This document shows positions 1 to 64,000 of a stretch of 64,000 nt of DNA, piece by piece. Source of the DNA: Gemmatimonadota bacterium (lineage in GTDB: Bacteria > Latescibacterota > UBA2968 > GCA-2709665); the NCBI GenBank assembly GCA_028874335.1, contig JAPPJY010000009.1, positions 1 to 64,000 of the forward strand, given 5' to 3'. A program made the translations under genes and the position numbers. The notes under the pieces were generated by a model, which worked only from the letters and a program-made list of their open reading frames with translations, had not been told where the DNA came from and did no database searches. Position 1 is the stretch's first letter. Each line of letters starts with the position of its first letter.

Positions 1-66
1 TGACCAACGCCGACCGGCGCTTTTGCAGCCGCGCGAAGACCGCTGGGAATTTTAAAACAGCTTCTT
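1..66 (-). repeat. Partial copy of MITE-like repeat family A (A-end)
   Basis: Read on the minus strand, this begins GAAGCTGTTTTAAAATTCCC and continues for about 60 bases almost identically to the left arm of the complete element at 24947-25134. Shared text includes AGCGGTCTTCGC and GCGCCGGTCGGCGTTGG. The copy is cut by the window edge, so its other end is not visible. It ends about 30 bases before the PhyH start codon, so it could influence that gene's expression. Confidence 0.75.
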
Positions 67-95
67 AACCCGATGTATGGAAGAAAGGCCGAAAA

Positions 96-866
96 ATGGA
101 GGTGCCCGAATACCTGGATCCCGATGCAGTTGCCGGTTTTCGCAGGAACGGATACGTCATGTCGGACAGCCTCTTCAGCGAAAACGAAGTCCGCATCCTG
201 ATCGACGCGGTTGAAACGGGGGCGCGGGTAGCAGAGAACACGCGCGCAACCGAAGACGCATTGGGAAGGGCGTCCAGGCTGTCGATCTGGCACGAACTGG
301 GAGACGACATCTGGACCGCGGTTTCCACGTGTCCCCGCATCGTCAACAATATCCGCATCCTGCTGGGTGAAGAGGTCGCCTTCTTCCACGGCAAGGTGAT
401 GTTCAAAGACGCCCATGAAGGGGGCGCGTGGGAGTGGCACCAGGACTACGGTTACTGGTACAGCCAGGGTTTCGTCTTTCCACGGATGATCAGCGCATTT
501 ATCGCCCTGGACGAATGCACGCGGGAAAACGGCTGCCTGCGGGTCCTTCGCGGATCCCATCGCCTCGGGCGGCTGGACCACGTCAGAATCGGAACCCAGA
601 CCGGCACGGATCCCGCAAGGATTACGGAGATCGAACCCCTGTTCGATTGCATCAACTGCGAGATGCCACCGGGTTCGGTCCTCTTCTTCGACTGCAACCT
701 TCTCCATTCCTCAACGTCCAACACCTCCAGCCGCCATCGGCGATCGTTCATCATCTGCTACAATGCGCTGGGCAATCCCCAACTCGGCGAGAGGAAAACC
801 GCCGACCAATACCCCTGTCCCGTTGGGCCCGACGACGCCATCTCCAGGTACGGATCCATATCCTGA
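96..866 (+). CDS. Phytanoyl-CoA dioxygenase (PhyH) family protein
   Basis: A 256-aa cytosolic Fe(II)/2-oxoglutarate-dependent oxygenase of the PhyH family. The facial triad is visible as His115 and Asp117 in WHQDYGYWY and His204 in NLLHSS, with arginines at 213-216 suited to binding 2-oxoglutarate. The length is normal for small bacterial PhyH proteins. The ATG at 96 has GAAAGG upstream. The gene is monocistronic and converges with the Gfo/Idh/MocA gene that ends at 889. Bacterial PhyH homologues hydroxylate very varied substrates, so the substrate here cannot be named. Confidence 0.9.
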   Translation: MEVPEYLDPDAVAGFRRNGYVMSDSLFSENEVRILIDAVETGARVAENTRATEDALGRASRLSIWHELGDDIWTAVSTCPRIVNNIRILLGEEVAFFHGKVMFKDAHEGGAWEWHQDYGYWYSQGFVFPRMISAFIALDECTRENGCLRVLRGSHRLGRLDHVRIGTQTGTDPARITEIEPLFDCINCEMPPGSVLFFDCNLLHSSTSNTSSRHRRSFIICYNALGNPQLGERKTADQYPCPVGPDDAISRYGSIS

Positions 867-888
867 CGACCTGAGTCAGGGCTCCTCA

Positions 889-1932
889 CTACCCGCTCAA
901 GACCTCGCGATCACGGTCCTGCCCCGTCAGCGGCAAATCAACCCATGAGCCGTTTCCGGCATGGGAGACGTGAAAACCCACAATCGCCTCCAGCGTCCGC
1001 GCGGCTTCCGATGCCGCGTACGGAAAGGCCGCTTCACCATCCAGCCAATCCACAATCTCACCCACCGCCCTGGCCATTGAAGATTCAGTGTCCGCAGGAT
1101 CCGTCCAGGCTTCCCCCCGCCCGTCCCTGAACTCGACGATCACGTCCCTGCCGTCAAGCACGGCGGAGCCCTCCGAACCATGGACGGAGATCCGTGGCGG
1201 AAGCGTCCCATAATCCGAGGCGTCTAACGTGCAGATCAATCCGCGCTCGAGACGCAGCAGGCCCCACCCGCCCGGATCCCGGAACTGGGCCCCGCGGCAA
1301 TCCGGCCTGCCGGAGAGGTCCAGTGTGCCCGACACGGCCTCGACCGCCCGCCCCGTCAACATTTGCATGGTATCGATGAAATGCGTACCCACGTTGCCCA
1401 GCCGGCCCGATCCCCATTGCATGGACGCGGACGTCAGTTCTCCCAGTGCGCCGCCGGTGATGAGGTCCCGCAGACGCCGGGCGTTGGACTGAAACCGCCG
1501 GTTGTGGTTCACAACGAGGAGCGTACCGGCGGCGTCGCACGCCCTCAGCATGCGCTCGGCGTCCGAGGCCCGGGTCGCGACCGGCTTTTCGCAATAGACG
1601 GCACGAACGCCCTGCTTTGCGCATGCGACCGTGACGTCGGCATGAAAGGGCGCATACGTCGCCACGCTTACGATATCGAGTGATTCCCCGGCGAGCATGT
1701 CGCGCCAATCGGCGTAGGTCGGCACGCCCGTTCGGTCCTCAAAACGCTCCCGGCGCCCCCTGTCCCGGCTGGATCCTGACGCCAAAACGACCCGGGAATG
1801 CCCGCGCAACGCATCGGCATGGGTCCCGTCCAGGTCGCTCACCACCTGTCCTATTGCGTCGCCCGACACCTGATCCGCGCCGCCGATGAAGCCGAGACCG
1901 ACAATCCCGGCGCGATAGGTTTTTCCTGCCAT
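889..1932 (-). CDS. Gfo/Idh/MocA family oxidoreductase
   Basis: A 347-aa NAD(P)-dependent sugar or cyclitol dehydrogenase family member. The N-terminal Rossmann fold starts with GIVGLGFIGGAD (residues 9-20). The family EKP motif is at 115-117, followed by the C-terminal alpha/beta substrate domain with MQWGSGRLGNVGTHFIDT. The start ATG is preceded by GAGGAAAA. It is the last gene of a minus-strand run with a DNA glycosylase, a ROK kinase and a sugar isomerase, which suggests carbohydrate oxidation. The exact sugar is unknown. A second family member lies at 51495-52535. Confidence 0.92.
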   Translation of the reverse strand: MAGKTYRAGIVGLGFIGGADQVSGDAIGQVVSDLDGTHADALRGHSRVVLASGSSRDRGRRERFEDRTGVPTYADWRDMLAGESLDIVSVATYAPFHADVTVACAKQGVRAVYCEKPVATRASDAERMLRACDAAGTLLVVNHNRRFQSNARRLRDLITGGALGELTSASMQWGSGRLGNVGTHFIDTMQMLTGRAVEAVSGTLDLSGRPDCRGAQFRDPGGWGLLRLERGLICTLDASDYGTLPPRISVHGSEGSAVLDGRDVIVEFRDGRGEAWTDPADTESSMARAVGEIVDWLDGEAAFPYAASEAARTLEAIVGFHVSHAGNGSWVDLPLTGQDRDREVLSG

Positions 1933-2045
1933 GGGTTTTCCTCGTCCGATTCAATACCGCGGAATCTGACTCTCCGTTCTCATCTCTCGTCCCGATCCGC
2001 GCAGCGAGATTCCTGTCGTCCGGTTGGTGTCCATTCGGGTTTTCG

Positions 2046-2669
2046 TTACCCGTCCAGCTCCACGGCCCGCCAGAAGTACCAGCTCGCCACGGACCGGTAC
2101 GGACGCCAGATTTCACCATGCTCCAGCAGCTCGGCCTGGTCGGGCAAGTCGCTCAACCCGTACGTGAACATGAAACCCTTCCTTACGCCCAGGTCCTTCA
2201 CCGGAAGCACGTCCCCCCTGCCCAGATCGAATATCAGCATCATCTGCACGGTCCACTCGCCAATCCCCCGGACGCGGGTAAACCGGCTGATGATCTCGTC
2301 GTCGGGCATTCCGTTCAGCCGCCGCCCCGATGGGACCGCGCCTTCGAGCGTCTTTTCGGCAAGGTCCTTCACCGCCGCCACCTTGGCCCGGGACATCCCG
2401 GCGCCGCGGAACGCCTCGGCCGGGACAGCCAGGACCTGTTCCGGCTCAGGATGCGTTTTATCGGGAAACAGATCCAGAACGCGGTCATAGATGGTCCCGG
2501 CCGCCTTGCCCGAAAGCTGCTGGAAGATGATCGAACGCATCAATGCACGAAACGGATGGTACGGCACCCGCGCTTCCAGGAGGCATGGTCCCGCCCGTTC
2601 CATCAGACGTCCCAGCGAGGCGTCCACCCTTGCCAGCGCCGCAACCGCTTCATCGGGATCGTATGTCAA
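2046..2669 (-). CDS. DNA-3-methyladenine glycosylase II-like (AlkA/HhH-GPD)
   Basis: A 207-aa base-excision glycosylase of the HhH-GPD superfamily, which removes alkylated bases such as 3-methyladenine. The helix-hairpin-helix reads RVRGIGEWTVQ (about 133-143) and the catalytic Asp is D159 in PVKDLGVRKG. The N-terminal AlkA subdomain is missing, as in the short archaeal/bacterial forms. The best start is a TTG at 2669; an ATG seven bases upstream on the same strand is out of frame and soon stops. The gene sits 36 bases behind the ROK gene, so it may simply be co-transcribed with sugar genes. Confidence 0.88.
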   Translation of the reverse strand: MTYDPDEAVAALARVDASLGRLMERAGPCLLEARVPYHPFRALMRSIIFQQLSGKAAGTIYDRVLDLFPDKTHPEPEQVLAVPAEAFRGAGMSRAKVAAVKDLAEKTLEGAVPSGRRLNGMPDDEIISRFTRVRGIGEWTVQMMLIFDLGRGDVLPVKDLGVRKGFMFTYGLSDLPDQAELLEHGEIWRPYRSVASWYFWRAVELDG

Positions 2670-2705
2670 TCCATTCTCGATGTCCGCCTCCGCGTCGCGG
2701 TTCTT

Positions 2706-3668
2706 TCAGTCCGCGGCCTGGCTTCCGGTATCCAATGTAGCGGCCAGAGCCACCGCGCCCAGCAGGCCCGAATTTCCTTTCAGCCGGGCGGGAAGGATCT
2801 TCATATGCGGCCGGTGTACGGGCATCAGAAACCGGTCCGCCTGTTCGCGAAGCGGCTCGAGGAGCACCCTGCCGGCTTTGGCCACGCTGCCGCCAATCAC
2901 AATGGCTTCGGGCGCGAGCGCATTCATTGCCGCCGCGACGCCCATGCCCAGATAGCGGCACGTCTCGTTCACCAGTTCCAGGGCCAGCCCATCGCCGGTC
3001 CGCGCGGCATCGAAGACCGCTTTGGCCGAGACCGGACCTCCCGCCCCCGTAAGCATCGCGGTACCCATCCGGGGCTGCTGGCGCACAGCCTCCTCCCCGC
3101 GTCGCCCGATTGCCGTGCCTGAAGCAAGCGCTTCGAGACATCCCCGGTTGCCGCAATCGCAGAGCGGACCATCAGGAAGCACCGGCACGTGTCCGAGCTC
3201 ACCCGCGTTGCCGTTGGCGCCGCGGTAAATCTCCCCGTCGATGATGATACCCGCACCGATGCCGGTGCCGATGTTGTAATAGACCATGTGGCGGCAGCCC
3301 CTGCCCGCGCCGAACGTCAATTCGCCCAACGCACCCGCGTTGGCATCGTTATCCACAACTGCCGGTATCCCGAGATCCCCCTGAATCGTCTCTGGAATCG
3401 CCACGCCGTCCCAACCCGCCACGTGCGTGGAGTTGACGATCCGCTGGGAAGCGAAATCCACCGGACCGCCGAAACTGATTCCGCACGCGGACACCGCTTC
3501 GGGGGACGACGCAAGCAGCCGGCGCCCAGCGTTCAGAACGCGCTCAATCATCCATTGTGCGCCGCCGGCTCGATCCGTGGAACCGGTCGTCCGTTGATGG
3601 ATACGACCGTCGGACGTACCCAGCGCGAGGCTGTAGTTGGTGCCGCCGATATCCACCGCAAGGATCAT
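2706..3668 (-). CDS. ROK family sugar kinase
   Basis: A 320-aa ROK protein, probably a cytosolic ATP-dependent glucokinase or N-acyl-hexosamine kinase. The phosphate-1 motif is DIGGTNYSLALG near the N terminus. A second nucleotide-binding stretch is YYNIGTGIGAGI, and the zinc-binding ROK signature CDCGNRGCLE is at 170-179. No N-terminal winged helix is present, so it is a kinase rather than a ROK repressor. It starts 10 bases after the isomerase gene ends, which suggests co-translation and a shared sugar pathway. Confidence 0.92.
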   Translation of the reverse strand: MILAVDIGGTNYSLALGTSDGRIHQRTTGSTDRAGGAQWMIERVLNAGRRLLASSPEAVSACGISFGGPVDFASQRIVNSTHVAGWDGVAIPETIQGDLGIPAVVDNDANAGALGELTFGAGRGCRHMVYYNIGTGIGAGIIIDGEIYRGANGNAGELGHVPVLPDGPLCDCGNRGCLEALASGTAIGRRGEEAVRQQPRMGTAMLTGAGGPVSAKAVFDAARTGDGLALELVNETCRYLGMGVAAAMNALAPEAIVIGGSVAKAGRVLLEPLREQADRFLMPVHRPHMKILPARLKGNSGLLGAVALAATLDTGSQAAD

Positions 3669-3678
3669 GGGCGATGCC

Positions 3679-4443
3679 TCAGTCCGCCAGCCCGCGGTCG
3701 CGAAGGTAGTCCAGCGACTGTTCGATGCGTCGCTCCACGTCGCGCCGCGTCAGCGATTCACCCTGGATGCCTTCCAGTTCGAGCGTGTAGGGCCCGTTGC
3801 GTCCGTGCCCGGCGAATATCTCGAATATGGAGGGAAAATCCACGATCCCCTCGCCGAGCGCGGGGAAATGCCAGGTCTGGAAGGCGCCGTTCGTATCCTT
3901 CAGATGTACGGCGGCCACCGCGTGGGACACCCGTCGAAACTGCTCGACCGAATCCACGCCCTCGTTGTAATAGTGGACGTTCGCCGTATCGAAATTAACG
4001 CCGATGTTGGGATGATTCACGCCCCTCATCGTCTCCAGCGCCACGTCGGCATTTGTAACCAGATCCGGGTGGGTTTCCATTGCTACGACAATCCCTCGCT
4101 CTGCCGCGGCGTCGCCGATGTCCTGCAGTCTGCCGTAGACGAAATCCCGGTCAATTCCTCCCGTCTTTACGCTTGTGAACACCAGGCCGACCTCCATCTC
4201 CGCCACGGTAGTCAGCGAGTGCGCGAACCTCTGGACCGCGTCGTCGGCGTGCATCTCGCAGCGAATGATGAGACTTGAGGCGCGCAGTCCGAAACCGTCC
4301 AGTTCACGCTGCACGGCATCCCTCTCCTCGGGCTCGGGACATGGAATCTCCACGTGGGTCAGTCCGATCCGGGCAAGATGCTCGTACGCGCCGTCCCGAT
4401 ACTGTCTGTAACTGTTCAGATTGCAGGCGATCAGATTTGACAT
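3679..4443 (-). CDS. Sugar phosphate isomerase/epimerase (AP-endonuclease-2-like TIM barrel)
   Basis: A 254-aa TIM-barrel protein of the xylose isomerase-like / IolE family. The metal-binding carboxylates and His appear in order: AMETHPD (Glu), GVNFDTANV (Asp), HLKDTNG (His) and LELEGIQ (Glu). I chose the ATG at 4443 because AGGAGG lies five bases upstream; an in-frame ATG nine codons earlier has no such site. It probably isomerises or epimerises a keto-sugar or inosose in the same pathway as the ROK kinase and the oxidoreductase downstream. Confidence 0.88.
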   Translation of the reverse strand: MSNLIACNLNSYRQYRDGAYEHLARIGLTHVEIPCPEPEERDAVQRELDGFGLRASSLIIRCEMHADDAVQRFAHSLTTVAEMEVGLVFTSVKTGGIDRDFVYGRLQDIGDAAAERGIVVAMETHPDLVTNADVALETMRGVNHPNIGVNFDTANVHYYNEGVDSVEQFRRVSHAVAAVHLKDTNGAFQTWHFPALGEGIVDFPSIFEIFAGHGRNGPYTLELEGIQGESLTRRDVERRIEQSLDYLRDRGLAD

Positions 4444-4451
4444 GGATCCTC

Positions 4452-5708
4452 CTATCCGTACCGAACCCAACGAACCATCTCCTTCAACGTGGCCCGTTTA
4501 CCCCGCATCAGAATCCCGATCCGGTAGATCCGCGCGGCCGCCCACATCACCCCGGCAATCGTGCCGATCAGAATCAGAATGGACGCCGCGATTTCGATCC
4601 ACGGCGGCGTGAGGACGTTCACCCTGACGATCATGATCATTGGCGCAAAAAACGGAATCAGCGACATCACCACGGATGGCATGGCGCCCGGCTGCCGGGT
4701 AATGAACGTCATTGCGAGCAGCGAGAGGATCATCGGCACGATCACGAGGATCTGCAGGTGCTGCGCATCCTGTTCGGTGTCGCAGATTGCGCCGATAATC
4801 GCGTAGAGTGTGGCATACAGAAAATATCCCAGGACAAAGTAGACGCCGAAATAGACCACCATACCCGTTTCGATCGCGAAGGGCAGGTTGGGTCCGAATG
4901 CCATCCTGCCATACGCCGTGGCCAGCAGACCCACGCCGATCCACACCGTAACCTGAACCAGACTGGCGGCGCCGATACCCAGAATCTTGCCCGCCATCAT
5001 CTGCAGCGGATCGACCGACGAGAGCATCACCTCAACCATGCGGGTGGACTTCTCTTCCAGGACGCCGCGCATCACCATGATGCCATAGATAATGGTTACC
5101 ATATAAAGCAGCATGGCAAATGCGAACGAAGTGAAATATTCCCGGGCAAACCCGCTCTTCTTTTCCTTACCCTTGACGATTTTAAGCGTCTGCAACTGCA
5201 CCCTACGTGTCCATTTTCTCACCGATTCCGGGTCCAGCCCGCGCTGCGCGAGTCTGTGGGCAACCACGATCTGACTCAAGACGCTCCGCAATCGCCCGAC
5301 CTGTTGGATATCGCTCACGTTTTTACCGTAGAATCCGGCCTCGCCCTTCTCGAAAATGTCGGAAGGCACGACGAGGTAGGCATCCAGTGTTCCGGCGTTG
5401 ATCTCGGAGGTGAGTTGCCGCCGCGTGGCTTCCAGGTCGGGACCGGGCCGAACTTCCTGGAGCAGATATTCCGGTCGTCCGTCCTCGAGTCGTTCGTCCA
5501 GGCGGGCTTCGAGCGGCTGGTACAGGATCCCGGTCTGGTCGACCACCGCAATACGCTTCTGTTTGCCCATGTCTACCCGCGCCAGAAGGACGGGGACGAG
5601 GATGCTGGCCACGACGAATACCGGGACCAGGAACAGGCCGATGAGGAAACTCTTCTTGCGGACGATCTCCACAAATTCCCTGCGGACGATCTTCAGTGTC
5701 TTATTCAT
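4452..5708 (-). CDS. ABC transporter permease, ABC-2/NatB type
   Basis: A 418-aa inner-membrane permease of the NatB-like ABC-2 family. One N-terminal membrane helix (SFLIGLFLVPVFVVASILV) is followed by a roughly 150-residue extracytoplasmic domain and then a C-terminal bundle of about five hydrophobic helices. The chosen ATG at 5708 overlaps the stop codon of the ATPase gene (ATGAATAA), so the two are translationally coupled. An in-frame ATG ten codons upstream is less likely. It probably exports Na+, a drug or a lipid-like compound; the substrate is not deducible. Confidence 0.88.
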   Translation of the reverse strand: MNKTLKIVRREFVEIVRKKSFLIGLFLVPVFVVASILVPVLLARVDMGKQKRIAVVDQTGILYQPLEARLDERLEDGRPEYLLQEVRPGPDLEATRRQLTSEINAGTLDAYLVVPSDIFEKGEAGFYGKNVSDIQQVGRLRSVLSQIVVAHRLAQRGLDPESVRKWTRRVQLQTLKIVKGKEKKSGFAREYFTSFAFAMLLYMVTIIYGIMVMRGVLEEKSTRMVEVMLSSVDPLQMMAGKILGIGAASLVQVTVWIGVGLLATAYGRMAFGPNLPFAIETGMVVYFGVYFVLGYFLYATLYAIIGAICDTEQDAQHLQILVIVPMILSLLAMTFITRQPGAMPSVVMSLIPFFAPMIMIVRVNVLTPPWIEIAASILILIGTIAGVMWAAARIYRIGILMRGKRATLKEMVRWVRYG

Positions 5709-6618
5709 TCCGGTCGTCTCCGGAATCTTCGCCGCCAACCGCCATTAAAAAGATATCCCTGAGAGACGGCTCCGAGACTTCGAACCGGTGGACCTGGGCG
5801 GCGGAAAGCGCCTGTCTCAGCAGTTCGCCCGGGTCCGCGCCCGTCTGGAGTTCGACTTCCACGTGATTCCCCTGGTTTTCCGCATGCCGAACCAGGTTCG
5901 TATCCTTGAGAAAATCGTCGCTGCCGTTAAAAGCAATTCGCAGCCGGTTCCTGGTATATTTGGACTTCAATTCCGTTACCGTGCCTTCAAGAACCTTTCG
6001 ACCGCGGTTGATCAGACAGATCCGGTCGCAAAGCGCTTCCGCGTCCTCCATCTGGTGCGTGGAAAAGATCAGAATCTTGCCCTCGGACGTCAGGGTCTGC
6101 ATGATCTCCTTCAGGACGGCCACGTTGATCGGATCCAGCCCGCTGAACGGCTCGTCGAGGATCAGGAGATCCGGGTCATGAATGATGGTCGCGATGAATT
6201 GCAGCTTCTGCTGCATCCCCTTGGAAAGCTGGTCCACGCGGCGGTTCGACCATTCCGACAGGCCCATCCGTTCCAGCCACTCTCCCGCGCGGCCTGCCGC
6301 TTCCGAGCGGGAGAGCGACTTGATCTCCCCAAGAAAGACCAGCAGGTCCATAACCCGCATTTTGGGATACAGCCCTCGTTCTTCGGGCAGGTAGCCAATA
6401 CAGTCCCTCGACAGACCCGTTCCGCCGTTGCCGTAATCGATGGTGCCCGAATCCGGCCCGTATATTCCAAGGATGGTACGAATCGTCGTGGTCTTGCCCG
6501 CGCCGTTGGGACCCAGGAGACCGAAGACTTCACCGGCGCCGATGTCCAGGTCCAACCCGTCCACCGCCGTGACGCCATCGAATGTCTTCGTGACCTGCTG
6601 GAGCAGAATCCTGCGCAT
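5701..6618 (-). CDS. ABC transporter ATP-binding protein
   Basis: A 305-aa cytoplasmic ATPase partner of the downstream permease. Visible motifs are Walker A (GLLGPNGAGKTT), Walker B with D-loop (LLILDEPFSGLDP), an atypical signature LSKGMQQKL, and the H-loop STHQME. A C-terminal regulatory domain follows, as in NatA/CcmA-type exporters. The ATG at 6618 has GGAGAAG upstream and was preferred over an in-frame codon at 6666. It leads a minus-strand run that could extend through the isomerase and ROK genes. Confidence 0.93.
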   Translation of the reverse strand: MRRILLQQVTKTFDGVTAVDGLDLDIGAGEVFGLLGPNGAGKTTTIRTILGIYGPDSGTIDYGNGGTGLSRDCIGYLPEERGLYPKMRVMDLLVFLGEIKSLSRSEAAGRAGEWLERMGLSEWSNRRVDQLSKGMQQKLQFIATIIHDPDLLILDEPFSGLDPINVAVLKEIMQTLTSEGKILIFSTHQMEDAEALCDRICLINRGRKVLEGTVTELKSKYTRNRLRIAFNGSDDFLKDTNLVRHAENQGNHVEVELQTGADPGELLRQALSAAQVHRFEVSEPSLRDIFLMAVGGEDSGDDRNE

Positions 6619-6666
6619 AGGCTTCTCCGCTATTGATCCGAGGGGTAACGTGAAGGAAATTGTCAA

Positions 6667-7035
6667 GCTTCAGGGGGCTGAACCTCCACGTTGAACTGGG
6701 ATAAAATACGTGCAGCGGGAAGGGCGCGCAACAGGACTTTCCCGGCCGTTTAATAACACCCTGAACCCGTCCCGAAGTGACTACCTCGGAAGCCGGGCCT
6801 ATGACGAAAAATAAAAAAGACGCCGGCCGTACCAGGTACGATCGACGTCTTTCGGGAGGGATGTAGCATGGTTGTAACGCTTAGACGCGCACGGGGCAGG
6901 GAGGTTTCAATTTTCCGCAGACTTCAGTTAATCAGTGTATTTGGGATAACCACTTGAACGGGTCGCTGCGAGAAACAGACAACAGGCGCGGGGCGTCCTC
7001 CTGCGACCTGCGGCAAGGGTGCCGTGTTTTTGGGA
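6667..7035. other. Gene-poor intergenic stretch
   Basis: No convincing protein gene is visible. The stretch contains the minus-strand terminator at 6806-6853 and, near 7012-7028, a short plus-strand hairpin (CGGCA/TGCCG, then TGTTTTT). The roughly 180 bases between them show no tmRNA, SRP or RNase P core that I can recognise. It separates the ABC exporter from the toxin-antitoxin pair. Confidence 0.5.
6806..6853 (-). terminator. Intrinsic terminator reading on the minus strand
   Basis: On the minus strand, AAAGACG pairs with CGTCTTT, and an inner CGTAC/GTACG helix closes a three-base loop. The hairpin is followed by TTTTTTATTTTT. The plus-strand reading lacks a T-tract, so it works for minus transcription. 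No gene is visible in front of it, and it lies about 190 bases before the ABC ATPase start, so it could end a small RNA or act as a leader attenuator. Confidence 0.7.
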
Positions 7036-7064
7036 TTGACATTGTGTGAATTACAGTTTACAAT
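7036..7064 (+). promoter_or_regulatory. Sigma-70-type promoter of the toxin-antitoxin pair
   Basis: TTGACA (7036-7041) and TACAAT (7059-7064) are separated by exactly 17 bases. The expected transcription start is about 7071, which is the GTG start codon of the toxin gene, so the message appears leaderless. Confidence 0.75.
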
Positions 7065-7070
7065 TGGTTT

Positions 7071-7397
7071 GTGGAGATCAAGATTTATCAGAGTCCCTAC
7101 GGCGTAGAGCCGTTTGTAGAATGGCTATCTTCCATAAGGGACAAAGTGACGGCTGCCAGAATTCGAAGTCGACTGAGACGGGTGGAAGAGAACGGGAATT
7201 TGGGTGATTATCGCTCAGTGGGAGATGGTGTTTTTGAATTTCGGCTCCAGTTTGGCGCAGGATACCGTGTTTATTTCGGCAGCATAGCAGACGACGCGAT
7301 TCTGCTATTGCGGGGAGGAGAGAAAAGTTCACAAAGTCGAGATATTGAAAAAGCAAAGGCAGACTGGAAGCAGCATAATTCGAGGGAATACGAATGA
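7071..7397 (+). CDS. HigB/RelE-superfamily toxin (HI1419 type)
   Basis: A 108-aa protein resembling the HI1419-type addiction-module killer family. Such RelE/HigB-fold toxins cleave mRNA or otherwise block translation. Family features are PFVEWLSSIRDKVTAARIRSRLRR, a GDYRSVGDGVFEFRLQFGAGYRVYF core and a C-terminal LLLRGGEKSSQSRDIEKA. The start is a GTG with no ribosome-binding site, located at the predicted transcription start. It overlaps the antitoxin gene by four bases (ATGA). Toxin-first order is usual for this family. Confidence 0.88.
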   Translation: MEIKIYQSPYGVEPFVEWLSSIRDKVTAARIRSRLRRVEENGNLGDYRSVGDGVFEFRLQFGAGYRVYFGSIADDAILLLRGGEKSSQSRDIEKAKADWKQHNSREYE

Positions 7398-7702
7398 GTG
7401 TCTACAGAAACTTCAGGGACTATCATATTGAGCAGCTACGCGACCCGGAGGACGCGAAGATATATCTTGCCGCTGCACTCGATGATTATGAAAAAAATGG
7501 GGACATCGAAGGGTTCTTGCTGGCAGTCAGAGACGTTGCGGAGGCGCAGGGCGGAATGTCCAGGTTGGCCGAGCGGGTCAGCCTGACTCGTGAGGGACTT
7601 TACAGAGCCCTTTCCAGAAATGGAAATCCGCAACTCAACACGATGGGCGAAATCCTGCATGGATTGGGATTCAGGTTTTCGATAGAAGCAAGGGAAAACT
7701 GA
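7394..7702 (+). CDS. HigA-like antitoxin (HI1420 type)
   Basis: A 102-aa antidote with a C-terminal helix-turn-helix (GGMSRLAERVSLTREGLYRALSRNGNPQL) of the HI1420 / Xre-like antitoxin family. It should bind the toxin encoded immediately upstream and repress the shared promoter. It is translated by coupling to the toxin (ATGA overlap). The hairpin at 7843-7871, about 140 bases downstream, is a likely terminator. Confidence 0.88.
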   Translation: MSVYRNFRDYHIEQLRDPEDAKIYLAAALDDYEKNGDIEGFLLAVRDVAEAQGGMSRLAERVSLTREGLYRALSRNGNPQLNTMGEILHGLGFRFSIEAREN

Positions 7703-7787
7703 ATGTATTGCCAGGCAAGGGCGAATCAGCGAGAGCGACTCCAAATCCTGCTATACGTCAATCTGGGTGACAGCGATGCCCGCGGCG

Positions 7788-7875
7788 CTTGACTGACATG
7801 GGTTTCACGTGAGAATCGGCTTCCATCACCGCAATGAAAAAAGTCACCCGCTTTCGCAGGTGCCTTTTTTTATTG
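7788..7875. repeat. Left copy of an 88-bp direct repeat flanking the DUF4143 ATPase
   Basis: This begins CTTGACTGACATGGGTTTC and runs through GTGAGAATCGGCTTCC to a hairpin with a T-tract. It matches 9175-9263 in the same orientation with only scattered differences. The right copy is the 3' flank of tRNA-Leu, so this left copy looks like a duplicated tRNA flank without a tRNA gene. Confidence 0.8.
7843..7871 (+). terminator. Probable terminator after the antitoxin gene
   Basis: CACC and GGTG arms with an inner GC/GC pair around a TTTC loop are followed by CCTTTTTTT. The left arm has one mismatch (GTCACC against GGTGCC) that the right repeat copy lacks. Confidence 0.6.
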
Positions 7876-7918
7876 TGGAGTCCATGCCCGGAGATACCGC
7901 AACAGGGCGGATCCGATC

Positions 7919-7978
7919 TTGGAGTATTTGCGAAAAATGTATATATTGTCGTCAAATTGCTGCGAAAAATGACGACAA
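7919..7978 (+). promoter_or_regulatory. Promoter and operator of the DUF4143 ATPase gene
   Basis: A possible -35 TTGGAG (7919-7924) and -10 TATATT (7943-7948) are 18 bases apart. A perfect inverted repeat, TTGTCGTCA (7946-7954) and TGACGACAA (7970-7978), begins inside the -10 box and ends ten bases before the start codon. TGCGAAAAATG also occurs twice (7929-7939 and 7961-7971). This arrangement fits a repressor site. Confidence 0.55.
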
Positions 7979-7987
7979 CATAGCCAA

Positions 7988-9139
7988 ATGACAATTCCAC
8001 GCATATTTGACGCCCCCCGGACGAGCTTTTTTCTTCTGGGACCTCGCGGCGTCGGTAAAAGCACCTATTTGCGATTGGCGTTTCCGGATGCGCACGTCGT
8101 CAATCTGCTCGCCGAGAATACGTACCAGCGGCTACTTGCGAATCCCGGTCTTCTTGCCGCGGAACTGCGGGCCGTGCCGGGCGACCGCTGGGTGGTTCTG
8201 GACGAAATTCAAAGATTGCCGGCGCTGCTAAACGAAGTACACCGCTTTATCGAAGAACGGCGGCTGCGCTTTGTATTGTGCGGGTCCAGTGCGAGAAAAC
8301 TCAAAAGCGCAGGTGTCAACCTCCTCGCGGGCCGCGCCCTCAATCGCGCGATGCATCCCTTTACTCCCGAGGAGTTGGGAGAACGGTTCGTACTCCACGA
8401 CGCCTTACAACACGGACTGCTGCCCATTGTATGGGATTCGGAGGACAGGGCAGAGACACTGGTTGCCTATACCCAGATGTATCTCAAAGAGGAGATTCAA
8501 GCCGAGGCGCTTGTGCGCAACTTGCCCGGATTCGCACGCTTTCTCCCCGTTGCAGCGCTCTTTCACGGCCAGAACTTTAACGCGACCAACATCGCGAGGG
8601 AAGCTCAGGTTGCACGTACCACGGTGACGGGATATCTGGAGATCCTGGAGGAAACGCTCCTGGGTTTTCAACTTCCTGCGTACGAGACGCGATTGCGGAT
8701 CCGCGAACGCAAATTGCCCAAATGGTATTGGTGCGACCCCGGTCTTGTACGGGCGATAAAAAGAGTGACGGCACCTCCCGCTCCCGAGGAACGCGGCGCT
8801 CTATTCGAGGGCCTGATTGCCCAGTTGATCCGGGCGTACGGGGACTACCGTGATCTGTGCGACGAATTCTACTATTGGTCGACCGCTGCGCAGACGCAAA
8901 CCGAGGTGGACTTCCTGCTCGATCGCGCAGGGGAATTCGTGGCTATCGAAGTCAAATCCGGCGGGACGTTTGCGGAATCCTGGTGCAAGGGACTGAGGGC
9001 CCTGGCCGCGCTGCCGGGGCTTTGCCGCCGGCTTGTGGTCTATCCCGAAGGACCTGAATTACGTACCGCCGACGGTATCGAAGTCCTCCCGTTTTCGCAA
9101 TTCTCCAACCTGTTGGCCGACGATGCGCTGTGGCCGTAA
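7988..9139 (+). CDS. AAA ATPase with DUF4143 C-terminal domain
   Basis: A 383-aa protein of the AAA_14/DUF4143 family. Walker A is GPRGVGKST (18-26), Walker B is WVVLDEIQ (68-75), and the sensor-like FVLCGSSARKLK lies near 95-106. The C-terminal domain ends with EVDFLL...VAIEVKSGG, which resembles a PD-(D/E)xK nuclease core. These ATPases are common in variable genome regions; their cellular role is unproven. The gene lies between 88-bp direct repeats next to a tRNA, which suggests movement by recombination. Confidence 0.9.
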   Translation: MTIPRIFDAPRTSFFLLGPRGVGKSTYLRLAFPDAHVVNLLAENTYQRLLANPGLLAAELRAVPGDRWVVLDEIQRLPALLNEVHRFIEERRLRFVLCGSSARKLKSAGVNLLAGRALNRAMHPFTPEELGERFVLHDALQHGLLPIVWDSEDRAETLVAYTQMYLKEEIQAEALVRNLPGFARFLPVAALFHGQNFNATNIAREAQVARTTVTGYLEILEETLLGFQLPAYETRLRIRERKLPKWYWCDPGLVRAIKRVTAPPAPEERGALFEGLIAQLIRAYGDYRDLCDEFYYWSTAAQTQTEVDFLLDRAGEFVAIEVKSGGTFAESWCKGLRALAALPGLCRRLVVYPEGPELRTADGIEVLPFSQFSNLLADDALWP

Positions 9140-9174
9140 GGGTATTCGCTGAGCGAAAACGGGTCCACACGGCA

Positions 9175-9263
9175 CTTGACTGACATCGGTTTCGCGTGAG
9201 AATCGGCTACCGTCACCGCAATGAAGAAAGGCACCCGCTTTTCGCAGGTGCCTGTTTTTGTTC
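9175..9263. repeat. Right copy of the direct repeat, at the 3' flank of tRNA-Leu
   Basis: This copy begins CTTGACTGACATCGGTTTC and ends just where the CCA end of tRNA-Leu begins. It aligns with 7788-7875 over its whole length. The two copies are 1387 bases apart. Confidence 0.8.
9230..9258. terminator. Bidirectional terminator between the ATPase gene and tRNA-Leu
   Basis: GGCACC (9230-9235) pairs with GGTGCC (9247-9252). The plus strand continues TGTTTTTG and the minus strand continues TTTCTT. It can therefore end both the plus-strand ATPase message and the minus-strand tRNA transcript. Confidence 0.7.
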
Positions 9264-9350
<87 letters not shown>

Positions 9351-9372
9351 GTCATTGATTCACGGGGCGACA

Positions 9373-9401
9373 AATATCCCAATCAGTGTAAAAACTGTCA
9401 A
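9373..9401 (-). promoter_or_regulatory. Promoter of tRNA-Leu
   Basis: On the minus strand, TTGACA (9401-9396) and GATATT (9378-9373) are 17 bases apart. The predicted start is about 16 bases before the mature tRNA. Confidence 0.65.
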
Positions 9402-9468
9402 GAGGAAACAAGCGTTCGACAACGCCGAAACGTCCGACAGGTCGTTGTTGCCAGGATCCAACCTGCCT

Positions 9469-9852
9469 TCAGCCATCGAATGTAAGACTCATTGTATGCA
9501 GATTGATAATGGCCCCGGATTCTGTAAGGAAATCCATCCCCAAAATCCCATTGATTTCAAAGCCATAATCCATGCCACCTATATCAAGTTCAAAATTTGT
9601 CAGTTCCTTCTGTCCAACCTGCAAACAATCAACCCGTCGCCTGAATACGACCTCATGTCCACCCACACCGCGAATTGTGACTATCCGGTCATCCGGCAAA
9701 GGAAATATACCGATGGAATCAACCAAATCGGCGGATATTACCGTGCTGGCTGATCCAGTATCGACCAGGACTTGAGGAATCTCGATAGTTGATCCCCGAT
9801 AGTCAATAGACACCGATGTAAATGGCAGATCATACCTGCGTATCAATTGCAT
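9469..9852 (-). CDS. Retropepsin-like aspartic protease domain protein
   Basis: A 127-aa single-domain protein with the aspartyl protease signature VDTGS at 30-34, a central GVGGHEVVFRR flap-like region, and the C-terminal GILGMDFL motif of the gag-pol-type fold. One domain of this size must dimerise to form a two-Asp active site. There is no signal peptide, so it should act in the cytosol. It overlaps the upstream 93-aa gene by 23 bases. Its target is unknown. Confidence 0.8.
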   Translation of the reverse strand: MQLIRRYDLPFTSVSIDYRGSTIEIPQVLVDTGSASTVISADLVDSIGIFPLPDDRIVTIRGVGGHEVVFRRRVDCLQVGQKELTNFELDIGGMDYGFEINGILGMDFLTESGAIINLHTMSLTFDG

Positions 9853-10111
9853 ACAGCGAACGAATGCCCGACCATTGTCTTACTTGAATATCAAGTGAAT
9901 CACGACTGGTGTGGAGAAAATAGAATTCACGTTCGGGATATTGATGGTGAAGGGTCTGATACCGGTTCATAGCTGTCTTGCCATCCGGGCATTCTTCAAC
10001 GACTGTCAGACGATTCAGATGCCGCCGATAGTCTGAGGTTGTATGGGCTTCTAATGCCTCAACAATCAGCCACTTTTTGGGATGGTCTTTGCATATCTCA
10101 GGCCAGCGCAT
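9830..10111 (-). CDS. Hypothetical protein paired with the retropepsin-like gene
   Basis: A 93-aa soluble protein that I do not recognise. It begins MRWPEICKDHPKKWLIVEAL and is rich in charged and aromatic residues, without a membrane segment or helix-turn-helix that I can see. Its 3' end overlaps the protease gene by 23 bases, so the two are probably co-translated. Possible roles include substrate, inhibitor or adaptor of the protease. Confidence 0.7.
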   Translation of the reverse strand: MRWPEICKDHPKKWLIVEALEAHTTSDYRRHLNRLTVVEECPDGKTAMNRYQTLHHQYPEREFYFLHTSRDSLDIQVRQWSGIRSLYAIDTQV

Positions 10112-10378
10112 TTAACCTACTCCTCTACAGATAGCGTTGTTTGAATTTTGCCTGACATACAAGCGGTCCGGGCACGGCAGACGGGGCCGCCTCCGGATGA
10201 CAGGCCGGGCGAACTCGATTGACAGGATACGCCAGGGTTCGCTACTCCCCACCGCATCAGCCGTCGCCGGCCCCTTCGACCCTTCGACAGGCTCAGGGAG
10301 CGGCTCAGGCTTCAGGGATATCACGGCGCATGCCGACGCCCATAAAGGCAGCGCATGTGCAGCTTGCCAAATGAAGCG
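10112..10378. other. Intergenic region with a REP-like CTTCGACAGGCTCAG motif
   Basis: No gene is supported. Around 10270-10300, CCTTCGACAGGCTCAGGGAG follows a shorter CCTTCGAC. This motif resembles the short dispersed REP-type palindromes seen in many environmental genomes. A related TTTCGACAAGCTCAA occurs at 61970-61984. Confidence 0.45.
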
Positions 10379-10993
10379 CTACGGCCTCCGATCCGCTACG
10401 GGCGGCCCCAGTATCTCATTGTAGACGATCGCCTTGCGGACCGTTTTCGGCTTGAAATCGAGGTCGATTCTCCGGCGGCGGGTTATGCGGCGAGGCGCCA
10501 CGACCAGCGGTTGGACATCCGGTAAGCCGTCCTGTTCTACTTCCGCCGCGGATTCCGCCGCCTCGGCGCCTATCGCCCCACCGGGGTGTTCGTCCTCCGC
10601 CGGGTCGAAACCGGCCGGCCGATATTCATCCCCCGTGTAGGCTTCACTCACCGGGCGCGCGCCCTTCACTTCTCGAAACTCTCTCCCGCCCGCGGGTTCA
10701 CTGACAGGGCGGGCGCCACGTATTTCCTGAAACTCAGGTCCCGTGGGCGCCTCGCTCACCGGGCGCGTGCCCCGTACCTCCTGGAACTCCGTGGCCATTG
10801 GCGCCGGTTTCGTCGGTCCCGGTTCCCGGAAGACGTCATCTTCCGGTGGATCGACGTCCGGTACTCCCATCGGGGGCAGGCCCAGATCCTCTTCCTCCAG
10901 TTCCCGGCCGCGCCGGCCTTCGAGTATCTTGTTGACCAGCGAGGAGATCACGCTTAACACGATAAACAGGATGACGACGATTTCGAAGCTCAT
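10379..10993 (-). CDS. Hypothetical single-pass membrane protein with EFxEVxGxRPVSE repeats
   Basis: A 204-aa protein with one N-terminal membrane anchor (VVILFIVLSVISSLV) and an acidic, proline-rich cytoplasmic-type tail. The middle holds three tandem units of about 18 residues: EFQEVRGTRPVSE, EFQEIRGARPVSE and EFREVKGARPVSE. The C terminus is basic (RRITRRRRIDLDFKPK). It begins three bases after the floA stop codon, so it probably belongs to the flotillin complex or microdomain. I do not recognise the family. Confidence 0.75.
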   Translation of the reverse strand: MSFEIVVILFIVLSVISSLVNKILEGRRGRELEEEDLGLPPMGVPDVDPPEDDVFREPGPTKPAPMATEFQEVRGTRPVSEAPTGPEFQEIRGARPVSEPAGGREFREVKGARPVSEAYTGDEYRPAGFDPAEDEHPGGAIGAEAAESAAEVEQDGLPDVQPLVVAPRRITRRRRIDLDFKPKTVRKAIVYNEILGPPVADRRP

Positions 10994-10996
10994 GAT

Positions 10997-11995
10997 CTAC
11001 GCGTCTCCCCTGTCCGTATCTTCTTCAGGGCCGTCCTCGGTGTCGGCGATTCCTTCCCGCATCGAGGTATCGGCCTGGATATTCTGCATCCGGTAATAGT
11101 CCATGACGCCCAGATTGCCGCTGCGGAACGCCTCGGCCATCGCCCGCGGAACCTCCGCCTCCGCCTCCACGACCCGCGCACGCATCTCGACCACCCGCGC
11201 GCTCATCTCCTGCTCGTGGGCCACCGCCATCGCCCGCCGTTCTTCCGCCTTCGCGCGGGCGATTTTCAGATCGGCCTCCGCCTGATCCGTCTGGAGCTTG
11301 GCCCCGATATTGTCGCCCACGTCCACGTCGGCGATATCGATCGACAGGATTTCGTACGCAGTACCCGAATCCAGTCCTTTTCCGAGCACGGTCTTCGAAA
11401 TCAGATCCGGATTCTCCAGCACCGCCTTGTGCGTTTCAGAGGAGCCGATTGTGGTGACGATCCCCTCCCCGACGCGGGCCACGATCGTTTCCTCGCCTGC
11501 CCCACCCACCAGCCGATCGATATTGGCGCGTACAGTCACGCGCGACGTGGCCTTGACCTGGATGCCGTCTTTCGCCACGGCCGTGACCATCGGGGTGGAA
11601 ATCACCTTGGGATTGACGCTGACCTGCACGGCCTCCAGCACGTTGCGGCCCGCAAGGTCGATCGCCGCGGCCCGTTCCGTGGTGAGATTGATCCCGGCTT
11701 TGTCAGCCGCAATTAGGGCGGTCACCACGTTCTCCACGTGTCCTCCCGCCAGGTAATGCGCTTCCAGGAATGAGGTGGGAATAGCCAGTCCCGCCTTCGT
11801 GGCGCTGATCTGCGACCCCAGGATGATTCGCGGGGGAACGCGCCGCAGGCGCATCCCGACCAGTTCGCCGATTCCGATTCGGACGCGGGCCGCAAGGGCC
11901 GAGATCCAGAGGCCGACCGGGATGAAATAAAAGAAGAGGAACAGTGCTACGACTACTGCGACAACAATCACGAGAAGGAAAACTGCATCGACCAT
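10997..11995 (-). CDS. floA: Flotillin-like protein FloA
   Basis: A 332-aa SPFH-family scaffold of bacterial membrane microdomains, close to the FloA/UPF0365 family throughout its length. It has an N-terminal hydrophobic hairpin ([25 protein letters not shown]), an SPFH core including [20 protein letters not shown], and a C-terminal EA-rich coiled coil ([19 protein letters not shown]). It lies downstream of two NfeD-domain genes, the classical NfeD-flotillin neighbourhood. A MITE at 12059-12221 separates them. Confidence 0.95.
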
Positions 11996-12058
11996 AGTTC
12001 AGCTCCCTTTATATCTTCTACCGATTGAATCGATCTGACTCAAGTCCGGACGTTCCTA

Positions 12059-12221
12059 GTGTTCTGTCCCGGAAATAAGTTGCCTGAATTCGACCGCCGA
12101 GTCGCCCGTCTCGCAAGGCGCCTGAGCGCAGCCGACCTGCGTATGGTCGGCGAGCGAGGGCAACGTAGCGAGACGGGATGAATCGTCGGTCGAATGGTGA
12201 GGAATTCTTGGGACAGGACAC
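12059..12221. mobile_element. Palindromic MITE with TA target duplication (family B)
   Basis: The left end GTGTTCTGTCCC (12059-12070) and right end GGGACAGGACAC (12210-12221) are inverted repeats. Similarity continues inward through ATTCGACCG and CCCGTCTCGC on both arms, giving a long imperfect hairpin. TA flanks both ends (12057-12058 and 12222-12223), as produced by IS630/Tc1/mariner-type transposases. It encodes no protein. It sits between the short NfeD gene and floA, and its last base plus the TA form the TAG stop of the NfeD gene. Confidence 0.8.
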
Positions 12222-12529
12222 TATTTGGCGTCCTCGGCTTTACGAACCACGATCCGGTTGCCTTCAACCTCGACGACCGTGATCATGCTGTCCCTTTCGA
12301 TAAACTCGCCATCCGCGGCCACGTTGACCCGGCGCCCGTCAATCAGCCCTGTACCCGATGGGCGCAGCGGCGTATAGGCCACCCCTTCTTTTCCCAATAG
12401 CGCTTCATTCTCTCCGGTGGCTACGTAACCGGCCTCGGCCTTTTCGTCGGCGTGGAGTACGAGCCATCTCCACAACACGATAGCAATTGCGACGACAAGT
12501 ACAACCAGAATTGCAATTCCTTCGACCAT
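12221..12529 (-). CDS. Short NfeD C-terminal (OB-fold) membrane protein
   Basis: A 102-aa protein with one N-terminal membrane helix (GIAILVVLVVAIAIVLWRWLV) followed by an NfeD OB-fold domain containing EALLGKEGVAYTPLRPSGTG. It closely repeats the C-terminal domain of the long NfeD protein upstream, including the ending RIVVRK, so it probably arose by partial gene duplication. The ATG at 12529 was preferred over one six codons earlier. The TAG stop is supplied by the adjoining TA-flanked MITE. Confidence 0.85.
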   Translation of the reverse strand: MVEGIAILVVLVVAIAIVLWRWLVLHADEKAEAGYVATGENEALLGKEGVAYTPLRPSGTGLIDGRRVNVAADGEFIERDSMITVVEVEGNRIVVRKAEDAK

Positions 12530-12588
12530 ACCGCGGCTCCCGTACATACCGGATTGCCCGAGTAGAAAATTCCATATCCCGCCCGCTG

Positions 12589-13932
12589 CTAACTCGCCTC
12601 TTCGGTCTTTCGGACCACGATCCGGTTGCCTTCAACCTCGACCACCGTGATCCGGCTGTCCTTTTCTATAAATTCGCCTTCGGCAGCCACGTTGACCCGG
12701 CGCCCGTCGATGAGCCCCGTGCCCGCGGGCCGCAGCGGCGTAAAGGCAACGCCTTCCCTGCCAAGTAGCGCTTCATGTTTTCCAGTGGCGATGTACCCCG
12801 CGTCGCTGCGTTCTTCTTCGTGAAGCACCAGCCACTTCCACGCGGACGTGCGCGGCAGCATTTTCAACATCATGCCGCCGATCAGAACCGTCGTCAAAAA
12901 TGCCAGCAGCAGGGGCCGTGCGCCGTCCGCTACTGACTCCCAGGTCCACAGTTCCGGGCGTCCCATCAGGCTCAGAAACAGTCCGGCAAACATCAGAATG
13001 ACGCCCGGAATGGCCAGCACTCCGAATCCGGCAATGAAGAACAGATCGACAACCACCAGAATCACCCCGCCCAGAAAGAGCAGCACTTCCGTCCAGTCAG
13101 CCAGCTTTACCAGCAGATGGCTGCCGAAAAACAGACCCAGGCAGATCAGGCCGATTGTGCCGCCGACGCCCCAACCCGGGCTCTGGATCTCAAAGATCAA
13201 TCCCAGAAAACCGAGCGACATCAGCAGCGAAGCCACAATCGGGTGGGTGAGCCAGCGTACGACCTGCTCCGACCAGTTTACCGACTGGCGGGTTATCCGC
13301 GCGCCATCCAGTTCATAGTGCTTCAGTACGGCCCGAAGTTTCTCAAATTCACCGGTTGCCGTAACCATGGTTTCTGCGATCTTCTTCGCAACCGCCTCGG
13401 TAGTGGTGAGCGTGAGCAGCTTTCCCTTCGGAGCGAGACCCTCTATATCCACGTCTTCGTCGACCATCGCCTCCGCCAGCTCTGGGGGGCGGCCCGTCTT
13501 CTCGGCGGTCGCTTTCATCTCGTTGCGAAAGTAGGAGATCACCTTTTCGCTGGCCTTCTTGCCCTGCATGTCAACGGCCGTGGCCGCGCCGATCGTTCCT
13601 CCCTCCACCATGACGATATGCCGCGTAGCCAGTGAAATCAAAGCCCCGGCCGAGATCGCTCTTGGGTTGATGAAGGCAATGGTCTTCACATCGCTGTACA
13701 AAATCGCGTCCCGGATGACCAGGGCCGCATCCAGTGCGCCGCCAGGGGTGTCAATTTCGAAGACCACCGCGGACACGTCCTCTGCCTCCGCGTCCTCCAT
13801 AACCCGCGAGATAAAGGCGGCCAGCCCCCGCTCGATCGTCCCTCCGATCGGCACGACGTAGACGGATCCTTCCGCCAGGCACACGGACGGCAGAAGCAGG
13901 AGGAACGCAAGAACCGAAAGCGTAACGCGCAT
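12589..13932 (-). CDS. NfeD family membrane-bound serine protease (ClpP-like plus NfeD)
   Basis: A 447-aa protein with a signal peptide (MRVTLSVLAFLLLLPSVCLA) and a ClpP-like protease domain. EIDTPGG is near 59-65, the likely nucleophile is Ser94 in AISAG, and candidate catalytic lysines lie at 125-130. Several membrane helices follow at about 255-380, then a C-terminal NfeD OB domain with EALLGREGVAFTPLRPAGTG. Related enzymes cleave stomatin/flotillin partners at membranes. I chose the ATG at 13932 because it gives a clean signal peptide; earlier in-frame starts add a non-hydrophobic leader. Confidence 0.9.
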   Translation of the reverse strand: MRVTLSVLAFLLLLPSVCLAEGSVYVVPIGGTIERGLAAFISRVMEDAEAEDVSAVVFEIDTPGGALDAALVIRDAILYSDVKTIAFINPRAISAGALISLATRHIVMVEGGTIGAATAVDMQGKKASEKVISYFRNEMKATAEKTGRPPELAEAMVDEDVDIEGLAPKGKLLTLTTTEAVAKKIAETMVTATGEFEKLRAVLKHYELDGARITRQSVNWSEQVVRWLTHPIVASLLMSLGFLGLIFEIQSPGWGVGGTIGLICLGLFFGSHLLVKLADWTEVLLFLGGVILVVVDLFFIAGFGVLAIPGVILMFAGLFLSLMGRPELWTWESVADGARPLLLAFLTTVLIGGMMLKMLPRTSAWKWLVLHEEERSDAGYIATGKHEALLGREGVAFTPLRPAGTGLIDGRRVNVAAEGEFIEKDSRITVVEVEGNRIVVRKTEEAS

Positions 13933-14059
13933 TTGGGAGAGCTCCCCCGACGGTTGGAATTCAGGCGGCATGATCCTCAATATCAGTGTACCGCATTGCA
14001 GGTCAATTGTCAATGGCTTCGAAACGGTCGGCGGACGTCAACCAATGGCGTATTCCGGC

Positions 14060-14088
14060 TTGACATCAACTCCGTATCCTTGTATTTT
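14060..14088 (+). promoter_or_regulatory. Promoter of tRNA-Met
   Basis: TTGACA (14060-14065) and TATTTT (14083-14088) are separated by 17 bases. The predicted start lies about 14 bases before the mature tRNA. Confidence 0.65.
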
Positions 14089-14108
14089 TTCGGTCCGGCA
14101 ATAAAGGT

Positions 14109-14184
14109 GGCGGCGTAGCTCAGTTGGCAGAGCAGTGGAATCATAATCCATGGGTCGGGGGTTCAAGTCCCTCCGCCGCTACCA
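14109..14184 (+). tRNA. tRNA-Met (anticodon CAT, elongator-like)
   Basis: A 76-nt tRNA with an encoded CCA. The anticodon stem GTGGA/TCCAT encloses ATCATAA. The first base pair is G-U and the anticodon stem lacks the three G-C pairs of initiator tRNA, so an elongator tRNA-Met is most likely. A lysidine-modified tRNA-Ile cannot be excluded from the anticodon alone. Confidence 0.92.
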
Positions 14185-14225
14185 GAAAACTGATGCCGGT
14201 CCTGCCGGCCTCGTTATGATGTGTA

Positions 14226-14263
14226 AGCCCCCGTGGTCAGATTCACGGGGGCTAATTTCATTT
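14226..14263 (+). terminator. Terminator of tRNA-Met
   Basis: AGCCCCCGTG (14226-14235) pairs perfectly with CACGGGGGCT (14244-14253) and is followed by AATTTCATTT. This is a strong GC-rich hairpin about 40 bases after the tRNA. Confidence 0.75.
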
Positions 14264-14306
14264 GGAGTGTCTTCCATGAGAACGCATTACCGACGTGCAG
14301 AAACCT

Positions 14307-14630
14307 CTACTGCTGACTTTTGTTTCGATGAATGACTTCCAGATCCTGGCGGAGATCGTCGAGGTCGTACTGGAAAGGCACTTTTGATACCCTGGCGTAG
14401 TCCATCATTTCCCATAAGGACACGCCCGCTTCCCGGGCAGCCCGCGCAAGGGTAACCCTTCTTTCGCCGTACAGACTGGCGTAATGCTCCAACTTCCATT
14501 GCTGTATTGCTTTCGACAGCAGCCTGCGGACCGTGGTTGAACGATCGGATTGCTCGACGTTTTCGATCAACTCCAATGCGCGGACCAACTCCGACGGAAG
14601 CCTCGTTCCAACCATCTGTTCCATCTTCAT
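14307..14630 (-). CDS. RHH/UPF0175-type antitoxin-like protein
   Basis: A 107-aa protein with an N-terminal ribbon-helix-helix-like segment (GTRLPSELVRALELIE) and a UPF0175-type helical region (YGERRVTLARAAREAGVSLWEMMDYA). UPF0175 proteins usually act as antitoxins or DNA-binding partners of PIN-type toxins. No toxin gene is adjacent, so this one appears orphaned. The ATG has a strong purine-rich ribosome-binding region (GGGAGGTGGAAGG). It lies 33 bases behind the C45 gene and could be part of that transcript. Confidence 0.75.
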   Translation of the reverse strand: MKMEQMVGTRLPSELVRALELIENVEQSDRSTTVRRLLSKAIQQWKLEHYASLYGERRVTLARAAREAGVSLWEMMDYARVSKVPFQYDLDDLRQDLEVIHRNKSQQ

Positions 14631-14663
14631 CCTTCCACCTCCCTCGCGAGAAAAAAAAAAGCA

Positions 14664-15719
14664 TCAGCCTGTGTCAACTTCATGTCGGATAAAGGGATGG
14701 CAACAGGGATAACCCTCCGTCGCCCACATCGCCCGTTCTGCCGGGCACAGAATGATCCCGCTGTCCGTATGCAGACCTCCCTGACCGTGCTGGCAAATGC
14801 CGACGGGATCATCGTGCGTCCGGTACATTTGCGCCAATCCTTCGAAGCTTCGCGCCACGTCCCTCTCCATCCGGGACACCAGATCGATTCGCGCATGGCT
14901 GTTGTCCAGATACGGCAATGCCGGATCGTCCTTCCCGACCAGTTCTTTTCCAAGGCAATGGTTGGTCTCCCACACCGCCTCACCGGGTCCGGATGGACGC
15001 CTGATGGTCTGCCCCGCCACGTGTTTTTCCAGAATCGCCACCTCCCCGGTCGCGTCGCCCATCAGGACGCTCATCCCGTGCATCGGGATTTCGAATTCGG
15101 CGCATAAGGCAGCGGCATCCTCGACGGTACGGCACCGTTCCGCCAGCAAAGGCAGGAGAAACAGCACCGGAACGCCGCCCTCACGGCGTTCACATCCGGT
15201 GAGTCCGGTCATGCCGAACCCGAACCCGGCTTCATTTACCGCCGACGACGTCCAGATCGTTCCAACGAAGTGAATCTGGACGGAACGCAGTTTACCGGAC
15301 GGCGCCGCGTGATGAATCGCATTGGCCCCCAGCTCCCTCTTCCCGAGATCGTCGGACTTCCCCAGCCATGCACGTCCATCCTCGTCCGCAAATCCGAAAA
15401 CGGTGCATGCCGGCGTTGTGGACTCGTCCAGGTCGAAGACGAGATTGAGCTCGAACACGTCGTCGAACGGCAGGCCGGCGCCGATCGCGATCCCCTCGAT
15501 CTCGCGGATCATGTCGGGAAACAACCCGCCGATGCGCTCCGTCCAAACGTCCACCTTCCGCCTGCGCGCGTCAGGCGCCAGACCAGGCCGCCAGCCCCCC
15601 TTTCCGTCGGTAAAGTCCTCTCGGTACCGATCGATCAATACGGCGATCCGGTCCGATGCGGCGCGTCCATGGGCGATGCCTCGCGCCATCGCGTCGCCTT
15701 CCGTCTGTAAATAGTACAT
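14664..15719 (-). CDS. C45 family autoproteolytic acyltransferase/hydrolase
   Basis: A 351-aa Ntn-hydrolase related to acyl-CoA:6-aminopenicillanic acid acyltransferase (peptidase family C45). The likely nucleophile is Cys105 in TTPACTVFGF, which would become the new N terminus after self-cleavage. Downstream are the family-typical FVGTIWTSSAVNEAGFGFG and ETNHCLG regions. Related proteins cleave or form linear amide bonds. It ends an operon with a homocysteine methyltransferase and a ceramidase-like protein, so an amide-containing lipid or amino-acid derivative is a possible substrate. Confidence 0.85.
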   Translation of the reverse strand: MYYLQTEGDAMARGIAHGRAASDRIAVLIDRYREDFTDGKGGWRPGLAPDARRRKVDVWTERIGGLFPDMIREIEGIAIGAGLPFDDVFELNLVFDLDESTTPACTVFGFADEDGRAWLGKSDDLGKRELGANAIHHAAPSGKLRSVQIHFVGTIWTSSAVNEAGFGFGMTGLTGCERREGGVPVLFLLPLLAERCRTVEDAAALCAEFEIPMHGMSVLMGDATGEVAILEKHVAGQTIRRPSGPGEAVWETNHCLGKELVGKDDPALPYLDNSHARIDLVSRMERDVARSFEGLAQMYRTHDDPVGICQHGQGGLHTDSGIILCPAERAMWATEGYPCCHPFIRHEVDTG

Positions 15720-15749
15720 CAGCGCTCCGTCGTCCCTTCGGAAGTTCCC

Positions 15750-16643
15750 TCAGGCGCCCCGGGAATCCGGCTGTTTCCCCATCGCCCGTGCCATCGCGCG
15801 TACGTGTTCCGGGCCGGCGCCGCAACAGGATCCCAGGTACCGGATGTCCGCCGCCATGGCGTCTCGCGCGAAACGGGCGAACTGGGCCTCCGTTGCCGCG
15901 GGCCGGTCCCACCACGAGTGCCACGCCGACGGCTGGCAGCAAATCGGAACGTCCACCGCCTGCTGCATCCGGATTGCGAATTCGAGCATCGCCGAGGGCG
16001 GGCAGATGCAGTTCAATCCAATCACGTCGGCGCCGGCATCCACCAGTCTTCTGGCGCATTCCGCCGGCGAAAACCCGTCATACGTCTCTGCGTTTCCCGT
16101 TCCCTCCATGCTGACGGTGACCACCAGCGGGAGACCGGTACCTCTCGCAACGTCCAGCGCAAGGAGCGCTTCGTCCAGCCACGAGAACGTCTCCAGGATC
16201 AGGAAATCGACGCCCCCGTCGCAGATCCACGGGAGTTGCTCGTCCAGCCAGGCGCGCGTCCGGTCTCGCTTTGCGGTGTCGGAGGGATCGTAATCCATCA
16301 GGGAAATCGTCGGACTGTTCAGGTTGCCGGCAACCAGCGCATCGTCGCCCGCCACTTCTCTCGCGATGCGGCAGGCCGTCGCATTGATCTCTTCCGCCCG
16401 CTCCCCGAAACCCGCCGGTTTCAGCATGTTTGACGTTCCGAAAAACGTGAGTGTCTGCAGCACCTCGGCTCCCGCGTCCCTGAATTCTTGCGTCAGCTTT
16501 CGCACCTCCTCGGGATGGGTCGCCACCACCTGCGGCGTCATGGCGCCCGTTCTCACGAACCCCCGCATCCGCAGCGCCATCAGGTATCCGCCGTCACCCA
16601 GTACGAAGCCCTTTTCCAGCCGCTGCAACAATCCTTCGGACAT
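15750..16643 (-). CDS. Homocysteine S-methyltransferase family protein
   Basis: A 297-aa zinc-dependent methyltransferase barrel related to MmuM and the N-terminal domain of MetH. It transfers a methyl group to a thiol such as homocysteine. Zinc ligands are visible as Cys212 in GLNCICPPS and Cys273-Cys274 in GSCCGAGP. The N-terminal LGDGGYLMALRMRG resembles the family start. It starts three bases after the ceramidase-like gene ends. The methyl donor is uncertain; related proteins act on betaines, S-methylmethionine or other methylated compounds. Confidence 0.88.
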   Translation of the reverse strand: MSEGLLQRLEKGFVLGDGGYLMALRMRGFVRTGAMTPQVVATHPEEVRKLTQEFRDAGAEVLQTLTFFGTSNMLKPAGFGERAEEINATACRIAREVAGDDALVAGNLNSPTISLMDYDPSDTAKRDRTRAWLDEQLPWICDGGVDFLILETFSWLDEALLALDVARGTGLPLVVTVSMEGTGNAETYDGFSPAECARRLVDAGADVIGLNCICPPSAMLEFAIRMQQAVDVPICCQPSAWHSWWDRPAATEAQFARFARDAMAADIRYLGSCCGAGPEHVRAMARAMGKQPDSRGA

Positions 16644-16646
16644 CTG

Positions 16647-17930
16647 TCAATATGCCTTTCGCAAATCTGATTCTCCCCACGCCTCCTGCAACAGCGCGAT
16701 CGCCCCTTCGCGGATCTGGGCCTCGGATTCCATCTCGAGAGGCGCGAACAAGACCTCGCCGTCTCCCTCGATGCGTGCGTGCTCGGTGGGCAGATAGCCG
16801 ACCTCGGGACACGGGTTGCAAAGAAGCATGACCCTGTCGAACGCGGCGGCCTCGCGAATGGCGAACGACGTCTCCACGAAAGGCTCTCCGGGGATGTGGA
16901 TCAAGGCGCTGTCGCCGAGTACGACCGCGTGAAAATCAAACGCGCAGGTCGGCTGATCCCGGTACGTCCGCGCCAGCCAGTATTCATATCGTTCGAGTCC
17001 CTCTGCAGCGGGAGGATTCGCCTCCCATTCCTTCCGGGCGGCCGCGACTTCCGTAACGGGTTGGCGCGCGATCTGAATCGTATGCTTGAAGCGCCCGAGT
17101 TCCATGTCCGCTTTCGGCGCGAGCCCGTCGTATATCTCCAGCGCCGTTCGTGCCAGCGACCGGCCGATGCGGCCGCAGGGGTCGTCCGTTTCGCGTACGG
17201 GATGCACGTTGCCCAGCGCACCGGGGATGAAAAGCCCGTCGATTCCTCTTGCGGCGAGCTCCCGGGCCACCACGCCGGGGTAATCCGCCGAAACGTTGCC
17301 GCGCAAGTCCCAAAGGGCGAGCGCATGACATCCGAAATTGGTCAGCGCGATCGGCCGCCTGCCGTCCCGGTCGAAGCGCACGACGCCCACCTGGAGATCC
17401 ACCGCGTCATAGACAAGACCGTCCGGCGGCCTGGGAAACTCCGTCAGCGAGACCATCCGCAGATTTCCGTGCTCATCGTGCGCCCGGCGGTTGTATTGCA
17501 GCCCGGTTTCGGCAAGGCCCGTGCCCGCCGCCACCCGCGCAGGCGAAACGTCGGCCCTGGCCATACGTACGGCCTCCGCGGCGGCCCGCGCGTACCGCGC
17601 CTCGTTCCCGAATTCCTTCAACGCCTCCGTGGGCTGGTTCACATAAAACTGGAACAGCGTGGGACCCGTCCCCATATGGCTGGCCCCGGGAAGAATCCAG
17701 GCGGGGTCTACGTCCGTGTCGGCCAGGTCTTCGGCCATCATATCGAAGCAATAGTCGTCGAACAGGAACAGGTCCGCCGCCAGAAACGTCACCTGCCGGT
17801 CGCCCTGCCGAACGTGGAGCGCCCGAAAGTAGATGGGATCGTAGATCTCGAACGACTTGTGCGGCGCAGGTGTAATGTCCATTTTGCCAAAACCCGCCAA
17901 CATCTGTCCATCAGGGTTCGTTCCGCTCAT
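16647..17930 (-). CDS. Neutral ceramidase-like domain protein
   Basis: A 427-aa protein resembling the N-terminal domain of neutral/alkaline ceramidase and its many environmental relatives. It opens with AGFGKMDITPAPH, continues with VTFLAADLFLFDDY, and has ASHMGTGPTLFQ in place of the usual SHTHSGPG zinc-binding motif. Later come NFGCHALALWD and FIPGALGNVHPV. There is no signal peptide. The altered motif means true ceramidase activity is doubtful; hydrolysis of another amide is possible. It is the first gene of the minus-strand operon, with its own promoter at 18026-18054. Confidence 0.75.
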   Translation of the reverse strand: MSGTNPDGQMLAGFGKMDITPAPHKSFEIYDPIYFRALHVRQGDRQVTFLAADLFLFDDYCFDMMAEDLADTDVDPAWILPGASHMGTGPTLFQFYVNQPTEALKEFGNEARYARAAAEAVRMARADVSPARVAAGTGLAETGLQYNRRAHDEHGNLRMVSLTEFPRPPDGLVYDAVDLQVGVVRFDRDGRRPIALTNFGCHALALWDLRGNVSADYPGVVARELAARGIDGLFIPGALGNVHPVRETDDPCGRIGRSLARTALEIYDGLAPKADMELGRFKHTIQIARQPVTEVAAARKEWEANPPAAEGLERYEYWLARTYRDQPTCAFDFHAVVLGDSALIHIPGEPFVETSFAIREAAAFDRVMLLCNPCPEVGYLPTEHARIEGDGEVLFAPLEMESEAQIREGAIALLQEAWGESDLRKAY

Positions 17931-18025
17931 AATTGACTTCCTCCTGCCTGAAACCGCAGACTTCCAACTGACCTGTCCATGGACGAGCCCCCAAATCCCG
18001 GTCGGACGGCCAATGCTGACGTTGC

Positions 18026-18054
18026 ATCATAATATCTGCACCATTCACTGTCAA
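18026..18054 (-). promoter_or_regulatory. Promoter of the ceramidase-like operon
   Basis: On the minus strand, TTGACA (18054-18049) and TATGAT (18031-18026) are 17 bases apart. The predicted leader to the start codon at 17930 is about 90 bases. Confidence 0.7.
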
Positions 18055-18118
18055 GTCGCGATCAGGCGCGCTCGGCGTACCCGCGGTTGTAAAATGCCCC
18101 CTGCATGAGATTAATCGC

Positions 18119-18148
18119 TTGACAACCCGAACCGCCCCGGCCTATATA
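18119..18148 (+). promoter_or_regulatory. Promoter of the heparinase-type cluster
   Basis: TTGACA (18119-18124) and TATATA (18143-18148) are 18 bases apart. The start is expected near 18155, giving a leader of about 60 bases. It is divergent from the promoter at 18026-18054, so one regulator could control both. Confidence 0.65.
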
Positions 18149-18213
18149 TCACGCGCATGAGCAGGAACAACAGCGTAGACCGAGGTTGAAGATAACCTGT
18201 ACCGGGAATTACG

Positions 18214-21200
18214 ATGTTGGATTTCTTTTTCGCCGTCTTGCCGGCGGGCCTGCTGGCCACCGGCATATTCGTGCTGATGATAGCGGGTGCGGCCCGTAGG
18301 GCCCATGCCTCCGACAGGCGCACGTACTACACCGATGCCCGGATGGACGTGGTCCGGCACAATCTGGAGCACTATGCCTGGGCACGGGAGCACAGAGCGG
18401 AGATTCTGAGCAAGGCGGAGCATTGGGCACGATACGGTGACGCTAAACTGCGCACCCTCGTTTCACCCCCTGGTGTGCCGCGGGGCTACCAGGTACATAA
18501 CGACGGGTGCCCGGTACACGGTGTCAAGGTCCATGAACAGGGGCTATACAGGTGGATCATCGACTTTGACCGTCCGTATAGAGTGACATGTCCCGTGGGC
18601 GGTGAGACGTATCCATCGAACGACTTCGAGGCATTCCTGGCCACGGGAATGCAAGACAGGTCCCTGCTGACCGGTCCGTACGCCGATGACGGTTGGGGGT
18701 GGCATCGTCCGGGAGACCCGGTGCCGGCGAACTACTGGTTCGTGGCCTATTACGCGCATTGGAGCATGATGCGGTTCCTCATGGAAGCGATCGAAGTCCT
18801 GGGACAGGCGGCCGTGCTGGCTGACGAAGAAGAGAACGCGAAACGGTTCGCCCACAAATGTGCGCTTCTGTTGTGGCAACTGGCGGAGTATTACCCCGAC
18901 TACAAATACGAGCGACAGTCCAGGGAATCGAAGGAGCACAATCCCGAATATACCGGCAAGTTGTTCAACAGGATCTGGGAGACGCGTCCCCCGCATACCT
19001 GCGCGATCGCTTACGACGCGGTACGGCCCTATCTGAATACTGACACCGAACTCCAGTGTGTCGCGGACAGGACGGGCCCGGAGATCCACGCAACGATTCG
19101 GGAACGGCTACTCCGTGAGGCCGCCAGGTGCATAATGGATGCGGCGGGGGGCCGCATCAGGGGCAACTACGGAATGCACCAGAAGGCGCTGCTGACGCTG
19201 GCGCAGGTGCTGGCGACTTCCGATGGCCGTCCTCGCAGCGAGGAGATGGTTCAATACGTTCTGGCGAATCCGGATCCCGTGATGGCCACCGATATGGGAT
19301 TACGGGATGCGCTCGAAAACCTGGTCTACCGCGATGGAATGCCCCATGAGTCGCTCTCATACAATCGAATCTGGGTGCATGACTTGACGGAACTGGCCGC
19401 GTTGATGGTCGAAACCGGCGTGAACCTGTTTGATCATCCGCGGTACGAGAAACTGGTCACCTGGGCGTTTGACGTTTGCATTGCGGGGAAGTTCACTCCC
19501 TCCACCGGAGATTCGGGCGACATGTTTGCGCACGGAGGCGCCTGGCAGCCGGGCGTCTGCCAGCTCGCGCTTCCGTATGTGCATGACCCGCGACTCGCGT
19601 GGGTGCTGAAGACGCAACCGGACGCCCGTCAGGACCTGTTCGGCACGCCCGTTGAGACGCAGCTTTCGGTACTGCCGGAAGGGGAAGCTCCCGTGATCGG
19701 CCTGCGGTCCTTTCACTTTCCCGCCTATGGCATGGTCAATCTGCAGTGCGGCGATGATACGAACCGGTCGGCCGTGTCATTCTTTTACGGCGACCACCAG
19801 GCCCACCGGCATTTCGACCAGTTGAACATCCTGTTATTCTCCCACAACAATGTGCTGCTGACGGATATCGGATACCCGGAGCAGACGGACGCCTTCAATC
19901 ATCGGCTTGCGGGATTTTTCACAAATACCGTGGCGCACAATACGGTTGTGGTCGATGAAGTCAGGCAGGGACGCGGTCCCGGTCGGCTGCACGGGCTGGT
20001 TTCAGAGGGATTCGCACAGGTTGTGGATGCGTCCTGCGAAGGCGCCTATGAGGGTCGGGTCGATCTCTACCGGCGGGCGAATTTGCTGGTTGACGCCGCC
20101 CCCGGCCATCACTACCTGCTCGACGTGTTCTACGTGAACGGAGGCCGGCAGCACGACTATCTGCTTCACGGCAACCAGGCGGAGTTCTCCTTCAGTCCCG
20201 CGCTGGGACCGGTCCGGGAAACCGGGACATTGGCGGGAGTGGACGTGCCATACGAGCAGTTTTACGACGATCCCGAGTTGAAGGACAAGCGATTGTCCAG
20301 CGTGCCCTACAGGGGATACCAGGGCAGCGGCTACCAGTTTCTGTACAACGTTCAGACCGGAAATTTGAAAGGAGACGCGACTGCCGAGTGGCGCCTTACG
20401 GAACCCCTTGACGGCCAGCCGGAACGCCCCTGGCGCGGCATCGGACTTCGGGCGCATCTGATCGGACGGGGCGAGGAACTCTTCGCGTGCGACGGGCCGG
20501 TACAGAAATACAAGTACCTGCCCGAGAGCGTAAAATTCCTTGTACGCAGGCGGACCGGCGACAATCTGTCCAGCCGGTTCGCGACGGTTTTCGAACCATA
20601 TCGGGAGAGAACGTGGATCCGTCGCGCGACACGGATAGAACTGACGCCGGACGGTTCTCGGGCGGCCGCCGTCAGGGTGGACCTGGAAGATGGGAGCACA
20701 CACTATCTGTTTCACGCCCTGGACGCGGAAAGGACGTATACGTTGCAGAACGACATCAGAATAGCGGGACAGCTGGCGATTCTGGCGTTGAACGAAACGG
20801 GTCGGCCCGTCCGGGCGATGCTGTTCAACGGCAGGACGCTGGAGACGGACGGATTGCGGCTGAAGGGAAAGGGAATGCGCCGCGGCCGGATCGCATCCGT
20901 GGATTACGGGCGCGGGACCATCGAGCTCGCCGACGCCGTGATCGACGACGCGCTTCGGCCCGGACAGGCCATTCCGGTTGTTTCCGATGGTTATACGGAC
21001 AGCGTGACGTTTTCGAAAGTGATTGACCGGCGGCGATTCTATATCGGGGATGAAGACGTCAACGTGGCCGGAGGGCCGGTGCTGGATGTACGTGCCGACC
21101 GGCTTCTCACGAGCGCGTCCAATCCCCATGCGCAAGTTGGGATGACGTTGTTAAACAGCCTTAGGGAGCCGCAGGGACGGCTGGCGGCGAAGGTGGACGG

Positions 21201-21363
21201 CGGGTGGCGGATCGATCGCGAAGGTAGACGACCGATGACGATGGAAGACTTTCCCGTTGCCGACGGCGATGACGGTCCCCGGTATTCGGTCGCGATGGTC
21301 GGCGCGGGCGATTGGCTGGAGATTCCAGACCTGGTGCTGTATTCAGACGGCGATGGTTCCTGA
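18214..21363 (+). CDS. Heparinase II/III family polysaccharide lyase-like protein
   Basis: A 1049-aa exported or membrane-anchored protein. The first about 30 residues form a signal or anchor helix (LPAGLLATGIFVLMIAGAA). A long alpha-toroid follows (about 40-480), then the heparinase II/III beta domain from about residue 525, with GDHQAHRHFDQLN and, near 575, AHNTVVVDEV. Such enzymes eliminate uronic-acid-containing glycans, with His/Tyr catalysis. It is unusually long for the family because of the C-terminal beta-rich extension. The next gene overlaps its stop codon (TGATG). Confidence 0.88.
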   Translation: MLDFFFAVLPAGLLATGIFVLMIAGAARRAHASDRRTYYTDARMDVVRHNLEHYAWAREHRAEILSKAEHWARYGDAKLRTLVSPPGVPRGYQVHNDGCPVHGVKVHEQGLYRWIIDFDRPYRVTCPVGGETYPSNDFEAFLATGMQDRSLLTGPYADDGWGWHRPGDPVPANYWFVAYYAHWSMMRFLMEAIEVLGQAAVLADEEENAKRFAHKCALLLWQLAEYYPDYKYERQSRESKEHNPEYTGKLFNRIWETRPPHTCAIAYDAVRPYLNTDTELQCVADRTGPEIHATIRERLLREAARCIMDAAGGRIRGNYGMHQKALLTLAQVLATSDGRPRSEEMVQYVLANPDPVMATDMGLRDALENLVYRDGMPHESLSYNRIWVHDLTELAALMVETGVNLFDHPRYEKLVTWAFDVCIAGKFTPSTGDSGDMFAHGGAWQPGVCQLALPYVHDPRLAWVLKTQPDARQDLFGTPVETQLSVLPEGEAPVIGLRSFHFPAYGMVNLQCGDDTNRSAVSFFYGDHQAHRHFDQLNILLFSHNNVLLTDIGYPEQTDAFNHRLAGFFTNTVAHNTVVVDEVRQGRGPGRLHGLVSEGFAQVVDASCEGAYEGRVDLYRRANLLVDAAPGHHYLLDVFYVNGGRQHDYLLHGNQAEFSFSPALGPVRETGTLAGVDVPYEQFYDDPELKDKRLSSVPYRGYQGSGYQFLYNVQTGNLKGDATAEWRLTEPLDGQPERPWRGIGLRAHLIGRGEELFACDGPVQKYKYLPESVKFLVRRRTGDNLSSRFATVFEPYRERTWIRRATRIELTPDGSRAAAVRVDLEDGSTHYLFHALDAERTYTLQNDIRIAGQLAILALNETGRPVRAMLFNGRTLETDGLRLKGKGMRRGRIASVDYGRGTIELADAVIDDALRPGQAIPVVSDGYTDSVTFSKVIDRRRFYIGDEDVNVAGGPVLDVRADRLLTSASNPHAQVGMTLLNSLREPQGRLAAKVDGGWRIDREGRRPMTMEDFPVADGDDGPRYSVAMVGAGDWLEIPDLVLYSDGDGS

Positions 21364-22367
21364 TGACGGGCAAGTGGAAGACGATCGCCGCGCTTGAGGA
21401 GGTTCGTCGCAGGGGTGCGAAATGGCTTTCAGGTCATCTGAATGCGGACGGGTCCCTGGGAAAGCCGGCGGAGGGCTTTCACTTCTACCGGGCGCCGTGG
21501 ACTTTTTCCATTCTCGGCGAAACCGCGGCCGCGGCAGCGGTGTGCAACTGGATCCGGCGGGAGATGTTGACGGCACAAGGCAGGATCGAGGGGCCCTACC
21601 GCGTGTTCGACGACGCGTACGCCTACCGGAATGCCACGCTGATCGTCGGCGCGCATCTCGCGCGGCAGTACGATATGAGCTATGGGCTGATGCCGGACCT
21701 GCTGTCGTGGCAGGATCGCGCATCAGGGGGTTTCCATAACGACCGCATGGCCGACGGCGGCATGAGCGACCGTATGGATATTCCATATGGGTGCGGCCCC
21801 GGACTGGCATGTCTGTCGACCGGCCGCCTGGACATTGCACGATCGGTTTACCGGTTCCTGCGGCGGGTTTACTCTGCGCAGACGAATCTATCCAGGTCAT
21901 TTTACTACGCCTGGTCCTGCAAGAAATGCGGCGTAATCACAGATTTTTCGGATGACGATGCCTTCTGGCACGTGGTGGAGAACCGGGTGGACCGGCCGCA
22001 GCGCTGGACCGTTGGCGGCATCGCGGCCGGGTTCCTCTGCCGGTTGTACCTGGCGGACCCGCGCCCCGAATACCTGGCGCTTGCGCGGCGCTATCAGGCA
22101 TTCTCCATGGCGGCGACGGATGCACAGTTCAAGTACGCCCAGGTCTGCAAGAGCAGTTGGGGAAGTTCGCTCCTGTATCAGCTGACGGGCGAACGTGCGT
22201 ACCTGGAATGGTCCTGCCGCATGGGCGACTGGTATGTTCAGACGCAAGAGCCTGAAGGTTGCTGGCACTGGACCGGATACGAGACACAGGGATCGCGCAT
22301 CGAACTGACGCTGGAATTCGTCATGCACGTGGACACGCTGATAGGCGGCCTGGCGTCCCGGACGTGA
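21363..22367 (+). CDS. Hypothetical alpha/alpha-toroid protein
   Basis: A 334-aa protein without a signal peptide. It has helical repeats with GSLGKPAEGFHFYRAPW, ASGGFHNDRM and GCWHWTGYETQGSRIELTLEF, which suggest an (alpha/alpha)6 toroid as in terpene cyclases, glycoside hydrolases and unsaturated glucuronyl hydrolases. The ATG overlaps the heparinase gene stop, so the two are coupled. By context it may process the oligosaccharides released by that enzyme. I do not recognise the exact family and no catalytic residue can be assigned. Confidence 0.65.
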   Translation: MTGKWKTIAALEEVRRRGAKWLSGHLNADGSLGKPAEGFHFYRAPWTFSILGETAAAAAVCNWIRREMLTAQGRIEGPYRVFDDAYAYRNATLIVGAHLARQYDMSYGLMPDLLSWQDRASGGFHNDRMADGGMSDRMDIPYGCGPGLACLSTGRLDIARSVYRFLRRVYSAQTNLSRSFYYAWSCKKCGVITDFSDDDAFWHVVENRVDRPQRWTVGGIAAGFLCRLYLADPRPEYLALARRYQAFSMAATDAQFKYAQVCKSSWGSSLLYQLTGERAYLEWSCRMGDWYVQTQEPEGCWHWTGYETQGSRIELTLEFVMHVDTLIGGLASRT

Positions 22368-22386
22368 CTTCCAGGGAGGATTCATC

Positions 22387-23400
22387 TTGCGGGTTCTTGC
22401 GACGGGGGCGACCGGGCGAATCGGGCAGCATCTGGTGCGCGCGCTGACCGATGCCGGGCATGCCGTCAGGGCGCTGGTGGTGCCTCACGATAACCGGGCG
22501 GCGGATCTGCCATCGGGCGTGGACGTCGTCTTCGGACGGCTCGAGGAACCCGCCTCGCTCGGCGCCGCGGTGGACGGTGTGGACGCGGTCTTCCACCTTG
22601 CCGGCGCGCTGACGTCTCGAGGCTGCCGCGAGGAAGAATTCGTCCGGGTCAACGTCCAGGGTACGTTTCATCTGCTGAAAGCAGTCCGCGACCGGGTCCC
22701 CGAACTGGCCCACTTTGTCTACGCCAGCAGCGATGCCGTCTATTTGGAGAAACCGGATGAAAACGCACGGTACCTTCCTGTGGACGAAGATTATCCCCTG
22801 TTGGCGGGCTCGGTCTACGGCGCCAGCAAGATTGGCGGTGAGGAACTCTGTCTGAGTTTCAGCCGCGGTTTTGGCATACCGGTAACGGTCCTTCGCTTTG
22901 GCGCAACGGCGGACGCCCGGGAACTCGTCAATCCGAACAGCGTGTTCGCGCGCTGGTTGTTTCTCCGCGCGGCAATCGACCACGCCAGGGCGATGACTGC
23001 GGCCGATGGCGCGCAGCTGGAGACGCAATCGGCACTTGAAACGCTGTGCAACGACGGCGAGCAGCTCGTCGTTTACGCGGATCGCGACGGTAACCCCGAG
23101 GTCAGGCAGTGGGCGGACGCCCGTGATATCGCGGCGGGATGTATGCGCGTACTGGGGTCAGCGGCGGCGGTGGGAGAGGTGTTCAATATGGGAGGACGCG
23201 AACCGCATTGCGCGGAGGCGTTCGTTGCCTTTCTGGCAGCTCGGCTGGAATTGCCCCACGTAAAGGCCTGCATTCCCACCGCACGACGGCCCTGGTATAT
23301 TACCAGCGGCAAGGCGGAACGACTGCTGGGCTATGAAGCCCGGTACACGGTGTACGATATGGTCGACGACGCTATTCAGATGCGGGAGACGCCCGTATGA
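22387..23400 (+). CDS. NAD-dependent epimerase/dehydratase family protein
   Basis: A 337-aa extended short-chain dehydrogenase. The nucleotide-binding motif is GATGRIGQH at the N terminus, and the catalytic pair is Tyr and Lys in VYGASKIGG. It begins with a TTG codon preceded by AGGGAGG. Family members interconvert nucleotide or free sugars through a keto intermediate. It is followed with a four-base overlap (ATGA) by a sugar isomerase, so both belong to the same polysaccharide-derived sugar pathway. Confidence 0.9.
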   Translation: MRVLATGATGRIGQHLVRALTDAGHAVRALVVPHDNRAADLPSGVDVVFGRLEEPASLGAAVDGVDAVFHLAGALTSRGCREEEFVRVNVQGTFHLLKAVRDRVPELAHFVYASSDAVYLEKPDENARYLPVDEDYPLLAGSVYGASKIGGEELCLSFSRGFGIPVTVLRFGATADARELVNPNSVFARWLFLRAAIDHARAMTAADGAQLETQSALETLCNDGEQLVVYADRDGNPEVRQWADARDIAAGCMRVLGSAAAVGEVFNMGGREPHCAEAFVAFLAARLELPHVKACIPTARRPWYITSGKAERLLGYEARYTVYDMVDDAIQMRETPV

Positions 23401-24164
23401 ACCTTGGGTGCTGCGTATGGGCTATCGAGGGCTCCGAAAGCCGGGTCGCGGCGCGTGCGGCCGCGTTGGGGTTCGATTGGATCGACGTAAGGCCGTTCGC
23501 TTTTTCGTCTGACGGAGCACGGCGGAGAATCCGGGAGCACGGGCTTTCGGTTTCCTGTATCGCGGCATCGTTCGGTATGCCGGAAGACGCCTGTCTGAGC
23601 AGTCCCGACCGCGACGCCCGGTTGAGAGCCGTATCCTATCTCGATCGGACGCTGGATTTCGGCGCATCCCTGGGCGCGTCCGCAGCATACGTCGTTCCGG
23701 ATGAAGACCGGTCGTCTCTGGACAGATACGCGGCGGCATTGGAGAGGCTGGCCGAACGGGGAGACGAACTGGGCGTGACGGTATGCGTGGAACACTTCCC
23801 GGGTTCCGCGCTCCCTACCGCCGCGGGGACGATCGCGTTCCTGCGGGATGTGGGACATCCCAACCTGTTCCTGCTGCTGGATATCGGCCATGCGCAGATG
23901 TCTGACGAAGATCCGGCAGCCGTGATTTCAGAAGCGGGACCGCGGCTGGGATATGTCCATCTGGACGACAATGACGGTTCGCGCGACTTGCATCTGGCTC
24001 TGACGGACGGCATTCTGACCGAAGCAGCGCTGGCTGATGCCGTTTCCGCGCTTGCCGATATCGGTTACCGCGGGAATCTGAGTCTCGAGTTACATCCGGA
24101 ATTGCCCGATCCGCTCGATGCGCTCAAGCGAAGCCGGGAGATCGTTCTGGGCGCGATGGGGTGA
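23397..24164 (+). CDS. Sugar phosphate isomerase/epimerase (TIM barrel)
   Basis: A 255-aa xylose isomerase-like barrel. Metal-binding positions are visible in order: CVEHFPGS (Glu), LLDIGHAQM (Asp and His), GYVHLDDNDG (His) and LSLELHPE (Glu). It is shorter and only distantly similar to the paralogue at 3679-4443. It ends the heparinase-epimerase cluster and probably isomerises a keto-sugar made by the preceding dehydrogenase. Confidence 0.86.
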   Translation: MNLGCCVWAIEGSESRVAARAAALGFDWIDVRPFAFSSDGARRRIREHGLSVSCIAASFGMPEDACLSSPDRDARLRAVSYLDRTLDFGASLGASAAYVVPDEDRSSLDRYAAALERLAERGDELGVTVCVEHFPGSALPTAAGTIAFLRDVGHPNLFLLLDIGHAQMSDEDPAAVISEAGPRLGYVHLDDNDGSRDLHLALTDGILTEAALADAVSALADIGYRGNLSLELHPELPDPLDALKRSREIVLGAMG

Positions 24165-24269
24165 AGAACGGACATTATCCGAAATCCGCGGCGCGACGGC
24201 AACAGCATGTAGTTCATACCTGCGTGTGGTCCGTGAGGGTTTGCCATCAATAGAAACGGAGTTACTGAT

Positions 24270-24536
24270 TCAGACCCTATGTTTGGGAGGGCGAGCCGGA
24301 ACACCTGCCAGCATCCCCTGAGCACTTATGTCTTCATCGATGTCGGGCCAACGGACTCCGATCCCATCGCCGATAATCTCGTAGTTGGCGCGTTCCTCCA
24401 GTGTGGCCTCCGAAAGCCGCCACGACCAGACAAGAGGAATACTGATTGTGCGACCGTCTACAAAGTCAGCTGTGATGGAGTCATCAGTAACCCGGACAAG
24501 CTGAATTCTCGGTTCTGAACTTCCCGCAATGTTCAT
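24270..24536 (-). CDS. DUF2442 domain-containing protein
   Basis: An 88-aa protein whose second half matches the DUF2442 pattern: DGRTISIPLVWSWRL, then NYEIIGDGIGVRWPDIDEDIS. It overlaps the 3' end of the DUF4160 gene by about 53 bases. The two families are often neighbours and are suspected to form a toxin-antitoxin-like or regulatory pair. The overlap and the small size support co-translation. The biochemical role is unknown. Confidence 0.82.
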   Translation of the reverse strand: MNIAGSSEPRIQLVRVTDDSITADFVDGRTISIPLVWSWRLSEATLEERANYEIIGDGIGVRWPDIDEDISAQGMLAGVPARPPKHRV

Positions 24537-24756
24537 CCCAGTTCTCCAGGATCAGAAATACATTCGCGCGGATTGCTCTACGAATTCGGTTGAGTTCATG
24601 GGGAGAAAAACCTTGATTCTTGCAAAGACTGATCGGTTCGAGCCAGAATTTGCAGATCCGTTTTTCCCGCTGAACGTGTACATGTTTCGGTTCGTTGCAG
24701 TCAAAGCTGAAGAAGAAGAATCGATAGGGACCGGTAATGTCTCTGATAGTTGGCAT
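24484..24756 (-). CDS. DUF4160 domain-containing protein
   Basis: A 90-aa protein. The family pattern is complete from the chosen ATG: MPTIRDITGPYRFFFFS, CNEPKHVHVQREKR and CKFWLEPISL. I placed the start at 24756 because the open frame upstream runs into the MITE at 24947-25134 and is not DUF4160-like. The ribosome-binding site is weak. It is paired with a DUF2442 gene and is probably an accessory module of the toxin-antitoxin type. Confidence 0.82.
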   Translation of the reverse strand: MPTIRDITGPYRFFFFSFDCNEPKHVHVQREKRICKFWLEPISLCKNQGFSPHELNRIRRAIRANVFLILENWDEHCGKFRTENSACPGY

Positions 24757-24946
24757 TCTTGCAGATATCGACCCAACAATCCAAAGATTAGCGAAAATCC
24801 GCCACAATGGCAACGGTTCAGTGTTGAGTCGGATTTCCATGACCTGAGACCGCCGGTCAGAATTCGCGTATGTAACCCCGTGAATATATGCTGAATTATT
24901 ATTGAAATCAATAGCGTTCAAGTTGCCCGATAAGGACCCGCAAATA

Positions 24947-25134
24947 GAAGCTGCATTAAAATTCCCAGCGGTCTTCGCACGGCTGCAAAGGCGCCGGTCG
25001 GCGTTGGGCAAATCCACCCAAGAGTGGCGAGGGGCGCGCAGCCACGATACATTAAATATGGGCGGGTTTTCCCGCCTTGACCGCCGCCTTTTCGCTCGCG
25101 CTCGGGAACTCACCGGTAATTTTAATGCAGCTTC
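24947..25134. mobile_element. Complete MITE-like element, family A
   Basis: The 188-bp element is bounded by perfect 17-base inverted repeats, GAAGCTGCATTAAAATT (24947-24963) and its complement (25118-25134). Inside the left end (A-end) is CCCAGCGGTCTTCGC. Inside the right end (B-end) is GCTCGGGAACTCACCGGT. A short hairpin (GGGCGGG, TTTT, CCCGCC) lies near 25050-25075. It has no coding capacity for a transposase. Partial copies occur at 1-66, 37588-37629 and 63966-64000. Open frames through it are artefacts. Confidence 0.8.
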
Positions 25135-25257
25135 CAAGGGTGTCTGTCAATATTCAATTGGCGTCATCGAAGGCAGGTGAGTCAAAGCCAATGAACGATC
25201 CACTGTCTCTCCGTAGAGAGCAGACGAGTCCATTCATTCACGAGGGAAGAGGCCAGA

Positions 25258-26364
25258 ATGCGAATAGACAGCGAGAGAGTCTACCTGTTTCGAGCCGGGA
25301 TCGAGGGAAACGAGGCGCCGTTCGAGGCCTATAGGGACCTTGCCCACGCGGCATTGCGGCGCGTGGACCTTGCGGTGCCGGAAGAGGGAACCGTACTGCT
25401 CAAGCCGAATGCAACGGTCCTGTTTCCTGCGGAGAAACGCATTGTAACCCACCCGGGCTTTCTTGCGGGCATGGCAGACGCGCTCGTGGAGAAAGGCGTC
25501 GACGCAGGCAGACTGGTGGTTGCGGACGGACAATCCGGTGAACAGCCGGAAAACGGGAATACATGGAAGGGCGCCGGGTACACGATGATGGCGGACAGCC
25601 GAAAGTTGACGTTAGCCGAGTTGAACGACCGCCCCAGCCGAAATGTCCCGGTGCCCGGCGGGGTGGTTTTCGAAGCCTATCCGATTTATCGGGACGTGAC
25701 CGACTGCGCGTTCTTTTTCAATGTGCCGCTGGCGAAATGCCACAACCTCGGATGTACGACCCTGGCAATCAAGAACCTGATGGGTATCCTGGCGCGGCCC
25801 GAACGCCACCTGTGTCATATACAGGACGTTGACCGGCCGCACGAGAACGGGATCTGGCGGCTGACGGACAGCGGTTTGAGTCTGTTTGAAGACCGGTTCT
25901 ACCATAAGTTGTGCGACCTGGTGGCCGCCCTTCGTTCCCTGAATATTCCGCAGCTTTGCATGGTCGACGGGCTTATCGGACGGGACGGTACCGCGTTCAA
26001 CGAGGGCGAAAATTATCCGCTGGGGTGGACCCTTATCGGCAGGAACGAGGTGCACGTCGATACCGTTGCGACTTACCTGATGGGCCTGGATCCCAGGACA
26101 ACTCCGTATCTGAAATTCGCCGAAGCACGCGGCCTGGGGCGCAACCGGGTGGAAGAGATCGAGGTGATCGACCTGGTCGGCGGCAAATCGATGGATATGC
26201 TGGCGCTGGAGGACGTCCGTTCAAGAAAGACGTTGATGCCGATCGCCCGTTACGAAGGCGGTTATTATGATCGGTATCGGGCCGACGGTTCCGTGGTACC
26301 CTGGCGGATTGACGATGTGAACAGGCAGCGGTCGGTGGATGGATTGGAGCCCGTTGCAGTATAG
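25258..26364 (+). CDS. DUF362 domain-containing protein
   Basis: A 368-aa DUF362 protein. Family landmarks are TVLLKPNATVLF near the N terminus, a central CHNLGCTTLAIKNLMG, MVDGLIGRDGTAFN and the late VHVDTVATYLMGLDP. It has no 4Fe-4S ferredoxin domain, which some DUF362 proteins carry. There is no signal peptide. The ATG has GAGGCC upstream. It starts a plus-strand group with an S9 peptidase and a GlcD-type dehydrogenase; the functional link is unclear. Confidence 0.85.
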   Translation: MRIDSERVYLFRAGIEGNEAPFEAYRDLAHAALRRVDLAVPEEGTVLLKPNATVLFPAEKRIVTHPGFLAGMADALVEKGVDAGRLVVADGQSGEQPENGNTWKGAGYTMMADSRKLTLAELNDRPSRNVPVPGGVVFEAYPIYRDVTDCAFFFNVPLAKCHNLGCTTLAIKNLMGILARPERHLCHIQDVDRPHENGIWRLTDSGLSLFEDRFYHKLCDLVAALRSLNIPQLCMVDGLIGRDGTAFNEGENYPLGWTLIGRNEVHVDTVATYLMGLDPRTTPYLKFAEARGLGRNRVEEIEVIDLVGGKSMDMLALEDVRSRKTLMPIARYEGGYYDRYRADGSVVPWRIDDVNRQRSVDGLEPVAV

Positions 26365-26414
26365 GTTAGGAAAACCCGAGATTCCCCTGAGTGTTGACGT
26401 CACTCGAAGGAAAG

Positions 26415-28781
26415 ATGAATCCCACCTCTCAAGAACCCGAATACCGGATGCCGCCGGAAGAAATCGCTGCGCTGCTGGACGCGCCGAGCACGCCGGACCT
26501 CAGCGTGGACCCCAAAGGCCGGTGGATCCTGATGCTCGCGAAACCGGGCCTGCCGCCCATATCCGAACTGGCCCGGCCGGAGTTGCGTCTTGCGGGCCTT
26601 CGCATCGACCCTGGCGCCAACGGTCTGAGCCGGTCGGGATACTATACGGGACTGACGCTATTGCGGATTTCCGATGGATTGCAGCGCCCGGTGACGGGTC
26701 TGCCGGGCGACGGCCGTATCGGATCGCCGCAATGGGCGCCGGACGGCAGCCGTTTTGCTTTTACCGTCCGCCACGGATCGGGGATCGCGCTCTGGTTCGC
26801 CGGCGTGGACTCGCTTGCGGCGCGGCAGGTCTCCGAAATCCGCTTGAACGGCATCTTCGGCGCGCCGTTCGCCTGGATCCCGTCCGGACCGGAATCCGTC
26901 CCGTCGCTGATCGTCAGGGCTGTACCAGCGGAACGGGCTGAAGTCCCCGAGGCGCCTCTGGTTCCCAGCGGACCCGAGATCCGGGAAAATACGGGCCGGC
27001 TGGCGCCTTCGCGAACCTGGCAGGACCTGTTGAAAGGGGCGCACGACGAAACGCTTTTCGAAACCTATGCGACGTCCCGCCTGGTTGTGATCACACCCGA
27101 TGGAAGCGAGCGTGAGGTGGGCAACCCCGGTATCATCCGGCGGGCCGAGCCCGCGCCGGGAGGCGCCTATTTGCTCGTGGAGACCCTGCACCGGCCGTTT
27201 TCGTACCTAGTGCCGCACGATCGGTTTCCAGTCCGGGTTGAAATCTGGAAAATGGACGGCCGGTTGATTCGCGAACTGGTCGATGCGCCCCTGGCGGAGG
27301 ATGTCCCCATCGCCTTTGATGCCGTACGCGAGGGCCCGCGCTCGTTCCGGTGGCGTAATGACGCGGCAGCGACGGTGTGCTGGGTGGAGGCGCAGGATGG
27401 CGGCGACCCGGCCGTTGAGACGGGCGTGCGGGATCACATATACGCGCTCTCCGAACCCTTCGATCGCACACCCGCGTTGTTGCAGTCTCTCGAGATGCGG
27501 TACGCCGGATTGACGTGGGGCGACGGCGCGATGGCGTTGGTGACCGAGCGCTGGTGGAAGACCCGCCGGACCAGGACCTGGCGGTTTGCCCCGGACGGAG
27601 CATCCCACGACCGTAAATTGCTCTTCGACCGGTCGTGGGAAGACCGGTACGGCGATCCGGGTGTGCCGCTGCTGGCGCCAAATCCCTCAGGACGGAGGGT
27701 ATTGCTGACGGGTGACGGCGGCCGGCATCTCTTCCTCGCTGGCGGTGGGGCGTCTCCGGAGGGTGATTTCCCGTTCCTGGACAGGCTCGACCTGAAAACG
27801 AAATCGGCGGAACGGATGTGGCAGTGCGAACCGCCGTATTATGAGCGACCCGTCAGGTTGATCGATAAGGACGACGGCCTGCTGTTGACGTTGCGTGAAA
27901 CGGCCCAGAGCCCGCCAAACGTGTTCTTGCGGACGCTTGAGACCGGAGACATCCGTCAGTTGACCGCATTTCCCCACCCCGCGCCGCAGCTGTCGAAAGT
28001 GCGGAAGGAAATCATCCGTTACCGGCGGGCGGACGGGACCGGCCTGAACGGCACCCTGTATCTGCCGCCAGGGTATTCCGATGACCAGGGTCCGCTGCCC
28101 TTGCTGATGTGGGCGTATCCGCGTGAGTTCAGAAGCGCCGATGCCGCCGCACAGGTGACGGGCTCCCGATATCGATTCACTCGCGTGACCTGGACGTCGC
28201 CGCTCCCCTGGTTGACGCAGGGATACGCGGTGCTGGACGGGCCTACCATGCCGATCGTGGGAGAAGACGGCGTGGAAGCCAACGACTCGTACGTGACCCA
28301 ACTGGTATCCAGCGCCGAAGCGGCGGTGGAGGAAGTCGTACGCCGGGGTGTTGCGGACCGGGATCGCATTGCGATCGGCGGACACTCCTACGGCGGGTTC
28401 ATGGCGGCGAATCTCCTGGCGCACTGCGATCTGTTCAGGGCGGGAATCGCCCGGAGCGGCGCATACAACCGAACGCTGACGCCGTTTGGTTTTCAGTCTG
28501 AAGAACGTACGCTCTGGCAGGCGCCGGAGGTCTATCATGCCATGTCGGCTTTTATGCATGCTGACAGGATCGATGCGCCGCTGCTGTTGATTCATGGCCA
28601 GGCCGACAACAATTCCGGGACGTTTCCCATGCAGAGCGAGCGGCTTTACAACGCGCTGAAGGGTCACGGCGCGACAACACGACTCGTGATGCTGCCCCAC
28701 GAGAGCCATGGTTATAGCGCACGGGAGTCGGTCATGCATGTGTTCTGGGAGATGGCGGAATGGCTTGCGCGTCACCTGTGA
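26415..28781 (+). CDS. S9 family peptidase (prolyl oligopeptidase-like)
   Basis: A 788-aa serine peptidase with an N-terminal beta-propeller-like region and a C-terminal alpha/beta-hydrolase domain. The catalytic triad is visible as Ser in GGHSYGGFMAA, Asp in GQADNN and His in PHESHGY. No signal peptide is present, so it probably acts on short peptides in the cytosol. The ATG at 26415 follows AAGGAAAG; a codon eight triplets earlier is less likely. It resembles the bacterial glutamyl/acylaminoacyl group of S9 enzymes. Confidence 0.92.
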   Translation: MNPTSQEPEYRMPPEEIAALLDAPSTPDLSVDPKGRWILMLAKPGLPPISELARPELRLAGLRIDPGANGLSRSGYYTGLTLLRISDGLQRPVTGLPGDGRIGSPQWAPDGSRFAFTVRHGSGIALWFAGVDSLAARQVSEIRLNGIFGAPFAWIPSGPESVPSLIVRAVPAERAEVPEAPLVPSGPEIRENTGRLAPSRTWQDLLKGAHDETLFETYATSRLVVITPDGSEREVGNPGIIRRAEPAPGGAYLLVETLHRPFSYLVPHDRFPVRVEIWKMDGRLIRELVDAPLAEDVPIAFDAVREGPRSFRWRNDAAATVCWVEAQDGGDPAVETGVRDHIYALSEPFDRTPALLQSLEMRYAGLTWGDGAMALVTERWWKTRRTRTWRFAPDGASHDRKLLFDRSWEDRYGDPGVPLLAPNPSGRRVLLTGDGGRHLFLAGGGASPEGDFPFLDRLDLKTKSAERMWQCEPPYYERPVRLIDKDDGLLLTLRETAQSPPNVFLRTLETGDIRQLTAFPHPAPQLSKVRKEIIRYRRADGTGLNGTLYLPPGYSDDQGPLPLLMWAYPREFRSADAAAQVTGSRYRFTRVTWTSPLPWLTQGYAVLDGPTMPIVGEDGVEANDSYVTQLVSSAEAAVEEVVRRGVADRDRIAIGGHSYGGFMAANLLAHCDLFRAGIARSGAYNRTLTPFGFQSEERTLWQAPEVYHAMSAFMHADRIDAPLLLIHGQADNNSGTFPMQSERLYNALKGHGATTRLVMLPHESHGYSARESVMHVFWEMAEWLARHL

Positions 28782-28818
28782 GCGGCCACGAAAGCGGCTC
28801 GATAGAGGTTTGAAGGTA

Positions 28819-30234
28819 ATGACAGACAACGCGTGTGCGACGAAGCGATCTTCGGATCCGGACCCGGCGCCGGTTATCGGCGAACTCCGGTCATTGCTGG
28901 GCGATCGGATAAAGACGGACGAGGATATCCGGGAATCCCACGCAGGGGACGCATCGTATCATAAGCCCATGCTGCCGGACGCCGTGGTCTTTCCCGAATG
29001 CAACGGGGAAGTGTCGAAGATCGTGAAACTTTGCGCACGGTACCGGACACCTGTGGTGCCGTATGGGACAGGAACGGCCGTGGAAGGCGGCATCGTCGCC
29101 GTACGGGGCGGCGTCTGTATCGATTTGAGCCGTATGAAACGTGTTTTAAGGATTGGCGAGGCCGACCTGGATGCAACGGTGGAGGCCGGTGTAACGAGGA
29201 AGCAGCTGAACCGGCATCTGGAGGAAGCGTTTACGGGACTGTACTTTCCCGTGGATCCCGGAGCGGACGCTTCGCTGGGTGGCATGGCGGCGACCCGTGC
29301 TTCGGGCAGTGCGGCGGTGGGATACGGAACGATGAGGGAGAATGTCCTTGGATTGACGGCCATACTTGCCGACGGCAGCATCATTCAGGCCGGAGGAAGG
29401 GCGAGAAAGTCGTCCGCCGGTTACGACCTGGCGCATCTTTTCGTCGGATCCGAGGGCACACTGGGCGTCATAACCGAGGTGACGCTGAGACTGGCGCGGG
29501 TCCCTGATGCGGTTTCCGCGGCGGTCTGCGCGTTTCCGGATATTTCGTCGGCGGTAGATGCGGTTCTTGAAATGACGTCGGCGGGGATAGAAATGGCGCG
29601 AATCGAGCTTCTCGACGACGTTCAGATGGGCGCAATCAACGCCTATTCCGGCTTTGACTACAGGGTGGCGCCAACCCTGTTTTTCGAGTTCCACGGTTCC
29701 GAATCGTCCGTTGCCGAGCGTGTCGCGGCGGCCAGACCGGTTGCGGACAGGCACGGCGGTGAGGACTTTCGCAGGGCGAACGGACAACGCGAACGTGACC
29801 GGCTCTGGCAGGCGCGGTACGACGCCTACTACGCGTCACAGACGATGCGTCCGGGCTCCGTGGGGTACGTGACGGACGTGTGCGTTCCGGTTTCAAGACT
29901 GGCGGATTGTATTCACAGAACCAAAAAAGAACTGAAGGCGTCGACACTGATTGCGCCCCTGTTCGGTCACGTCGGTGACGGGAACTTTCACGTCGTTTTC
30001 CTGATCGATCCGGATCGCCCCGAAGAGCTTGCCGAAGCACGGGAATTCGGCGAACGGATCGTCGAATTCGCCCTGGAAATGGGAGGAACGTGTACGGGTG
30101 AACACGGGATCGGCATGGGCAAACTGGCGGCCCTGGAGCAGGAGCATGGCGAAGGCGTAAAGGTTATGCGGGCGATCAAGAAAGCACTCGACCCGCACAA
30201 CATAATGAATCCGGGTAAGGTCGTGGAGATCTGA
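28819..30234 (+). CDS. FAD-binding oxidase, D-lactate dehydrogenase/glycolate oxidase GlcD type
   Basis: A 471-aa flavoprotein. The FAD_binding_4 domain includes VVPYGTGTAVEGG, LYFPVDPGADASLGGM, and LFVGSEGTLGVITEVTLRL. The C-terminal oxidase domain has GHVGDGNFHVVF and GTCTGEHGIGMGK. Enzymes of this type oxidise D-lactate, glycolate or related 2-hydroxyacids and pass electrons to cytochromes or quinones. The ATG at 28819 starts a normal-length protein and follows GAAGG. The GlcE and GlcF partners are absent nearby, which favours a single-subunit D-lactate dehydrogenase. Confidence 0.9.
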   Translation: MTDNACATKRSSDPDPAPVIGELRSLLGDRIKTDEDIRESHAGDASYHKPMLPDAVVFPECNGEVSKIVKLCARYRTPVVPYGTGTAVEGGIVAVRGGVCIDLSRMKRVLRIGEADLDATVEAGVTRKQLNRHLEEAFTGLYFPVDPGADASLGGMAATRASGSAAVGYGTMRENVLGLTAILADGSIIQAGGRARKSSAGYDLAHLFVGSEGTLGVITEVTLRLARVPDAVSAAVCAFPDISSAVDAVLEMTSAGIEMARIELLDDVQMGAINAYSGFDYRVAPTLFFEFHGSESSVAERVAAARPVADRHGGEDFRRANGQRERDRLWQARYDAYYASQTMRPGSVGYVTDVCVPVSRLADCIHRTKKELKASTLIAPLFGHVGDGNFHVVFLIDPDRPEELAEAREFGERIVEFALEMGGTCTGEHGIGMGKLAALEQEHGEGVKVMRAIKKALDPHNIMNPGKVVEI

Positions 30235-30267
30235 GCTTGAAAATGGCCGGCGAAAAATCAGCCAATA

Positions 30268-30344
30268 TGAATAATTATTCTTGACACTCGGATTTTTTTG
30301 CGTATTTTCTGAATAATACTCCAGAAAACTGGAATAAAATTCCA
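30268..30344 (+). promoter_or_regulatory. argR operon promoter with three ARG-box-like sites
   Basis: The sites are TGAATAATTATTCT (30268-30281), TGAATAATACTCCA (30310-30323) and the perfect palindrome TGGAATAAAATTCCA (30330-30344). They resemble the ARG box TGAATAATTATTCA. A promoter with TTGACA (30281-30286) and TATTTT (30303-30308), spacing 16, lies among them. The first box touches the -35 and the third reaches the argR start codon. This predicts arginine-dependent autorepression of the whole operon. Confidence 0.8.
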
Positions 30345-30808
30345 TGAATGACAAACAAGAACGTCAACGGCGCATTCTCAACGTCATCGCGTCCCGTTCA
30401 ATAGGGACTCAGAAGGCATTGTCCGATGCGCTCAGCGCCTTCGGAATATCCTCCACACAGTCCACGCTCTCCAAGGACCTGAAACAACTGGGCATCGTGA
30501 AGACGCCGGACGGTGCGGGAAGTCTGCGCTATCAGGCGACGGACGACGAAACCGGACACTACGGTGGTGGATCGGATCTGCTCGCGAGGGAGTTGCGGGA
30601 TTTCGTCGTCGAAACGGGTGGGGCGGGGCATACGCTCGTATTGAAGACGATTACCGGACATGCGCAGGGTGTATGCGAAGCGATCGACCGTGCGGGATGG
30701 ACGGAGGTTGTGGGAACGATCGCCGGAGAGAATACGATATTCATCCTGTGTCAATCCGTGGAAAAACGAGAACGGCTGAAAGAGCGAATTCTTGAGATCT
30801 CCCAATGA
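30344..30808 (+). CDS. argR: Arginine repressor ArgR
   Basis: A 154-aa repressor/activator of normal length. The N-terminal winged helix includes STQSTLSKDLKQLGIVK. The C-terminal hexamerisation and arginine-binding core includes AQGVCEAIDRAGW and VVGTIAGENTIFILC. Characterised ArgR proteins have an Asp pair where this protein has Glu129-Asn130, which may alter effector binding. The gene is first in the arginine operon and overlaps its own ARG-box-like sites. Confidence 0.93.
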   Translation: MNDKQERQRRILNVIASRSIGTQKALSDALSAFGISSTQSTLSKDLKQLGIVKTPDGAGSLRYQATDDETGHYGGGSDLLARELRDFVVETGGAGHTLVLKTITGHAQGVCEAIDRAGWTEVVGTIAGENTIFILCQSVEKRERLKERILEISQ

Positions 30809-30964
30809 TCGGGCCGGAAGGGTCAATCACATGGCATGCGATGTGGCAATACGGATGACAGCGACGTCGGAAGTATCGGGAGCGAAGCACGAAGCGCGGC
30901 CTCGACCGAATACGTCGGAATCCCCGAACCGGACGGGCATTCCCGGAACCGTGGGAGGACGCCC

Positions 30965-31912
30965 GTGGTTTTGAGCGTCGGCGTTTTCGGCGATACCGGG
31001 ATGGTTGGCCAGGAAATAGAACGGGTACTGGCGCATCACGATCGGGCCGAGATCGTATTCCGGCAGAATTCCAGACGTCGAAAAGGCGCCCTGGACGAGT
31101 GTGAAGTGGTATTCCTGGCCACCAAAGACCCCGAATCAATGCAATTCGCGCCGCAGGCGCTGGACGCGGGCCCGAGAGTTATAGATATGAGCGGCGCTTT
31201 CCGGTTGCCGAGGCGGCTGTTCGAAGCTGGATACGGGCTGGACCACGTTGCGCCGGAGCTTCTCGAGGAGGCGGTTTACGGCATGCCCGCGCTGTTTGCC
31301 GACCGGATTGCCGGCGCGCGCCTGGTCGGCAATCCGGGCTGTTATCCGACCGGCGTAATCCTGGCGCTGAATCCGATGGAGGGAATGGTTCAGGGCGAAG
31401 CGACTGTCGTGGCGACGTCGGGGAATTCGGGCGCCCGCAGGGAAGTGGAACAGGAGCCCGACGAGGTCACCTACAGTTTCGGCCGGCGGCACAAACACGT
31501 ACCGGAGATGGAGTACTATTCCGGTTTCCGGGTGAACTTCACGCCCATCGTTCTGCGGTCCGTATTCGCGGGCATCAATGCCAACATACGGATCGAACTG
31601 GTCGACAGCCTGAAGGCATTACCTGCGCACGAGGCCGGCAGACTGTTGGTCGAGGCGATCGCGTGTGCGTATACAAACGAGGACCTTGTCGTTCCCGTGG
31701 AGGATTCGGAGGACAAACAGTGGGGTACGCGCGACGTCGTGGGGACGCACAAGCTGGCGATCAAGGTGGGCGTTGACGACGGATATGCCTATATCTGCGC
31801 CCTGGAAGACAACCTGGGCAAGGGCGCGGCCAGCCAGGCCGTTGAGAATATGAACCTGATGTTCGGGCTGCCCAGACTCTACGGAATTGACGAAGTTTAC
31901 AGCACGGGCTGA
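30965..31912 (+). CDS. argC: N-acetyl-gamma-glutamyl-phosphate reductase ArgC
   Basis: A 315-aa NADPH-dependent enzyme of arginine synthesis that reduces N-acetylglutamyl phosphate to the semialdehyde. The N-terminal Rossmann motif is SVGVFGDTGMVG and the catalytic Cys lies in GNPGCYPTG. The open frame extends 43 codons upstream without family similarity. I chose the GTG at 30965, which has GGGAGG six bases upstream. The 156-base gap after argR shows no gene. Confidence 0.93.
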   Translation: MVLSVGVFGDTGMVGQEIERVLAHHDRAEIVFRQNSRRRKGALDECEVVFLATKDPESMQFAPQALDAGPRVIDMSGAFRLPRRLFEAGYGLDHVAPELLEEAVYGMPALFADRIAGARLVGNPGCYPTGVILALNPMEGMVQGEATVVATSGNSGARREVEQEPDEVTYSFGRRHKHVPEMEYYSGFRVNFTPIVLRSVFAGINANIRIELVDSLKALPAHEAGRLLVEAIACAYTNEDLVVPVEDSEDKQWGTRDVVGTHKLAIKVGVDDGYAYICALEDNLGKGAASQAVENMNLMFGLPRLYGIDEVYSTG

Positions 31913-31965
31913 ACCGCCGGTCAACTTTGACGGCACACCGCCACCTTGTAACGCGGGGAACTGCA

Positions 31966-32850
31966 ATGGAGCAATTCATCCAGAAAGCCGCCACGCTGGT
32001 GGAGGCGTTTCCCTACATCCGCTCGTTTCGGGACAAGATCATCGTTGTGAAATACGGGGGAAGCACGCAGCCTGACGACGGCGGGTCGGACACGATTCTG
32101 GCGGATCTGGTCTTTATGGAAACCGTGGGCATGCGACCCGTGGTGGTGCATGGCGGCGGCAGGGAAATCAGCAGACGCCTGCAGGAAGCCGGACTGGAGT
32201 CGAAATGGATCAATGGATTGCGTGTGACTGACGCGGATTCGATGCAGGTGGTGGAGGAAACACTGTTCGGTGTGGTAAACAGAAGGATTGTGGAGGGAAT
32301 CCGGGCGCTGGACGGATGCGCACACGGCATTTCCGCCAAGGAAGCCGGCGTGATGCATGTGCAAAAGCATTTTGCGCAGGTCGTGTCCAACGGTACAGGT
32401 GTGCCGGTGGATATCGGATTTGTAGGCAACGTTCACCGGGTGGATCCGGGACCCGTTCGAAGCGTGTGCGAAAACGAAACGATCCCGGTGATCGCCCCAA
32501 TCGGCCTGGGTCCGGACGGCAGGAGCTACAACGTGAACGCGGATACTGCCGCGGGGGAAATCGCACGGACGCTTGAGGCGGAGAAGCTCGTTTTTCTGAC
32601 GGACGTAAATGGCATTTTGAGTGACAGCGCCGATCCGGAATCCAGGATCTCGACACTGCACGTCAATGATGTCGACAGGCTGATCCGGGACGGTACGGCG
32701 AAGGGAGGAATGATTCCAAAGCTCCAGGCTTGCGTGCGTTCGGTGAGAGGGGGCGTAAACAAGACGCACATTATAGATGGACGGGTCCCGCACGCCTTGC
32801 TGCTCGAAGTCTTCACGCGTGAGGGGATCGGCACCGAGATTGTCCAATGA
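31966..32850 (+). CDS. argB: Acetylglutamate kinase ArgB
   Basis: A 294-aa amino-acid kinase that phosphorylates N-acetylglutamate with ATP. The N-terminal lysine motif is VVKYGGST, the glycine-rich loop is VVVHGGGREISRRL, and the C-terminal nucleotide region includes FLTDVNGIL and GMIPKLQAC. The extended N-terminal helix resembles the arginine-feedback-inhibited type. The ATG at 31966 has GGGGAA upstream and was preferred over a codon 13 triplets earlier. Confidence 0.95.
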   Translation: MEQFIQKAATLVEAFPYIRSFRDKIIVVKYGGSTQPDDGGSDTILADLVFMETVGMRPVVVHGGGREISRRLQEAGLESKWINGLRVTDADSMQVVEETLFGVVNRRIVEGIRALDGCAHGISAKEAGVMHVQKHFAQVVSNGTGVPVDIGFVGNVHRVDPGPVRSVCENETIPVIAPIGLGPDGRSYNVNADTAAGEIARTLEAEKLVFLTDVNGILSDSADPESRISTLHVNDVDRLIRDGTAKGGMIPKLQACVRSVRGGVNKTHIIDGRVPHALLLEVFTREGIGTEIVQ

Positions 32851-32904
32851 AGCATTACACGGTTCAGGTTGCGGTTATGGAACCCAAAACCCGGGGAGTG
32901 GATG

Positions 32905-34101
32905 ATGGACACGAATGAAGTAATCGACCTTGAGCAGAACTACATTCTACAGACCTACGCGCGGCCCGACTTCGTTCTGGAACGAGGAGACGGGGTGCAT
33001 CTGTTCGACACCGACGGGAAACGGTATCTGGATTTCGTGAGCGGGTTGTCCGTGAACGCGCTGGGATACAACAACCCGACCATTGGCGACGCAATCTCGG
33101 CCCAGGCGCGGAAGCTGATCCACGTCTCGAACCTGTACCATACAATTCCCGCGCCCCGGTTGGCGAAAATGCTGTGCGACAGTTCATTCGCGGATCGTGT
33201 ATTCTTCTGCAACAGCGGAACCGAGTCCTGGGAGGCCGCGTTGAAGTTTGCGCGAAAATGGGGATACGCGAATTTCGAGGAACGCGCAAAGTACAAGTTC
33301 ATTGCGATGAACAACTCGTTTCACGGACGCACCATGGGGTCGGTCGCCACGACAGGTCAGCCGAAGTACCACAAGGGCTTCGGACCCCTGCTGCCCGGAA
33401 TCTCGTTCGCGGAATTCAACAATCTCGAGTCGGTGGAACGCCTGGTGGATGCGGAGACGGTAGCGGTGATTCTGGAGCCGCTCCAGGCCGAGGGCGGCAT
33501 TCATTCGGGGGAACCGTCGTTTATCGAAGGGCTGCGGCAGTTGTGCGACGAGATGAAGATGCTGCTTGTGTTCGACGAGATTCAGTCCGGGCTCTGCCGG
33601 ACCGGGGCCCTGTTCTGTTACGAGCACTACGGCGTAACACCGGACATCATGACGCTGGCCAAGCCCCTGGCCGGGGGTCTGCCGATTGGCGCGACACTGA
33701 TGAGCCAGGACGTTGCCGATGCCGTGGAGCCCAGCGACCATGCGGCTACGTTCGGGGCGCACCCTGTCAGTTGCGCCGTGGGCATCGAGGTCTTCAGGCA
33801 GCTCTCGGATCCGGGATTCATCGCGTCCGTGAGTGCGAAGGGCGACCACCTGAATGGCCGGCTGAACGCGCTCAAGGAAAGTTACCCTGACAGAATCACG
33901 GAGGTCCGCGGCAGGGGGTTGATCGCGGGCGCCGTGCTGGCAGACGTTCCGGCCGCCGACCTGATGGGCGCGTTCCGTGAGCGGGGAATCCTTGTATGTG
34001 TCGCGGGACCCGACGTGGTGCGTTTTCTGCCGCCCCTGGTGGTCGATCAGGCGAACATCGACCACGTGATGGACGTGTTTGACGAAATTCTGAATGGCTA
34101 G
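32905..34101 (+). CDS. argD: Acetylornithine aminotransferase ArgD
   Basis: A 398-aa class III PLP-dependent transaminase that converts N-acetylglutamate semialdehyde to N-acetylornithine. Family motifs are FCNSGTESWEAALKFAR, NSFHGRTMGS and LVFDEIQSGLCRTG, with the PLP lysine in LAKPLAGGLPIGA. Two ATG codons stand in tandem (32902 and 32905); the second is better spaced from GGGGAG. Confidence 0.95.
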   Translation: MDTNEVIDLEQNYILQTYARPDFVLERGDGVHLFDTDGKRYLDFVSGLSVNALGYNNPTIGDAISAQARKLIHVSNLYHTIPAPRLAKMLCDSSFADRVFFCNSGTESWEAALKFARKWGYANFEERAKYKFIAMNNSFHGRTMGSVATTGQPKYHKGFGPLLPGISFAEFNNLESVERLVDAETVAVILEPLQAEGGIHSGEPSFIEGLRQLCDEMKMLLVFDEIQSGLCRTGALFCYEHYGVTPDIMTLAKPLAGGLPIGATLMSQDVADAVEPSDHAATFGAHPVSCAVGIEVFRQLSDPGFIASVSAKGDHLNGRLNALKESYPDRITEVRGRGLIAGAVLADVPAADLMGAFRERGILVCVAGPDVVRFLPPLVVDQANIDHVMDVFDEILNG

Positions 34102-34131
34102 CTGCCGGACGATGGGAAAGGAGCGCCTGTT

Positions 34132-35385
34132 ATGAAATTGGCGGACATTCAAGGCAAGCGGATTGCGCTGGCGGCTTCCGGCGGGCTTGACAGCTGTACG
34201 GTTACGCGATGGCTTGCCGACCAGGGGGTGGACGTGGTGAGCATGACCGCGGATATCGGTCAGCCGGACGAGGACGATATCGAGGATATCGGCCGGCGGA
34301 TGCTGGCGTGCGGGGCCGTGGATTCGGTCATCCTGGACCTGAAGTCGGATCTGGCCGAGGAGGCAATCACAATGCTCCTCGCCAATGCCGTCTACGAAGG
34401 CGGGTACTGGAACACGACCGGACTCGCCCGGCACGTGACCGCGCGGGGGATCCTCGATGAGATGCAGGCGCGCGAAATCGACGTACTCGCGCACGGCGCC
34501 ACGGGCCGCGGGAACGACCAGGTGCGCTTCCAGCTCGTCGCCAATATGCTGGCGCCCGCCATCGATGTATATGCGCCATGGCGCGACGACGCGTTCCTGG
34601 AGCACTTCGGCGGACGCAGGGAGATGATCGCCTACTGCCAGGCCCGGAACCTGCCCATAATGGCAACACAGGATAAGCCGTATTCAACGGATGCGAATCT
34701 GCTGGGGTTGACGCATGAGGCGGGAAAGCTGGAATATCTAGACGTGGCGGCGGATTTCATCGAACCGGGCATGGGCGTTTTCCCAAAGGACGCGCCGGAT
34801 CGCCCGGAGACCTTCTCCGTAACGCTTGAAGCGGGGCGTCCCGTACTTGTGAACGGGGAGCACGTGGATGCCGTATCCGCGATCTCAACGGCCAACGACG
34901 TCGCAGGGCGTCACGGAGTCGGCATCGGTATCCACACGGTTGAGAATCGCTTCGTGGGCATCAAATCCCGGGGCGTGTACGAAAGCCCGGGGCTCGCATT
35001 ACTTGGCGCATGCTACCAGTTCCTGTTGCAGCAGGTACTTGACAGACGGGCGCGGCGATTCTACGATTCGCTCTCCTCGGTATTTGCCGAGCAGATCTAC
35101 CAGGGGTATTATTTCGACCTGTCATCGCAAATGATTCGAGGCGCCCTCTCGCCCGTTCGGAAGCTGGCGGAGGGCACGGTGACCGTTTTGGTATACAAAG
35201 GATCGGTAACGTATCAATCTTCCGGGGCCGTAGCGCATTCCCTTTATTCCTCTGAACTGTCCTCGATGGAAGCGATCGGCGACTACGACCACAGGGATTC
35301 GGAGGGATTTCTGAATGTGCTGAGTGTCGGCGCGAAGGCGTTGAACGCGTCGCGACAGGTGGATGGTGGGCTGACGGAAGCCTGA
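34132..35385 (+). CDS. argG: Argininosuccinate synthase ArgG
   Basis: A 417-aa enzyme that joins citrulline and aspartate using ATP. The N-terminal ATP-pyrophosphatase loop reads ALAASGGLDSCT, a variant of the commoner AYSGGLDTS. ARGILDEMQAREIDVLAHGATGRGNDQVRF and KSRGVYESPG match the citrulline/aspartate-binding regions. The ATG has AAAGGAG upstream. It lies 30 bases after argD and 55 bases before argH. Confidence 0.94.
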   Translation: MKLADIQGKRIALAASGGLDSCTVTRWLADQGVDVVSMTADIGQPDEDDIEDIGRRMLACGAVDSVILDLKSDLAEEAITMLLANAVYEGGYWNTTGLARHVTARGILDEMQAREIDVLAHGATGRGNDQVRFQLVANMLAPAIDVYAPWRDDAFLEHFGGRREMIAYCQARNLPIMATQDKPYSTDANLLGLTHEAGKLEYLDVAADFIEPGMGVFPKDAPDRPETFSVTLEAGRPVLVNGEHVDAVSAISTANDVAGRHGVGIGIHTVENRFVGIKSRGVYESPGLALLGACYQFLLQQVLDRRARRFYDSLSSVFAEQIYQGYYFDLSSQMIRGALSPVRKLAEGTVTVLVYKGSVTYQSSGAVAHSLYSSELSSMEAIGDYDHRDSEGFLNVLSVGAKALNASRQVDGGLTEA

Positions 35386-35440
35386 GATACAGGCATCCGG
35401 ATCCTTTTCATCGGATTCGTGGGCAGTTTGGGATCATTCA

Positions 35441-36847
35441 ATGGGTGAATCTGCAAAAAAGCCATGGTCGGGGCGCTTCCACGAGGCGTCGGAAAGCGCA
35501 ATGGAGCAATTCAACGCGTCCATCGGGTTCGACCGGCGGCTATACAGGGCGGATATCGCCGGCAGCAGGGCTCAGGCGAAAGCTCTGGCGAATATCGGCG
35601 TACTGGAGGCACAGGAGCTGGACCGCGTCCTGAAGGGCCTGGATCAGGTGGAAGCGGAAATCGCCGAAGGCCGCCTTGCGCTGGCCGCGCACCTGGAAGA
35701 CATACACATGGCGGTTGAGGCGCGGCTAATCGAGATCGTTGGTGAGGTGGGCGGCAAGCTCCATACCGGGCGCAGCAGGAACGATCAGGTGGCGCTGGAT
35801 GAGCGGCTGTATCTGCGGGAGGCGACTCGGGACACCGTCGCCGGCATCGACCGCCTGCAGACCGTCCTGGTGGATTTCGCCGATCGACACATCGACGTCC
35901 TGATGCCGGGATATACGCATCTGCAACAGGCGCAGCCCGTGCGTCTGTCGCACTATACGATGGCATTGTTCTGGATGCTGGATCGGGACCGCGGACGATT
36001 CGCCTCGTGCGCGGATCGGGCGGATGCCATGCCGCTCGGATCGGGCGCCTTCGCCGGCAGCGCCTATCCGATCGACCGGGAATTCCTGGCGTCGGAACTG
36101 GGGTTCTCGCGGATAACCGAAAACAGCATCGACGCGGTCAGCGACCGGGACTATCTCCTGGAGTACATGGCCGCCGCGGCGATTCTCATGGGGCACCTCA
36201 GCAGGTTCTGTGAAGATCTGATCGTCTGGTCGTCGTCCGAATTTCGGTTTATCGAACTCGACGACGCCTACAGCACCGGTTCGAGCATGATGCCGCAGAA
36301 GAAGAACCCGGATTCGCTTGAACTGGTCCGCGGCAAGACCGGGCGGGTGTACGGTAATCTGATGACGCTGTTGACCGTGATGAAGGGATTGCCTTTAACC
36401 TATTCGAAGGATCTTCAGGAGGACAAAGAGGCCTTCTTTGATACAGTCGATACGATTCATCAGGTGTTAGAGGTTTTCGCAGGCGCGTGGCGGACAATGA
36501 CGGTCCTGACCGATCGAATGCGCGAAGCTCTCGACGGCACCGTTGTAGCGACGGACCTTGCGGATTATCTCGTGAGAAAAGGACTGCCCTTTCGCGAAAC
36601 CCACCGGATCGTGGGCAGGCTGGTTCGGACGGCCCTGTCGCAGGGACGACGCCTCGACGAGCTCGACCCGGGGACCCTTCATTCGGCGTGCGATCTGTTC
36701 GAGGCGGACGTGGTGGCGTCGCTTCGCGCAGACGACAGCGTCAACCGGCGGGGACTGGACGGGGGAACGGGCTACGAGGCCGTTGCGGCGCAGATTCGTC
36801 GCGGCAGGCAGTTACTCGGCGGGAGAACGCGGAGAGCGGAAGGGTGA
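35441..36847 (+). CDS. argH: Argininosuccinate lyase ArgH
   Basis: A 468-aa lyase that splits argininosuccinate into arginine and fumarate. The N terminus KKPWSGRFHEASE is typical. HTGRSRNDQVALD and the signature loop GSSMMPQKKNPDSLEL (with the catalytic Ser) are intact. The C terminus ends four bases inside the next gene (GTGA overlap). The operon lacks argF and argJ/argA, which must lie elsewhere. Confidence 0.96.
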   Translation: MGESAKKPWSGRFHEASESAMEQFNASIGFDRRLYRADIAGSRAQAKALANIGVLEAQELDRVLKGLDQVEAEIAEGRLALAAHLEDIHMAVEARLIEIVGEVGGKLHTGRSRNDQVALDERLYLREATRDTVAGIDRLQTVLVDFADRHIDVLMPGYTHLQQAQPVRLSHYTMALFWMLDRDRGRFASCADRADAMPLGSGAFAGSAYPIDREFLASELGFSRITENSIDAVSDRDYLLEYMAAAAILMGHLSRFCEDLIVWSSSEFRFIELDDAYSTGSSMMPQKKNPDSLELVRGKTGRVYGNLMTLLTVMKGLPLTYSKDLQEDKEAFFDTVDTIHQVLEVFAGAWRTMTVLTDRMREALDGTVVATDLADYLVRKGLPFRETHRIVGRLVRTALSQGRRLDELDPGTLHSACDLFEADVVASLRADDSVNRRGLDGGTGYEAVAAQIRRGRQLLGGRTRRAEG

Positions 36848-37479
36848 AGTCCTTCAGTGAGCGCGACGTGCGTCGGCACTACGACCTTCTGCAACACGGT
36901 CCGGAGCTCGGCCTCACGCATCTGAAAGCGACGGACGGAGACCACGTCATCGGCATCGGTCTGTTCGACAACGAGGCCGATTTCGTTTCGGAGTGCCGTC
37001 GTTACAACGGGCTGGGTACGCTGCACGTGGGTGTGAACCCGCGTTCGAATCGCCTGATGGAGGACTATGGCGGTTTGCGGAACCGAATGCGCACCCTGTT
37101 TGCGGACGTGGTTGCGGAGGGCGATATCGACTTTGTCACCGGAATGGCCGTGTGCAATCCGGATCAGCTTGTCCGAGCTTCACGACAATTCCTGCGTGAC
37201 GCCTCTGTCCTTGCGGACGGCGAAGTCTTTTTCCCGCTCGATAAAGCGATGCCGGTATCCCCCGATTCCCTGTCGAAAATCCGGCGACGGCTGGATGCAT
37301 GGCTCTACGGCGAGGTCGACTCAAATGGAATCGACCTGATGCAATTCGTTAGAGTTGCGGGAACGGCGGCGGCGGACGGTGGGTGGTTCAGGCGACGGAC
37401 GATGTTCAGGAAATTTCGACCCTATATTATGGACGGCATCACCGCCGAGATCGAGGATCAGAAGGACGAACCGGCGTAA
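36844..37479 (+). CDS. Unrecognised protein coupled to argH; possible primase-like (AEP) fold
   Basis: A 211-aa soluble protein starting at a GTG that overlaps the argH stop. I do not recognise the family with certainty. ADFVSECRRYNG followed by LHVGVNPRSN, and about 40 residues later EGDIDFVTG, resembles the start of archaeo-eukaryotic primase domains (NVYVGVNPR, then hhhDhD). The later motifs of an active primase are not visible. An arginine-related role through the shared operon is an alternative. Confidence 0.6.
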   Translation: MKSFSERDVRRHYDLLQHGPELGLTHLKATDGDHVIGIGLFDNEADFVSECRRYNGLGTLHVGVNPRSNRLMEDYGGLRNRMRTLFADVVAEGDIDFVTGMAVCNPDQLVRASRQFLRDASVLADGEVFFPLDKAMPVSPDSLSKIRRRLDAWLYGEVDSNGIDLMQFVRVAGTAAADGGWFRRRTMFRKFRPYIMDGITAEIEDQKDEPA

Positions 37480-37587
37480 CAATCCGGGAGAAGGAACTTT
37501 GCGTCCGATGGGGCGTTTACGTGGCAGTGCAACGCACGGGCCGACCGCGGGCGCGCGAGTCGAAGACCCGTTTTTTTTCGCAATGCC

Positions 37588-37629
37588 CGCTCGCGCTCGG
37601 GAACTCACCGGTAATTTCAAAACAGCTTC
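37588..37629 (+). repeat. Partial copy of MITE-like repeat family A (B-end)
   Basis: GCTCGCGCTCGGGAACTCACC is followed by GGTAATTTCAAAACAGCTTC, matching the right arm of the complete element at 24947-25134. No matching left end is evident in the 110 bases upstream, so this copy may be truncated. It ends about 20 bases before the start codon of the next gene. Confidence 0.75.
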
Positions 37630-37649
37630 TCACATCTAGGGAGATGGTT

Positions 37650-38705
37650 ATGTTTCGAAAGTCAATCGCTTTGTTATGCGCCAGCTGCGTGCTGTGGACC
37701 AGCCTTGTCGGCGCGGGTCAGACGTGGGCGGCGGAATCGGGCGCTGAAGATGCGAAAAAGGCAGAAGGTGATGGCGAAGATCGTCCCAAAACCACCCGGA
37801 CAATCGAAGGCCTGGAGGATGCCGGCTGGGCCATCGTGGACGTTCGGCAGATCGAGGGCAACCTTGTGGTGCTGAGCCCGCTCGTGGGACCGGAAATCGA
37901 CCTGGAAGAGAGCAACCGCTACTCCCTGTTCCAGGGACGCAGCGTCTACAACGAGAGGGTTCCCCTTCGACTGCTCGATATGGCTATCCCAGGCATACAG
38001 ACGGCCACTTTTCTGAAGAGCGGAGATCGCGTGATGGTGAGGATCCGGTACCGGTCAGGCCCGAAAATCGCGAACAGGACCGTACCGGTCGGAGACGAGG
38101 ACGCACTCAGACGACTGCGTGAATACGTCGAACACTTCGACGAGGTCCGAAAGGGCGAATACAAGATCGGATTTGAATCCAAGTTGCCTGAAGATGCCGA
38201 ATACCCCAAGTATACCGACCGGAAGATCTCCTTCGAAGAGCGGCGGCCGCGGGCCGGAATAACGCGCCGGCTTCGAGGCGGAGTCGTGTTGAAGGACGGT
38301 GAGCGGATCGAGGGACAGTTATTGCCGGAATACGACGACGGGACCATACTGGTACAATCCGGTCTCGACGCCAGGCGGGTCCCGGTCAATGAAATCGACC
38401 GGGTCCTGTTCCTTCGCGGGAGACGTTCGACAAAGCTCGGCACCGCGGTCCGGATGGGCGTCGGAGGCGCCGTATCGGGTGCCTTAGTGGGCGCCTTTGC
38501 CGGCTGGCAGTCGAACTCACCGGTCAGAGACACAGCGATCCTGTTCGGCGCGATATCGGGCGCGATCGGGTTTTTCACGGGACTGTTCCGTTCCGGTGGC
38601 GGCCCTGGCAAACGTGAGTTCGTGCTGGGCCCTGTAGATGACGGTCGTGATCGTAACCCGGACGGTGATGGCGACAGGGAGAAACGTGAGCGCTCGGGCA
38701 GATAG
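37650..38705 (+). CDS. Hypothetical exported protein
   Basis: A 351-aa protein with a clear signal peptide (SIALLCASCVLWTSLVGAGQTWA), a charged linker, and a middle domain with GVVLKDGERIEGQLLPEYDDGTILVQSG that resembles an SH3/Sm-like beta barrel. A Gly/Ala-rich hydrophobic hairpin follows near 270-320 (GVGGAVSGALVGAFAGW), then an Asp/Arg-rich tail. I chose the second of two close ATGs because AGGGAG is six bases upstream. Envelope location is likely; function is unknown. Confidence 0.78.
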   Translation: MFRKSIALLCASCVLWTSLVGAGQTWAAESGAEDAKKAEGDGEDRPKTTRTIEGLEDAGWAIVDVRQIEGNLVVLSPLVGPEIDLEESNRYSLFQGRSVYNERVPLRLLDMAIPGIQTATFLKSGDRVMVRIRYRSGPKIANRTVPVGDEDALRRLREYVEHFDEVRKGEYKIGFESKLPEDAEYPKYTDRKISFEERRPRAGITRRLRGGVVLKDGERIEGQLLPEYDDGTILVQSGLDARRVPVNEIDRVLFLRGRRSTKLGTAVRMGVGGAVSGALVGAFAGWQSNSPVRDTAILFGAISGAIGFFTGLFRSGGGPGKREFVLGPVDDGRDRNPDGDGDREKRERSGR

Positions 38706-38811
38706 TCCCACGTCCAATCAGGCGCCGCGAAGCCCTTCGGTTAATCCCGAAGCGTCCGAATGGGCGTGGCTGCGATACGGTTGCACACGGCCTCGCTGCG
38801 AGGAGGATGAA

Positions 38812-39327
38812 TTGAGAGTTCTGCCGTATCAGGACGCAACACCGGCAATTGACGATTCCGCATTCCTGGCGGACGGGGCGATACTTGTCGGCAAGGTGGT
38901 TGTCGCGTCAGAGGTGAGTATCTGGTTCAACGCCGTGTTGCGCGGTGACGAGGAGCCGATCCGGATCGGCAAGGGATCCAATATCCAGGACGGAGCGATC
39001 CTGCATACTGATCCGGGATGTCCCTGTACCGTGGGCGAGTACGTTACGGTCGGTCACAACGCGATTCTGCACGGGTGTCTTATAGATCGTGGGGCCACCA
39101 TAGGAATGGGCGCAACGGTGTTGAATCACGCACGGGTCGGCGAGGAATCGCTCGTCGCGGCGAATGCGCTGGTCCTCGAGGGTATGGAGATTCCTCCCCG
39201 ATCGCTGGCCGCGGGTGTGCCGGCCAGGGTAAGGCGGGAACTGACGGAGGAGGAGATCGCGAATTTCAGGAAGAATACGGACGGTTACGTCAGAAGGAGG
39301 AAAGTCTACAAGGGACAAGGCCAGTAA
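38812..39327 (+). CDS. Gamma-carbonic anhydrase family protein
   Basis: A 171-aa left-handed beta-helix protein of the gamma-class carbonic anhydrase/YrdA family. The three zinc-binding histidines are visible in NIQDGAILHTD and VGHNAILHGC. The hexapeptide repeats run from about 20 to 150 and a C-terminal helix follows. The chosen start is a TTG with AGGAGG five bases upstream; an upstream extension is not family-like. It may hydrate CO2, although many relatives are inactive. Confidence 0.9.
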   Translation: MRVLPYQDATPAIDDSAFLADGAILVGKVVVASEVSIWFNAVLRGDEEPIRIGKGSNIQDGAILHTDPGCPCTVGEYVTVGHNAILHGCLIDRGATIGMGATVLNHARVGEESLVAANALVLEGMEIPPRSLAAGVPARVRRELTEEEIANFRKNTDGYVRRRKVYKGQGQ

Positions 39328-39350
39328 GTTGAGCATTGAGATTCGCCGGA

Positions 39351-39386
39351 GGCGGGCCCCAATCGTTTGGCGCCCGCCATTATTGT
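39351..39386 (+). terminator. Terminator after the gamma-carbonic anhydrase gene
   Basis: GGCGGGC (39351-39357) pairs with GCCCGCC (39372-39378) and is followed by ATTATTGTT. Confidence 0.6.
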
Positions 39387-39434
39387 TGCATCACCGTATC
39401 TCTTTGGTCGCTGAGGAAGTGAGTGTGAAGGTGC

Positions 39435-39866
39435 TTGATCCGGTACCGCAAACTGGCAGTTTGCGGCCGCGAATCAAGGCTGGATACTTTGGTACAAGAA
39501 TCCGACATTACCGAGAGGTTCGAACGGGGCATCCGTGAATTCAATGCCGGCGACTTCTATGCGTCTCACGATACGTGGGAGGACGTCTGGATGGATGTGC
39601 GGGGATCCGAAAGACCCTTTTTTCAGGGCATGATCCAGGTGGCGGTCGGCTTCTATCACCTGACGTGCGAGAATTACGCGGGCGCCGAACACCTCCTGAC
39701 CCGGGGCATCCGAAAACTGGAGGCGTACAGTCCCGGCCACCGGGGAGTCGACACCGAGTGCCTCGTTCGCGAAGCGTCAACGGCACTGGCCGAGGTCCTC
39801 GAGGTCCGCGCGGGGAAACGGAAGACGTACTGTTCGGAAATTGCGCCGAGGATTCGACGCGCGTGA
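39435..39866 (+). CDS. DUF309 domain-containing protein
   Basis: A protein of about 140 aa matching DUF309: GIREFNAGDFYASHDTWEDVW, then PFFQGMIQVAVGFYHL. The helical domain contains conserved His and Trp positions. The start is uncertain: TTG at 39435 follows GAAGG, while TTG at 39489 would give a protein closer to family length. It converges with the GWxTD gene ending at 39916. The function of the family is unknown. Confidence 0.82.
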   Translation: MIRYRKLAVCGRESRLDTLVQESDITERFERGIREFNAGDFYASHDTWEDVWMDVRGSERPFFQGMIQVAVGFYHLTCENYAGAEHLLTRGIRKLEAYSPGHRGVDTECLVREASTALAEVLEVRAGKRKTYCSEIAPRIRRA

Positions 39867-39915
39867 TCCTGCCTATAGCAAAGTCAACGCAATGGGACTT
39901 CCGGCCCTTATCCTG

Positions 39916-42087
39916 TTATTCAACGTGAAAGATGGCCGTGCGAGTCGCGGATTGTAAACCGTTCAGATCTGTCACCGATACCCTGATCCGGCTGAAGCCC
40001 GGTCCGAGATTACCCGCATCCAATTCGAAGTAGATTGCCTCCATCACGTTATCGCCTGTCCGGTCGTAGTTTACGATCACCTGATCTTCTTCGGCTGCGA
40101 CGATTCTCCGTACCATTGACGATAACGCGCCGAAGAACCCCTTCCCCAAACGGGCGTCACGCTGAATAGAATAGGAAACCCGGTATCTGGTCCTTCCGAA
40201 CGCGTCTGTCTGCAGGTTGTACAGTTCATAGTAAATGTGGATGTTCGTGTCCTGCCGGAAGCTCCTGCTGGGCATCGGCAACACCCAAAGGCTCTCCTTT
40301 CTGAATTTTCCTTCCCGTGTCGACTCCCGGATGTCCCAGCACAACTGCAGATCGCTGATTGCCAGCGAATCCACAAAATCAGGGACGTTCAAGTCCTGCA
40401 GGTACACCCCCCATTTGCCCGAGATCCGGTCCACAAGCTGTACGGCGAGCCGGTAGTCTCCAGGTGTGACGTCAATCCGGATCAGGTCCGGTGCAAAAGT
40501 GCCGTGTTCAGCCTGTTCGCCTTGAGGCGCCGGAAAAACCAGGTCTGTCTGCCGCCGACGGTATACGGCGCCACTCGTGTCCGTTAACGCCGCCACCATC
40601 CTGACGTTCGAGAGTTCACGCCCATCCGTCTCTTCGCTCTCAACCAGGTCCAGCGGAACGCCGAAGTAGACTTCCAACTCCGCGCCTTGATGGTCCGGGC
40701 CACGGAAGCTCGCCGTGTCATAGTAGAACTCAATGGGCTCCATTCCGGGAGGAACGTCGTAGAAATCGGGCAGTGTTTGTGTCGCCTTCCTGTAAACCAC
40801 AGCCGGATGCAACGACATTAACTTTGAGGTCAGGCTGATATCGTTGCCGGGTACGCCACTCGGGAAGTCCCATTGGCCATTACGCATCTCATCGGTAATC
40901 AGCAGTTGGAGGCCGCCAGCAACCTTCGTGTATACCCACTCCTCTGTCATGGCGGACTCGTCCTTAAGAGTCCATCCCTTGGGCCTCTCGAGATCCGATT
41001 TGGTGTCGTAAACGCCATAGATCCGCTGCCCGTGCACGTCGCGTACCCGTTGAACCGCCAGGCTCGGCGGATACGCGTTGACCCTGTCCGAACGCGCACG
41101 ATACTCGGGTTCTCCATACCGGATGTAGACTTCTCCTCGCCGGTCCCACGGGAATACTTTCTCCCCGAAAAAGGTCCGGGCATGCCACACCCTCCGGTAA
41201 TGCTCCGCTTCCCGAGCCTTCCCCGCCGAAACCAGCGCCATATCGCGTTTTTTCCAGAAGTCTCGAAGCCACTCCGCCTTTTCCTCGCCCGACTTGGCCG
41301 TGTAGTTTTCAAGCTCTGCCGGGAAGGTTACAAGCGACAGATCCTCGTACAACGTCCGCTCGCTGTCGGGCAATGCGTGAAAATACGCCTGGAAAAGCGC
41401 AACAGCCCGCTCCGGATCGCCCAATGCCGCGTGTGCCTGTGCGGCCAGCGGCAGAAGCCGGGAATCCGATGATGTATCCGTGAGGGCGGGTTCAAGCGCC
41501 TTCAACGCTTCCGGATAATTGTGAAGTTCGATGTACGTCATGGCGAGACCTTGATACCCCCGTATTTCTCCGGGCACGATCTCAAGATATCGGTTGTAGA
41601 GGGCAATTCTCTTTTCAGGGAAGAGGCTGTCCCTGAACCAGTCCGCCAGCATCAGATAGGCCGGCGCATAGGTCGGATGCGCCTCGATCACGTCCTCCAA
41701 AGCATGCTCTGCGTTCAGGTCGCCAAGCTGGATATGCAGCCTTGCAATATTCATTCGCGCTTCGAGATAACCCTTGTCGACCCCCAGCGCGCGGCGGAAA
41801 TACTCGAAGGCCTTCCGTTTGACCGCCTTCGGGTCGCGTCCGTATGCCAGTCCCATCCCATTGTACGCCGCAGCCGCGGAATCTCCTCTCGCGCCTCGCC
41901 GAAATGCCTTTCTGGCGTCATCGAAATCACCGCGCTCAAGGTAAGCGTATCCCAGACCGACCCAGTCTCGTGCGTTGCGCAGCGCATCCAGCGAGTCCGC
42001 TGGACTCGCGGCAACACTTTCGCAGAAAAACTGAAATACTGGAAGCAGCACGGCCAACACAATATACAGATGCGGTTTAATTGACAT
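39916..42087 (-). CDS. GWxTD-domain-like protein with TPR region (diverged motif)
   Basis: A 723-aa exported protein with a signal peptide (IKPHLYIVLAVLLPVFQFF) and an N-terminal TPR region (about 35-260, for example WVGLGYAYLERGDFDDARKAF). A GWxTD-type domain follows around RGEVYIRYGEPEYR, where the GWxTD motif itself reads PWDRR. A beta-rich C-terminal region follows. A paralogue at 45165-47204 keeps the motif. GWxTD proteins are typical of FCB bacteria and have no established function. The ATG at 42087 follows GGAAGG. Confidence 0.82.
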   Translation of the reverse strand: MSIKPHLYIVLAVLLPVFQFFCESVAASPADSLDALRNARDWVGLGYAYLERGDFDDARKAFRRGARGDSAAAAYNGMGLAYGRDPKAVKRKAFEYFRRALGVDKGYLEARMNIARLHIQLGDLNAEHALEDVIEAHPTYAPAYLMLADWFRDSLFPEKRIALYNRYLEIVPGEIRGYQGLAMTYIELHNYPEALKALEPALTDTSSDSRLLPLAAQAHAALGDPERAVALFQAYFHALPDSERTLYEDLSLVTFPAELENYTAKSGEEKAEWLRDFWKKRDMALVSAGKAREAEHYRRVWHARTFFGEKVFPWDRRGEVYIRYGEPEYRARSDRVNAYPPSLAVQRVRDVHGQRIYGVYDTKSDLERPKGWTLKDESAMTEEWVYTKVAGGLQLLITDEMRNGQWDFPSGVPGNDISLTSKLMSLHPAVVYRKATQTLPDFYDVPPGMEPIEFYYDTASFRGPDHQGAELEVYFGVPLDLVESEETDGRELSNVRMVAALTDTSGAVYRRRQTDLVFPAPQGEQAEHGTFAPDLIRIDVTPGDYRLAVQLVDRISGKWGVYLQDLNVPDFVDSLAISDLQLCWDIRESTREGKFRKESLWVLPMPSRSFRQDTNIHIYYELYNLQTDAFGRTRYRVSYSIQRDARLGKGFFGALSSMVRRIVAAEEDQVIVNYDRTGDNVMEAIYFELDAGNLGPGFSRIRVSVTDLNGLQSATRTAIFHVE

Positions 42088-42171
42088 TCTTAAGCCTTCC
42101 AGGAAGAGGGCGCCATCCTGATCTTCCTTCCTTTTGTCAGGATGCACAAGATACAATATCACTTTGCATTC

Positions 42172-42200
42172 TGGCGGGATTTCTGCAAATCATCCCGCCA
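42172..42200. promoter_or_regulatory. Inverted repeat between divergent genes
   Basis: TGGCGGGAT (42172-42180) and ATCCCGCCA (42192-42200) form a perfect 9-base inverted repeat with an 11-base spacer. It lies about 85 bases upstream of the GWxTD start in the region 42088-42488. There is no T-tract on either side, so an operator or an mRNA leader hairpin fits better than a terminator. Confidence 0.45.
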
Positions 42201-42372
42201 ACTAAATAGGACACGGATTTGTCGATGCCGGTTCTGTAAAATGTGTATCCGGAATTGAAGAAGCGATCGAACGCACGCACGACACAGGCTTCATTCTTCA
42301 GGAATTGAGATCCTTATGCGTCTACTTCCGCCGTATACGTCCATCGAAGAATCCGGTTTCAGATAGTGTTCG

Positions 42373-42401
42373 TTGACATGAACGGGTGGCTCCGGTATAT
42401 T
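42373..42401 (+). promoter_or_regulatory. Promoter of the SDR-GNAT gene pair
   Basis: TTGACA (42373-42378) and TATATT (42396-42401) are separated by 17 bases. The start is expected about 80 bases before the SDR start codon. Confidence 0.7.
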
Positions 42402-42488
42402 CGTTCATGGCGGTTAGCTGTTACTATTCGGCAATGTAGCCGATAGCTCAATTGCAATTTCGACCCGATGAAGCCAGAGGAGATTTCA

Positions 42489-43277
42489 ATGCGGTTAGAG
42501 GGTAAAGTCGCCTGGATTACGGGCGGCGGCGCGGGCATCGGCAAGGCCGTGGCGATGCGGTTTGCGAAGGAAGGCGCGAAGGTGGTTGTATTAGAACTCG
42601 ATCGGGACCGTGGGGAGGCCGTGGTCGGGGCGATCGTACGGGCGGATGGCGAAGCCGCGCTCGTCGTGGGCAGTGCGACTGATCCGACGGACGTAGATCG
42701 AGCGTGTGATGAAGCCGTGGAAACATATGGCGGCCTTGATATTCTGGTAAACAACGCCTATTTTTGCCATGGGACCCACATCCTGGATATCGATCCGGAT
42801 TTATGGGACCGAAACATAGAGGGATGCCTGAAAAGCGCCTACCTCTGCAGCCGCGCGGCGCTTCCGCGGATGATCGATCGTGGCGGCGGATCCATTGTGA
42901 ACATATCGTCCGTCAACGCGATCATGTCGTTTGGGGAGAGTGCATACAGCGCAGCGAAGGCAGGTGTCATCTCGCTCACCAAAACCACAGCGGTGGATCA
43001 CGGACCCGGGGGCGTGCGCGTGAATGCAATCTGCCCCGGCACCGTGATCACGGAGGGGTGGCAGCACGTCCTTGAGAAGGACCCGGAGATATTCGAACGT
43101 ATCGCCGAGGTTTATCCGCTCAAGCGCGTGGGCAGACCTGAAGAAATCGCAAACGTCGCGCTCTTTCTGGCCTCGGATGAAGCATCGTTCGTCACTGGCG
43201 CGGTTGTGGTGGCAGACGGGGGCGTGACGTCCGGAAATCCCACGTTTCTGAACCACGTGGAAGGAAAACTCTCGTGA
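42489..43277 (+). CDS. SDR family oxidoreductase
   Basis: A 262-aa classical short-chain dehydrogenase. The cofactor motif is TGGGAGIGK, the NNA motif is VNNAY, and the catalytic Tyr/Lys are in YSAAKAG. NICPGTVIT and ASFVTGAVVVADGG are typical of the FabG-like glucose/3-oxoacyl dehydrogenase group. The ATG at 42489 has GAGGAG six bases upstream. The following GNAT gene overlaps by four bases. The substrate is not deducible. Confidence 0.93.
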   Translation: MRLEGKVAWITGGGAGIGKAVAMRFAKEGAKVVVLELDRDRGEAVVGAIVRADGEAALVVGSATDPTDVDRACDEAVETYGGLDILVNNAYFCHGTHILDIDPDLWDRNIEGCLKSAYLCSRAALPRMIDRGGGSIVNISSVNAIMSFGESAYSAAKAGVISLTKTTAVDHGPGGVRVNAICPGTVITEGWQHVLEKDPEIFERIAEVYPLKRVGRPEEIANVALFLASDEASFVTGAVVVADGGVTSGNPTFLNHVEGKLS

Positions 43278-44215
43278 ACGCATCGTTTCGATTAATGGAC
43301 GGGTCCGTTTCAACTCAGGATCTCGCGGACCTGATCGCACGATGCGACGAGGGAGCAGGAGACGAAACGCCCCCGACCAGGGAGATTCTCGAAAACCTGC
43401 GTAACGACGAGATCCTGCTGGCATTCGACGGATCGACGACCGTTGGCTATTGTGCAATGACGTTTGCGGACGGAGAACGGAATGCGACGCTGAGATTCAT
43501 GGGAGTACACCCCGACCGCCGGTGTGCGGGGTTAGGTCGGCGTCTCCTGGCGGAAGCGGAAGCGGTCGCCGGCACAAACGGGTACGCATCCTTGCGGACG
43601 GGCGCGAGCATCTCCAGCGATAATGTGGCGGCAATCGGACTTCTGGAACATTCGGGATGGAAACCCGTGTTCGGCGCGAGCCTGAGAATGTGGCGGGAAC
43701 TCAAGGACCTTCCCGACGCTGATGCGCCGGCGGGGTACCGGATCAGAACCTACGAAAGAGGCGACGACACGGCATTCGTACGGATCAAGAATGCGGCGTT
43801 TATGAGCGAGAACGCAGGCGGACGGGCCTGGACGGCCACGGACTTCGAAAAGGAATATCTGAGCTCGCCGCACTTTGATCCGAAGCGAGTTCTGTTTGCG
43901 GTTTTTGACGAAAAGCCGGTGGGCACGACAACAGCCTGGACGGCAACGTACCGGGGCAGGGAAGTCGGCCTGATTCACTGGGTTGCGGTTGTACCTGAAC
44001 ACCGGAAGAAGGGTCTGGGTTGGCTGTTGAACGTGCGTGCGTTGCACAAGTTGAAAGCGTTGGGATACAGGGAAGCCACCCTGAATACCAGCGAAACGCT
44101 GGAATCGGCCGTTCGCCTGTACCGCCGTCTGGGTTTTGAGGTGGTTTTGCGGCGCGCAGTGTACGAGAAGCCGCTTAACGGCGGTCGCAGTCCGTCCGTC
44201 ATTTCGCAGAATTGA
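43274..44215 (+). CDS. Double-domain GNAT N-acetyltransferase
   Basis: A 313-aa protein with two tandem acetyltransferase domains, as in mycothiol synthase-like enzymes. The acetyl-CoA loops are RCAGLGRR (about residues 80-87) and HRKKGLGW (about 240-247). It starts with GTG overlapping the SDR stop (GTGA). Acetylation of an amine on a small molecule or antibiotic is possible. Two intact acetyl-CoA loops suggest that both domains fold, though one may be structural. Confidence 0.9.
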   Translation: MNASFRLMDGSVSTQDLADLIARCDEGAGDETPPTREILENLRNDEILLAFDGSTTVGYCAMTFADGERNATLRFMGVHPDRRCAGLGRRLLAEAEAVAGTNGYASLRTGASISSDNVAAIGLLEHSGWKPVFGASLRMWRELKDLPDADAPAGYRIRTYERGDDTAFVRIKNAAFMSENAGGRAWTATDFEKEYLSSPHFDPKRVLFAVFDEKPVGTTTAWTATYRGREVGLIHWVAVVPEHRKKGLGWLLNVRALHKLKALGYREATLNTSETLESAVRLYRRLGFEVVLRRAVYEKPLNGGRSPSVISQN

Positions 44216-44257
44216 TTACCGCAGCGTTGCATCCGGCTGGCTGTGAGGATAGCAGAA

Positions 44258-44776
44258 ATGAAGCGTCATCTGGGCATACTCCTGGTCTTCTGTTTGGGAT
44301 GTGGTTCTTCGGATCCCGTGGGGGTGGTCGAACCGACACCTTACCCCACGGGTGCGATGGTGTCGGTTAACGCCGCGGATTTTAACGCGTATCTCGTAGA
44401 CGCCTTTCGTACTTACCAAACGGTGAACGTGATGAATGCCGAATTCGGGTCCATCACCCAGGGTTGGTCGGGCGGCGTGGTTTCGCGGTACTGGACACGA
44501 CAGTTCATGTCCAATCTGATCGCCCGCCTGGAGACGCTTCAGGTTCAGGTGCGTGACATACGGCCGGACGACAGCGAATTACGCCGGATTCACGATTGGT
44601 ACGAGCAGGGTCTGGCCACCTTCCACGAGGCGTTTCTCGCCTTTCTCGACCAGATCGACTTCCCGACGACGGAGGGGATTGAAGGCGTGAACCTGCTGAT
44701 TTTCCGAGGCAACAAACGCATGGATGAATTTCAATTGTTGTTGAGCAATCTTGCAGGAAGGCAAATCCAGTTTTAA
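44258..44776 (+). CDS. Hypothetical lipoprotein
   Basis: A 172-aa protein with a lipoprotein signal (MKRHLGILLVFCLGCGSSD), the lipid-attached Cys being the second of FCLGC. The mature part is mostly helical with RRIHDWYEQGLATFHEAFLAFLDQ. I do not recognise a family. The ATG at 44258 was chosen because it gives a proper lipobox distance. A 98-bp repeat and a strong terminator follow the stop codon. Confidence 0.75.
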   Translation: MKRHLGILLVFCLGCGSSDPVGVVEPTPYPTGAMVSVNAADFNAYLVDAFRTYQTVNVMNAEFGSITQGWSGGVVSRYWTRQFMSNLIARLETLQVQVRDIRPDDSELRRIHDWYEQGLATFHEAFLAFLDQIDFPTTEGIEGVNLLIFRGNKRMDEFQLLLSNLAGRQIQF

Positions 44777-44780
44777 CCAG

Positions 44781-44878
44781 GATTCGTCGTTTTTCGGGGA
44801 CGTTAATTCGAATATTCGCAAGTAGATCAAGGCGATTAAACTGCGGATTACCAGGATACACCTGATCACTGGACGTGA
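44781..44878. repeat. 98-bp direct repeat, copy 1 (family C)
   Basis: This starts GATTCGTCGTTTTTCGGGGA four bases after the lipoprotein stop codon and ends ACGTGA. It aligns without gaps to 47275-47372 with roughly 86% identity by eye. Read on the minus strand, both copies give open frames with the shared peptide IFELTSPKNDES, but there is no start context. Confidence 0.8.
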
Positions 44879-44905
44879 TAAGTAGTTATATAACGCTCCA
44901 TTCCC

Positions 44906-44940
44906 AAAGAAGGGTCCGTTCAGGACCCTTCTTTGTTTTG
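44906..44940 (+). terminator. Strong intrinsic terminator
   Basis: AAAGAAGGGTCC (44906-44917) pairs perfectly with GGACCCTTCTTT (44923-44934) around a five-base loop and is followed by GTTTTG. It ends the SDR-GNAT-lipoprotein transcript. The roughly 220 bases from here to 45164 show no supported gene. Confidence 0.85.
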
Positions 44941-45164
44941 CCGTTGATGTCCTCCCGGCTCCTCATTCTTTTTAGAGCGTACCTGATCGCAATCAAATAG
45001 GTTGAACCCGTACCCAACGGAGTGTGTCTTACGAAAGAGAACGGTTGTAAAACGGGCATTGCGACCTGCTATATCGTCCTTTCGTCCGCCACGATTTTCG
45101 TCTCGTCATCGCAAAATGCAACCAACCTGGAAGTGGTTCCGGCGGGGAGCAGGGAGAACTTTGA

Positions 45165-47204
45165 ATGGTTCGGCTGGCGACAATGATTTGCCTGGTTGCG
45201 CTAGGAACCGCCAGCGTCGATGCCGGACGGTCCGATCCCGCCAGGGTGGACTCGTTGCTGGCCGCCGCGGCGGATACGCTGCTCGACCGCGACCGTCGCG
45301 AAGCCCTGATGAAGCGTGCGCTCAGACATGACCGGTCCGGCAGGACAATGCACGCGCTGGCGCGGTTTTACATGGCGCAGGGCACGCCGGTTTCCCGCCA
45401 GACTGCCGGCCACTGGCTGCTGCGCGCCGTGATGCGTGAGCGCGAAAACCCGGACTATCGGGCAACCCATGCTGAGTTGTTATGGCGGACGTTGCAGCGT
45501 CCGGACTCCTACAGAAAGGCGCTCCAGGTTCTGGAACTGGATCCGGACCACGTAGCGGGCCTCTTCTGGGCAGGGCGTTTCGCGGTCTGGGCCTGGGAGA
45601 TGACCTATTTTACGGACAGGCTCGATGACGACACTGAAGCGGCAATCGGGATGTATTCAATCCGGGGCGGAAAGACACTGACGTTCGTCGAATATCCGGA
45701 TCTCGACATCGAAACCGGAATCGGCTACCTCACCCGCGCCATCGGCCTGGACCCTGTCCACTGGCCGTCGCATCAGTACCTCGGGCTGGCCTATTACGCC
45801 GCCGAAATGCCCGGGCCGATGATCGAGCTCTTCAAAGCCTATCGGAAGCGGCGGCCGGAAAACTGGAACGCCCACTTTTTCGCCGGCCTGGGCTTTCAGA
45901 TGAAAGGCGACCTGGAAAGGGCGTATCGCGCCTACGTGGACGGGCTGAACCGGATGACCGAATCGGCGCGGAGGTTCATGCAGTCGATTTTCCTGATCAC
46001 GGACCATGCGGAAACAAAAAGGGGTGCCCCCCCGCCCAGCGACGAGGAAATTCGCAAGTTCTGGCTTGGAAAGGACCCGATCTACCTGACACCGGTAAAC
46101 GAACGCCTGCTGGAACAGTGCCGGCGCGTGGCGTACGCGAACCTTCGGTTCTCCGATCCCACACTCGGTCGGGAAGGATGGCAGACCGACAGGGGGCAGG
46201 TCTACATCCGGTACGGCGACCCGCGCCTCCGCTACATGGACGGGCCCGGAAGGGGCCGGAAGGACGTCTGGGACTACGGCCCGTTTACGGCAATATTCGT
46301 CCCCACGGTTACCTGGGACTCCTGGCGGTTCGTAACGGCCAGGAAGGGCAATAGACGCCTGAAACTCGAACAACTGGTGGAGGCGGTACCGGATTTGTAT
46401 CACCATCCGCTGCAATATGATGCTCCATGTCAGACTGCGCAGTTCCGGCATGACAACGGCAATATCCGCATCGAGGTGTATTACGCGCTTCCGGAAGAAA
46501 ACGTACGGCATACCGTGTCGGGAGACAATGGAAACGCCGGAGTGAACGCCAGGCAGGCGCTTTTTCTCTTTGACACCGATTGGGATACCGTCCGGCACAG
46601 CGTCGTTAACGTGGATCGGATGCCGCGGGTCGTCTATGAGTCCACGGACGAGGGCTTCCTGTTAGCTGGGGAACGCGTGATTATCGACCCGGGTACGTAT
46701 TTTCTCGCCGGTGAAGTCGAAGACCGGGAGACGAAACGCATAGGCACGTTTCGGGAGCGGATGCGGGTCAGGTCTTTCGGTTCGGACACGCTGGAGATCA
46801 GCGACCTGCTGATGGCGCGACGCATCCGGATGCGTGAGAACGCCCCTTACGGCAGGGAGCAATTCGCGGTACTCCCGAATCCGCTGCAGGTGTGCCGCGC
46901 GGAAGGGAAGGCCTGGTTCTATTTTGAAATCTACAATCTGTCGCGCGACGAATTTGGCGCCACGCACTACCGCATCAGCTATCAGATGCGATCGTTTCCG
47001 GAGGGTGGAGGTGACGGCTTTCCGGCCGACTGGACGACGGCCGTTTCATACTCGTACCGGGGCGCCCGGGATTGGGAGCCGCGCGATCTCCGCGTGGATA
47101 TGGACGGTGCGTCGCCGGGGCCGAGGGCGTTTCGAGTTGTGGTGGAGGACCTGCACACCGGTCGACAGGCGATGGCAGAAACACGTTTCCGGGTGAGATG
47201 GTAA
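45165..47204 (+). CDS. GWxTD domain-containing protein
   Basis: A 679-aa exported protein with a short signal peptide (LATMICLVALGTASVDA) and TPR-like helices over about 30-260. The diagnostic motif is REGWQTDRGQVYIRYGDPR near residue 340, and a beta-rich C-terminal part follows. GWxTD domains occur in FCB-group and related genomes, and their role is unknown; cell-surface or gliding-related functions have been suggested. It is a paralogue of 39916-42087 but transcribed in the opposite direction. The ATG follows GGGAGAA. Confidence 0.88.
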   Translation: MVRLATMICLVALGTASVDAGRSDPARVDSLLAAAADTLLDRDRREALMKRALRHDRSGRTMHALARFYMAQGTPVSRQTAGHWLLRAVMRERENPDYRATHAELLWRTLQRPDSYRKALQVLELDPDHVAGLFWAGRFAVWAWEMTYFTDRLDDDTEAAIGMYSIRGGKTLTFVEYPDLDIETGIGYLTRAIGLDPVHWPSHQYLGLAYYAAEMPGPMIELFKAYRKRRPENWNAHFFAGLGFQMKGDLERAYRAYVDGLNRMTESARRFMQSIFLITDHAETKRGAPPPSDEEIRKFWLGKDPIYLTPVNERLLEQCRRVAYANLRFSDPTLGREGWQTDRGQVYIRYGDPRLRYMDGPGRGRKDVWDYGPFTAIFVPTVTWDSWRFVTARKGNRRLKLEQLVEAVPDLYHHPLQYDAPCQTAQFRHDNGNIRIEVYYALPEENVRHTVSGDNGNAGVNARQALFLFDTDWDTVRHSVVNVDRMPRVVYESTDEGFLLAGERVIIDPGTYFLAGEVEDRETKRIGTFRERMRVRSFGSDTLEISDLLMARRIRMRENAPYGREQFAVLPNPLQVCRAEGKAWFYFEIYNLSRDEFGATHYRISYQMRSFPEGGGDGFPADWTTAVSYSYRGARDWEPRDLRVDMDGASPGPRAFRVVVEDLHTGRQAMAETRFRVRW

Positions 47205-47274
47205 CGGGATTCGCACATTGAGTCCGGTCCAACGCCTGGACCACGCATACGAAAGAGGGCCAAAGCATAACCTT

Positions 47275-47372
47275 GATTCGTCATTTTTCGGGGAGGTTAA
47301 TTCGAATATGTGCGAGTTAATAAAGGCGATTAGACTGCTGATTACCAGGATACACCAGGACACTGTACGTGA
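47275..47372. repeat. 98-bp direct repeat, copy 2 (family C)
   Basis: This starts GATTCGTCATTTTTCGGGGA 70 bases after the GWxTD stop codon and ends ACGTGA, aligned without gaps to 44781-44878. The surrounding 47205-47519 contains no supported gene. Confidence 0.8.
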
Positions 47373-47519
47373 ACGGAAAAAATGTCCTTCATGACGACCA
47401 TTTCGGCCCGTTTCGAAAGGTTTCGTCGCGGTGCCACGTTGCGGCTTTTGCGGAATTGAGGCTAAGCCTCGGCCCTCTTTTCCTACTGCGGTGTAATTTG
47501 ACGTTATTGCCTCGCCGCT

Positions 47520-49922
47520 CTATTCCAGGACGGCGATTTCCCCCGGCCGGATCCGCGTTTCTGTGCCTTCGTGTGTGACCCGGGCCGGCGCGACGCCGGT
47601 ATTCCTCGCCCACACTGCCCCGAAATCCGCGGCGTTGATCTCCAGCGCGCCATCCGGTTCGACATTCAAGATCGGCTCCTGCAGCCGGGCTTCGCCCGTC
47701 CCGAGGTTTCGCTCGAAAGCGACATAGTCTTGGTCGATTCGAGTAACGCCTGCGAAAATGGGAATTTCGCTGAGTTCTGAACGATTCGCTCTGAAGGTCA
47801 AAGCGCCCGCCTTTTCACCAAAGTTCGCCAAAGCCAGGTGATTGTCCGCAAGCAGGCCGATGGCGGACCGTCCGGATTCCATGATCACAAAGTCTATACC
47901 CGATGTTTTTCGATGGCTGTAATCCGGGGCGATGAGCGCCGTGAGTCCGGATATCGCCTTGCCGGCGGTTACGTCGAACGATTCGTCCACCCGGCTGAGG
48001 GTGAGGTCGTCCGCCACGGCGCGCCAGACCTGGTAAAAGTGGCGGTTGTGGTAGACGGTCTTTCCTGAACCCGTGTAGACGATGCCCAGGCGGCTGTCTA
48101 TGTTGAGCCATGCCGGATGATCGTAGGTCTTGACGACGTCGCTGTCCCGGTCCCTGGTGACGTAGCTCCTGAAGCGATCGGAACCGTCCGGCGTGTGGAC
48201 GGTCCGGGACCCGTTGCAGTTTCCTTTCAGGGCGTTGAAATCTTCATTAACGATGCGCAGGAAGCCCTGGTCGACACGCTGAACCGTAATCGCCTCATTG
48301 GCGGTGAGCCGTTCGCACGAGAGGGAGATTCCCGAGGGCAGACCGGCGAAGAGTACTTCCTGTCGAACCGAGCGCTGTGCTCGGTCCAGGATCATCGCGG
48401 CGGCAAAGCCGTCCTGATGTTCGTCCACGCGAACCGAGACCAGGTCGTGGCTGTCGGGCCGGTCCTGAACATCGATGCTGGCCAGAAACGATCCCGACGC
48501 CGGTGCGACGGTATAGAGGCCGTCCTTGTTTAACGGCAGCGCCATGATGTCGTTTCGCCATGAGAGCGCGGTCTGGCCTGTGCGGTGCCTCTGGAAGACG
48601 AAACCGGAATGGGGATAGACCTTGACACCCCTCAGGTTGCGTTCGACACGCGACGACGACGCCGGGTCCGGACCGTCGCCGAAGATCCGATGGAAGAAAT
48701 AGGTGTGGGCTGGATTGTCGATGTTGTGTTCTCGAATGATCAGCGGGTCCTGGGGCCCATGCACGATCTCGGCGATCTGACGGTCGTGCATTCGCCCGCC
48801 GGCGCTTTCGGTGCGCTGTTCCAGGGTCTCGAGCCCATGGCGCTCGAAATACGCCGCCTCCGGGTCGTCCAGGAAATACGCGGCCGTCGCATGGGTGAGC
48901 GTGCCCGGGTCCGGCGGGAGATACGGCCAGTCCATGCCCTGCACGGGATGCATCGAACCGGTCCGGTCCGTCGTTCGTTTGAGCTCGGCGTAAATCTCCC
49001 TCCGGTTGAACAGGGCATGGTCCGGTATCTCCGCGCCGAACGTCCCGTAGATGATGCCCAGCCGCCCGGTGAACACAACGGAACTGCCGGTGTAGCTGGG
49101 ATGCACCATGCCGTGGTTTTCAGCCATATAATCCGGCAGCGCGGTGAACGTCTGGCCGGTGAGTTCCCGAACGGTCCGACCGTCTGAAAACGGCGCGTGG
49201 TTTTTCGTGTCCTGTTGGGTTGTGGCGGTGGAGAACATCCAGCGGCGGGCCATTTCGGCCCAGGAATCGACATGCGGTGAGTTGCTCAGGAAACACTCGA
49301 CCGACGCCAGACCACACGACGTCCAGCCGTTCTCCTCCATCTGCGTGTTGGTGTAGACGCCGCTTTTCGGCGCCATGGCCCCAAACCGCTCGGCGTAGTC
49401 CTCGTGCATGCGGGCGATCATGGTCCACGTCTCGTCGTCCACCAAATCTCCCAGCAGGAGGGCGGTCAGGCCAACGTCGGAGAGATTCGTCCCGCACTGG
49501 CTCTCGGGGAAAAACCCCCGCCCGCGCTCGCCCCATTTGGTGCCCCAGGTCCTGGGATTGCCGAGGCTCTTTTCGGGGCGGATGCAGTCCGCCGGACCCG
49601 TATCGTGCGTGTAGCAGAGGTAGCGGATCCCCTTCAGCGCAATCTCCCGAAGCTCCTTTTTGGAGCATCCGGTCCGTTTCGCGTCGTATTCGGGCGAATT
49701 GGCGAGCACGGCAAACACGAACGCCGGTCCGACCGTGTCGCTGCCGTACCAATGCGCCCCGCCGAAAAAGTGCCCGCAGTTGGGCCGCTCCGGCCAGTCT
49801 TCGAAATAGCTGAGGCCTACCGGCACCCAGTTCTCCAGGACGCGCTTGTATCGCCTGCTCAATGGGGTTTCCCTTGCCGGCACGGACGTCCGCCGGCGGT
49901 TGGTCAAAATGTCGGGACGCAT
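47520..49922 (-). CDS. Large hypothetical protein, probable carbohydrate-active alpha-toroid plus beta-sandwich
   Basis: An 800-aa protein. The first half is helical with repeated Trp/His/Gly clusters (CGHFFGGAHWYGSDTVGP, ENGWTSCGLASVECF, ENHGMVHPSYTGSS), suggesting an (alpha/alpha)6 toroid. The second half is beta-rich, as in polysaccharide lyase families such as PL8 or heparinase II/III. No signal peptide is evident. It is last in a four-gene minus-strand run led by a Gfo/Idh/MocA dehydrogenase. I cannot assign a family or catalytic residues. Confidence 0.7.
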   Translation of the reverse strand: MRPDILTNRRRTSVPARETPLSRRYKRVLENWVPVGLSYFEDWPERPNCGHFFGGAHWYGSDTVGPAFVFAVLANSPEYDAKRTGCSKKELREIALKGIRYLCYTHDTGPADCIRPEKSLGNPRTWGTKWGERGRGFFPESQCGTNLSDVGLTALLLGDLVDDETWTMIARMHEDYAERFGAMAPKSGVYTNTQMEENGWTSCGLASVECFLSNSPHVDSWAEMARRWMFSTATTQQDTKNHAPFSDGRTVRELTGQTFTALPDYMAENHGMVHPSYTGSSVVFTGRLGIIYGTFGAEIPDHALFNRREIYAELKRTTDRTGSMHPVQGMDWPYLPPDPGTLTHATAAYFLDDPEAAYFERHGLETLEQRTESAGGRMHDRQIAEIVHGPQDPLIIREHNIDNPAHTYFFHRIFGDGPDPASSSRVERNLRGVKVYPHSGFVFQRHRTGQTALSWRNDIMALPLNKDGLYTVAPASGSFLASIDVQDRPDSHDLVSVRVDEHQDGFAAAMILDRAQRSVRQEVLFAGLPSGISLSCERLTANEAITVQRVDQGFLRIVNEDFNALKGNCNGSRTVHTPDGSDRFRSYVTRDRDSDVVKTYDHPAWLNIDSRLGIVYTGSGKTVYHNRHFYQVWRAVADDLTLSRVDESFDVTAGKAISGLTALIAPDYSHRKTSGIDFVIMESGRSAIGLLADNHLALANFGEKAGALTFRANRSELSEIPIFAGVTRIDQDYVAFERNLGTGEARLQEPILNVEPDGALEINAADFGAVWARNTGVAPARVTHEGTETRIRPGEIAVLE

Positions 49923-50004
49923 GATGTCTCCTTATGGTCTCGTGCTGCAAAGATGTGTGAGTTTCAGCGACGGGTTGCCGTACTTCGAGATCTGGAGGTA
50001 GTGT

Positions 50005-50631
50005 TTACTTCAACCTGACGTTGGGATCGTCCTCGTACGCCGAGTCAATCTGGACCAGGCGCTCCAGAATCCTGCAGAACAACTCGAAGAGATCCTTCAA
50101 TGCCTCGGCTTCCTTGATCACACCTGCACATTCAAAATACAGCTCATCGACGCCATCGGGAAAATCGGCGCCAAAGATGCCTTCGTCGTCTTTAATCCGA
50201 AGGTGTACCTTCGGCTGTTTCTGAAACAACTCCCGTATCCGCTCATCGGCCAGCAGCAGCTTGATCTTTTCCGGACTGTTGCCCTTGATCAGGAACCGGT
50301 CGTCAAAAAACCGATCGCCAATAACGATGTCCCGCATACCGAAGAGTCTACCGATCGAATTCAAGAATCCTTCGAGTGAAACATCGAAGTAGAGGCCATC
50401 CTTGTTGACAAACGGCGCCCGCATCCGGGTGTACTGCATTGTCATCATCATCGTTCCCGAATAGGTTGTCTCCGTACGGGTATCGAGGATGATCCGCCAC
50501 TCGCCGTGGTTGTACGTAACGGCATTCTCTCTCCAGAAACCGCCGTCGACAAATTCACCCTCTATATCTGACGCCATCTGCCTCCAGATTTCGTCCTTTG
50601 ACGGGCCGAAGATCGACCTGCGTATGCTCAT
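50005..50631 (-). CDS. Conserved hypothetical protein
   Basis: A 208-aa soluble protein beginning MSIRRSIFGPSKDEIWRQM. It contains TRMRAPFVNKDGLYFDVS and a late FPDGVDELYFECAGVIKEAEALKDLF. I recall no named family with confidence. The mixed alpha/beta composition and lack of a signal suggest a cytosolic role. It lies 51 bases behind the 271-codon neighbour and 82 bases before the 800-aa gene, probably in one transcript. Confidence 0.72.
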   Translation of the reverse strand: MSIRRSIFGPSKDEIWRQMASDIEGEFVDGGFWRENAVTYNHGEWRIILDTRTETTYSGTMMMTMQYTRMRAPFVNKDGLYFDVSLEGFLNSIGRLFGMRDIVIGDRFFDDRFLIKGNSPEKIKLLLADERIRELFQKQPKVHLRIKDDEGIFGADFPDGVDELYFECAGVIKEAEALKDLFELFCRILERLVQIDSAYEDDPNVRLK

Positions 50632-50682
50632 TCTTCCTCCATAGTGGAGATCTCTCAGAATGTGGACGTCTGGCGGGATGAC

Positions 50683-51423
50683 CTACTCGACCGCGAAGAG
50701 CCGGTTGCGTGACGGGAGACTGACGATCTTCGAGTAGTGGTGGACCTTCAGATCGGGATTTGCGGGATCGACGGCGGTGGGCGCTTCGATCACGAAGTCG
50801 GCAAAGTGCGGTGTATTGAACGCCACGAAGGCGAGCGACAGGCAGTCGACAAGCCGTTCGGGCCGTTTCGAGAGATCCGGAAAGGCGATCGGACCGGTAT
50901 CGACCTGGTAGCGATCGTCCTCGCGGCGGGTGTTCATCGTCTTCACCGGACATTCGATCAGGGCGCTGAGTTCTGTATCATCGTTTCGGATCTCCGTTTG
51001 CGAGACCAACGGCGCAAAGCGGTAGGTTGCCTCGCGGATAGATTCGTTCGACGGCAATTCGCGAACGCTCGCGCCCTCCACGAGATGGAGATCATAACCG
51101 CCGAACATCACTTCATACGGCCGCGTTTCCCGATAACGGTCGTTCAGGCAAACCGGACGACGGAGGATGAGACCATACTTCGCGCTGAAAATCGGCAGGA
51201 AGTCGTAGTTGTCCTGCTTGAACAGGTCCTTCCGGTGAAAGGTATTCTCACTCTTGCAGGAAGCCGTCTGATAGAACGCCTCGCTGGTCCCCGACCTTTC
51301 GTCCACGATACGGGTACGCGACTCGATCCAGAAGCGCACTTCGTTGACCAAACCCTTGCCGATGAGGAATGAACGGCCGTAGTCCACAGGAGTCATTTCG
51401 ATTCCAACTTCCCTGGTTCCCAT
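50683..51423 (-). CDS. Hypothetical protein
   Basis: A 246-aa soluble protein of unknown family, beginning MGTREVGIEMTPVDYGRSF. Notable stretches are RFWIESRTRIVDE, FLPIFSAKYGLILRRP and RPYEVMFGGYDLHLVEG. No membrane helix is visible. I chose the ATG at 51423, which has GGAG upstream; a longer open frame to 51498 would overlap the preceding gene. It is probably co-transcribed with 50005-50631. Confidence 0.7.
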   Translation of the reverse strand: MGTREVGIEMTPVDYGRSFLIGKGLVNEVRFWIESRTRIVDERSGTSEAFYQTASCKSENTFHRKDLFKQDNYDFLPIFSAKYGLILRRPVCLNDRYRETRPYEVMFGGYDLHLVEGASVRELPSNESIREATYRFAPLVSQTEIRNDDTELSALIECPVKTMNTRREDDRYQVDTGPIAFPDLSKRPERLVDCLSLAFVAFNTPHFADFVIEAPTAVDPANPDLKVHHYSKIVSLPSRNRLFAVE

Positions 51424-51494
51424 GGTATCGCTCCATTCCCGATGGGTCCCGCAAACACCCGACCAGCAGATATCGATACAGCTTGAAATCGTTG

Positions 51495-52535
51495 TCAATC
51501 TCTGAGCGGCAGCCTGATCGCTTCACCCATGCCGGACGATCGGTAAGCCGCAAGTGCGATCTCGACCGCCGCCCGGCCGTCTTCGCCACTGACCGGAGGC
51601 GGGGTGTCGTCAACAATGCAGTCGATAAAGTCCCTCACCTCATCGGCAAACGCCTTCTGCCGCGGATCCACTACCGTAGCGTGGTCGTACACCGTCTCCC
51701 ACTCCGACGCGCCATCGCGAACAACCCTGACCCTGTTGTACGGGTCGACCTCCATCAAGCCCTTTTCCCCGACGAGTTCGGCGGCACAACTGAAACCCTT
51801 CCAGCCAGGCGGTGGAAGCGCTTCCGAGTAAATGAGGTGGGCGCTGCCGCCGTTCCGGAAGCCAACCATCACCATGTTGGACGTGACGTCGCCGGGCACT
51901 TCGGTGCGCAGCGAATAGGACCGGGCGAATACATACTCCGCGTCGCTTTCGAACCACCATCGCAGCCTGTCGATGTTGTGTACGCCCCACGCGATCAGGC
52001 CGCCCGGGCCGTAGAGATCCAGGTCCGTGAACCACGCCCGGCGAGGGTCGGGCTTGCGGTAGCCGGGTGTGGCCAGCGTATCCCTGCACATGAGCAGCCG
52101 GCCGATCGCGCCTTCGTCCAGCAGGCGTTTGGAGATCGCGTCGCCCTCCCAGTACCGGTGGCTCTGCGCGACCATGAGTTTTCGGCCCACCCGTTCCGCG
52201 GTGCGGATGATGGCGTCACACTTTTCCAGCGTGATTTCCAGCGGTTTTTCCACGAGGACATGCTTGCCCGCTTCGAGGGCCGCAATGGCGTGATCGGCGT
52301 GAAGGGCGTGGGGCGTCGTAACGATGACGGCGTGGATATCGTCCCTGGAAACGAGAGACTCCAGGCTTTCCTCATAGTCCAGGACGTACTCGCCGGCCAG
52401 CCCGGGGCCGACGTCGGGCAAATTGGCCGGGTCGTTCACGGCAACGGCTTCACCCAGAGCCACGTCCTTCAGGGCGTCGATATGCGTACGCCCCATTTTG
52501 CCCGCACCGACGATGCCAACCCGTACGCGTTCCAT
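51495..52535 (-). CDS. Gfo/Idh/MocA family oxidoreductase
   Basis: A 346-aa NAD(P)-dependent dehydrogenase. The Rossmann motif is VGIVGAGKMGRTH, the EKP motif is VEKPLEI near residue 97, and GGLIAWGVHNIDRLRWWF is the typical substrate-side helix with His. AGAGG precedes the ATG. It leads the minus-strand cluster with two unknown proteins and the large 800-aa protein, which suggests sugar catabolism. It is a distant paralogue of 889-1932. Confidence 0.92.
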   Translation of the reverse strand: MERVRVGIVGAGKMGRTHIDALKDVALGEAVAVNDPANLPDVGPGLAGEYVLDYEESLESLVSRDDIHAVIVTTPHALHADHAIAALEAGKHVLVEKPLEITLEKCDAIIRTAERVGRKLMVAQSHRYWEGDAISKRLLDEGAIGRLLMCRDTLATPGYRKPDPRRAWFTDLDLYGPGGLIAWGVHNIDRLRWWFESDAEYVFARSYSLRTEVPGDVTSNMVMVGFRNGGSAHLIYSEALPPPGWKGFSCAAELVGEKGLMEVDPYNRVRVVRDGASEWETVYDHATVVDPRQKAFADEVRDFIDCIVDDTPPPVSGEDGRAAVEIALAAYRSSGMGEAIRLPLRD

Positions 52536-52582
52536 GGGATCCTCTCAAGGGTCAGGTCATGCAGTTGAGTGGATGGACTGAA

Positions 52583-53479
52583 TCACATCAGACGTTTGCG
52601 CTTGGCCAGGTAGTTGAACAGCACGGTATCGAACGGCTTCGTAGTGTCCAGAAGGACGTAGTCGATGAGACTTTCACGACATTCGCGGCTGAATCGACCG
52701 GTGAGGGCTTGCATATGGTCACTATAGTCGGACGCGACATGCCATGGTTCGGTGGTCACGGCGGCGCCGGTTTCGAGATCCACGAATCGGGTTTCGCGAC
52801 CGAATTCGAGGTCACGCTCCCTCGGGTCGAGGATGTGGAAGACGATGACTTCGTGCTTGCGGTGGCGGAAGTGTTTCAGTCCGGAAATCAGGGAACGGGG
52901 TTCGTCCATCAGATCGGACAGAACCACGATGAGGCCGCGGCGCACGATGCGCTCGGCAAGGCTGTGGAAGGTTGCCGCCAGGTCGGTGTCTTCGCCCTCC
53001 GGGCCGGTCTTCCGCAGCGTTTCGAGAAGGGCATGAAGATGCGTCCCCGCGGACCTCGGCGGCAGGTAGGAACGGATGCCCCGGTCGAAGGATACCAGGC
53101 CAACGGCGTCACGCTGGCGCAACATCAGGTACGACAGGGCTGCGGCGGTATAGGTAGCGTACTGGAACTTGGTGACGGAATTCGAGCCATAGGCCATCGA
53201 CGCGCTGGCGTCCAGCAGGATATAGGCCTTGAGGTTCGTTTCTTCTTCGTACTGCTTTACGTAGAGCCTGTCGGTCTTGCCGTAGACCTTCCAGTCCACG
53301 TTGCGCGGCGGATCACCCGGTATGTACTGGCGATATTCGGAAAATTCAACCGAGAATCCGTGGTACGGACTCTGGTGCAGACCCGTAATGAAACCTTCGA
53401 CCACAAGCCGGGCGACCAGATCGAGGCCGGACAGGCGGGCGACGACTTCGGGCTGGAGATACGTGCGGAAATCGGGCAT
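52583..53479 (-). CDS. DUF58 domain-containing protein (vWA-like)
   Basis: A 298-aa cytosolic DUF58 protein. The family start FSEYRQYIPGDPPRNVDWKVYGK is present, followed by a von Willebrand A-type metal site DASASM near residue 91. DUF58 proteins pair with MoxR ATPases, here encoded 20 bases upstream. Such pairs are thought to chaperone or activate membrane or periplasmic enzyme complexes. It is the last gene of the DUF4159-to-DUF58 operon. Confidence 0.93.
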   Translation of the reverse strand: MPDFRTYLQPEVVARLSGLDLVARLVVEGFITGLHQSPYHGFSVEFSEYRQYIPGDPPRNVDWKVYGKTDRLYVKQYEEETNLKAYILLDASASMAYGSNSVTKFQYATYTAAALSYLMLRQRDAVGLVSFDRGIRSYLPPRSAGTHLHALLETLRKTGPEGEDTDLAATFHSLAERIVRRGLIVVLSDLMDEPRSLISGLKHFRHRKHEVIVFHILDPRERDLEFGRETRFVDLETGAAVTTEPWHVASDYSDHMQALTGRFSRECRESLIDYVLLDTTKPFDTVLFNYLAKRKRLM

Positions 53480-53499
53480 GGGCGCTGGGAATCGGGAGA

Positions 53500-54495
53500 T
53501 CAGGGCGTGTCTTCCAGAAGGCGTCGCACGAGTTCAAGCGGCGTGACCCCTTCCGCCTCGGCGTTGAAACTGGTGACGATGCGATGGCGAAGCACGGGAA
53601 CGCCGACAAACTTAACGTCTTCAACCGCGGCGGCGTACCGTCCCTCCAGGATGGCGCGGGCCTTGGCGCCCAGAACGAGGAATTGAGAGGCGCGGGGACC
53701 CGCGCCCCAGTTGACCATGCGGGAGACGAAATCCGGCGCGCCATCGACTCCGGGCCGGGTCCTGCGGGCGAGGCCGACAGCATAGTCGATCACATAGTCG
53801 GCCACCGGAACCTTTCGAATAAGCTGCTGCAGTTCGACGATTTCCCGCGCGTCGAATACCGGTTCGACTTCCGCCGCGTAGGCGCTGGTTGTGGTGCGAA
53901 CGATCTGTTTCTCTTCTTCTTCCGACGGATAGTCGATCCACAGGTTGAAAATGAACCGGTCGAGCTGAGCTTCAGGCAGCGGATACGTGCCCTCCTGTTC
54001 GATCGGATTCTGCGTGGCCAGCACGAAAAAGGGCTCTTCAAGGTGAAACGTGTCGCCGCCCGCGGTAACTTCGTGCTCCTGCATGGCCTGCAGCAGGGCA
54101 GCCTGGGTCTTCGGCGGGGTACGGTTGACCTCGTCCGCCAGAATGATGTTCGCAAAGAGCGGACCCTTTACGAAACGGAAGTTCTTGTGGCCCGTGCGCT
54201 GGTCTTCTTCGAGGACTTCAGTACCTGTGATATCCGAGGGCATCAGGTCCGGCGTAAACTGAATACGGCTGAAGCTGAGGTTGAGCGCCCTGGCAAGCGT
54301 GCTTATGAGAAGCGTTTTCGCAAGCCCGGGAACCCCGACGAGGAGGCAGTGGCCGCCGCACAGTAGTGCGATGAGCAACTGGTCAACGATCTCGTTCTGA
54401 CCCACGATGATCTTTCCGATTTCGCCCCTGATACGGGCGTGGGCGGTTTTCAGTCTTTCGACGGCCTCGAGGTCGTCTGTGGGTTGTTTGGGCAT
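53500..54495 (-). CDS. MoxR family AAA+ ATPase
   Basis: A 331-aa AAA+ chaperone-like ATPase. Walker A is GVPGLAKT and Walker B is IILADEVNRTPPKTQAALLQAMQE. Sensor and arginine-finger regions follow in FVLATQNPIEQEGTYPLPEAQLDRF. It acts with the adjacent DUF58 protein. Within the operon it follows a secreted amidotransferase-like protein with a gap of 68 bases. Confidence 0.96.
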   Translation of the reverse strand: MPKQPTDDLEAVERLKTAHARIRGEIGKIIVGQNEIVDQLLIALLCGGHCLLVGVPGLAKTLLISTLARALNLSFSRIQFTPDLMPSDITGTEVLEEDQRTGHKNFRFVKGPLFANIILADEVNRTPPKTQAALLQAMQEHEVTAGGDTFHLEEPFFVLATQNPIEQEGTYPLPEAQLDRFIFNLWIDYPSEEEEKQIVRTTTSAYAAEVEPVFDAREIVELQQLIRKVPVADYVIDYAVGLARRTRPGVDGAPDFVSRMVNWGAGPRASQFLVLGAKARAILEGRYAAAVEDVKFVGVPVLRHRIVTSFNAEAEGVTPLELVRRLLEDTP

Positions 54496-54563
54496 GGTTG
54501 GGCGATCTTTCGCTGGGTGGTCGCGACCGTTTCTGTCGATGCCCCCGGATACCGGGGTCGCGT

Positions 54564-55922
54564 TCAGGTCTTGCGTTTCTGTTTCCTGGCTGCCGGGAAC
54601 AGGATGTTATTCAGAATGAGGCGATATCCCGGGGAGTTCCGGCGCAACGCCAGTTCCGTGGGCGGATCTCCCACGAAGTGGCGATAGTCTTCCGGGTCGT
54701 GTCCGGCGTAAAAGGTAAAGGTACCCTGGCCGACGTTTCCGTGGATGTATTTGACCTGGTCCGTACCGCTGACCTCGCCCATAATGGTGACGGACTTCTT
54801 GATTCGGCTCCGGCGAAACGCCGTGGTCTGGCCCAGAAACCCCCGGACAACGGGCACGTGGTTCTGTGTGAGCATGGCAGGCACCGGATCAAATTTTGCC
54901 GAGAATTCAAACAGCGTGAATGCGTCTGCGTCGGGTCCGCGGAACTGCGCACCGGTGGCTGGCGAGACGTCGATGTCCGCGTGTTCGTATTCCATGGGGT
55001 CCGTGACCAGGGAAAAGTCCTCGAACGCGATCGTCCTTGAATAATCCAATCTCGCCTGTACGTCACGGTCGGGCGGGTCCCCGTCGTACACCGTATCCAC
55101 AATGTCCACGCCTGTCGCGGCCAGGGCAATGTCGAAGGTATCCGTGGCGGAACACATGGCAAACACGAACCCGCCATTGGAGATGTATTTCAGTATGGCC
55201 CTGGCAACGGCGCCTTTTTCCACGGAGACCTTTCTGAAACCGAGGCGTTTGGCGAGGCTTTCATACTGCGCCTGCTGGCGCCTGTACCAGAGTTCACGGC
55301 CGTGGCTGCGGTAGAACTTTCCGTACTGACCGGTAAAATCCTCGTGGTGAAGATGCAGCCAGTCGTACTCGGAGAGCTTCCCCGCCAGCACTTCCTCGTC
55401 CCACAGAATGTCGTAGGGAATCTCGGCGTAAGACAGGGCCAGCGTGACGGCGTCGTCCCAGGGTTGTCTGTTGGGCGGCGTATAAACTGCAATTTTCGGC
55501 GCCTTTTCAAGTCGAACAGAGCTCATGTTGCCCTGCTCGATCTCCGCATAGATTCGAACGGCTTCGGCCCCATTGATGCGTTCGAAATCGACGTCGCGCA
55601 GACGTCCCTCCCCGGCCGCCGATTCGACGTAGTCCATCATAAAGGCGCCGCCCCTGTAGTTGAGCAGCCACTCCACCTCGATGTTATGTTGGAGCGCCCA
55701 GTAAGCGAGCCCATAGGCCTTGAGATGATTCGCCTGCCCAAGATCCATGGGGACAAGCAGCTTGTCTGCGGCCGCGTTCGAAGGGGCTCCGAACAGGCAC
55801 AGAGCCAGAACCATTACCCTGAAAAGCGGACTGGATGTCGTGCAAGGAGCGTTGTTGAAATCCATCACCCCGCGCGCAATCGCGACGGAGTTATCCCTGA
55901 AGAGACGGACCTGGATCTTCAC
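54564..55922 (-). CDS. Exported glutamine-amidotransferase-like protein of the MoxR operon
   Basis: A protein of up to 452 aa with an N-terminal signal region (LFRVMVLALCLFGAPSNAAA). The mature part opens LLVPMDLGQANHLKAYGLAYWAL and contains YRGGAFMMDYVE and GGFVFAMCSATDTFD, where Cys could be the nucleophile of a class I amidotransferase-like fold. Homologues are often labelled asparagine synthetase B, which I think is misleading. The GTG at 55922 directly follows the TPR stop codon; an ATG at 55865 is a plausible alternative start. Confidence 0.78.
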   Translation of the reverse strand: MKIQVRLFRDNSVAIARGVMDFNNAPCTTSSPLFRVMVLALCLFGAPSNAAADKLLVPMDLGQANHLKAYGLAYWALQHNIEVEWLLNYRGGAFMMDYVESAAGEGRLRDVDFERINGAEAVRIYAEIEQGNMSSVRLEKAPKIAVYTPPNRQPWDDAVTLALSYAEIPYDILWDEEVLAGKLSEYDWLHLHHEDFTGQYGKFYRSHGRELWYRRQQAQYESLAKRLGFRKVSVEKGAVARAILKYISNGGFVFAMCSATDTFDIALAATGVDIVDTVYDGDPPDRDVQARLDYSRTIAFEDFSLVTDPMEYEHADIDVSPATGAQFRGPDADAFTLFEFSAKFDPVPAMLTQNHVPVVRGFLGQTTAFRRSRIKKSVTIMGEVSGTDQVKYIHGNVGQGTFTFYAGHDPEDYRHFVGDPPTELALRRNSPGYRLILNNILFPAARKQKRKT

Positions 55923-57749
55923 CTATCCTGGCTCCTTGCGGGTGGTGTCGAGGATTCTGATCTTTTCTCGAAGCGCCCGCACCTGTTCCCGGGCCTCCGC
56001 GGCCTCAAGGCTGTGCGGATATGCCGACAGGACGGATTCGTATGTTTTCAAAGCATCCTGGTATTGTCCGAGTTTCCGGTTGTAGATCCTACCGATGGTC
56101 ATCATTGCCCCCGGGCACAGCGGGCTCCAGGGGACGCTTGCGAGAAGGCGCCGGGACATCAGAATGGCTTCGTTGTACCTGCCAAGTGTGTCCAGAAGCT
56201 CGATCTGGCTCGCCAGCGCCCGATCAAGAAGCCGCGACCTCGGGTGGGTTGCCGCAAACGTACGGAACGCCGCAAGGGCTGCGTCCGGGCGCTGCTGGCG
56301 AACGAGCCTTGAAGCCGATGCAAAGGATTGCATAACACCTTCGTCGTCCTCGTCCGCCTGCTCGAGCAGGACCGAGAGCCCCAGCGCATCGTTGAACGCG
56401 AATCTGTTTGAAGAACCCGACAGCAGGCTGTCAATGGCGGCGCGGGCGGCGTCGATTTCGCCGGAAAGAAAATGACACTCGGCAATACCGAAACGAGCCC
56501 GGGCGGCGTCTTCTTTGTCCCGCTGTTCACGCGCAACGCGGGCATAGACCGATCGGGCTTCCGCGAGCCGGTCCGCGACGACCAGTATATCCGCGATCTC
56601 AAACAGGGCGGGGTAGCGCCAGGAAGTACGCCTATTCGCGCCGGCGACCGAGCGGAACGCGTCCAGCGCGGCCGCGGTATCCCGATAGACCCGGCGCAAG
56701 AGCAGACCCAGCCGAAAGCCGGCCTCATGCGCATAGAGGGTTCGAGGAAATCGGTCAATCAGGCGCCGGTAAAGGGACACAGCCGTGTCGACCTTCGACA
56801 GGCCTTCGCTCGCCCTCCCCAGACCCAACAGCGCCTCCGGTTGGCGGGCGATTGATTCGGTGCCGGAAAGAAGTACCTCATAGGCGCCGGCCGCCGTCTC
56901 GAAACGGCCGGCCTCGAAGGCGTGTCCGGCGACGCGTAACAGGTGCGTCACGTGGAGCGGACCGATGTGTGCAAATGACGCAAAGACTCGCAGCGCCCGT
57001 TCCTCAAAACCCGCCGCCAGCGCGTACTCCGTGAACAGCCGCAGGGCAATCTCGTCGCCCGGATGCTCCCGGGCCTCCCGGCTGAGCGTAGCGAGAATTC
57101 GGTCCTGCTGGTCGCCCTCCCGCGCGAAATGCCTGAACCGCGTCTCGACATGCCCGAGTAATTGCGGCTGTTGGCGAACGAAGACCAGGTACTCGGCCAC
57201 GGCATCAGGATATCGCGCGAGCCGTTCCGCGATTTCAGCCATTTGTCCGGCGAACAGATGCGGGTTTTTCAGGATGTCCCGTCCCCGCCGGCAAACGGAC
57301 AGCGCCCGCAATGGAAGGTTGTGTCTCAGGAAGTTGCGCGCGACACGCTCGATCGTTCCCGTGTCGGCGGCATCGGCGACGATGTGGTTCCAGTGCGCAA
57401 TCGCTCCGTCAAGGTTGCCCGCTTCGGACTGAATGTCCGCCAGCCGGAAACGAACCGTCGCGTCCCGCGGCCTTTCGTGAAGGTGGGACTCCAGGAGGCG
57501 AACGGCTTCACTGCGGCGCCCCGTGCGGTAGAGGATGGATTCTATACGAAGCAGAATGTCGGCACGGAACGGATACCTCTTCAGGAGCTTCCGATAAAGT
57601 CGCAGCGCTTCTCTCAAGTCGCCGGAGGCTTCCTTCGCGCCGGCCTGCCGGAGGGTTTCCCGGGCTGTGGCGGCGGGCACGTCCACCGGAGCGAGCAGGA
57701 GAAGGGTCAAAATTACGAGGGCGGCATTTAATGGGAGCCAAATCTTCAT
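55923..57749 (-). CDS. Exported TPR-repeat protein
   Basis: A 608-aa protein with a signal peptide (MKIWLPLNAALVILTLLLLA) followed almost entirely by tetratricopeptide repeats, for example YRTGRRSEAVRLLESHLHERPRDATVRFRLADIQ and LGQYQDALKTYESVLSAYPHSLEAAEAR. It is a likely periplasmic scaffold. Its start overlaps the DUF4175 gene by four bases. Similar TPR genes are common in MoxR operons of Bacteroidetes. Confidence 0.9.
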   Translation of the reverse strand: MKIWLPLNAALVILTLLLLAPVDVPAATARETLRQAGAKEASGDLREALRLYRKLLKRYPFRADILLRIESILYRTGRRSEAVRLLESHLHERPRDATVRFRLADIQSEAGNLDGAIAHWNHIVADAADTGTIERVARNFLRHNLPLRALSVCRRGRDILKNPHLFAGQMAEIAERLARYPDAVAEYLVFVRQQPQLLGHVETRFRHFAREGDQQDRILATLSREAREHPGDEIALRLFTEYALAAGFEERALRVFASFAHIGPLHVTHLLRVAGHAFEAGRFETAAGAYEVLLSGTESIARQPEALLGLGRASEGLSKVDTAVSLYRRLIDRFPRTLYAHEAGFRLGLLLRRVYRDTAAALDAFRSVAGANRRTSWRYPALFEIADILVVADRLAEARSVYARVAREQRDKEDAARARFGIAECHFLSGEIDAARAAIDSLLSGSSNRFAFNDALGLSVLLEQADEDDEGVMQSFASASRLVRQQRPDAALAAFRTFAATHPRSRLLDRALASQIELLDTLGRYNEAILMSRRLLASVPWSPLCPGAMMTIGRIYNRKLGQYQDALKTYESVLSAYPHSLEAAEAREQVRALREKIRILDTTRKEPG

Positions 57750-60700
57750 CGGGTATCTTCGCGTTTCAATGCGTCCTGCATCAAGGTCTCGAAATAGCTG
57801 CGGATGAGTCTCCGGTACTCCGTGGCGAAACCCGCATCGAGCGCATCCCGGAGTCGACTTCGAAGCGGGTTATCGGCTTCGCCCAGATTCGGCGGCAACG
57901 AGCCCGGACCCCGGTACGCGAGGTCCGAACCTCGCCGGGCGCGTCGTTCGCTGCTTCGTCCGCGTTCGCGAATCGAGCGTTGCGCATCGAGCAGACGTGA
58001 GAGGATTCTCCGCTGACGTTCAAGCGTACGGCTGCCTGCACGGCGGTTCTTCATCTCCTGAATCACGGCCTCCATTTCTGAAGCGATATGGTCCAGATCG
58101 CCGAGCAGCGCATGCCGGCGGCTGCCCATCTGCCGGCGAATTTCCCGAACCGCCTGCTGGATGGCTCTCTGTCGGGCCGCCATCTGCGCGAGGCTCAATT
58201 GCAGACCCTGCTCTCCCGGCGACTGCAGCGACGAATTAAGCGCGGATTCACTCGTTTCGTTCAGGCCGGACTGCTGGTCGGCCAACTCCTGCAGACGCTG
58301 GAGCATCTCTTCCAGACCCACGGACGAACCGGCGGCGGAAATGTCCCTGATCGCCCTGCGGAGCGCTATCACGACTTCGTTCAATGCGCCCATCGCGTCC
58401 TTGCCCGTGTCGGCAGCCCTGGAACCGGCGCCGGCCTGGATATGGCCTGCTGTCTCCCGGACCCTGTTGAGCGCGCGGCCCAGCGCGGCGCCGGTTTCAG
58501 GCGTCACGAAATAGGTCCTGTGAGCGGCTTCCATCAAGTGGTTCGCCACGCGCGTCGCACCGGCCAGTATACGGGCCTGTTCGATCGCCAACGGCGCCGG
58601 ATCGTCTTCGTGGGAGATTTCGCCGGCCCTGCGCGCGGTCTGTTCCTGCGCGGCTGAGAGTCCCAGCAGGTTGTGCGTCATCCGGTTGAGGCGTCGTATC
58701 ATTGCTTCTTTCTGACGGTTGACGAAGGCCTGCCTGACCGCCTGGAGCTCCGTCGAGAACCTTTCGAGGTCTCCTGTTATCCGTGCACCATGCGTTCGGG
58801 CCAGCCCTGCTGCGCCTCCGCGCAGGTGGCGACTGACGGCCCGCATGCGCCCGGGGATGCGCTGCGCTTCAAACCGGTCCGCAAGTCGTCGGAGTTCGTC
58901 CGCCGCTTCGGGAAATTCACCCGGTTTGCCCGCAGTCTCCGCAAGTTCATCCTCAAATGAACCGGTACGCCGTGCGACTGCGTCCTGCTGCACTGCCAGG
59001 GACGAAGGATCGCGCTGATCGCCGAAGTTTTCAACCACGCGACGCTGGTCACGGGACAGTGCTTCCAGGGTTTGCGCCAGCGCTTCAAGGGTTTGCTCCG
59101 TTCGCAGCTGCCGCAGCAGGGCGATGGTCCGCTCCAGTGACTTTTGAAACCCTTCCTGTTCGCCGCGAAACGCCTTCAGTGCCTCCTCCACGGCTTTGGA
59201 ATCGACGCGTTCCATTGCGTCGCGGAGTTCCTCCATAGCCTGCTTCAAACGCGGCGACTTTATTTCGGAGAGCAGTTCCTGAATCTGGTTCAGTTTCAGG
59301 AGGGTTTCGTCCCCCAGAAGTCCCCTCTGTTGCATCCTGCCGAGCGTTTCTTCGAGTTTCCCGCTGACTTCCTCGAGCTTTTCCGAGGCAGTGGCCTGGT
59401 CATCGATCGCGGTTTCCAACTCCTTGCCGTGTTGCCACTGCATCTGTCGTTCCTTCAACAGCCGTTGTGCGATCTCTTCAAGGCGTTCCCGTACGGCCTC
59501 CCCTTCTTCCCTGATGGCAGTCATCCGTTCCAGGCCCTCCTCGTGAGCCTGTTGGGCCTGACGGTGGATTTCCAGCAGTGACGGAAAGCGGATGGTGAAC
59601 GCCGGCGTTTCCGTTATGCCCGGACCGGATACCGTGTTGCCGTCATACGCGCGCAGCCGGAAGACGACCCGATCCCCCGGCAGCAGGTCCAGGCCGGAGA
59701 GGTCCCACACATAGGTCTGGGTGAGTTCTCCAGCGCCCGGGTTGTCCAGGGGAAAGGGAAGGGCTTCTTCCGCCTCGACGTCGTTGAGTCGGTAACGGAT
59801 TTCGATCCTTGAAACGCCGTAATCGTCCCGGGCTTCCATGAACAGGGGAACCCGCATGTCTTCCCCCAGTTCAGTGTCTCTTCCCGGCCGGAGCAGGCGA
59901 ATTTCGGGAGGATGGTCCTGAAGAGCCACCACACGGTATTCTACAGGATTCACGCTGGCGATATCGTGCATATCACGCAAAGCGATTGTATAGCGCCGGT
60001 TCTGTCTGACGGTCAGATTGACTGACGCGACCTGACCCTCGACTTCCGCCATTGAAGCACTGCTGTCGTCGAAGCCGATTTCAGCCGCGCTCAACGGAAG
60101 GCTGGACTCGACGCGAAGCGCGGTCGAAGTTCCTGCGATGGCAACAATGTCACCGCCTTCGACGTCGCGGACTTCCCCAAGCCCGGTATAGACCGGATAG
60201 CGGTTGTCGTGACGAATTCGGACGACCATCGGCCGGGGTCTGGCGGTGACCTCATAGACGGGGGTTACGGCATCGTTCGCGCGTAGACGGTACTGGAACG
60301 ACCGTATCACGGCGGGAATCCCGTGTGCGATCCGTCCGTTGCGCACCGAAAGCTCAAGGGATGTCCACTCGTCGTCTTCCCGCAACAGGATGTGAGCGCG
60401 CGGGGGTACGAGACCGGACAAGGTGGCCGTAATTGCGAGGGGCTCGCCCGCGATGATTTCAGCGCTCCCCGGATGGAGGGAAATAAACGTCTCCGGCGGA
60501 CGGACGTAGGCCGTCGTCGGCGTGGCAAGCCGGCCGGCAGCCGCTGTAAGCGGTCCCGGAAGAATCGCGAAAGCCACGAGAATGACCAGGCCCAGCGCGC
60601 CACAAAGGGCTGCCGCCCGCAGGGGTCTGGAACGGGGAACCAGAGGATCCAGATTCAGCTTTGCGAGGACCTCATCCGCCTGAATCACGGCGGCATCGAT

Positions 60701-61081
60701 CATCGGTGACGAATAGCTGGCGTGTTCATCCGGACACCGGAGCTGCAAGGCACTGATCAGGCGCTGCTGAAGGCCGCCGAATGCGTGTTCGACCTGCAAT
60801 GCGACGTCTTCCGGTGAAGGCGAAATGAAAAATGGGCGAAAACAGTACACCACCGCAAGACAGGCCACGGCAAGCGCGGCGGCCGCTTCCAAAGCCACCT
60901 TGACCGCCGGCGAGAGATACAGGGCGGATTCCAGAATCAGTAGAACGAAAAAACAGGAAAGCGCACAGCACAGCATCAGGCCCGCGCCGTACAGGCTACG
61001 GGCGGCAACCTGCCTCTTCCGAAGCGCGGTCAACCTGCCTGAAAGGTTCCGGTATGCGTCGTTTGCAGAAATTCCGGACAT
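57746..61081 (-). CDS. DUF4175 family membrane protein with long coiled coil
   Basis: A 1111-aa membrane protein. Hydrophobic helices lie near 28-90 (GLMLCCALSCFFVLLILE and AAALAVACLAVVYCF), and a third near 155-178. A beta-sandwich extracytoplasmic part follows, to about 500. From there to about 1080 the protein is largely coiled coil, rich in Glu, Gln, Arg and Leu, with repeated Q-R-R-type heptads. DUF4175 proteins are typical of MoxR operons in FCB and proteobacterial genomes. A role in coupling the MoxR machinery to the envelope is an inference. Confidence 0.88.
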   Translation of the reverse strand: MSGISANDAYRNLSGRLTALRKRQVAARSLYGAGLMLCCALSCFFVLLILESALYLSPAVKVALEAAAALAVACLAVVYCFRPFFISPSPEDVALQVEHAFGGLQQRLISALQLRCPDEHASYSSPMIDAAVIQADEVLAKLNLDPLVPRSRPLRAAALCGALGLVILVAFAILPGPLTAAAGRLATPTTAYVRPPETFISLHPGSAEIIAGEPLAITATLSGLVPPRAHILLREDDEWTSLELSVRNGRIAHGIPAVIRSFQYRLRANDAVTPVYEVTARPRPMVVRIRHDNRYPVYTGLGEVRDVEGGDIVAIAGTSTALRVESSLPLSAAEIGFDDSSASMAEVEGQVASVNLTVRQNRRYTIALRDMHDIASVNPVEYRVVALQDHPPEIRLLRPGRDTELGEDMRVPLFMEARDDYGVSRIEIRYRLNDVEAEEALPFPLDNPGAGELTQTYVWDLSGLDLLPGDRVVFRLRAYDGNTVSGPGITETPAFTIRFPSLLEIHRQAQQAHEEGLERMTAIREEGEAVRERLEEIAQRLLKERQMQWQHGKELETAIDDQATASEKLEEVSGKLEETLGRMQQRGLLGDETLLKLNQIQELLSEIKSPRLKQAMEELRDAMERVDSKAVEEALKAFRGEQEGFQKSLERTIALLRQLRTEQTLEALAQTLEALSRDQRRVVENFGDQRDPSSLAVQQDAVARRTGSFEDELAETAGKPGEFPEAADELRRLADRFEAQRIPGRMRAVSRHLRGGAAGLARTHGARITGDLERFSTELQAVRQAFVNRQKEAMIRRLNRMTHNLLGLSAAQEQTARRAGEISHEDDPAPLAIEQARILAGATRVANHLMEAAHRTYFVTPETGAALGRALNRVRETAGHIQAGAGSRAADTGKDAMGALNEVVIALRRAIRDISAAGSSVGLEEMLQRLQELADQQSGLNETSESALNSSLQSPGEQGLQLSLAQMAARQRAIQQAVREIRRQMGSRRHALLGDLDHIASEMEAVIQEMKNRRAGSRTLERQRRILSRLLDAQRSIRERGRSSERRARRGSDLAYRGPGSLPPNLGEADNPLRSRLRDALDAGFATEYRRLIRSYFETLMQDALKREDTR

Positions 61082-61184
61082 AATTGAGGGAAACGCGGGT
61101 AAACAGCCCGTTGAAAAAGCCCATCCGGGCTACGGCCGGCCCTTGCGGTCGAAATACTGCGTTGCGCTCCTGCCCGTCGTGCGG

Positions 61185-61904
61185 TCAGTGCGTGAGCGCC
61201 CAGACGACGACGTTTGTCCCCATCTTCAACGCGGCATCCCGCTTTTCCGGCGGGTCGTTGTGTACCGCGGGATCGTTCCAACCGTCGCCGAGGTCGCACT
61301 CGTAGTTGTAAAACACGACAAGCCTTCCCCCGTGAAAGATGCCAAAGGCCTGGGGTCGTTTTCCGTCGTGTTCGTGAATCTTGGGCAGGCCGTCCGGAAA
61401 CGGGAAGGGGGATTGAAAGATGCCGAATGAAGGCGGCAATTCAACCAGCTCTTTATCGGGGAAGGTCCGCTTGATTTCACGACGAAACGCTTTGTCGAGT
61501 CCGTAGTCGTCGTTGGCAAAGAGGAAGCCTCCGTGTTCAAGGTACGTGCGAAGGCGCATGACTTCATCTTCGGTGAACCGGATATTTCCGTGACCGGTGA
61601 GGTACAGAACGGGATACGCGAACAGGTCCTCGTCCATGATTTCGACCCGGGCTTCCCGTTCGGCCGTATGGATCCTCGTTCGACTGCGGATAAAGGCCAG
61701 AAGGTTGGGAATCTCGGTGGGCCCATTATACCAGTCCCCGCCGCCGCCGAATTTAAGCCTCGCCATTGTGAATGACGCGGGAGGACCTGGCGGTTGTGCC
61801 GGACAGCGGGCGGCGCCAACCGTCAGAAGGCAGAACAGTGCGCAGATAACGCCCCGCCGGACGGATCGACCGGCGGCGCATTTGTGCCATTCGTAAGCGT
61901 CCAT
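61185..61904 (-). CDS. DUF4159 domain-containing protein
   Basis: A 239-aa exported protein with a signal peptide (GVICALFCLLTVGAARCPA). The DUF4159 domain follows with ARLKFGGGGDWYN, YPVLYLTGHGNIRF and a GGFLFANDDYGLDKAFRREIKRTFP motif. The Rossmann-like fold resembles amidotransferase or GATase-like domains. It is the first gene of the MoxR operon, about 100 bases before DUF4175. The ATG has AGGAAAG upstream. Confidence 0.9.
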   Translation of the reverse strand: MDAYEWHKCAAGRSVRRGVICALFCLLTVGAARCPAQPPGPPASFTMARLKFGGGGDWYNGPTEIPNLLAFIRSRTRIHTAEREARVEIMDEDLFAYPVLYLTGHGNIRFTEDEVMRLRTYLEHGGFLFANDDYGLDKAFRREIKRTFPDKELVELPPSFGIFQSPFPFPDGLPKIHEHDGKRPQAFGIFHGGRLVVFYNYECDLGDGWNDPAVHNDPPEKRDAALKMGTNVVVWALTH

Positions 61905-61920
61905 CTTTCCTGAGTTCTGC

Positions 61921-62018
61921 GTCCCGTTTCAGCGATACTCGGACCGGGCAAGGGCACGTCGACAAGCCGTTTCGACAAGCTCAACGCAAGCAGCGCAAGC
62001 AACGCGGTGAGACGGGAC
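61921..62018. repeat. Inverted-repeat segment with TTTCGACAAGCTCAA motif
   Basis: GTCCCGTTTCA (61921-61931) and TGAGACGGGAC (62008-62018) form an imperfect inverted repeat around about 75 bases that include TTTCGACAAGCTCAA. The latter resembles a REP-like motif at 10270-10300. The segment lies between the DUF4159 start and the YkgJ-like gene. It may be a small palindromic element; it encodes no protein. Confidence 0.45.
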
Positions 62019-62045
62019 ACGAAAGAGGAAGTTCCGGGATTCCGG

Positions 62046-62393
62046 TCAATCGGATTCGATCCGTAGCAACGGGTTAGACGGGTCCGGTACGAACGCGGGC
62101 TCCTTTTCGAAACTGAACGTGCAATCGAAATTCACATCGGCAAGGCATCTCTCGTCGATCGGAAACGCATTGCACTGGAGCGGCCGGTTCTCGTAGATGC
62201 TACAGACTGAGAATCCATCGTCCTGTTTGACAAGGAAGGGGCATTTGAACAGGATTTCGCAGCAGTTCCCACACCGGTTGCATTCGCCTGCAAGCAGTGT
62301 TGCCTGCTCGGCAACATAGGACTTTCGGAAGTGAACCAGAAACAAGCGGCGAACTTTCCCCACGGCCTGTCGAGCCCTGAACGGCATTTTCAT
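62046..62393 (-). CDS. YkgJ family cysteine cluster protein
   Basis: A 115-aa protein with the family Cys pattern: CNRCGNCC, then CPFL, VCSIYENRPLQCNAFPID and ERC. These cysteines probably bind zinc or an iron-sulfur cluster. The basic N terminus (RARQAVGKVRRLFLVHFRK) is not a signal peptide. It lies 35 bases behind the flippase gene and is probably co-transcribed. The function of the family is not established. Confidence 0.87.
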   Translation of the reverse strand: MKMPFRARQAVGKVRRLFLVHFRKSYVAEQATLLAGECNRCGNCCEILFKCPFLVKQDDGFSVCSIYENRPLQCNAFPIDERCLADVNFDCTFSFEKEPAFVPDPSNPLLRIESD

Positions 62394-62428
62394 GGTTTTG
62401 CTGAATTCCTTCTGTCGCAGCGTTGAAA

Positions 62429-63940
62429 TCAGGGAACGTCGGTCCTGCCCCCCGATGATTCCCCGGCCTTTTCACCCGCCTGTTTCGGCAGCCGGAAGAG
62501 TTGCCGGATCTCCTGCCACTCTCCGGATTCAAGGAAGTTCCATCCCCACAGAATGAACGGATAGGCAAGCAACAGAATGCAGCGGGTGACAATGCCGGAC
62601 GGACTGGCATCGGGCGCAAATCCGGATACGCCAATTAAAACGATACCGCCGGCGACCCCGACCTTCGCAAGCCTGGCGTACTCGTAGGCGACCGGGTAGA
62701 ATCGCCGCGTGTGGAGATACAGAAAAACCACCATGACCCCGTACGCGGCCAGCGTACTCCACGCGGCGCCAAGCACCCCCATATGCGGGATGAGCAAAAG
62801 GTTGAATCCCACGTTGACGCCCGCGCCCACGCCCACGACAAGCGGCAGCATCCGTGAACGGCCCTCCGCGTACACGCCTGCCGTCAATATAATGTACAGG
62901 CCGGATAACAGGAAAGCAAGGGTTACGATGGGAATGACCCCCTGTGCCGGCAGGTATTCCGCGGCCCTGCTCCCGCAGCCCAACAGAATGAGATCACGTG
63001 CGAAGGTGGATAGCACCAGAAGCAGCAGGGTTGCGCCCGCCGCATAGTAGGTGGTCATCCGGGCCACGACGGTGCGGGCCTCGGCTCTGTCCGGAATGGC
63101 CAGGACGCCCGGCGCCCACGCGGAGCGAAAGACACGCGTAAGCATCTGCATGGGGAGGCAGAACCGGAAGAGGATTTGAAGGATCCCTACGGGGTCCTTT
63201 CCAAGGAAGAACTTCAGCAGCAACCGGTCGGAAAGGTTAATCAGAAGCAGTGCAGCGGCAGAGGGGACAAAGGGCAGACCAAAACGCAGAAGTTCCCGCA
63301 GGGTCGACGTCGAATACACGGGCCGGAGGACGCGGAACCCGATTGGGCAAAGCGCCAGAAAGGCAAATGCGGAGCTGACCAGGTTGCTCCAGAATATCGC
63401 GCGTACTCCGTTCCCTTCCCAGGCGATCAGGTAAACGGTGAGGCCAAGCTGCAGCGTGTGCTGAACGAACCGTACCGACGCGTAGGTTCCGGACCTCTGC
63501 CGCACCCTGCACAAAGTGAAGAAGGGCTCGGACAGGGTATCCAGCAGGAGTATGACCGAGACAATCTGAAAGATATCGGCATAGGACGTGGAATCGAGTA
63601 AGACGATGGCCAGACGAGCCGCAGAATTCCAAACCAGGAAAGTCAGCACGATGCCTGAAGCCAGAAGCGTCCAGTATGCCGTGCTGAACTTGAGGCGTAT
63701 GTCGCCGGCGCTGCGCTCGACGGAGAGGTGGCGGACGAGCGCGTGGTTCAGACCCAGGGCATACAGGAGGACGCTGAAACTGACGAATGCGTACGCGAGC
63801 GCCATGTCGCCGTTTTCGGATGGCGAGAGCAGGCGAGCGTAGACCGGCACGAGAAGGATGCCGGTCGCCTTTCCGAGCAGGTCGCCCACTCCGTAAACGG
63901 CAGTGTGTCTTGCGAGCGATTTGACGTGTCGGAAGCGCAT
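62429..63940 (-). CDS. Oligosaccharide flippase family protein (Wzx/MATE type)
   Basis: A 503-aa membrane protein with about 12-14 hydrophobic helices, including TAYWTLLASGIVLTFLVW and LVVGVGAGVNVGFNLLLIP. The start SLARHTAVYGVGDLLGKATGILLVPVYARLLSPSENGD is the usual Wzx/polysaccharide-exporter beginning. It should move lipid-linked oligosaccharides across the inner membrane for surface glycan assembly. No glycosyltransferase gene is adjacent in the window. The ribosome-binding site is weak. Confidence 0.92.
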   Translation of the reverse strand: MRFRHVKSLARHTAVYGVGDLLGKATGILLVPVYARLLSPSENGDMALAYAFVSFSVLLYALGLNHALVRHLSVERSAGDIRLKFSTAYWTLLASGIVLTFLVWNSAARLAIVLLDSTSYADIFQIVSVILLLDTLSEPFFTLCRVRQRSGTYASVRFVQHTLQLGLTVYLIAWEGNGVRAIFWSNLVSSAFAFLALCPIGFRVLRPVYSTSTLRELLRFGLPFVPSAAALLLINLSDRLLLKFFLGKDPVGILQILFRFCLPMQMLTRVFRSAWAPGVLAIPDRAEARTVVARMTTYYAAGATLLLLVLSTFARDLILLGCGSRAAEYLPAQGVIPIVTLAFLLSGLYIILTAGVYAEGRSRMLPLVVGVGAGVNVGFNLLLIPHMGVLGAAWSTLAAYGVMVVFLYLHTRRFYPVAYEYARLAKVGVAGGIVLIGVSGFAPDASPSGIVTRCILLLAYPFILWGWNFLESGEWQEIRQLFRLPKQAGEKAGESSGGRTDVP

Positions 63941-63965
63941 GGGTGATATGCGGTCATCCCTCTTG

Positions 63966-64000
63966 GAAGTTGTTTTATAATTACCGGCGAGTTCCCGAGC
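63966..64000 (-). repeat. Partial copy of MITE-like repeat family A (B-end, at window edge)
   Basis: GAAGTTGTTTTATAATTACC followed by GGCGAGTTCCCGAGC is the complement of the right arm seen at 25096-25134 and 37588-37629. The rest of the element lies beyond the window. Confidence 0.75.

Follow-up and report, generated by a model that had tools for sequence, protein, structure and literature searches.

A near-palindromic IS630-type MITE between nfeD and floA and the probable rebuilding of an existing stop codon

Introduction

Can a transposable element be said to have supplied the stop codon of a gene when the last base of that codon is its own? The question is raised by a locus in a 64,000-nucleotide stretch of contig JAPPJY010000009.1 (the whole stretch is called the window here), where a near-palindrome with TA on both sides separates a short NfeD-domain gene from floA. 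A first-pass annotation of these letters had read the near-palindrome as a MITE inserted by an IS630/Tc1-type mechanism, had credited it with the TAG that ends the short nfeD, and had suggested that its hairpin could uncouple the expression of nfeD and floA. We compared the locus with relatives that carry or lack the element, and followed the repeat family through the own genome and its congeners for copy number, target sites, divergence, and a candidate parent.

Results

Gene row and structure of the element. Along the minus strand, the NfeD1b gene is followed by the short NfeD-domain gene, the element, and floA, with 63 bp of ordinary sequence remaining between the element and the start of floA (Table 1). 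The short NfeD protein is closely similar to the C-terminal domain of the adjoining NfeD1b, a likeness that suggests a tandem duplication. The short nfeD also occurs in two congeneric genomes, G001 and G003. The remaining gap of the operon, which separates the NfeD1b gene from the short nfeD, is occupied in G003 by an independently inserted copy of this MITE family (L049, L158).

The near-palindrome of 163 bp with TA on each side was read directly from the sequence, as the first-pass annotation had it. On the left, TA is followed by GTGTTCTGTCCC, starting at 12059; on the right, GGGACAGGACAC ends at 12221 and is followed by TA. Both element ends have GTGTYCTGTCCC, and the end pattern gave 143 matches in the own genome vs 11 for a reversed control pattern. 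No ORF of at least 80 aa was found inside the element. The predicted fold of the element strand, which had been proposed as a check, was very stable at -102.2 kcal/mol (z -9.3): 200 shuffles had a mean of -64.3 and a standard deviation of 4.1, and none equalled it.

Table 1 Features of the nfeD-floA locus in the window.
Feature	Position	Strand	Basis
NfeD1b gene (ClpP-like, membrane, NfeD C-terminal domain), upstream in the gene row	12589..14013	-	
Short NfeD-domain gene, 108 aa	12221..12547	-	Pfam PF01957 (NfeD C-terminal domain), E 2.3e-14
TAG stop of the short nfeD, target TA + element terminal G	12221..12223 (codon 12223-12221)	-	TAG in both empty sites too
Target duplication TA, right	12222..12223	.	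Sequence and empty sites
Terminal inverted repeat, AA end, GTGTCCTGTCCCAAGAAT; family consensus ..AAAAAT	12204..12221	-	
Near-palindromic 163-bp MITE, IS630-type, non-autonomous (probable)	12059..12221	.	Repeat family and empty site in congeners
Terminal inverted repeat, GG end, GTGTTCTGTCCCGGAAAT	12059..12076	+	Counterpart of the 3' transposase end in the autonomous relative
Target duplication TA, left	12057..12058	.	Sequence and empty sites
floA (flotillin-like), PF12127, downstream of the element	10997..11995	-	

A dispersed family. The own genome contained 51 matches to the element, 28 of which aligned over 150 or more of the 167 query bases at identities of at least 82%. Twenty of these long copies had 88-100% identity, and the other eight formed a second subfamily at 82%. 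This copy number rules out a chance palindrome. Three congeners had 45, 56, and 46 matches to the family. When 60 relatives were searched, with the own genome counted in, seven had matches: the own genome, the three congeners, and three weak-match relatives that belong to one other family of the same class. The element thus represents a dispersed family of MITEs in four congeneric genomes. Its copies are short and numerous, lack a transposase gene, and have terminal inverted repeats and a target duplication against the empty site, as MITEs do. It is a new IS630-type MITE, fairly ordinary within an already known kind of element.

The second subfamily was nested in a larger repeat of about 335 bp, bounded by TA-rCAGCCCGTTGAAAAAG and CAACGGACTG-nTA. 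At L021-L028 in the own genome, the 163-bp second-subfamily element has been multiplied with its TA-flanked host repeat of ~335 bp, and here one MITE travels inside another. The larger repeat family (TA-aCAGCCCGTTGAAAAAG..) is also represented in the window, by a truncated end at 61103-61170 with CAGCCCGTTGAAAAAGC at 61104-61120; this family has many occurrences in the own genome and congeners.

Insertion and the nfeD stop codon. The nfeD-floA gap of G001 and G003, the closest relatives sampled, was without the element and had a single TA where the window has two. Because these two congeners have an empty site with one TA, the copy at 12059-12221 is a true insertion with TA duplication, in agreement with the placing of an IS630/Tc1-type MITE between nfeD and floA by the first-pass annotation. 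A missing TA in element-free relatives, or a hairpin kept at the site as a conserved terminator, would have made insertion less likely; both G001 and G003 retained the TA, and neither kept a hairpin there.

The letters of the present TAG are indeed the target TA and the terminal base of the element, as had been noticed. However, both element-free congeners ended nfeD in TAG at the aligned codon, with the short NfeD C-terminus comparing as ..AEDAK* vs ..AEDAN*. Because of this shared TAG, the stop appears to have been rebuilt by the element and not newly supplied, which would leave protein length unchanged. Judging from the two relatives, the stop in the window's own lineage before insertion was probably TAG as well. 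The earlier wording, that the element supplies the stop codon, therefore fits the composition of the codon and fails for its origin. That a transposon supplies a stop codon is not to be concluded without the empty site.

Empty sites and flanks across the family. We tested 20 own copies by seeking their joined flanks in congeners. Spanning empty sites were obtained for 14. Compared with the empty site, the occupied one was longer by the element plus a net two bases in 13 of the 14; the sole exception was L010, with a net four. The empty sites of L018 came from several places per relative and may be paralogs. Some sites were occupied in two genomes: L010, L015, and L019 in G001 also, and L007 in G003 also. 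These common insertions therefore indicate that activity of the family spanned more than one splitting event in the genus.

TA was kept at both ends in only 21/73 copies, in a flank table of 77 copies from which four nested ones were left out and which includes at least two double calls (L016, 192 bp; L038, 234 bp) and two copies from other genera (L040 and L093). TA loss was independent at the two flanks, as ~21 TA/TA copies were expected from the separate frequencies. The empty sites were used to check non-TA flanks as either non-TA targets or carried donor bases, and the relatives were mixed: TA was present at the empty sites of L001, L012, L015, L041, L157, L166, and L169, and missing from those of L003, L004, L006, L007, L011, L017, L019, L020, L046, L115, and L155. 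Insertion of IS630/Tc1 elements is described as nearly always into TA, and 34 of 39 in vitro products reported for ISY100 were in TA with a normal duplication (PMC2170065). Non-TA flanks were thus commoner in the MITE family than these ISY100 data would suggest.

Target preference and stop codons. The MITE family prefers the target C[TA]G. Of 66 distinct copies, 52 had C before the left dinucleotide, 52 had G after the right one, and 41 had both; at the remaining TA sites of these flanks the counts were 785/5,407 (C before) and 701/5,407 (G after). The 66 were obtained from 68 rows with enough flank by removing overlapping double calls; L093 and L101 among them come from a Latescibacterota MAG, and an insertion shared between genomes is counted once in each. 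TA duplication and CTAG preference, the marks of an IS630/Tc1-derived element, were accordingly seen in the TA/TA copy of the window with its empty TA and in the 41/66 copies between C and G. The same CTAG preference is named in the title of a 1991 paper by Tenzen and Ohtsubo, which PMC2170065 cites.

About one third of the copies (21/66) were on stop codons. Twenty of these were on the stops of called ORFs, which were defined by length alone as at least 110 aa, and the remaining one was the nfeD copy, whose gene of 108 aa falls below that cut. Among copies outside genes, 20/54 were on a called-ORF stop, whereas for ordinary TA sites in non-coding DNA the count was 78/1,096 (Fisher p 1.9e-9). 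Non-coding CTAG sites were on stops in 16/56 cases (6/13 in the flanks and 10/43 at other loci), and against these there was no difference (p 0.42). We therefore attribute the excess over non-coding TA sites to the CTAG preference, and rejected a targeting of stop codons beyond the CTAG rule since the excess vanishes in this comparison. A count of open frames only was set aside because in-gene TA sites have upstream open frames too (28% at 150 codons). Paper searches in an open-access library listed no case of a stop-codon-targeting IS or MITE.

The terminal G suggests how such landings may be tolerated. An element that starts with G beside TA would rewrite TAG automatically when inserted in the TA of TAG or TAA, and protein length would therefore be kept. 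Stop codons would then be harmless landing places, and a CTAG lying outside genes is often a stop codon; this harmlessness probably also contributes to the landings there. A CTAG-seeking, G-starting element that rebuilds the TAG or TAA it hits would be a simple reason for such elements gathering at gene ends.

Candidate parent. We scanned GTDB contigs for the 22-base element end and found 16 stretches: 13 in G001 and G003, two in a Latescibacterota MAG, and one in a Cupriavidus plasmid (NZ_CP080769.1). The plasmid stretch belonged to a TA-flanked element, annotated as IS630-family, both ends of which match the MITE, including the same AAAAAT/GGAAAT end asymmetry. Its 360-aa transposase runs to the element end (..ISGTEH), with the stop on the target TA, and the GG end of the MITE in the same reading spells the ISGTEH residues. 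In G003, an 82-aa transposase C-terminal relic (..KAISGTGH) likewise runs into a MITE-type end.

PF13358 matches were present in G001 and G003. Within the own assembly no IS630-type (DDE_3) transposase was found, and a query with the G003 relic had no match in the own genome. Searching plasmids with the MITE as query likewise gave no match. L067 was considered as a parent in the genus and rejected, as it had no matching ends. The DDE_3 fragments of L068/L069 were rejected as well, being part of a second, decayed transposase that adjoins the end-bearing C-terminal relic. L068:343-1817 in G003 contains two adjoining decayed remnants of IS630-type transposases, and only the first has a MITE-type end.

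Very probably the element is a non-autonomous MITE that an IS630/Tc1-type transposase mobilized in trans, although the missing DDE_3 match in the own genome and the many non-TA flanks count against this. The gene for this mobilizing IS630-family transposase would now be lost or unassembled in the own genome, with a relic in a congener.

Divergence of shared copies. Copies shared by two species differed less than their flanks in the two pairs of mutual nearest copies to which the test was limited. L010/L109 differed at 1/163 bases vs 99/798 in the flanks (Fisher p 1.3e-7), and L015/L116 at 1/163 vs 52/800 (Fisher p 9.9e-4); the flanks of these insertions, common to two species, differ by 6.5-12%. 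Two other co-located pairs had poorly aligned left flanks, L007/L145 (not nearest neighbours) with 153/163 bases identical and L019/L113 with 158/162. L007/L145 either speaks against slow evolution of the copies or points to two separate insertions at a single site. The low divergence of the two tested pairs would be explained by constraint or by homogenisation between copies, and two pairs are too few to claim either. Should more pairs confirm the low divergence, homogenisation could be tested directly in bacterial MITEs.

Discussion

Alternative readings of the locus. One alternative gives the hairpin a role in the nfeD-floA operon as a regulatory RNA or terminator. Whether ancestral or recruited after the insertion, it would reduce floA expression or uncouple it. 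Its very stable fold and its place between two genes of one row would suit such a role, and among 39 copies 97.9% of the pair cells held standard pairs. Double-sided changes affected nine cells, a number that none of 500 shuffles reached and that related copies can cause; counted by pairs, only 2/59 had a double-sided change, as many as in the shuffles. Operon repeats of other bacteria, BIME and ERIC, are described as attenuating or destabilising transcripts (PMC3049150). On the other side, the element is missing at this site in G001 and G003, and the same palindrome occurs at unrelated genes. Neither an intrinsic terminator (GC-rich stem plus T tract; 0 sites on both strands) nor a sigma-70-like promoter was found in 11800-12700, Rfam had no match for the element, and ordinary sequence is left before floA. 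Together with the independent family copy that G003 has in the adjacent gap, this leaves the uncoupling of floA proposed in the first-pass annotation unsupported. We consider a regulatory function decidedly unlikely, and the hairpin is more plausibly a property of the transposon with no specific regulatory role at nfeD-floA.

The origin and the effect of the element could each be read differently. If the palindrome were a REP/REPIN-like repeat mobilized by a Y1 transposase, or a MITE derived from IS5 that duplicates the four bases CTAG, its shape and the CTAG-like target context would fit, and the IS5-like MITEPsy1 is reported with such a target and a 4-nt duplication (PMC3189936). Either origin is very improbable given the net two extra bases, not four or zero, at 13/14 own spanning sites, and given termini that match an IS630-family element. 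Less likely still would be a true donation of the stop codon with shortening of the NfeD protein, to which we give almost no credence: the element does contribute its terminal base as the G of today's TAG, but the element-free congeners stop at the same aligned TAG. An IS630-type insertion that rebuilt an existing stop is the reading we retain. Beyond it lies the broader and rather doubtful idea of a stop-codon-safe family, in which the terminal G together with the C[TA]G target hides insertions into TAG or TAA stops from the protein and has thereby shaped terminus, target choice, and success. Recombination between copies, or constraint, would in addition keep the copies alike, given that shared insertions have changed far less than their flanks even as the flanking TA decays.

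Comparison with known systems. Here MITE insertion in uncultured bacteria is proved cleanly by comparison, and the empty sites come with both a target rule and a candidate parent. One of the closest counterparts of the family is the IS630-family element of Cupriavidus pinatubonensis plasmid p2 (NZ_CP080769.1, L100:3793-4947), which is like the MITE in ends, TA flanks, and end asymmetry. Unlike the MITE it is 1,155 bp long, has a transposase gene, and belongs to a very distant host; its interior appeared unrelated in a comparison by eye.

RUP, the 107-bp repeat unit of pneumococcus, for which IS630-Spn1 is the proposed mover (PMC2229807, PMC3049150), is as described similar in kind: a short palindrome with IS630-like terminal inverted repeats, TA at the insertion site, and many mostly extragenic copies. 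Sequence and host are unrelated, and RUP is AT-rich in its host while the window MITE is GC-rich. RUP also has a parent IS in the same host, whereas none was found for the window MITE in its own assembly. MITEPsy1 of Pseudomonas syringae is likewise short, with a CTAG or YTAA target, but its account gives a 4-nt duplication and a probable IS5-type parent, in contrast to the 2-base duplication seen here (PMC3189936). The BOX repeats of pneumococcus resemble the window MITE in encoding the stops of neighbouring genes: 36/58 overlapping CDSs are reported to have a repeat-encoded stop, with truncation described there as lacking good evidence (PMC3049150). In BOX the stop lies inside the repeat, whereas at nfeD the old stop appears to have been rebuilt from the target TA and the first base of the element.

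Follow-up and report, generated by a model that had tools for sequence, protein, structure and literature searches.

Non-autonomous DNA transposons of the miniature inverted-repeat kind (MITEs) are generally regarded as what is left of a single insertion sequence (IS) after deletion. In bacteria, RUP of Streptococcus pneumoniae and Nezha of cyanobacteria are MITEs whose ends link them to an IS (PMC2229807, PMC3049150), and the interior of the BOX element of S. pneumoniae comprises from zero to many boxB units, which fold apart from the rest of the element (PMC3049150). The element described here is best read, with a probability of roughly 0.75, as a member of a superfamily of non-autonomous DNA transposons of Latescibacterota, in which a class-wide core folded on one strand is combined with exchangeable ends and a modular tip. 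Four copies lie at least partly in the window (the whole 64,000-nucleotide stretch of DNA analysed): one is complete, a second complete one begins there and runs beyond it, a third is truncated by the contig boundary, and the fourth is a fragment.

The window element and its copies

The complete element is 188 bp long (24947..25134), and its minus strand is the one with the conserved fold. In agreement with the original prediction, its 17-bp inverted ends are perfect (GAAGCTGCATTAAAATT at 24947..24963 on the plus strand, and its identical partner at 25118..25134 on the minus strand), and its two inner ends differ from each other. On the minus strand, the conserved core motif GAGCGCGAGCGAAA (25090..25103) lies in the 5' half of the fold and TTGCAGCCGTGCGAAG (24973..24988, with GCAGCC invariant or nearly so class-wide) in the 3' half. 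An apical hairpin module (25024..25045, stem GTGGC/GCCAC, loop GAGGGGCGCGCA, or TGCGCGCCCCTC on the other strand) is present or absent at orthologous insertions. The end GAAGCTGCATTAAAATT has four matches in the window at up to three mismatches, against 0.03 expected. Three further end copies had been predicted, and the one at 37588..37629 (minus strand) is indeed no more than an end, a 42-bp fragment that has no upstream partner, whereas the other two belong to larger elements. Window base 1 is also the first base of contig C95 (the assembly has 96 contigs and 5.43 Mb), so positions 1..64 (plus strand), which comprise inner sequence and one end, are the 3' part (model positions 125-188) of an element cut by the contig start. 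Positions 63966..64000 (plus strand) open a complete 210-bp element, of which they are the initial 35 bp; it has two apical hairpins, continues to contig position 64175 and is flanked by TTG/TTA. The window also holds direct repeats at 12221-12473 and 12589-12841 (253 bp, 78% identity, spacing 368 bp) and at 44774-44878 and 47268-47372 (105 bp, 85% identity), and an adjoining direct-repeat pair at 7783-7893 and 9170-9281 (72 bp at 90% and 42 bp at 76%, about 1.4 kb apart).

Genomes are designated G000 for that of the window, G001 and G003 for its genus, and G004 for its family. The orthologue of the window copy (L061) occupies the same site in G001, with flanks 92% identical, and the window copy is an old insertion. 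It has no recognisable target duplication (ATA/CAA, or TTG/TAT from the other strand). Two compensated pairs separate it from the orthologue, one of them in the ends (position 8 and its partner, C-G in the window copy and U-A in L061), and the unusual perfection of its inverted repeats reflects the fact that one end changes along with the other.

The expectation of a high genomic copy number was borne out. The 5.4-Mb genome has 183 matches to the end motif at up to one mismatch, against none for a reversed-pattern control, and the 188-bp sequence matches about 40 places. The better assembly G003 contains 23 matches, 16 of them complete, in 1.2 Mb, and the number of copies per genome is, very roughly, a hundred. 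Among the matches listed for an exact pattern of the two core motifs in GTDB r220 genomes are MAGs titled Candidatus Latescibacterota (Plut_88899, NC_groundwater_459 from groundwater, and Baikal-deep-G198), MAGs titled Gemmatimonadota (RHO1_bin_28 and RHO3_bin_7), one contig titled Gammaproteobacteria and one titled Gemmatimonas. The host group would be Latescibacterota in the GTDB sense, Gemmatimonadota and the other titles being presumably older or doubtful labels, and the RHO bins may be of sponge origin, hence from sponge-associated Latescibacterota.

Target sites and candidate transposases

The boundaries are common to copies genome-wide. Identical 3-bp flanks are present in 108 of 197 distinct complete copies, 101 of them TNA, against two in a shifted control. 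Comparison of orthologous sites over 1.59 Mb of G003 included 15 comparisons with empty sites and seven with filled sites (five distinct sites). In 12 of the 15, the overlap is exactly 3 bp, the pre-insertion expectation, with exactly one copy of the 3 bp missing in the sister species; L210/L208 provides a clean TTA empty/filled comparison. Most of the insertions tested are not common to both species. Together with the inverted ends, the short length (84-213 bp) and the absence of coding capacity (length differences are not divisible by 3), these duplications uphold the earlier description of the element as MITE-like. AT-richness, which is typical of MITEs without defining them, is absent, with a G+C of about 0.52-0.66 in full-length copies. 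Beside one element (L012 vs L193), about 450 bp present in G000, partly rich in GCAGTCTC repeats, are missing from the G001 orthologue.

In relatives from the class there are IS5-family (DUF4096) elements, about 930-945 bp long, that agree with the element in their ends and 3-bp duplications. Their ends are GAAGCTGTCTGAAAA / GAAGCCGTCTGAAAA (L074 and others), GAAGTTGTTTTAAAAA / GAAGCTGTTTTAAAAA (L087), a second type GAGCCTATACGAAAATT with duplications TTA/TTA and TAA/TAA (L447-L449), and a third type GAGTCCCTAACAAAATGAG (L077). Transposase, the same kind of end and a TNA duplication are found together at L074, L086, L090, L097, L085 and L087. The element is not itself an IS of this family, since 188 bp is too short for the DUF4096-type DDE transposase that the relatives' IS carry. 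The search for a transposase with the same ends, suggested alongside the original prediction, succeeded in part: transposases with the same kind of ends were found only in other genera of the class, and no IS5-type transposase (PF13340, PF13586, PF13359, or profile A2 built on the relatives' transposases) was found in the genus and family genomes G000-G005, although a helper in the same genome is usual, if not required, for a MITE. Collapsed copies at the ends of contigs would probably not have escaped this search, which did recover such contig-end fragments from G009, G036 and G044; MAG binning can still lose multi-copy IS. Although the copies vary between sister species, no IS5-type transposase was found in the genus, which leaves the mobiliser there unproven.

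Several other candidates were considered. In G000, L136 gave a weak 20-bit match to profile A2, with stops and no ends, and was judged a chance match. L059 and L060 (PF01609), from the same genome, are two unrelated transposases with no matching ends; both genes are intact and IS1380-like in appearance, and L059 is flanked by inverted repeats of about 14 bp. No long-spaced pairs of the element's ends were found in 1.2 Mb of G003, the solo end in L031 is a remnant with no transposase, and solo ends of the G021 type were seen, with no transposase beside the two examined. G007, a single-contig genome of the same order, has 49 DUF4096 matches and no detected element of this MITE family. G004 contains at least 38 copies of a 163-bp type (L064, L102, L121 and other contigs), several with identical model scores, which look like a recent burst in a genome with no detected IS5 transposase.

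The folded core, its ends and its tip

A covariance model of the genus copies found members in 20 of 60 relatives, also in other families of the class. Members have in common the core CCCGAGCGCGAGCGAAA ... CAAGGC ... GCAACGC ... GCAGCCGCGCGAAGCCCG, the unpaired motifs of which are conserved class-wide, and start with GAAGCYGTCT, GAAGCTGTTTCA, GAGTCCGTACGG, GGGCCTGTCTG, GAGGCCCTAAC or GAGCCTATCCG. At least six types of end thus accompany one and the same core, and three of these types are similar to ends of IS5-family elements present in relatives from the class. The window's genomes also contain a second family, with ends CAGTCCGTTGA and with 4-bp duplications in 10 of 32 copies, all NTAN, against none in controls. 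Its core motifs are recognisable and its covariance-model matches (33-52 bits) are weak to moderate, so that homology to the core of the window element is, on sequence grounds, likely but not proven. Loci of this family include L035:2119-2278, L057:2782-2941 and L346:466-789, and its length classes are 70, 99, 146, 160 and 324 bp, the last of which seems to carry a second, inverted core.

Complete copies are predicted to form long imperfect hairpins, and homologues across the class keep the hairpin. In the class alignment, from which the structure was itself derived, favouring covariation, 34 of 52 pairs show compensatory double changes, and 247 cells are doubly changed, where shuffles give 69.5 ± 7.7 and slid versions no more than 37. 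The need for both ends to be recognised accounts for part of the pairing, and conversion between copies could mimic covariation; the interior helices covary as well as the ends. For a strand-neutral set of Watson-Crick pairs, tree-mapped changes comprise 142 to G-U and 63 to A-C, and unpaired sites are roughly symmetrical, with no asymmetry to match. The excess is replicated in the class set (18 pairs vs 5, p = 0.011). The event counts depend on a tree built from 160-nt sequences, and safer figures come from the sign tests per pair (p = 0.003 to 0.011). An excess of G-U over A-C on one strand only indicates that it is the fold of one strand that is kept, be it RNA or single-stranded DNA, between which this comparison does not discriminate. 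Folded as RNA, the window copy has z = -7.6 on the minus strand and z = -4.1 on the plus strand; the strand preference also holds with DNA energy parameters (196 of 197), and the asymmetric bulges are conserved.

The tip differs in 12 of 21 orthologous pairs (161-163 vs 186-213 bp, or 186-188 vs 212-213 bp), and the core stays. Core differences between orthologues have a median of 2.5%, against about 10% in flanks and 6.7% between paralogues, in a set chosen partly by model score and hence biased toward conservation. Where the orthologous sites on the G003 side were located from their flanks alone, differences affect 22 of 595 core sites, and 56 would be expected (P = 2e-7); the deficit loses significance (P = 0.15) if the count is restricted to the unselected half of the branch, and constraint on the core in place at orthologous insertions is thus suggestive, not proven. 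The tip loop is constant (TGCGCGCCCCTC or TGCGCTTGCTC) and the stems vary (GTGGC, GAGGC, GGCGC, GGCAC). This hairpin motif occurs 67 times inside elements, and no matching hairpin loop was found outside them in 1.18 Mb, where the module was sought as a free-standing repeat. In L029, the tip is in inverted orientation.

Origin, function and comparison with known systems

In the proposed mechanism, IS5-family (DDE) transposases recognising 15-17-bp ends would move the element in trans; it inserts between genes and a TNA target is duplicated over 3 bp. The core would be the inherited entity, which may have changed transposase systems by exchanging its ends, and its fold would serve the element itself, whether transcribed or in the form of single-stranded DNA, and not the regulation of neighbouring genes. 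The tip probably changes when copies interact at this point of the hairpin through template switching or gene conversion. An extension of this mechanism, offered tentatively, is that the replicating entity is a structured, mobile RNA (or a single-strand hairpin), surviving across the class on the borrowed ends of any IS5-family transposon and diversifying its tip, once inserted, by the copying of modules from locus to locus.

Palindromic MITEs are common (PMC10969869, PMC2229807), and the hairpin could be a relic of inverted ends maintained by DNA-level correction (template switching, gene conversion), with no RNA or single-strand function. The exchange of the hairpin tip fits such an ordinary MITE, as does the complementarity in end pairs, which follows from recognition of both ends. 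This account is nevertheless rather unlikely, since strand-neutral mechanisms cannot yield G-U over A-C in one orientation, and it also has to accommodate the equal covariation of interior helices and ends, the class-wide conservation of unpaired core motifs, and the divergence of orthologous cores at 3.7% vs 9-10% in flanks, half of which signal may be ascertainment. The strand preference under DNA energy parameters and the conserved asymmetric bulges would also suit a folded strand acting as single-stranded DNA, for example in replication or transfer, as do integron attC sites, IS200/IS605 and REP hairpins; the target-site duplications and inverted ends point instead to a DDE-type double-strand reaction, which makes this an improbable account.

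The original prediction had further suggested, from the location of copies upstream of start codons, a role as promoter or mRNA-stability element, and a domesticated regulatory RNA in neighbour-gene transcripts, kept by host selection as for ERIC and NEMIS, would agree with the apparent constraint on orthologous copies and with the very stable predicted transcript. Neither suggestion fits the placement of the elements, which are intergenic, with no preference for 5' or 3' gene ends genome-wide and with 27 in sense and 26 in antisense orientation to genes called by a simple codon-usage script. The lack of orientation bias argues against a general role in neighbouring transcripts, and hence for a fold needed by the element more than by the host. 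A promoter/terminator scan gave two promoter-like sites (0.4 expected) and one terminator-like site (0.5 expected). As most tested insertions are, in addition, not common to both species, a host-selected regulatory RNA is hardly probable. Finally, nearly all searched genomes are draft MAGs, whose contigs often end inside copies; an assembly or binning artefact is nevertheless a negligible prospect, given the copies in independent assemblies from several studies and habitats and in the single-contig genome G037.

The preferred reading is thus a transposon superfamily in which, unlike in a deletion product of one IS, the inside appears to outlast the ends, folds on one strand, and sits behind the ends of several transposase systems, making selection for the inside directly testable. 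The orthologous filled and empty sites provide a natural experiment on how hairpin elements change after landing. As the original prediction had stated, no described family with these ends is apparent: Rfam covariance models gave no match above gathering score for the window copy and four class loci, and the open-access literature contained neither such a family nor a paper linking Latescibacter* with miniature inverted-repeat elements. A MITE as such is a known kind; a fold conserved throughout a class, with ends that can be exchanged, is undescribed for bacterial MITEs as far as checked in open-access papers.

Among known systems, IS5-family IS with TNA duplications have the same end sequence type and duplication length as the element, which differs in being non-coding and has no visible interior sequence in common with them. 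REP/BIME sequences with RAYT, by contrast, involve a Y1 transposase and no target duplication, and the duplications at its target sites set the element apart from them. ERIC and NEMIS/Correia are likewise palindromic, mostly intergenic, and able to form a long stem-loop if transcribed, and NEMIS too comes in two size classes, short and long (PMC2229807); compared by description, they differ from the element, which has no sign of orientation-dependent placement. Like the element, RUP (about 100 copies) and Nezha are non-autonomous with IS-like ends (PMC2229807, PMC3049150), but RUP has TA insertion and one IS, whereas here the targets are TNA or NTAN, the ends are of several types, and the genus has yielded no helper IS. 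BOX, compared by anatomy only, is also interspersed, with IS-like inverted ends, a predicted RNA hairpin and a modular interior (PMC3049150). Its modules are tandem boxB units, whereas the element swaps hairpin modules with changed stems and a constant loop and, unlike BOX, keeps its core class-wide behind several end types.
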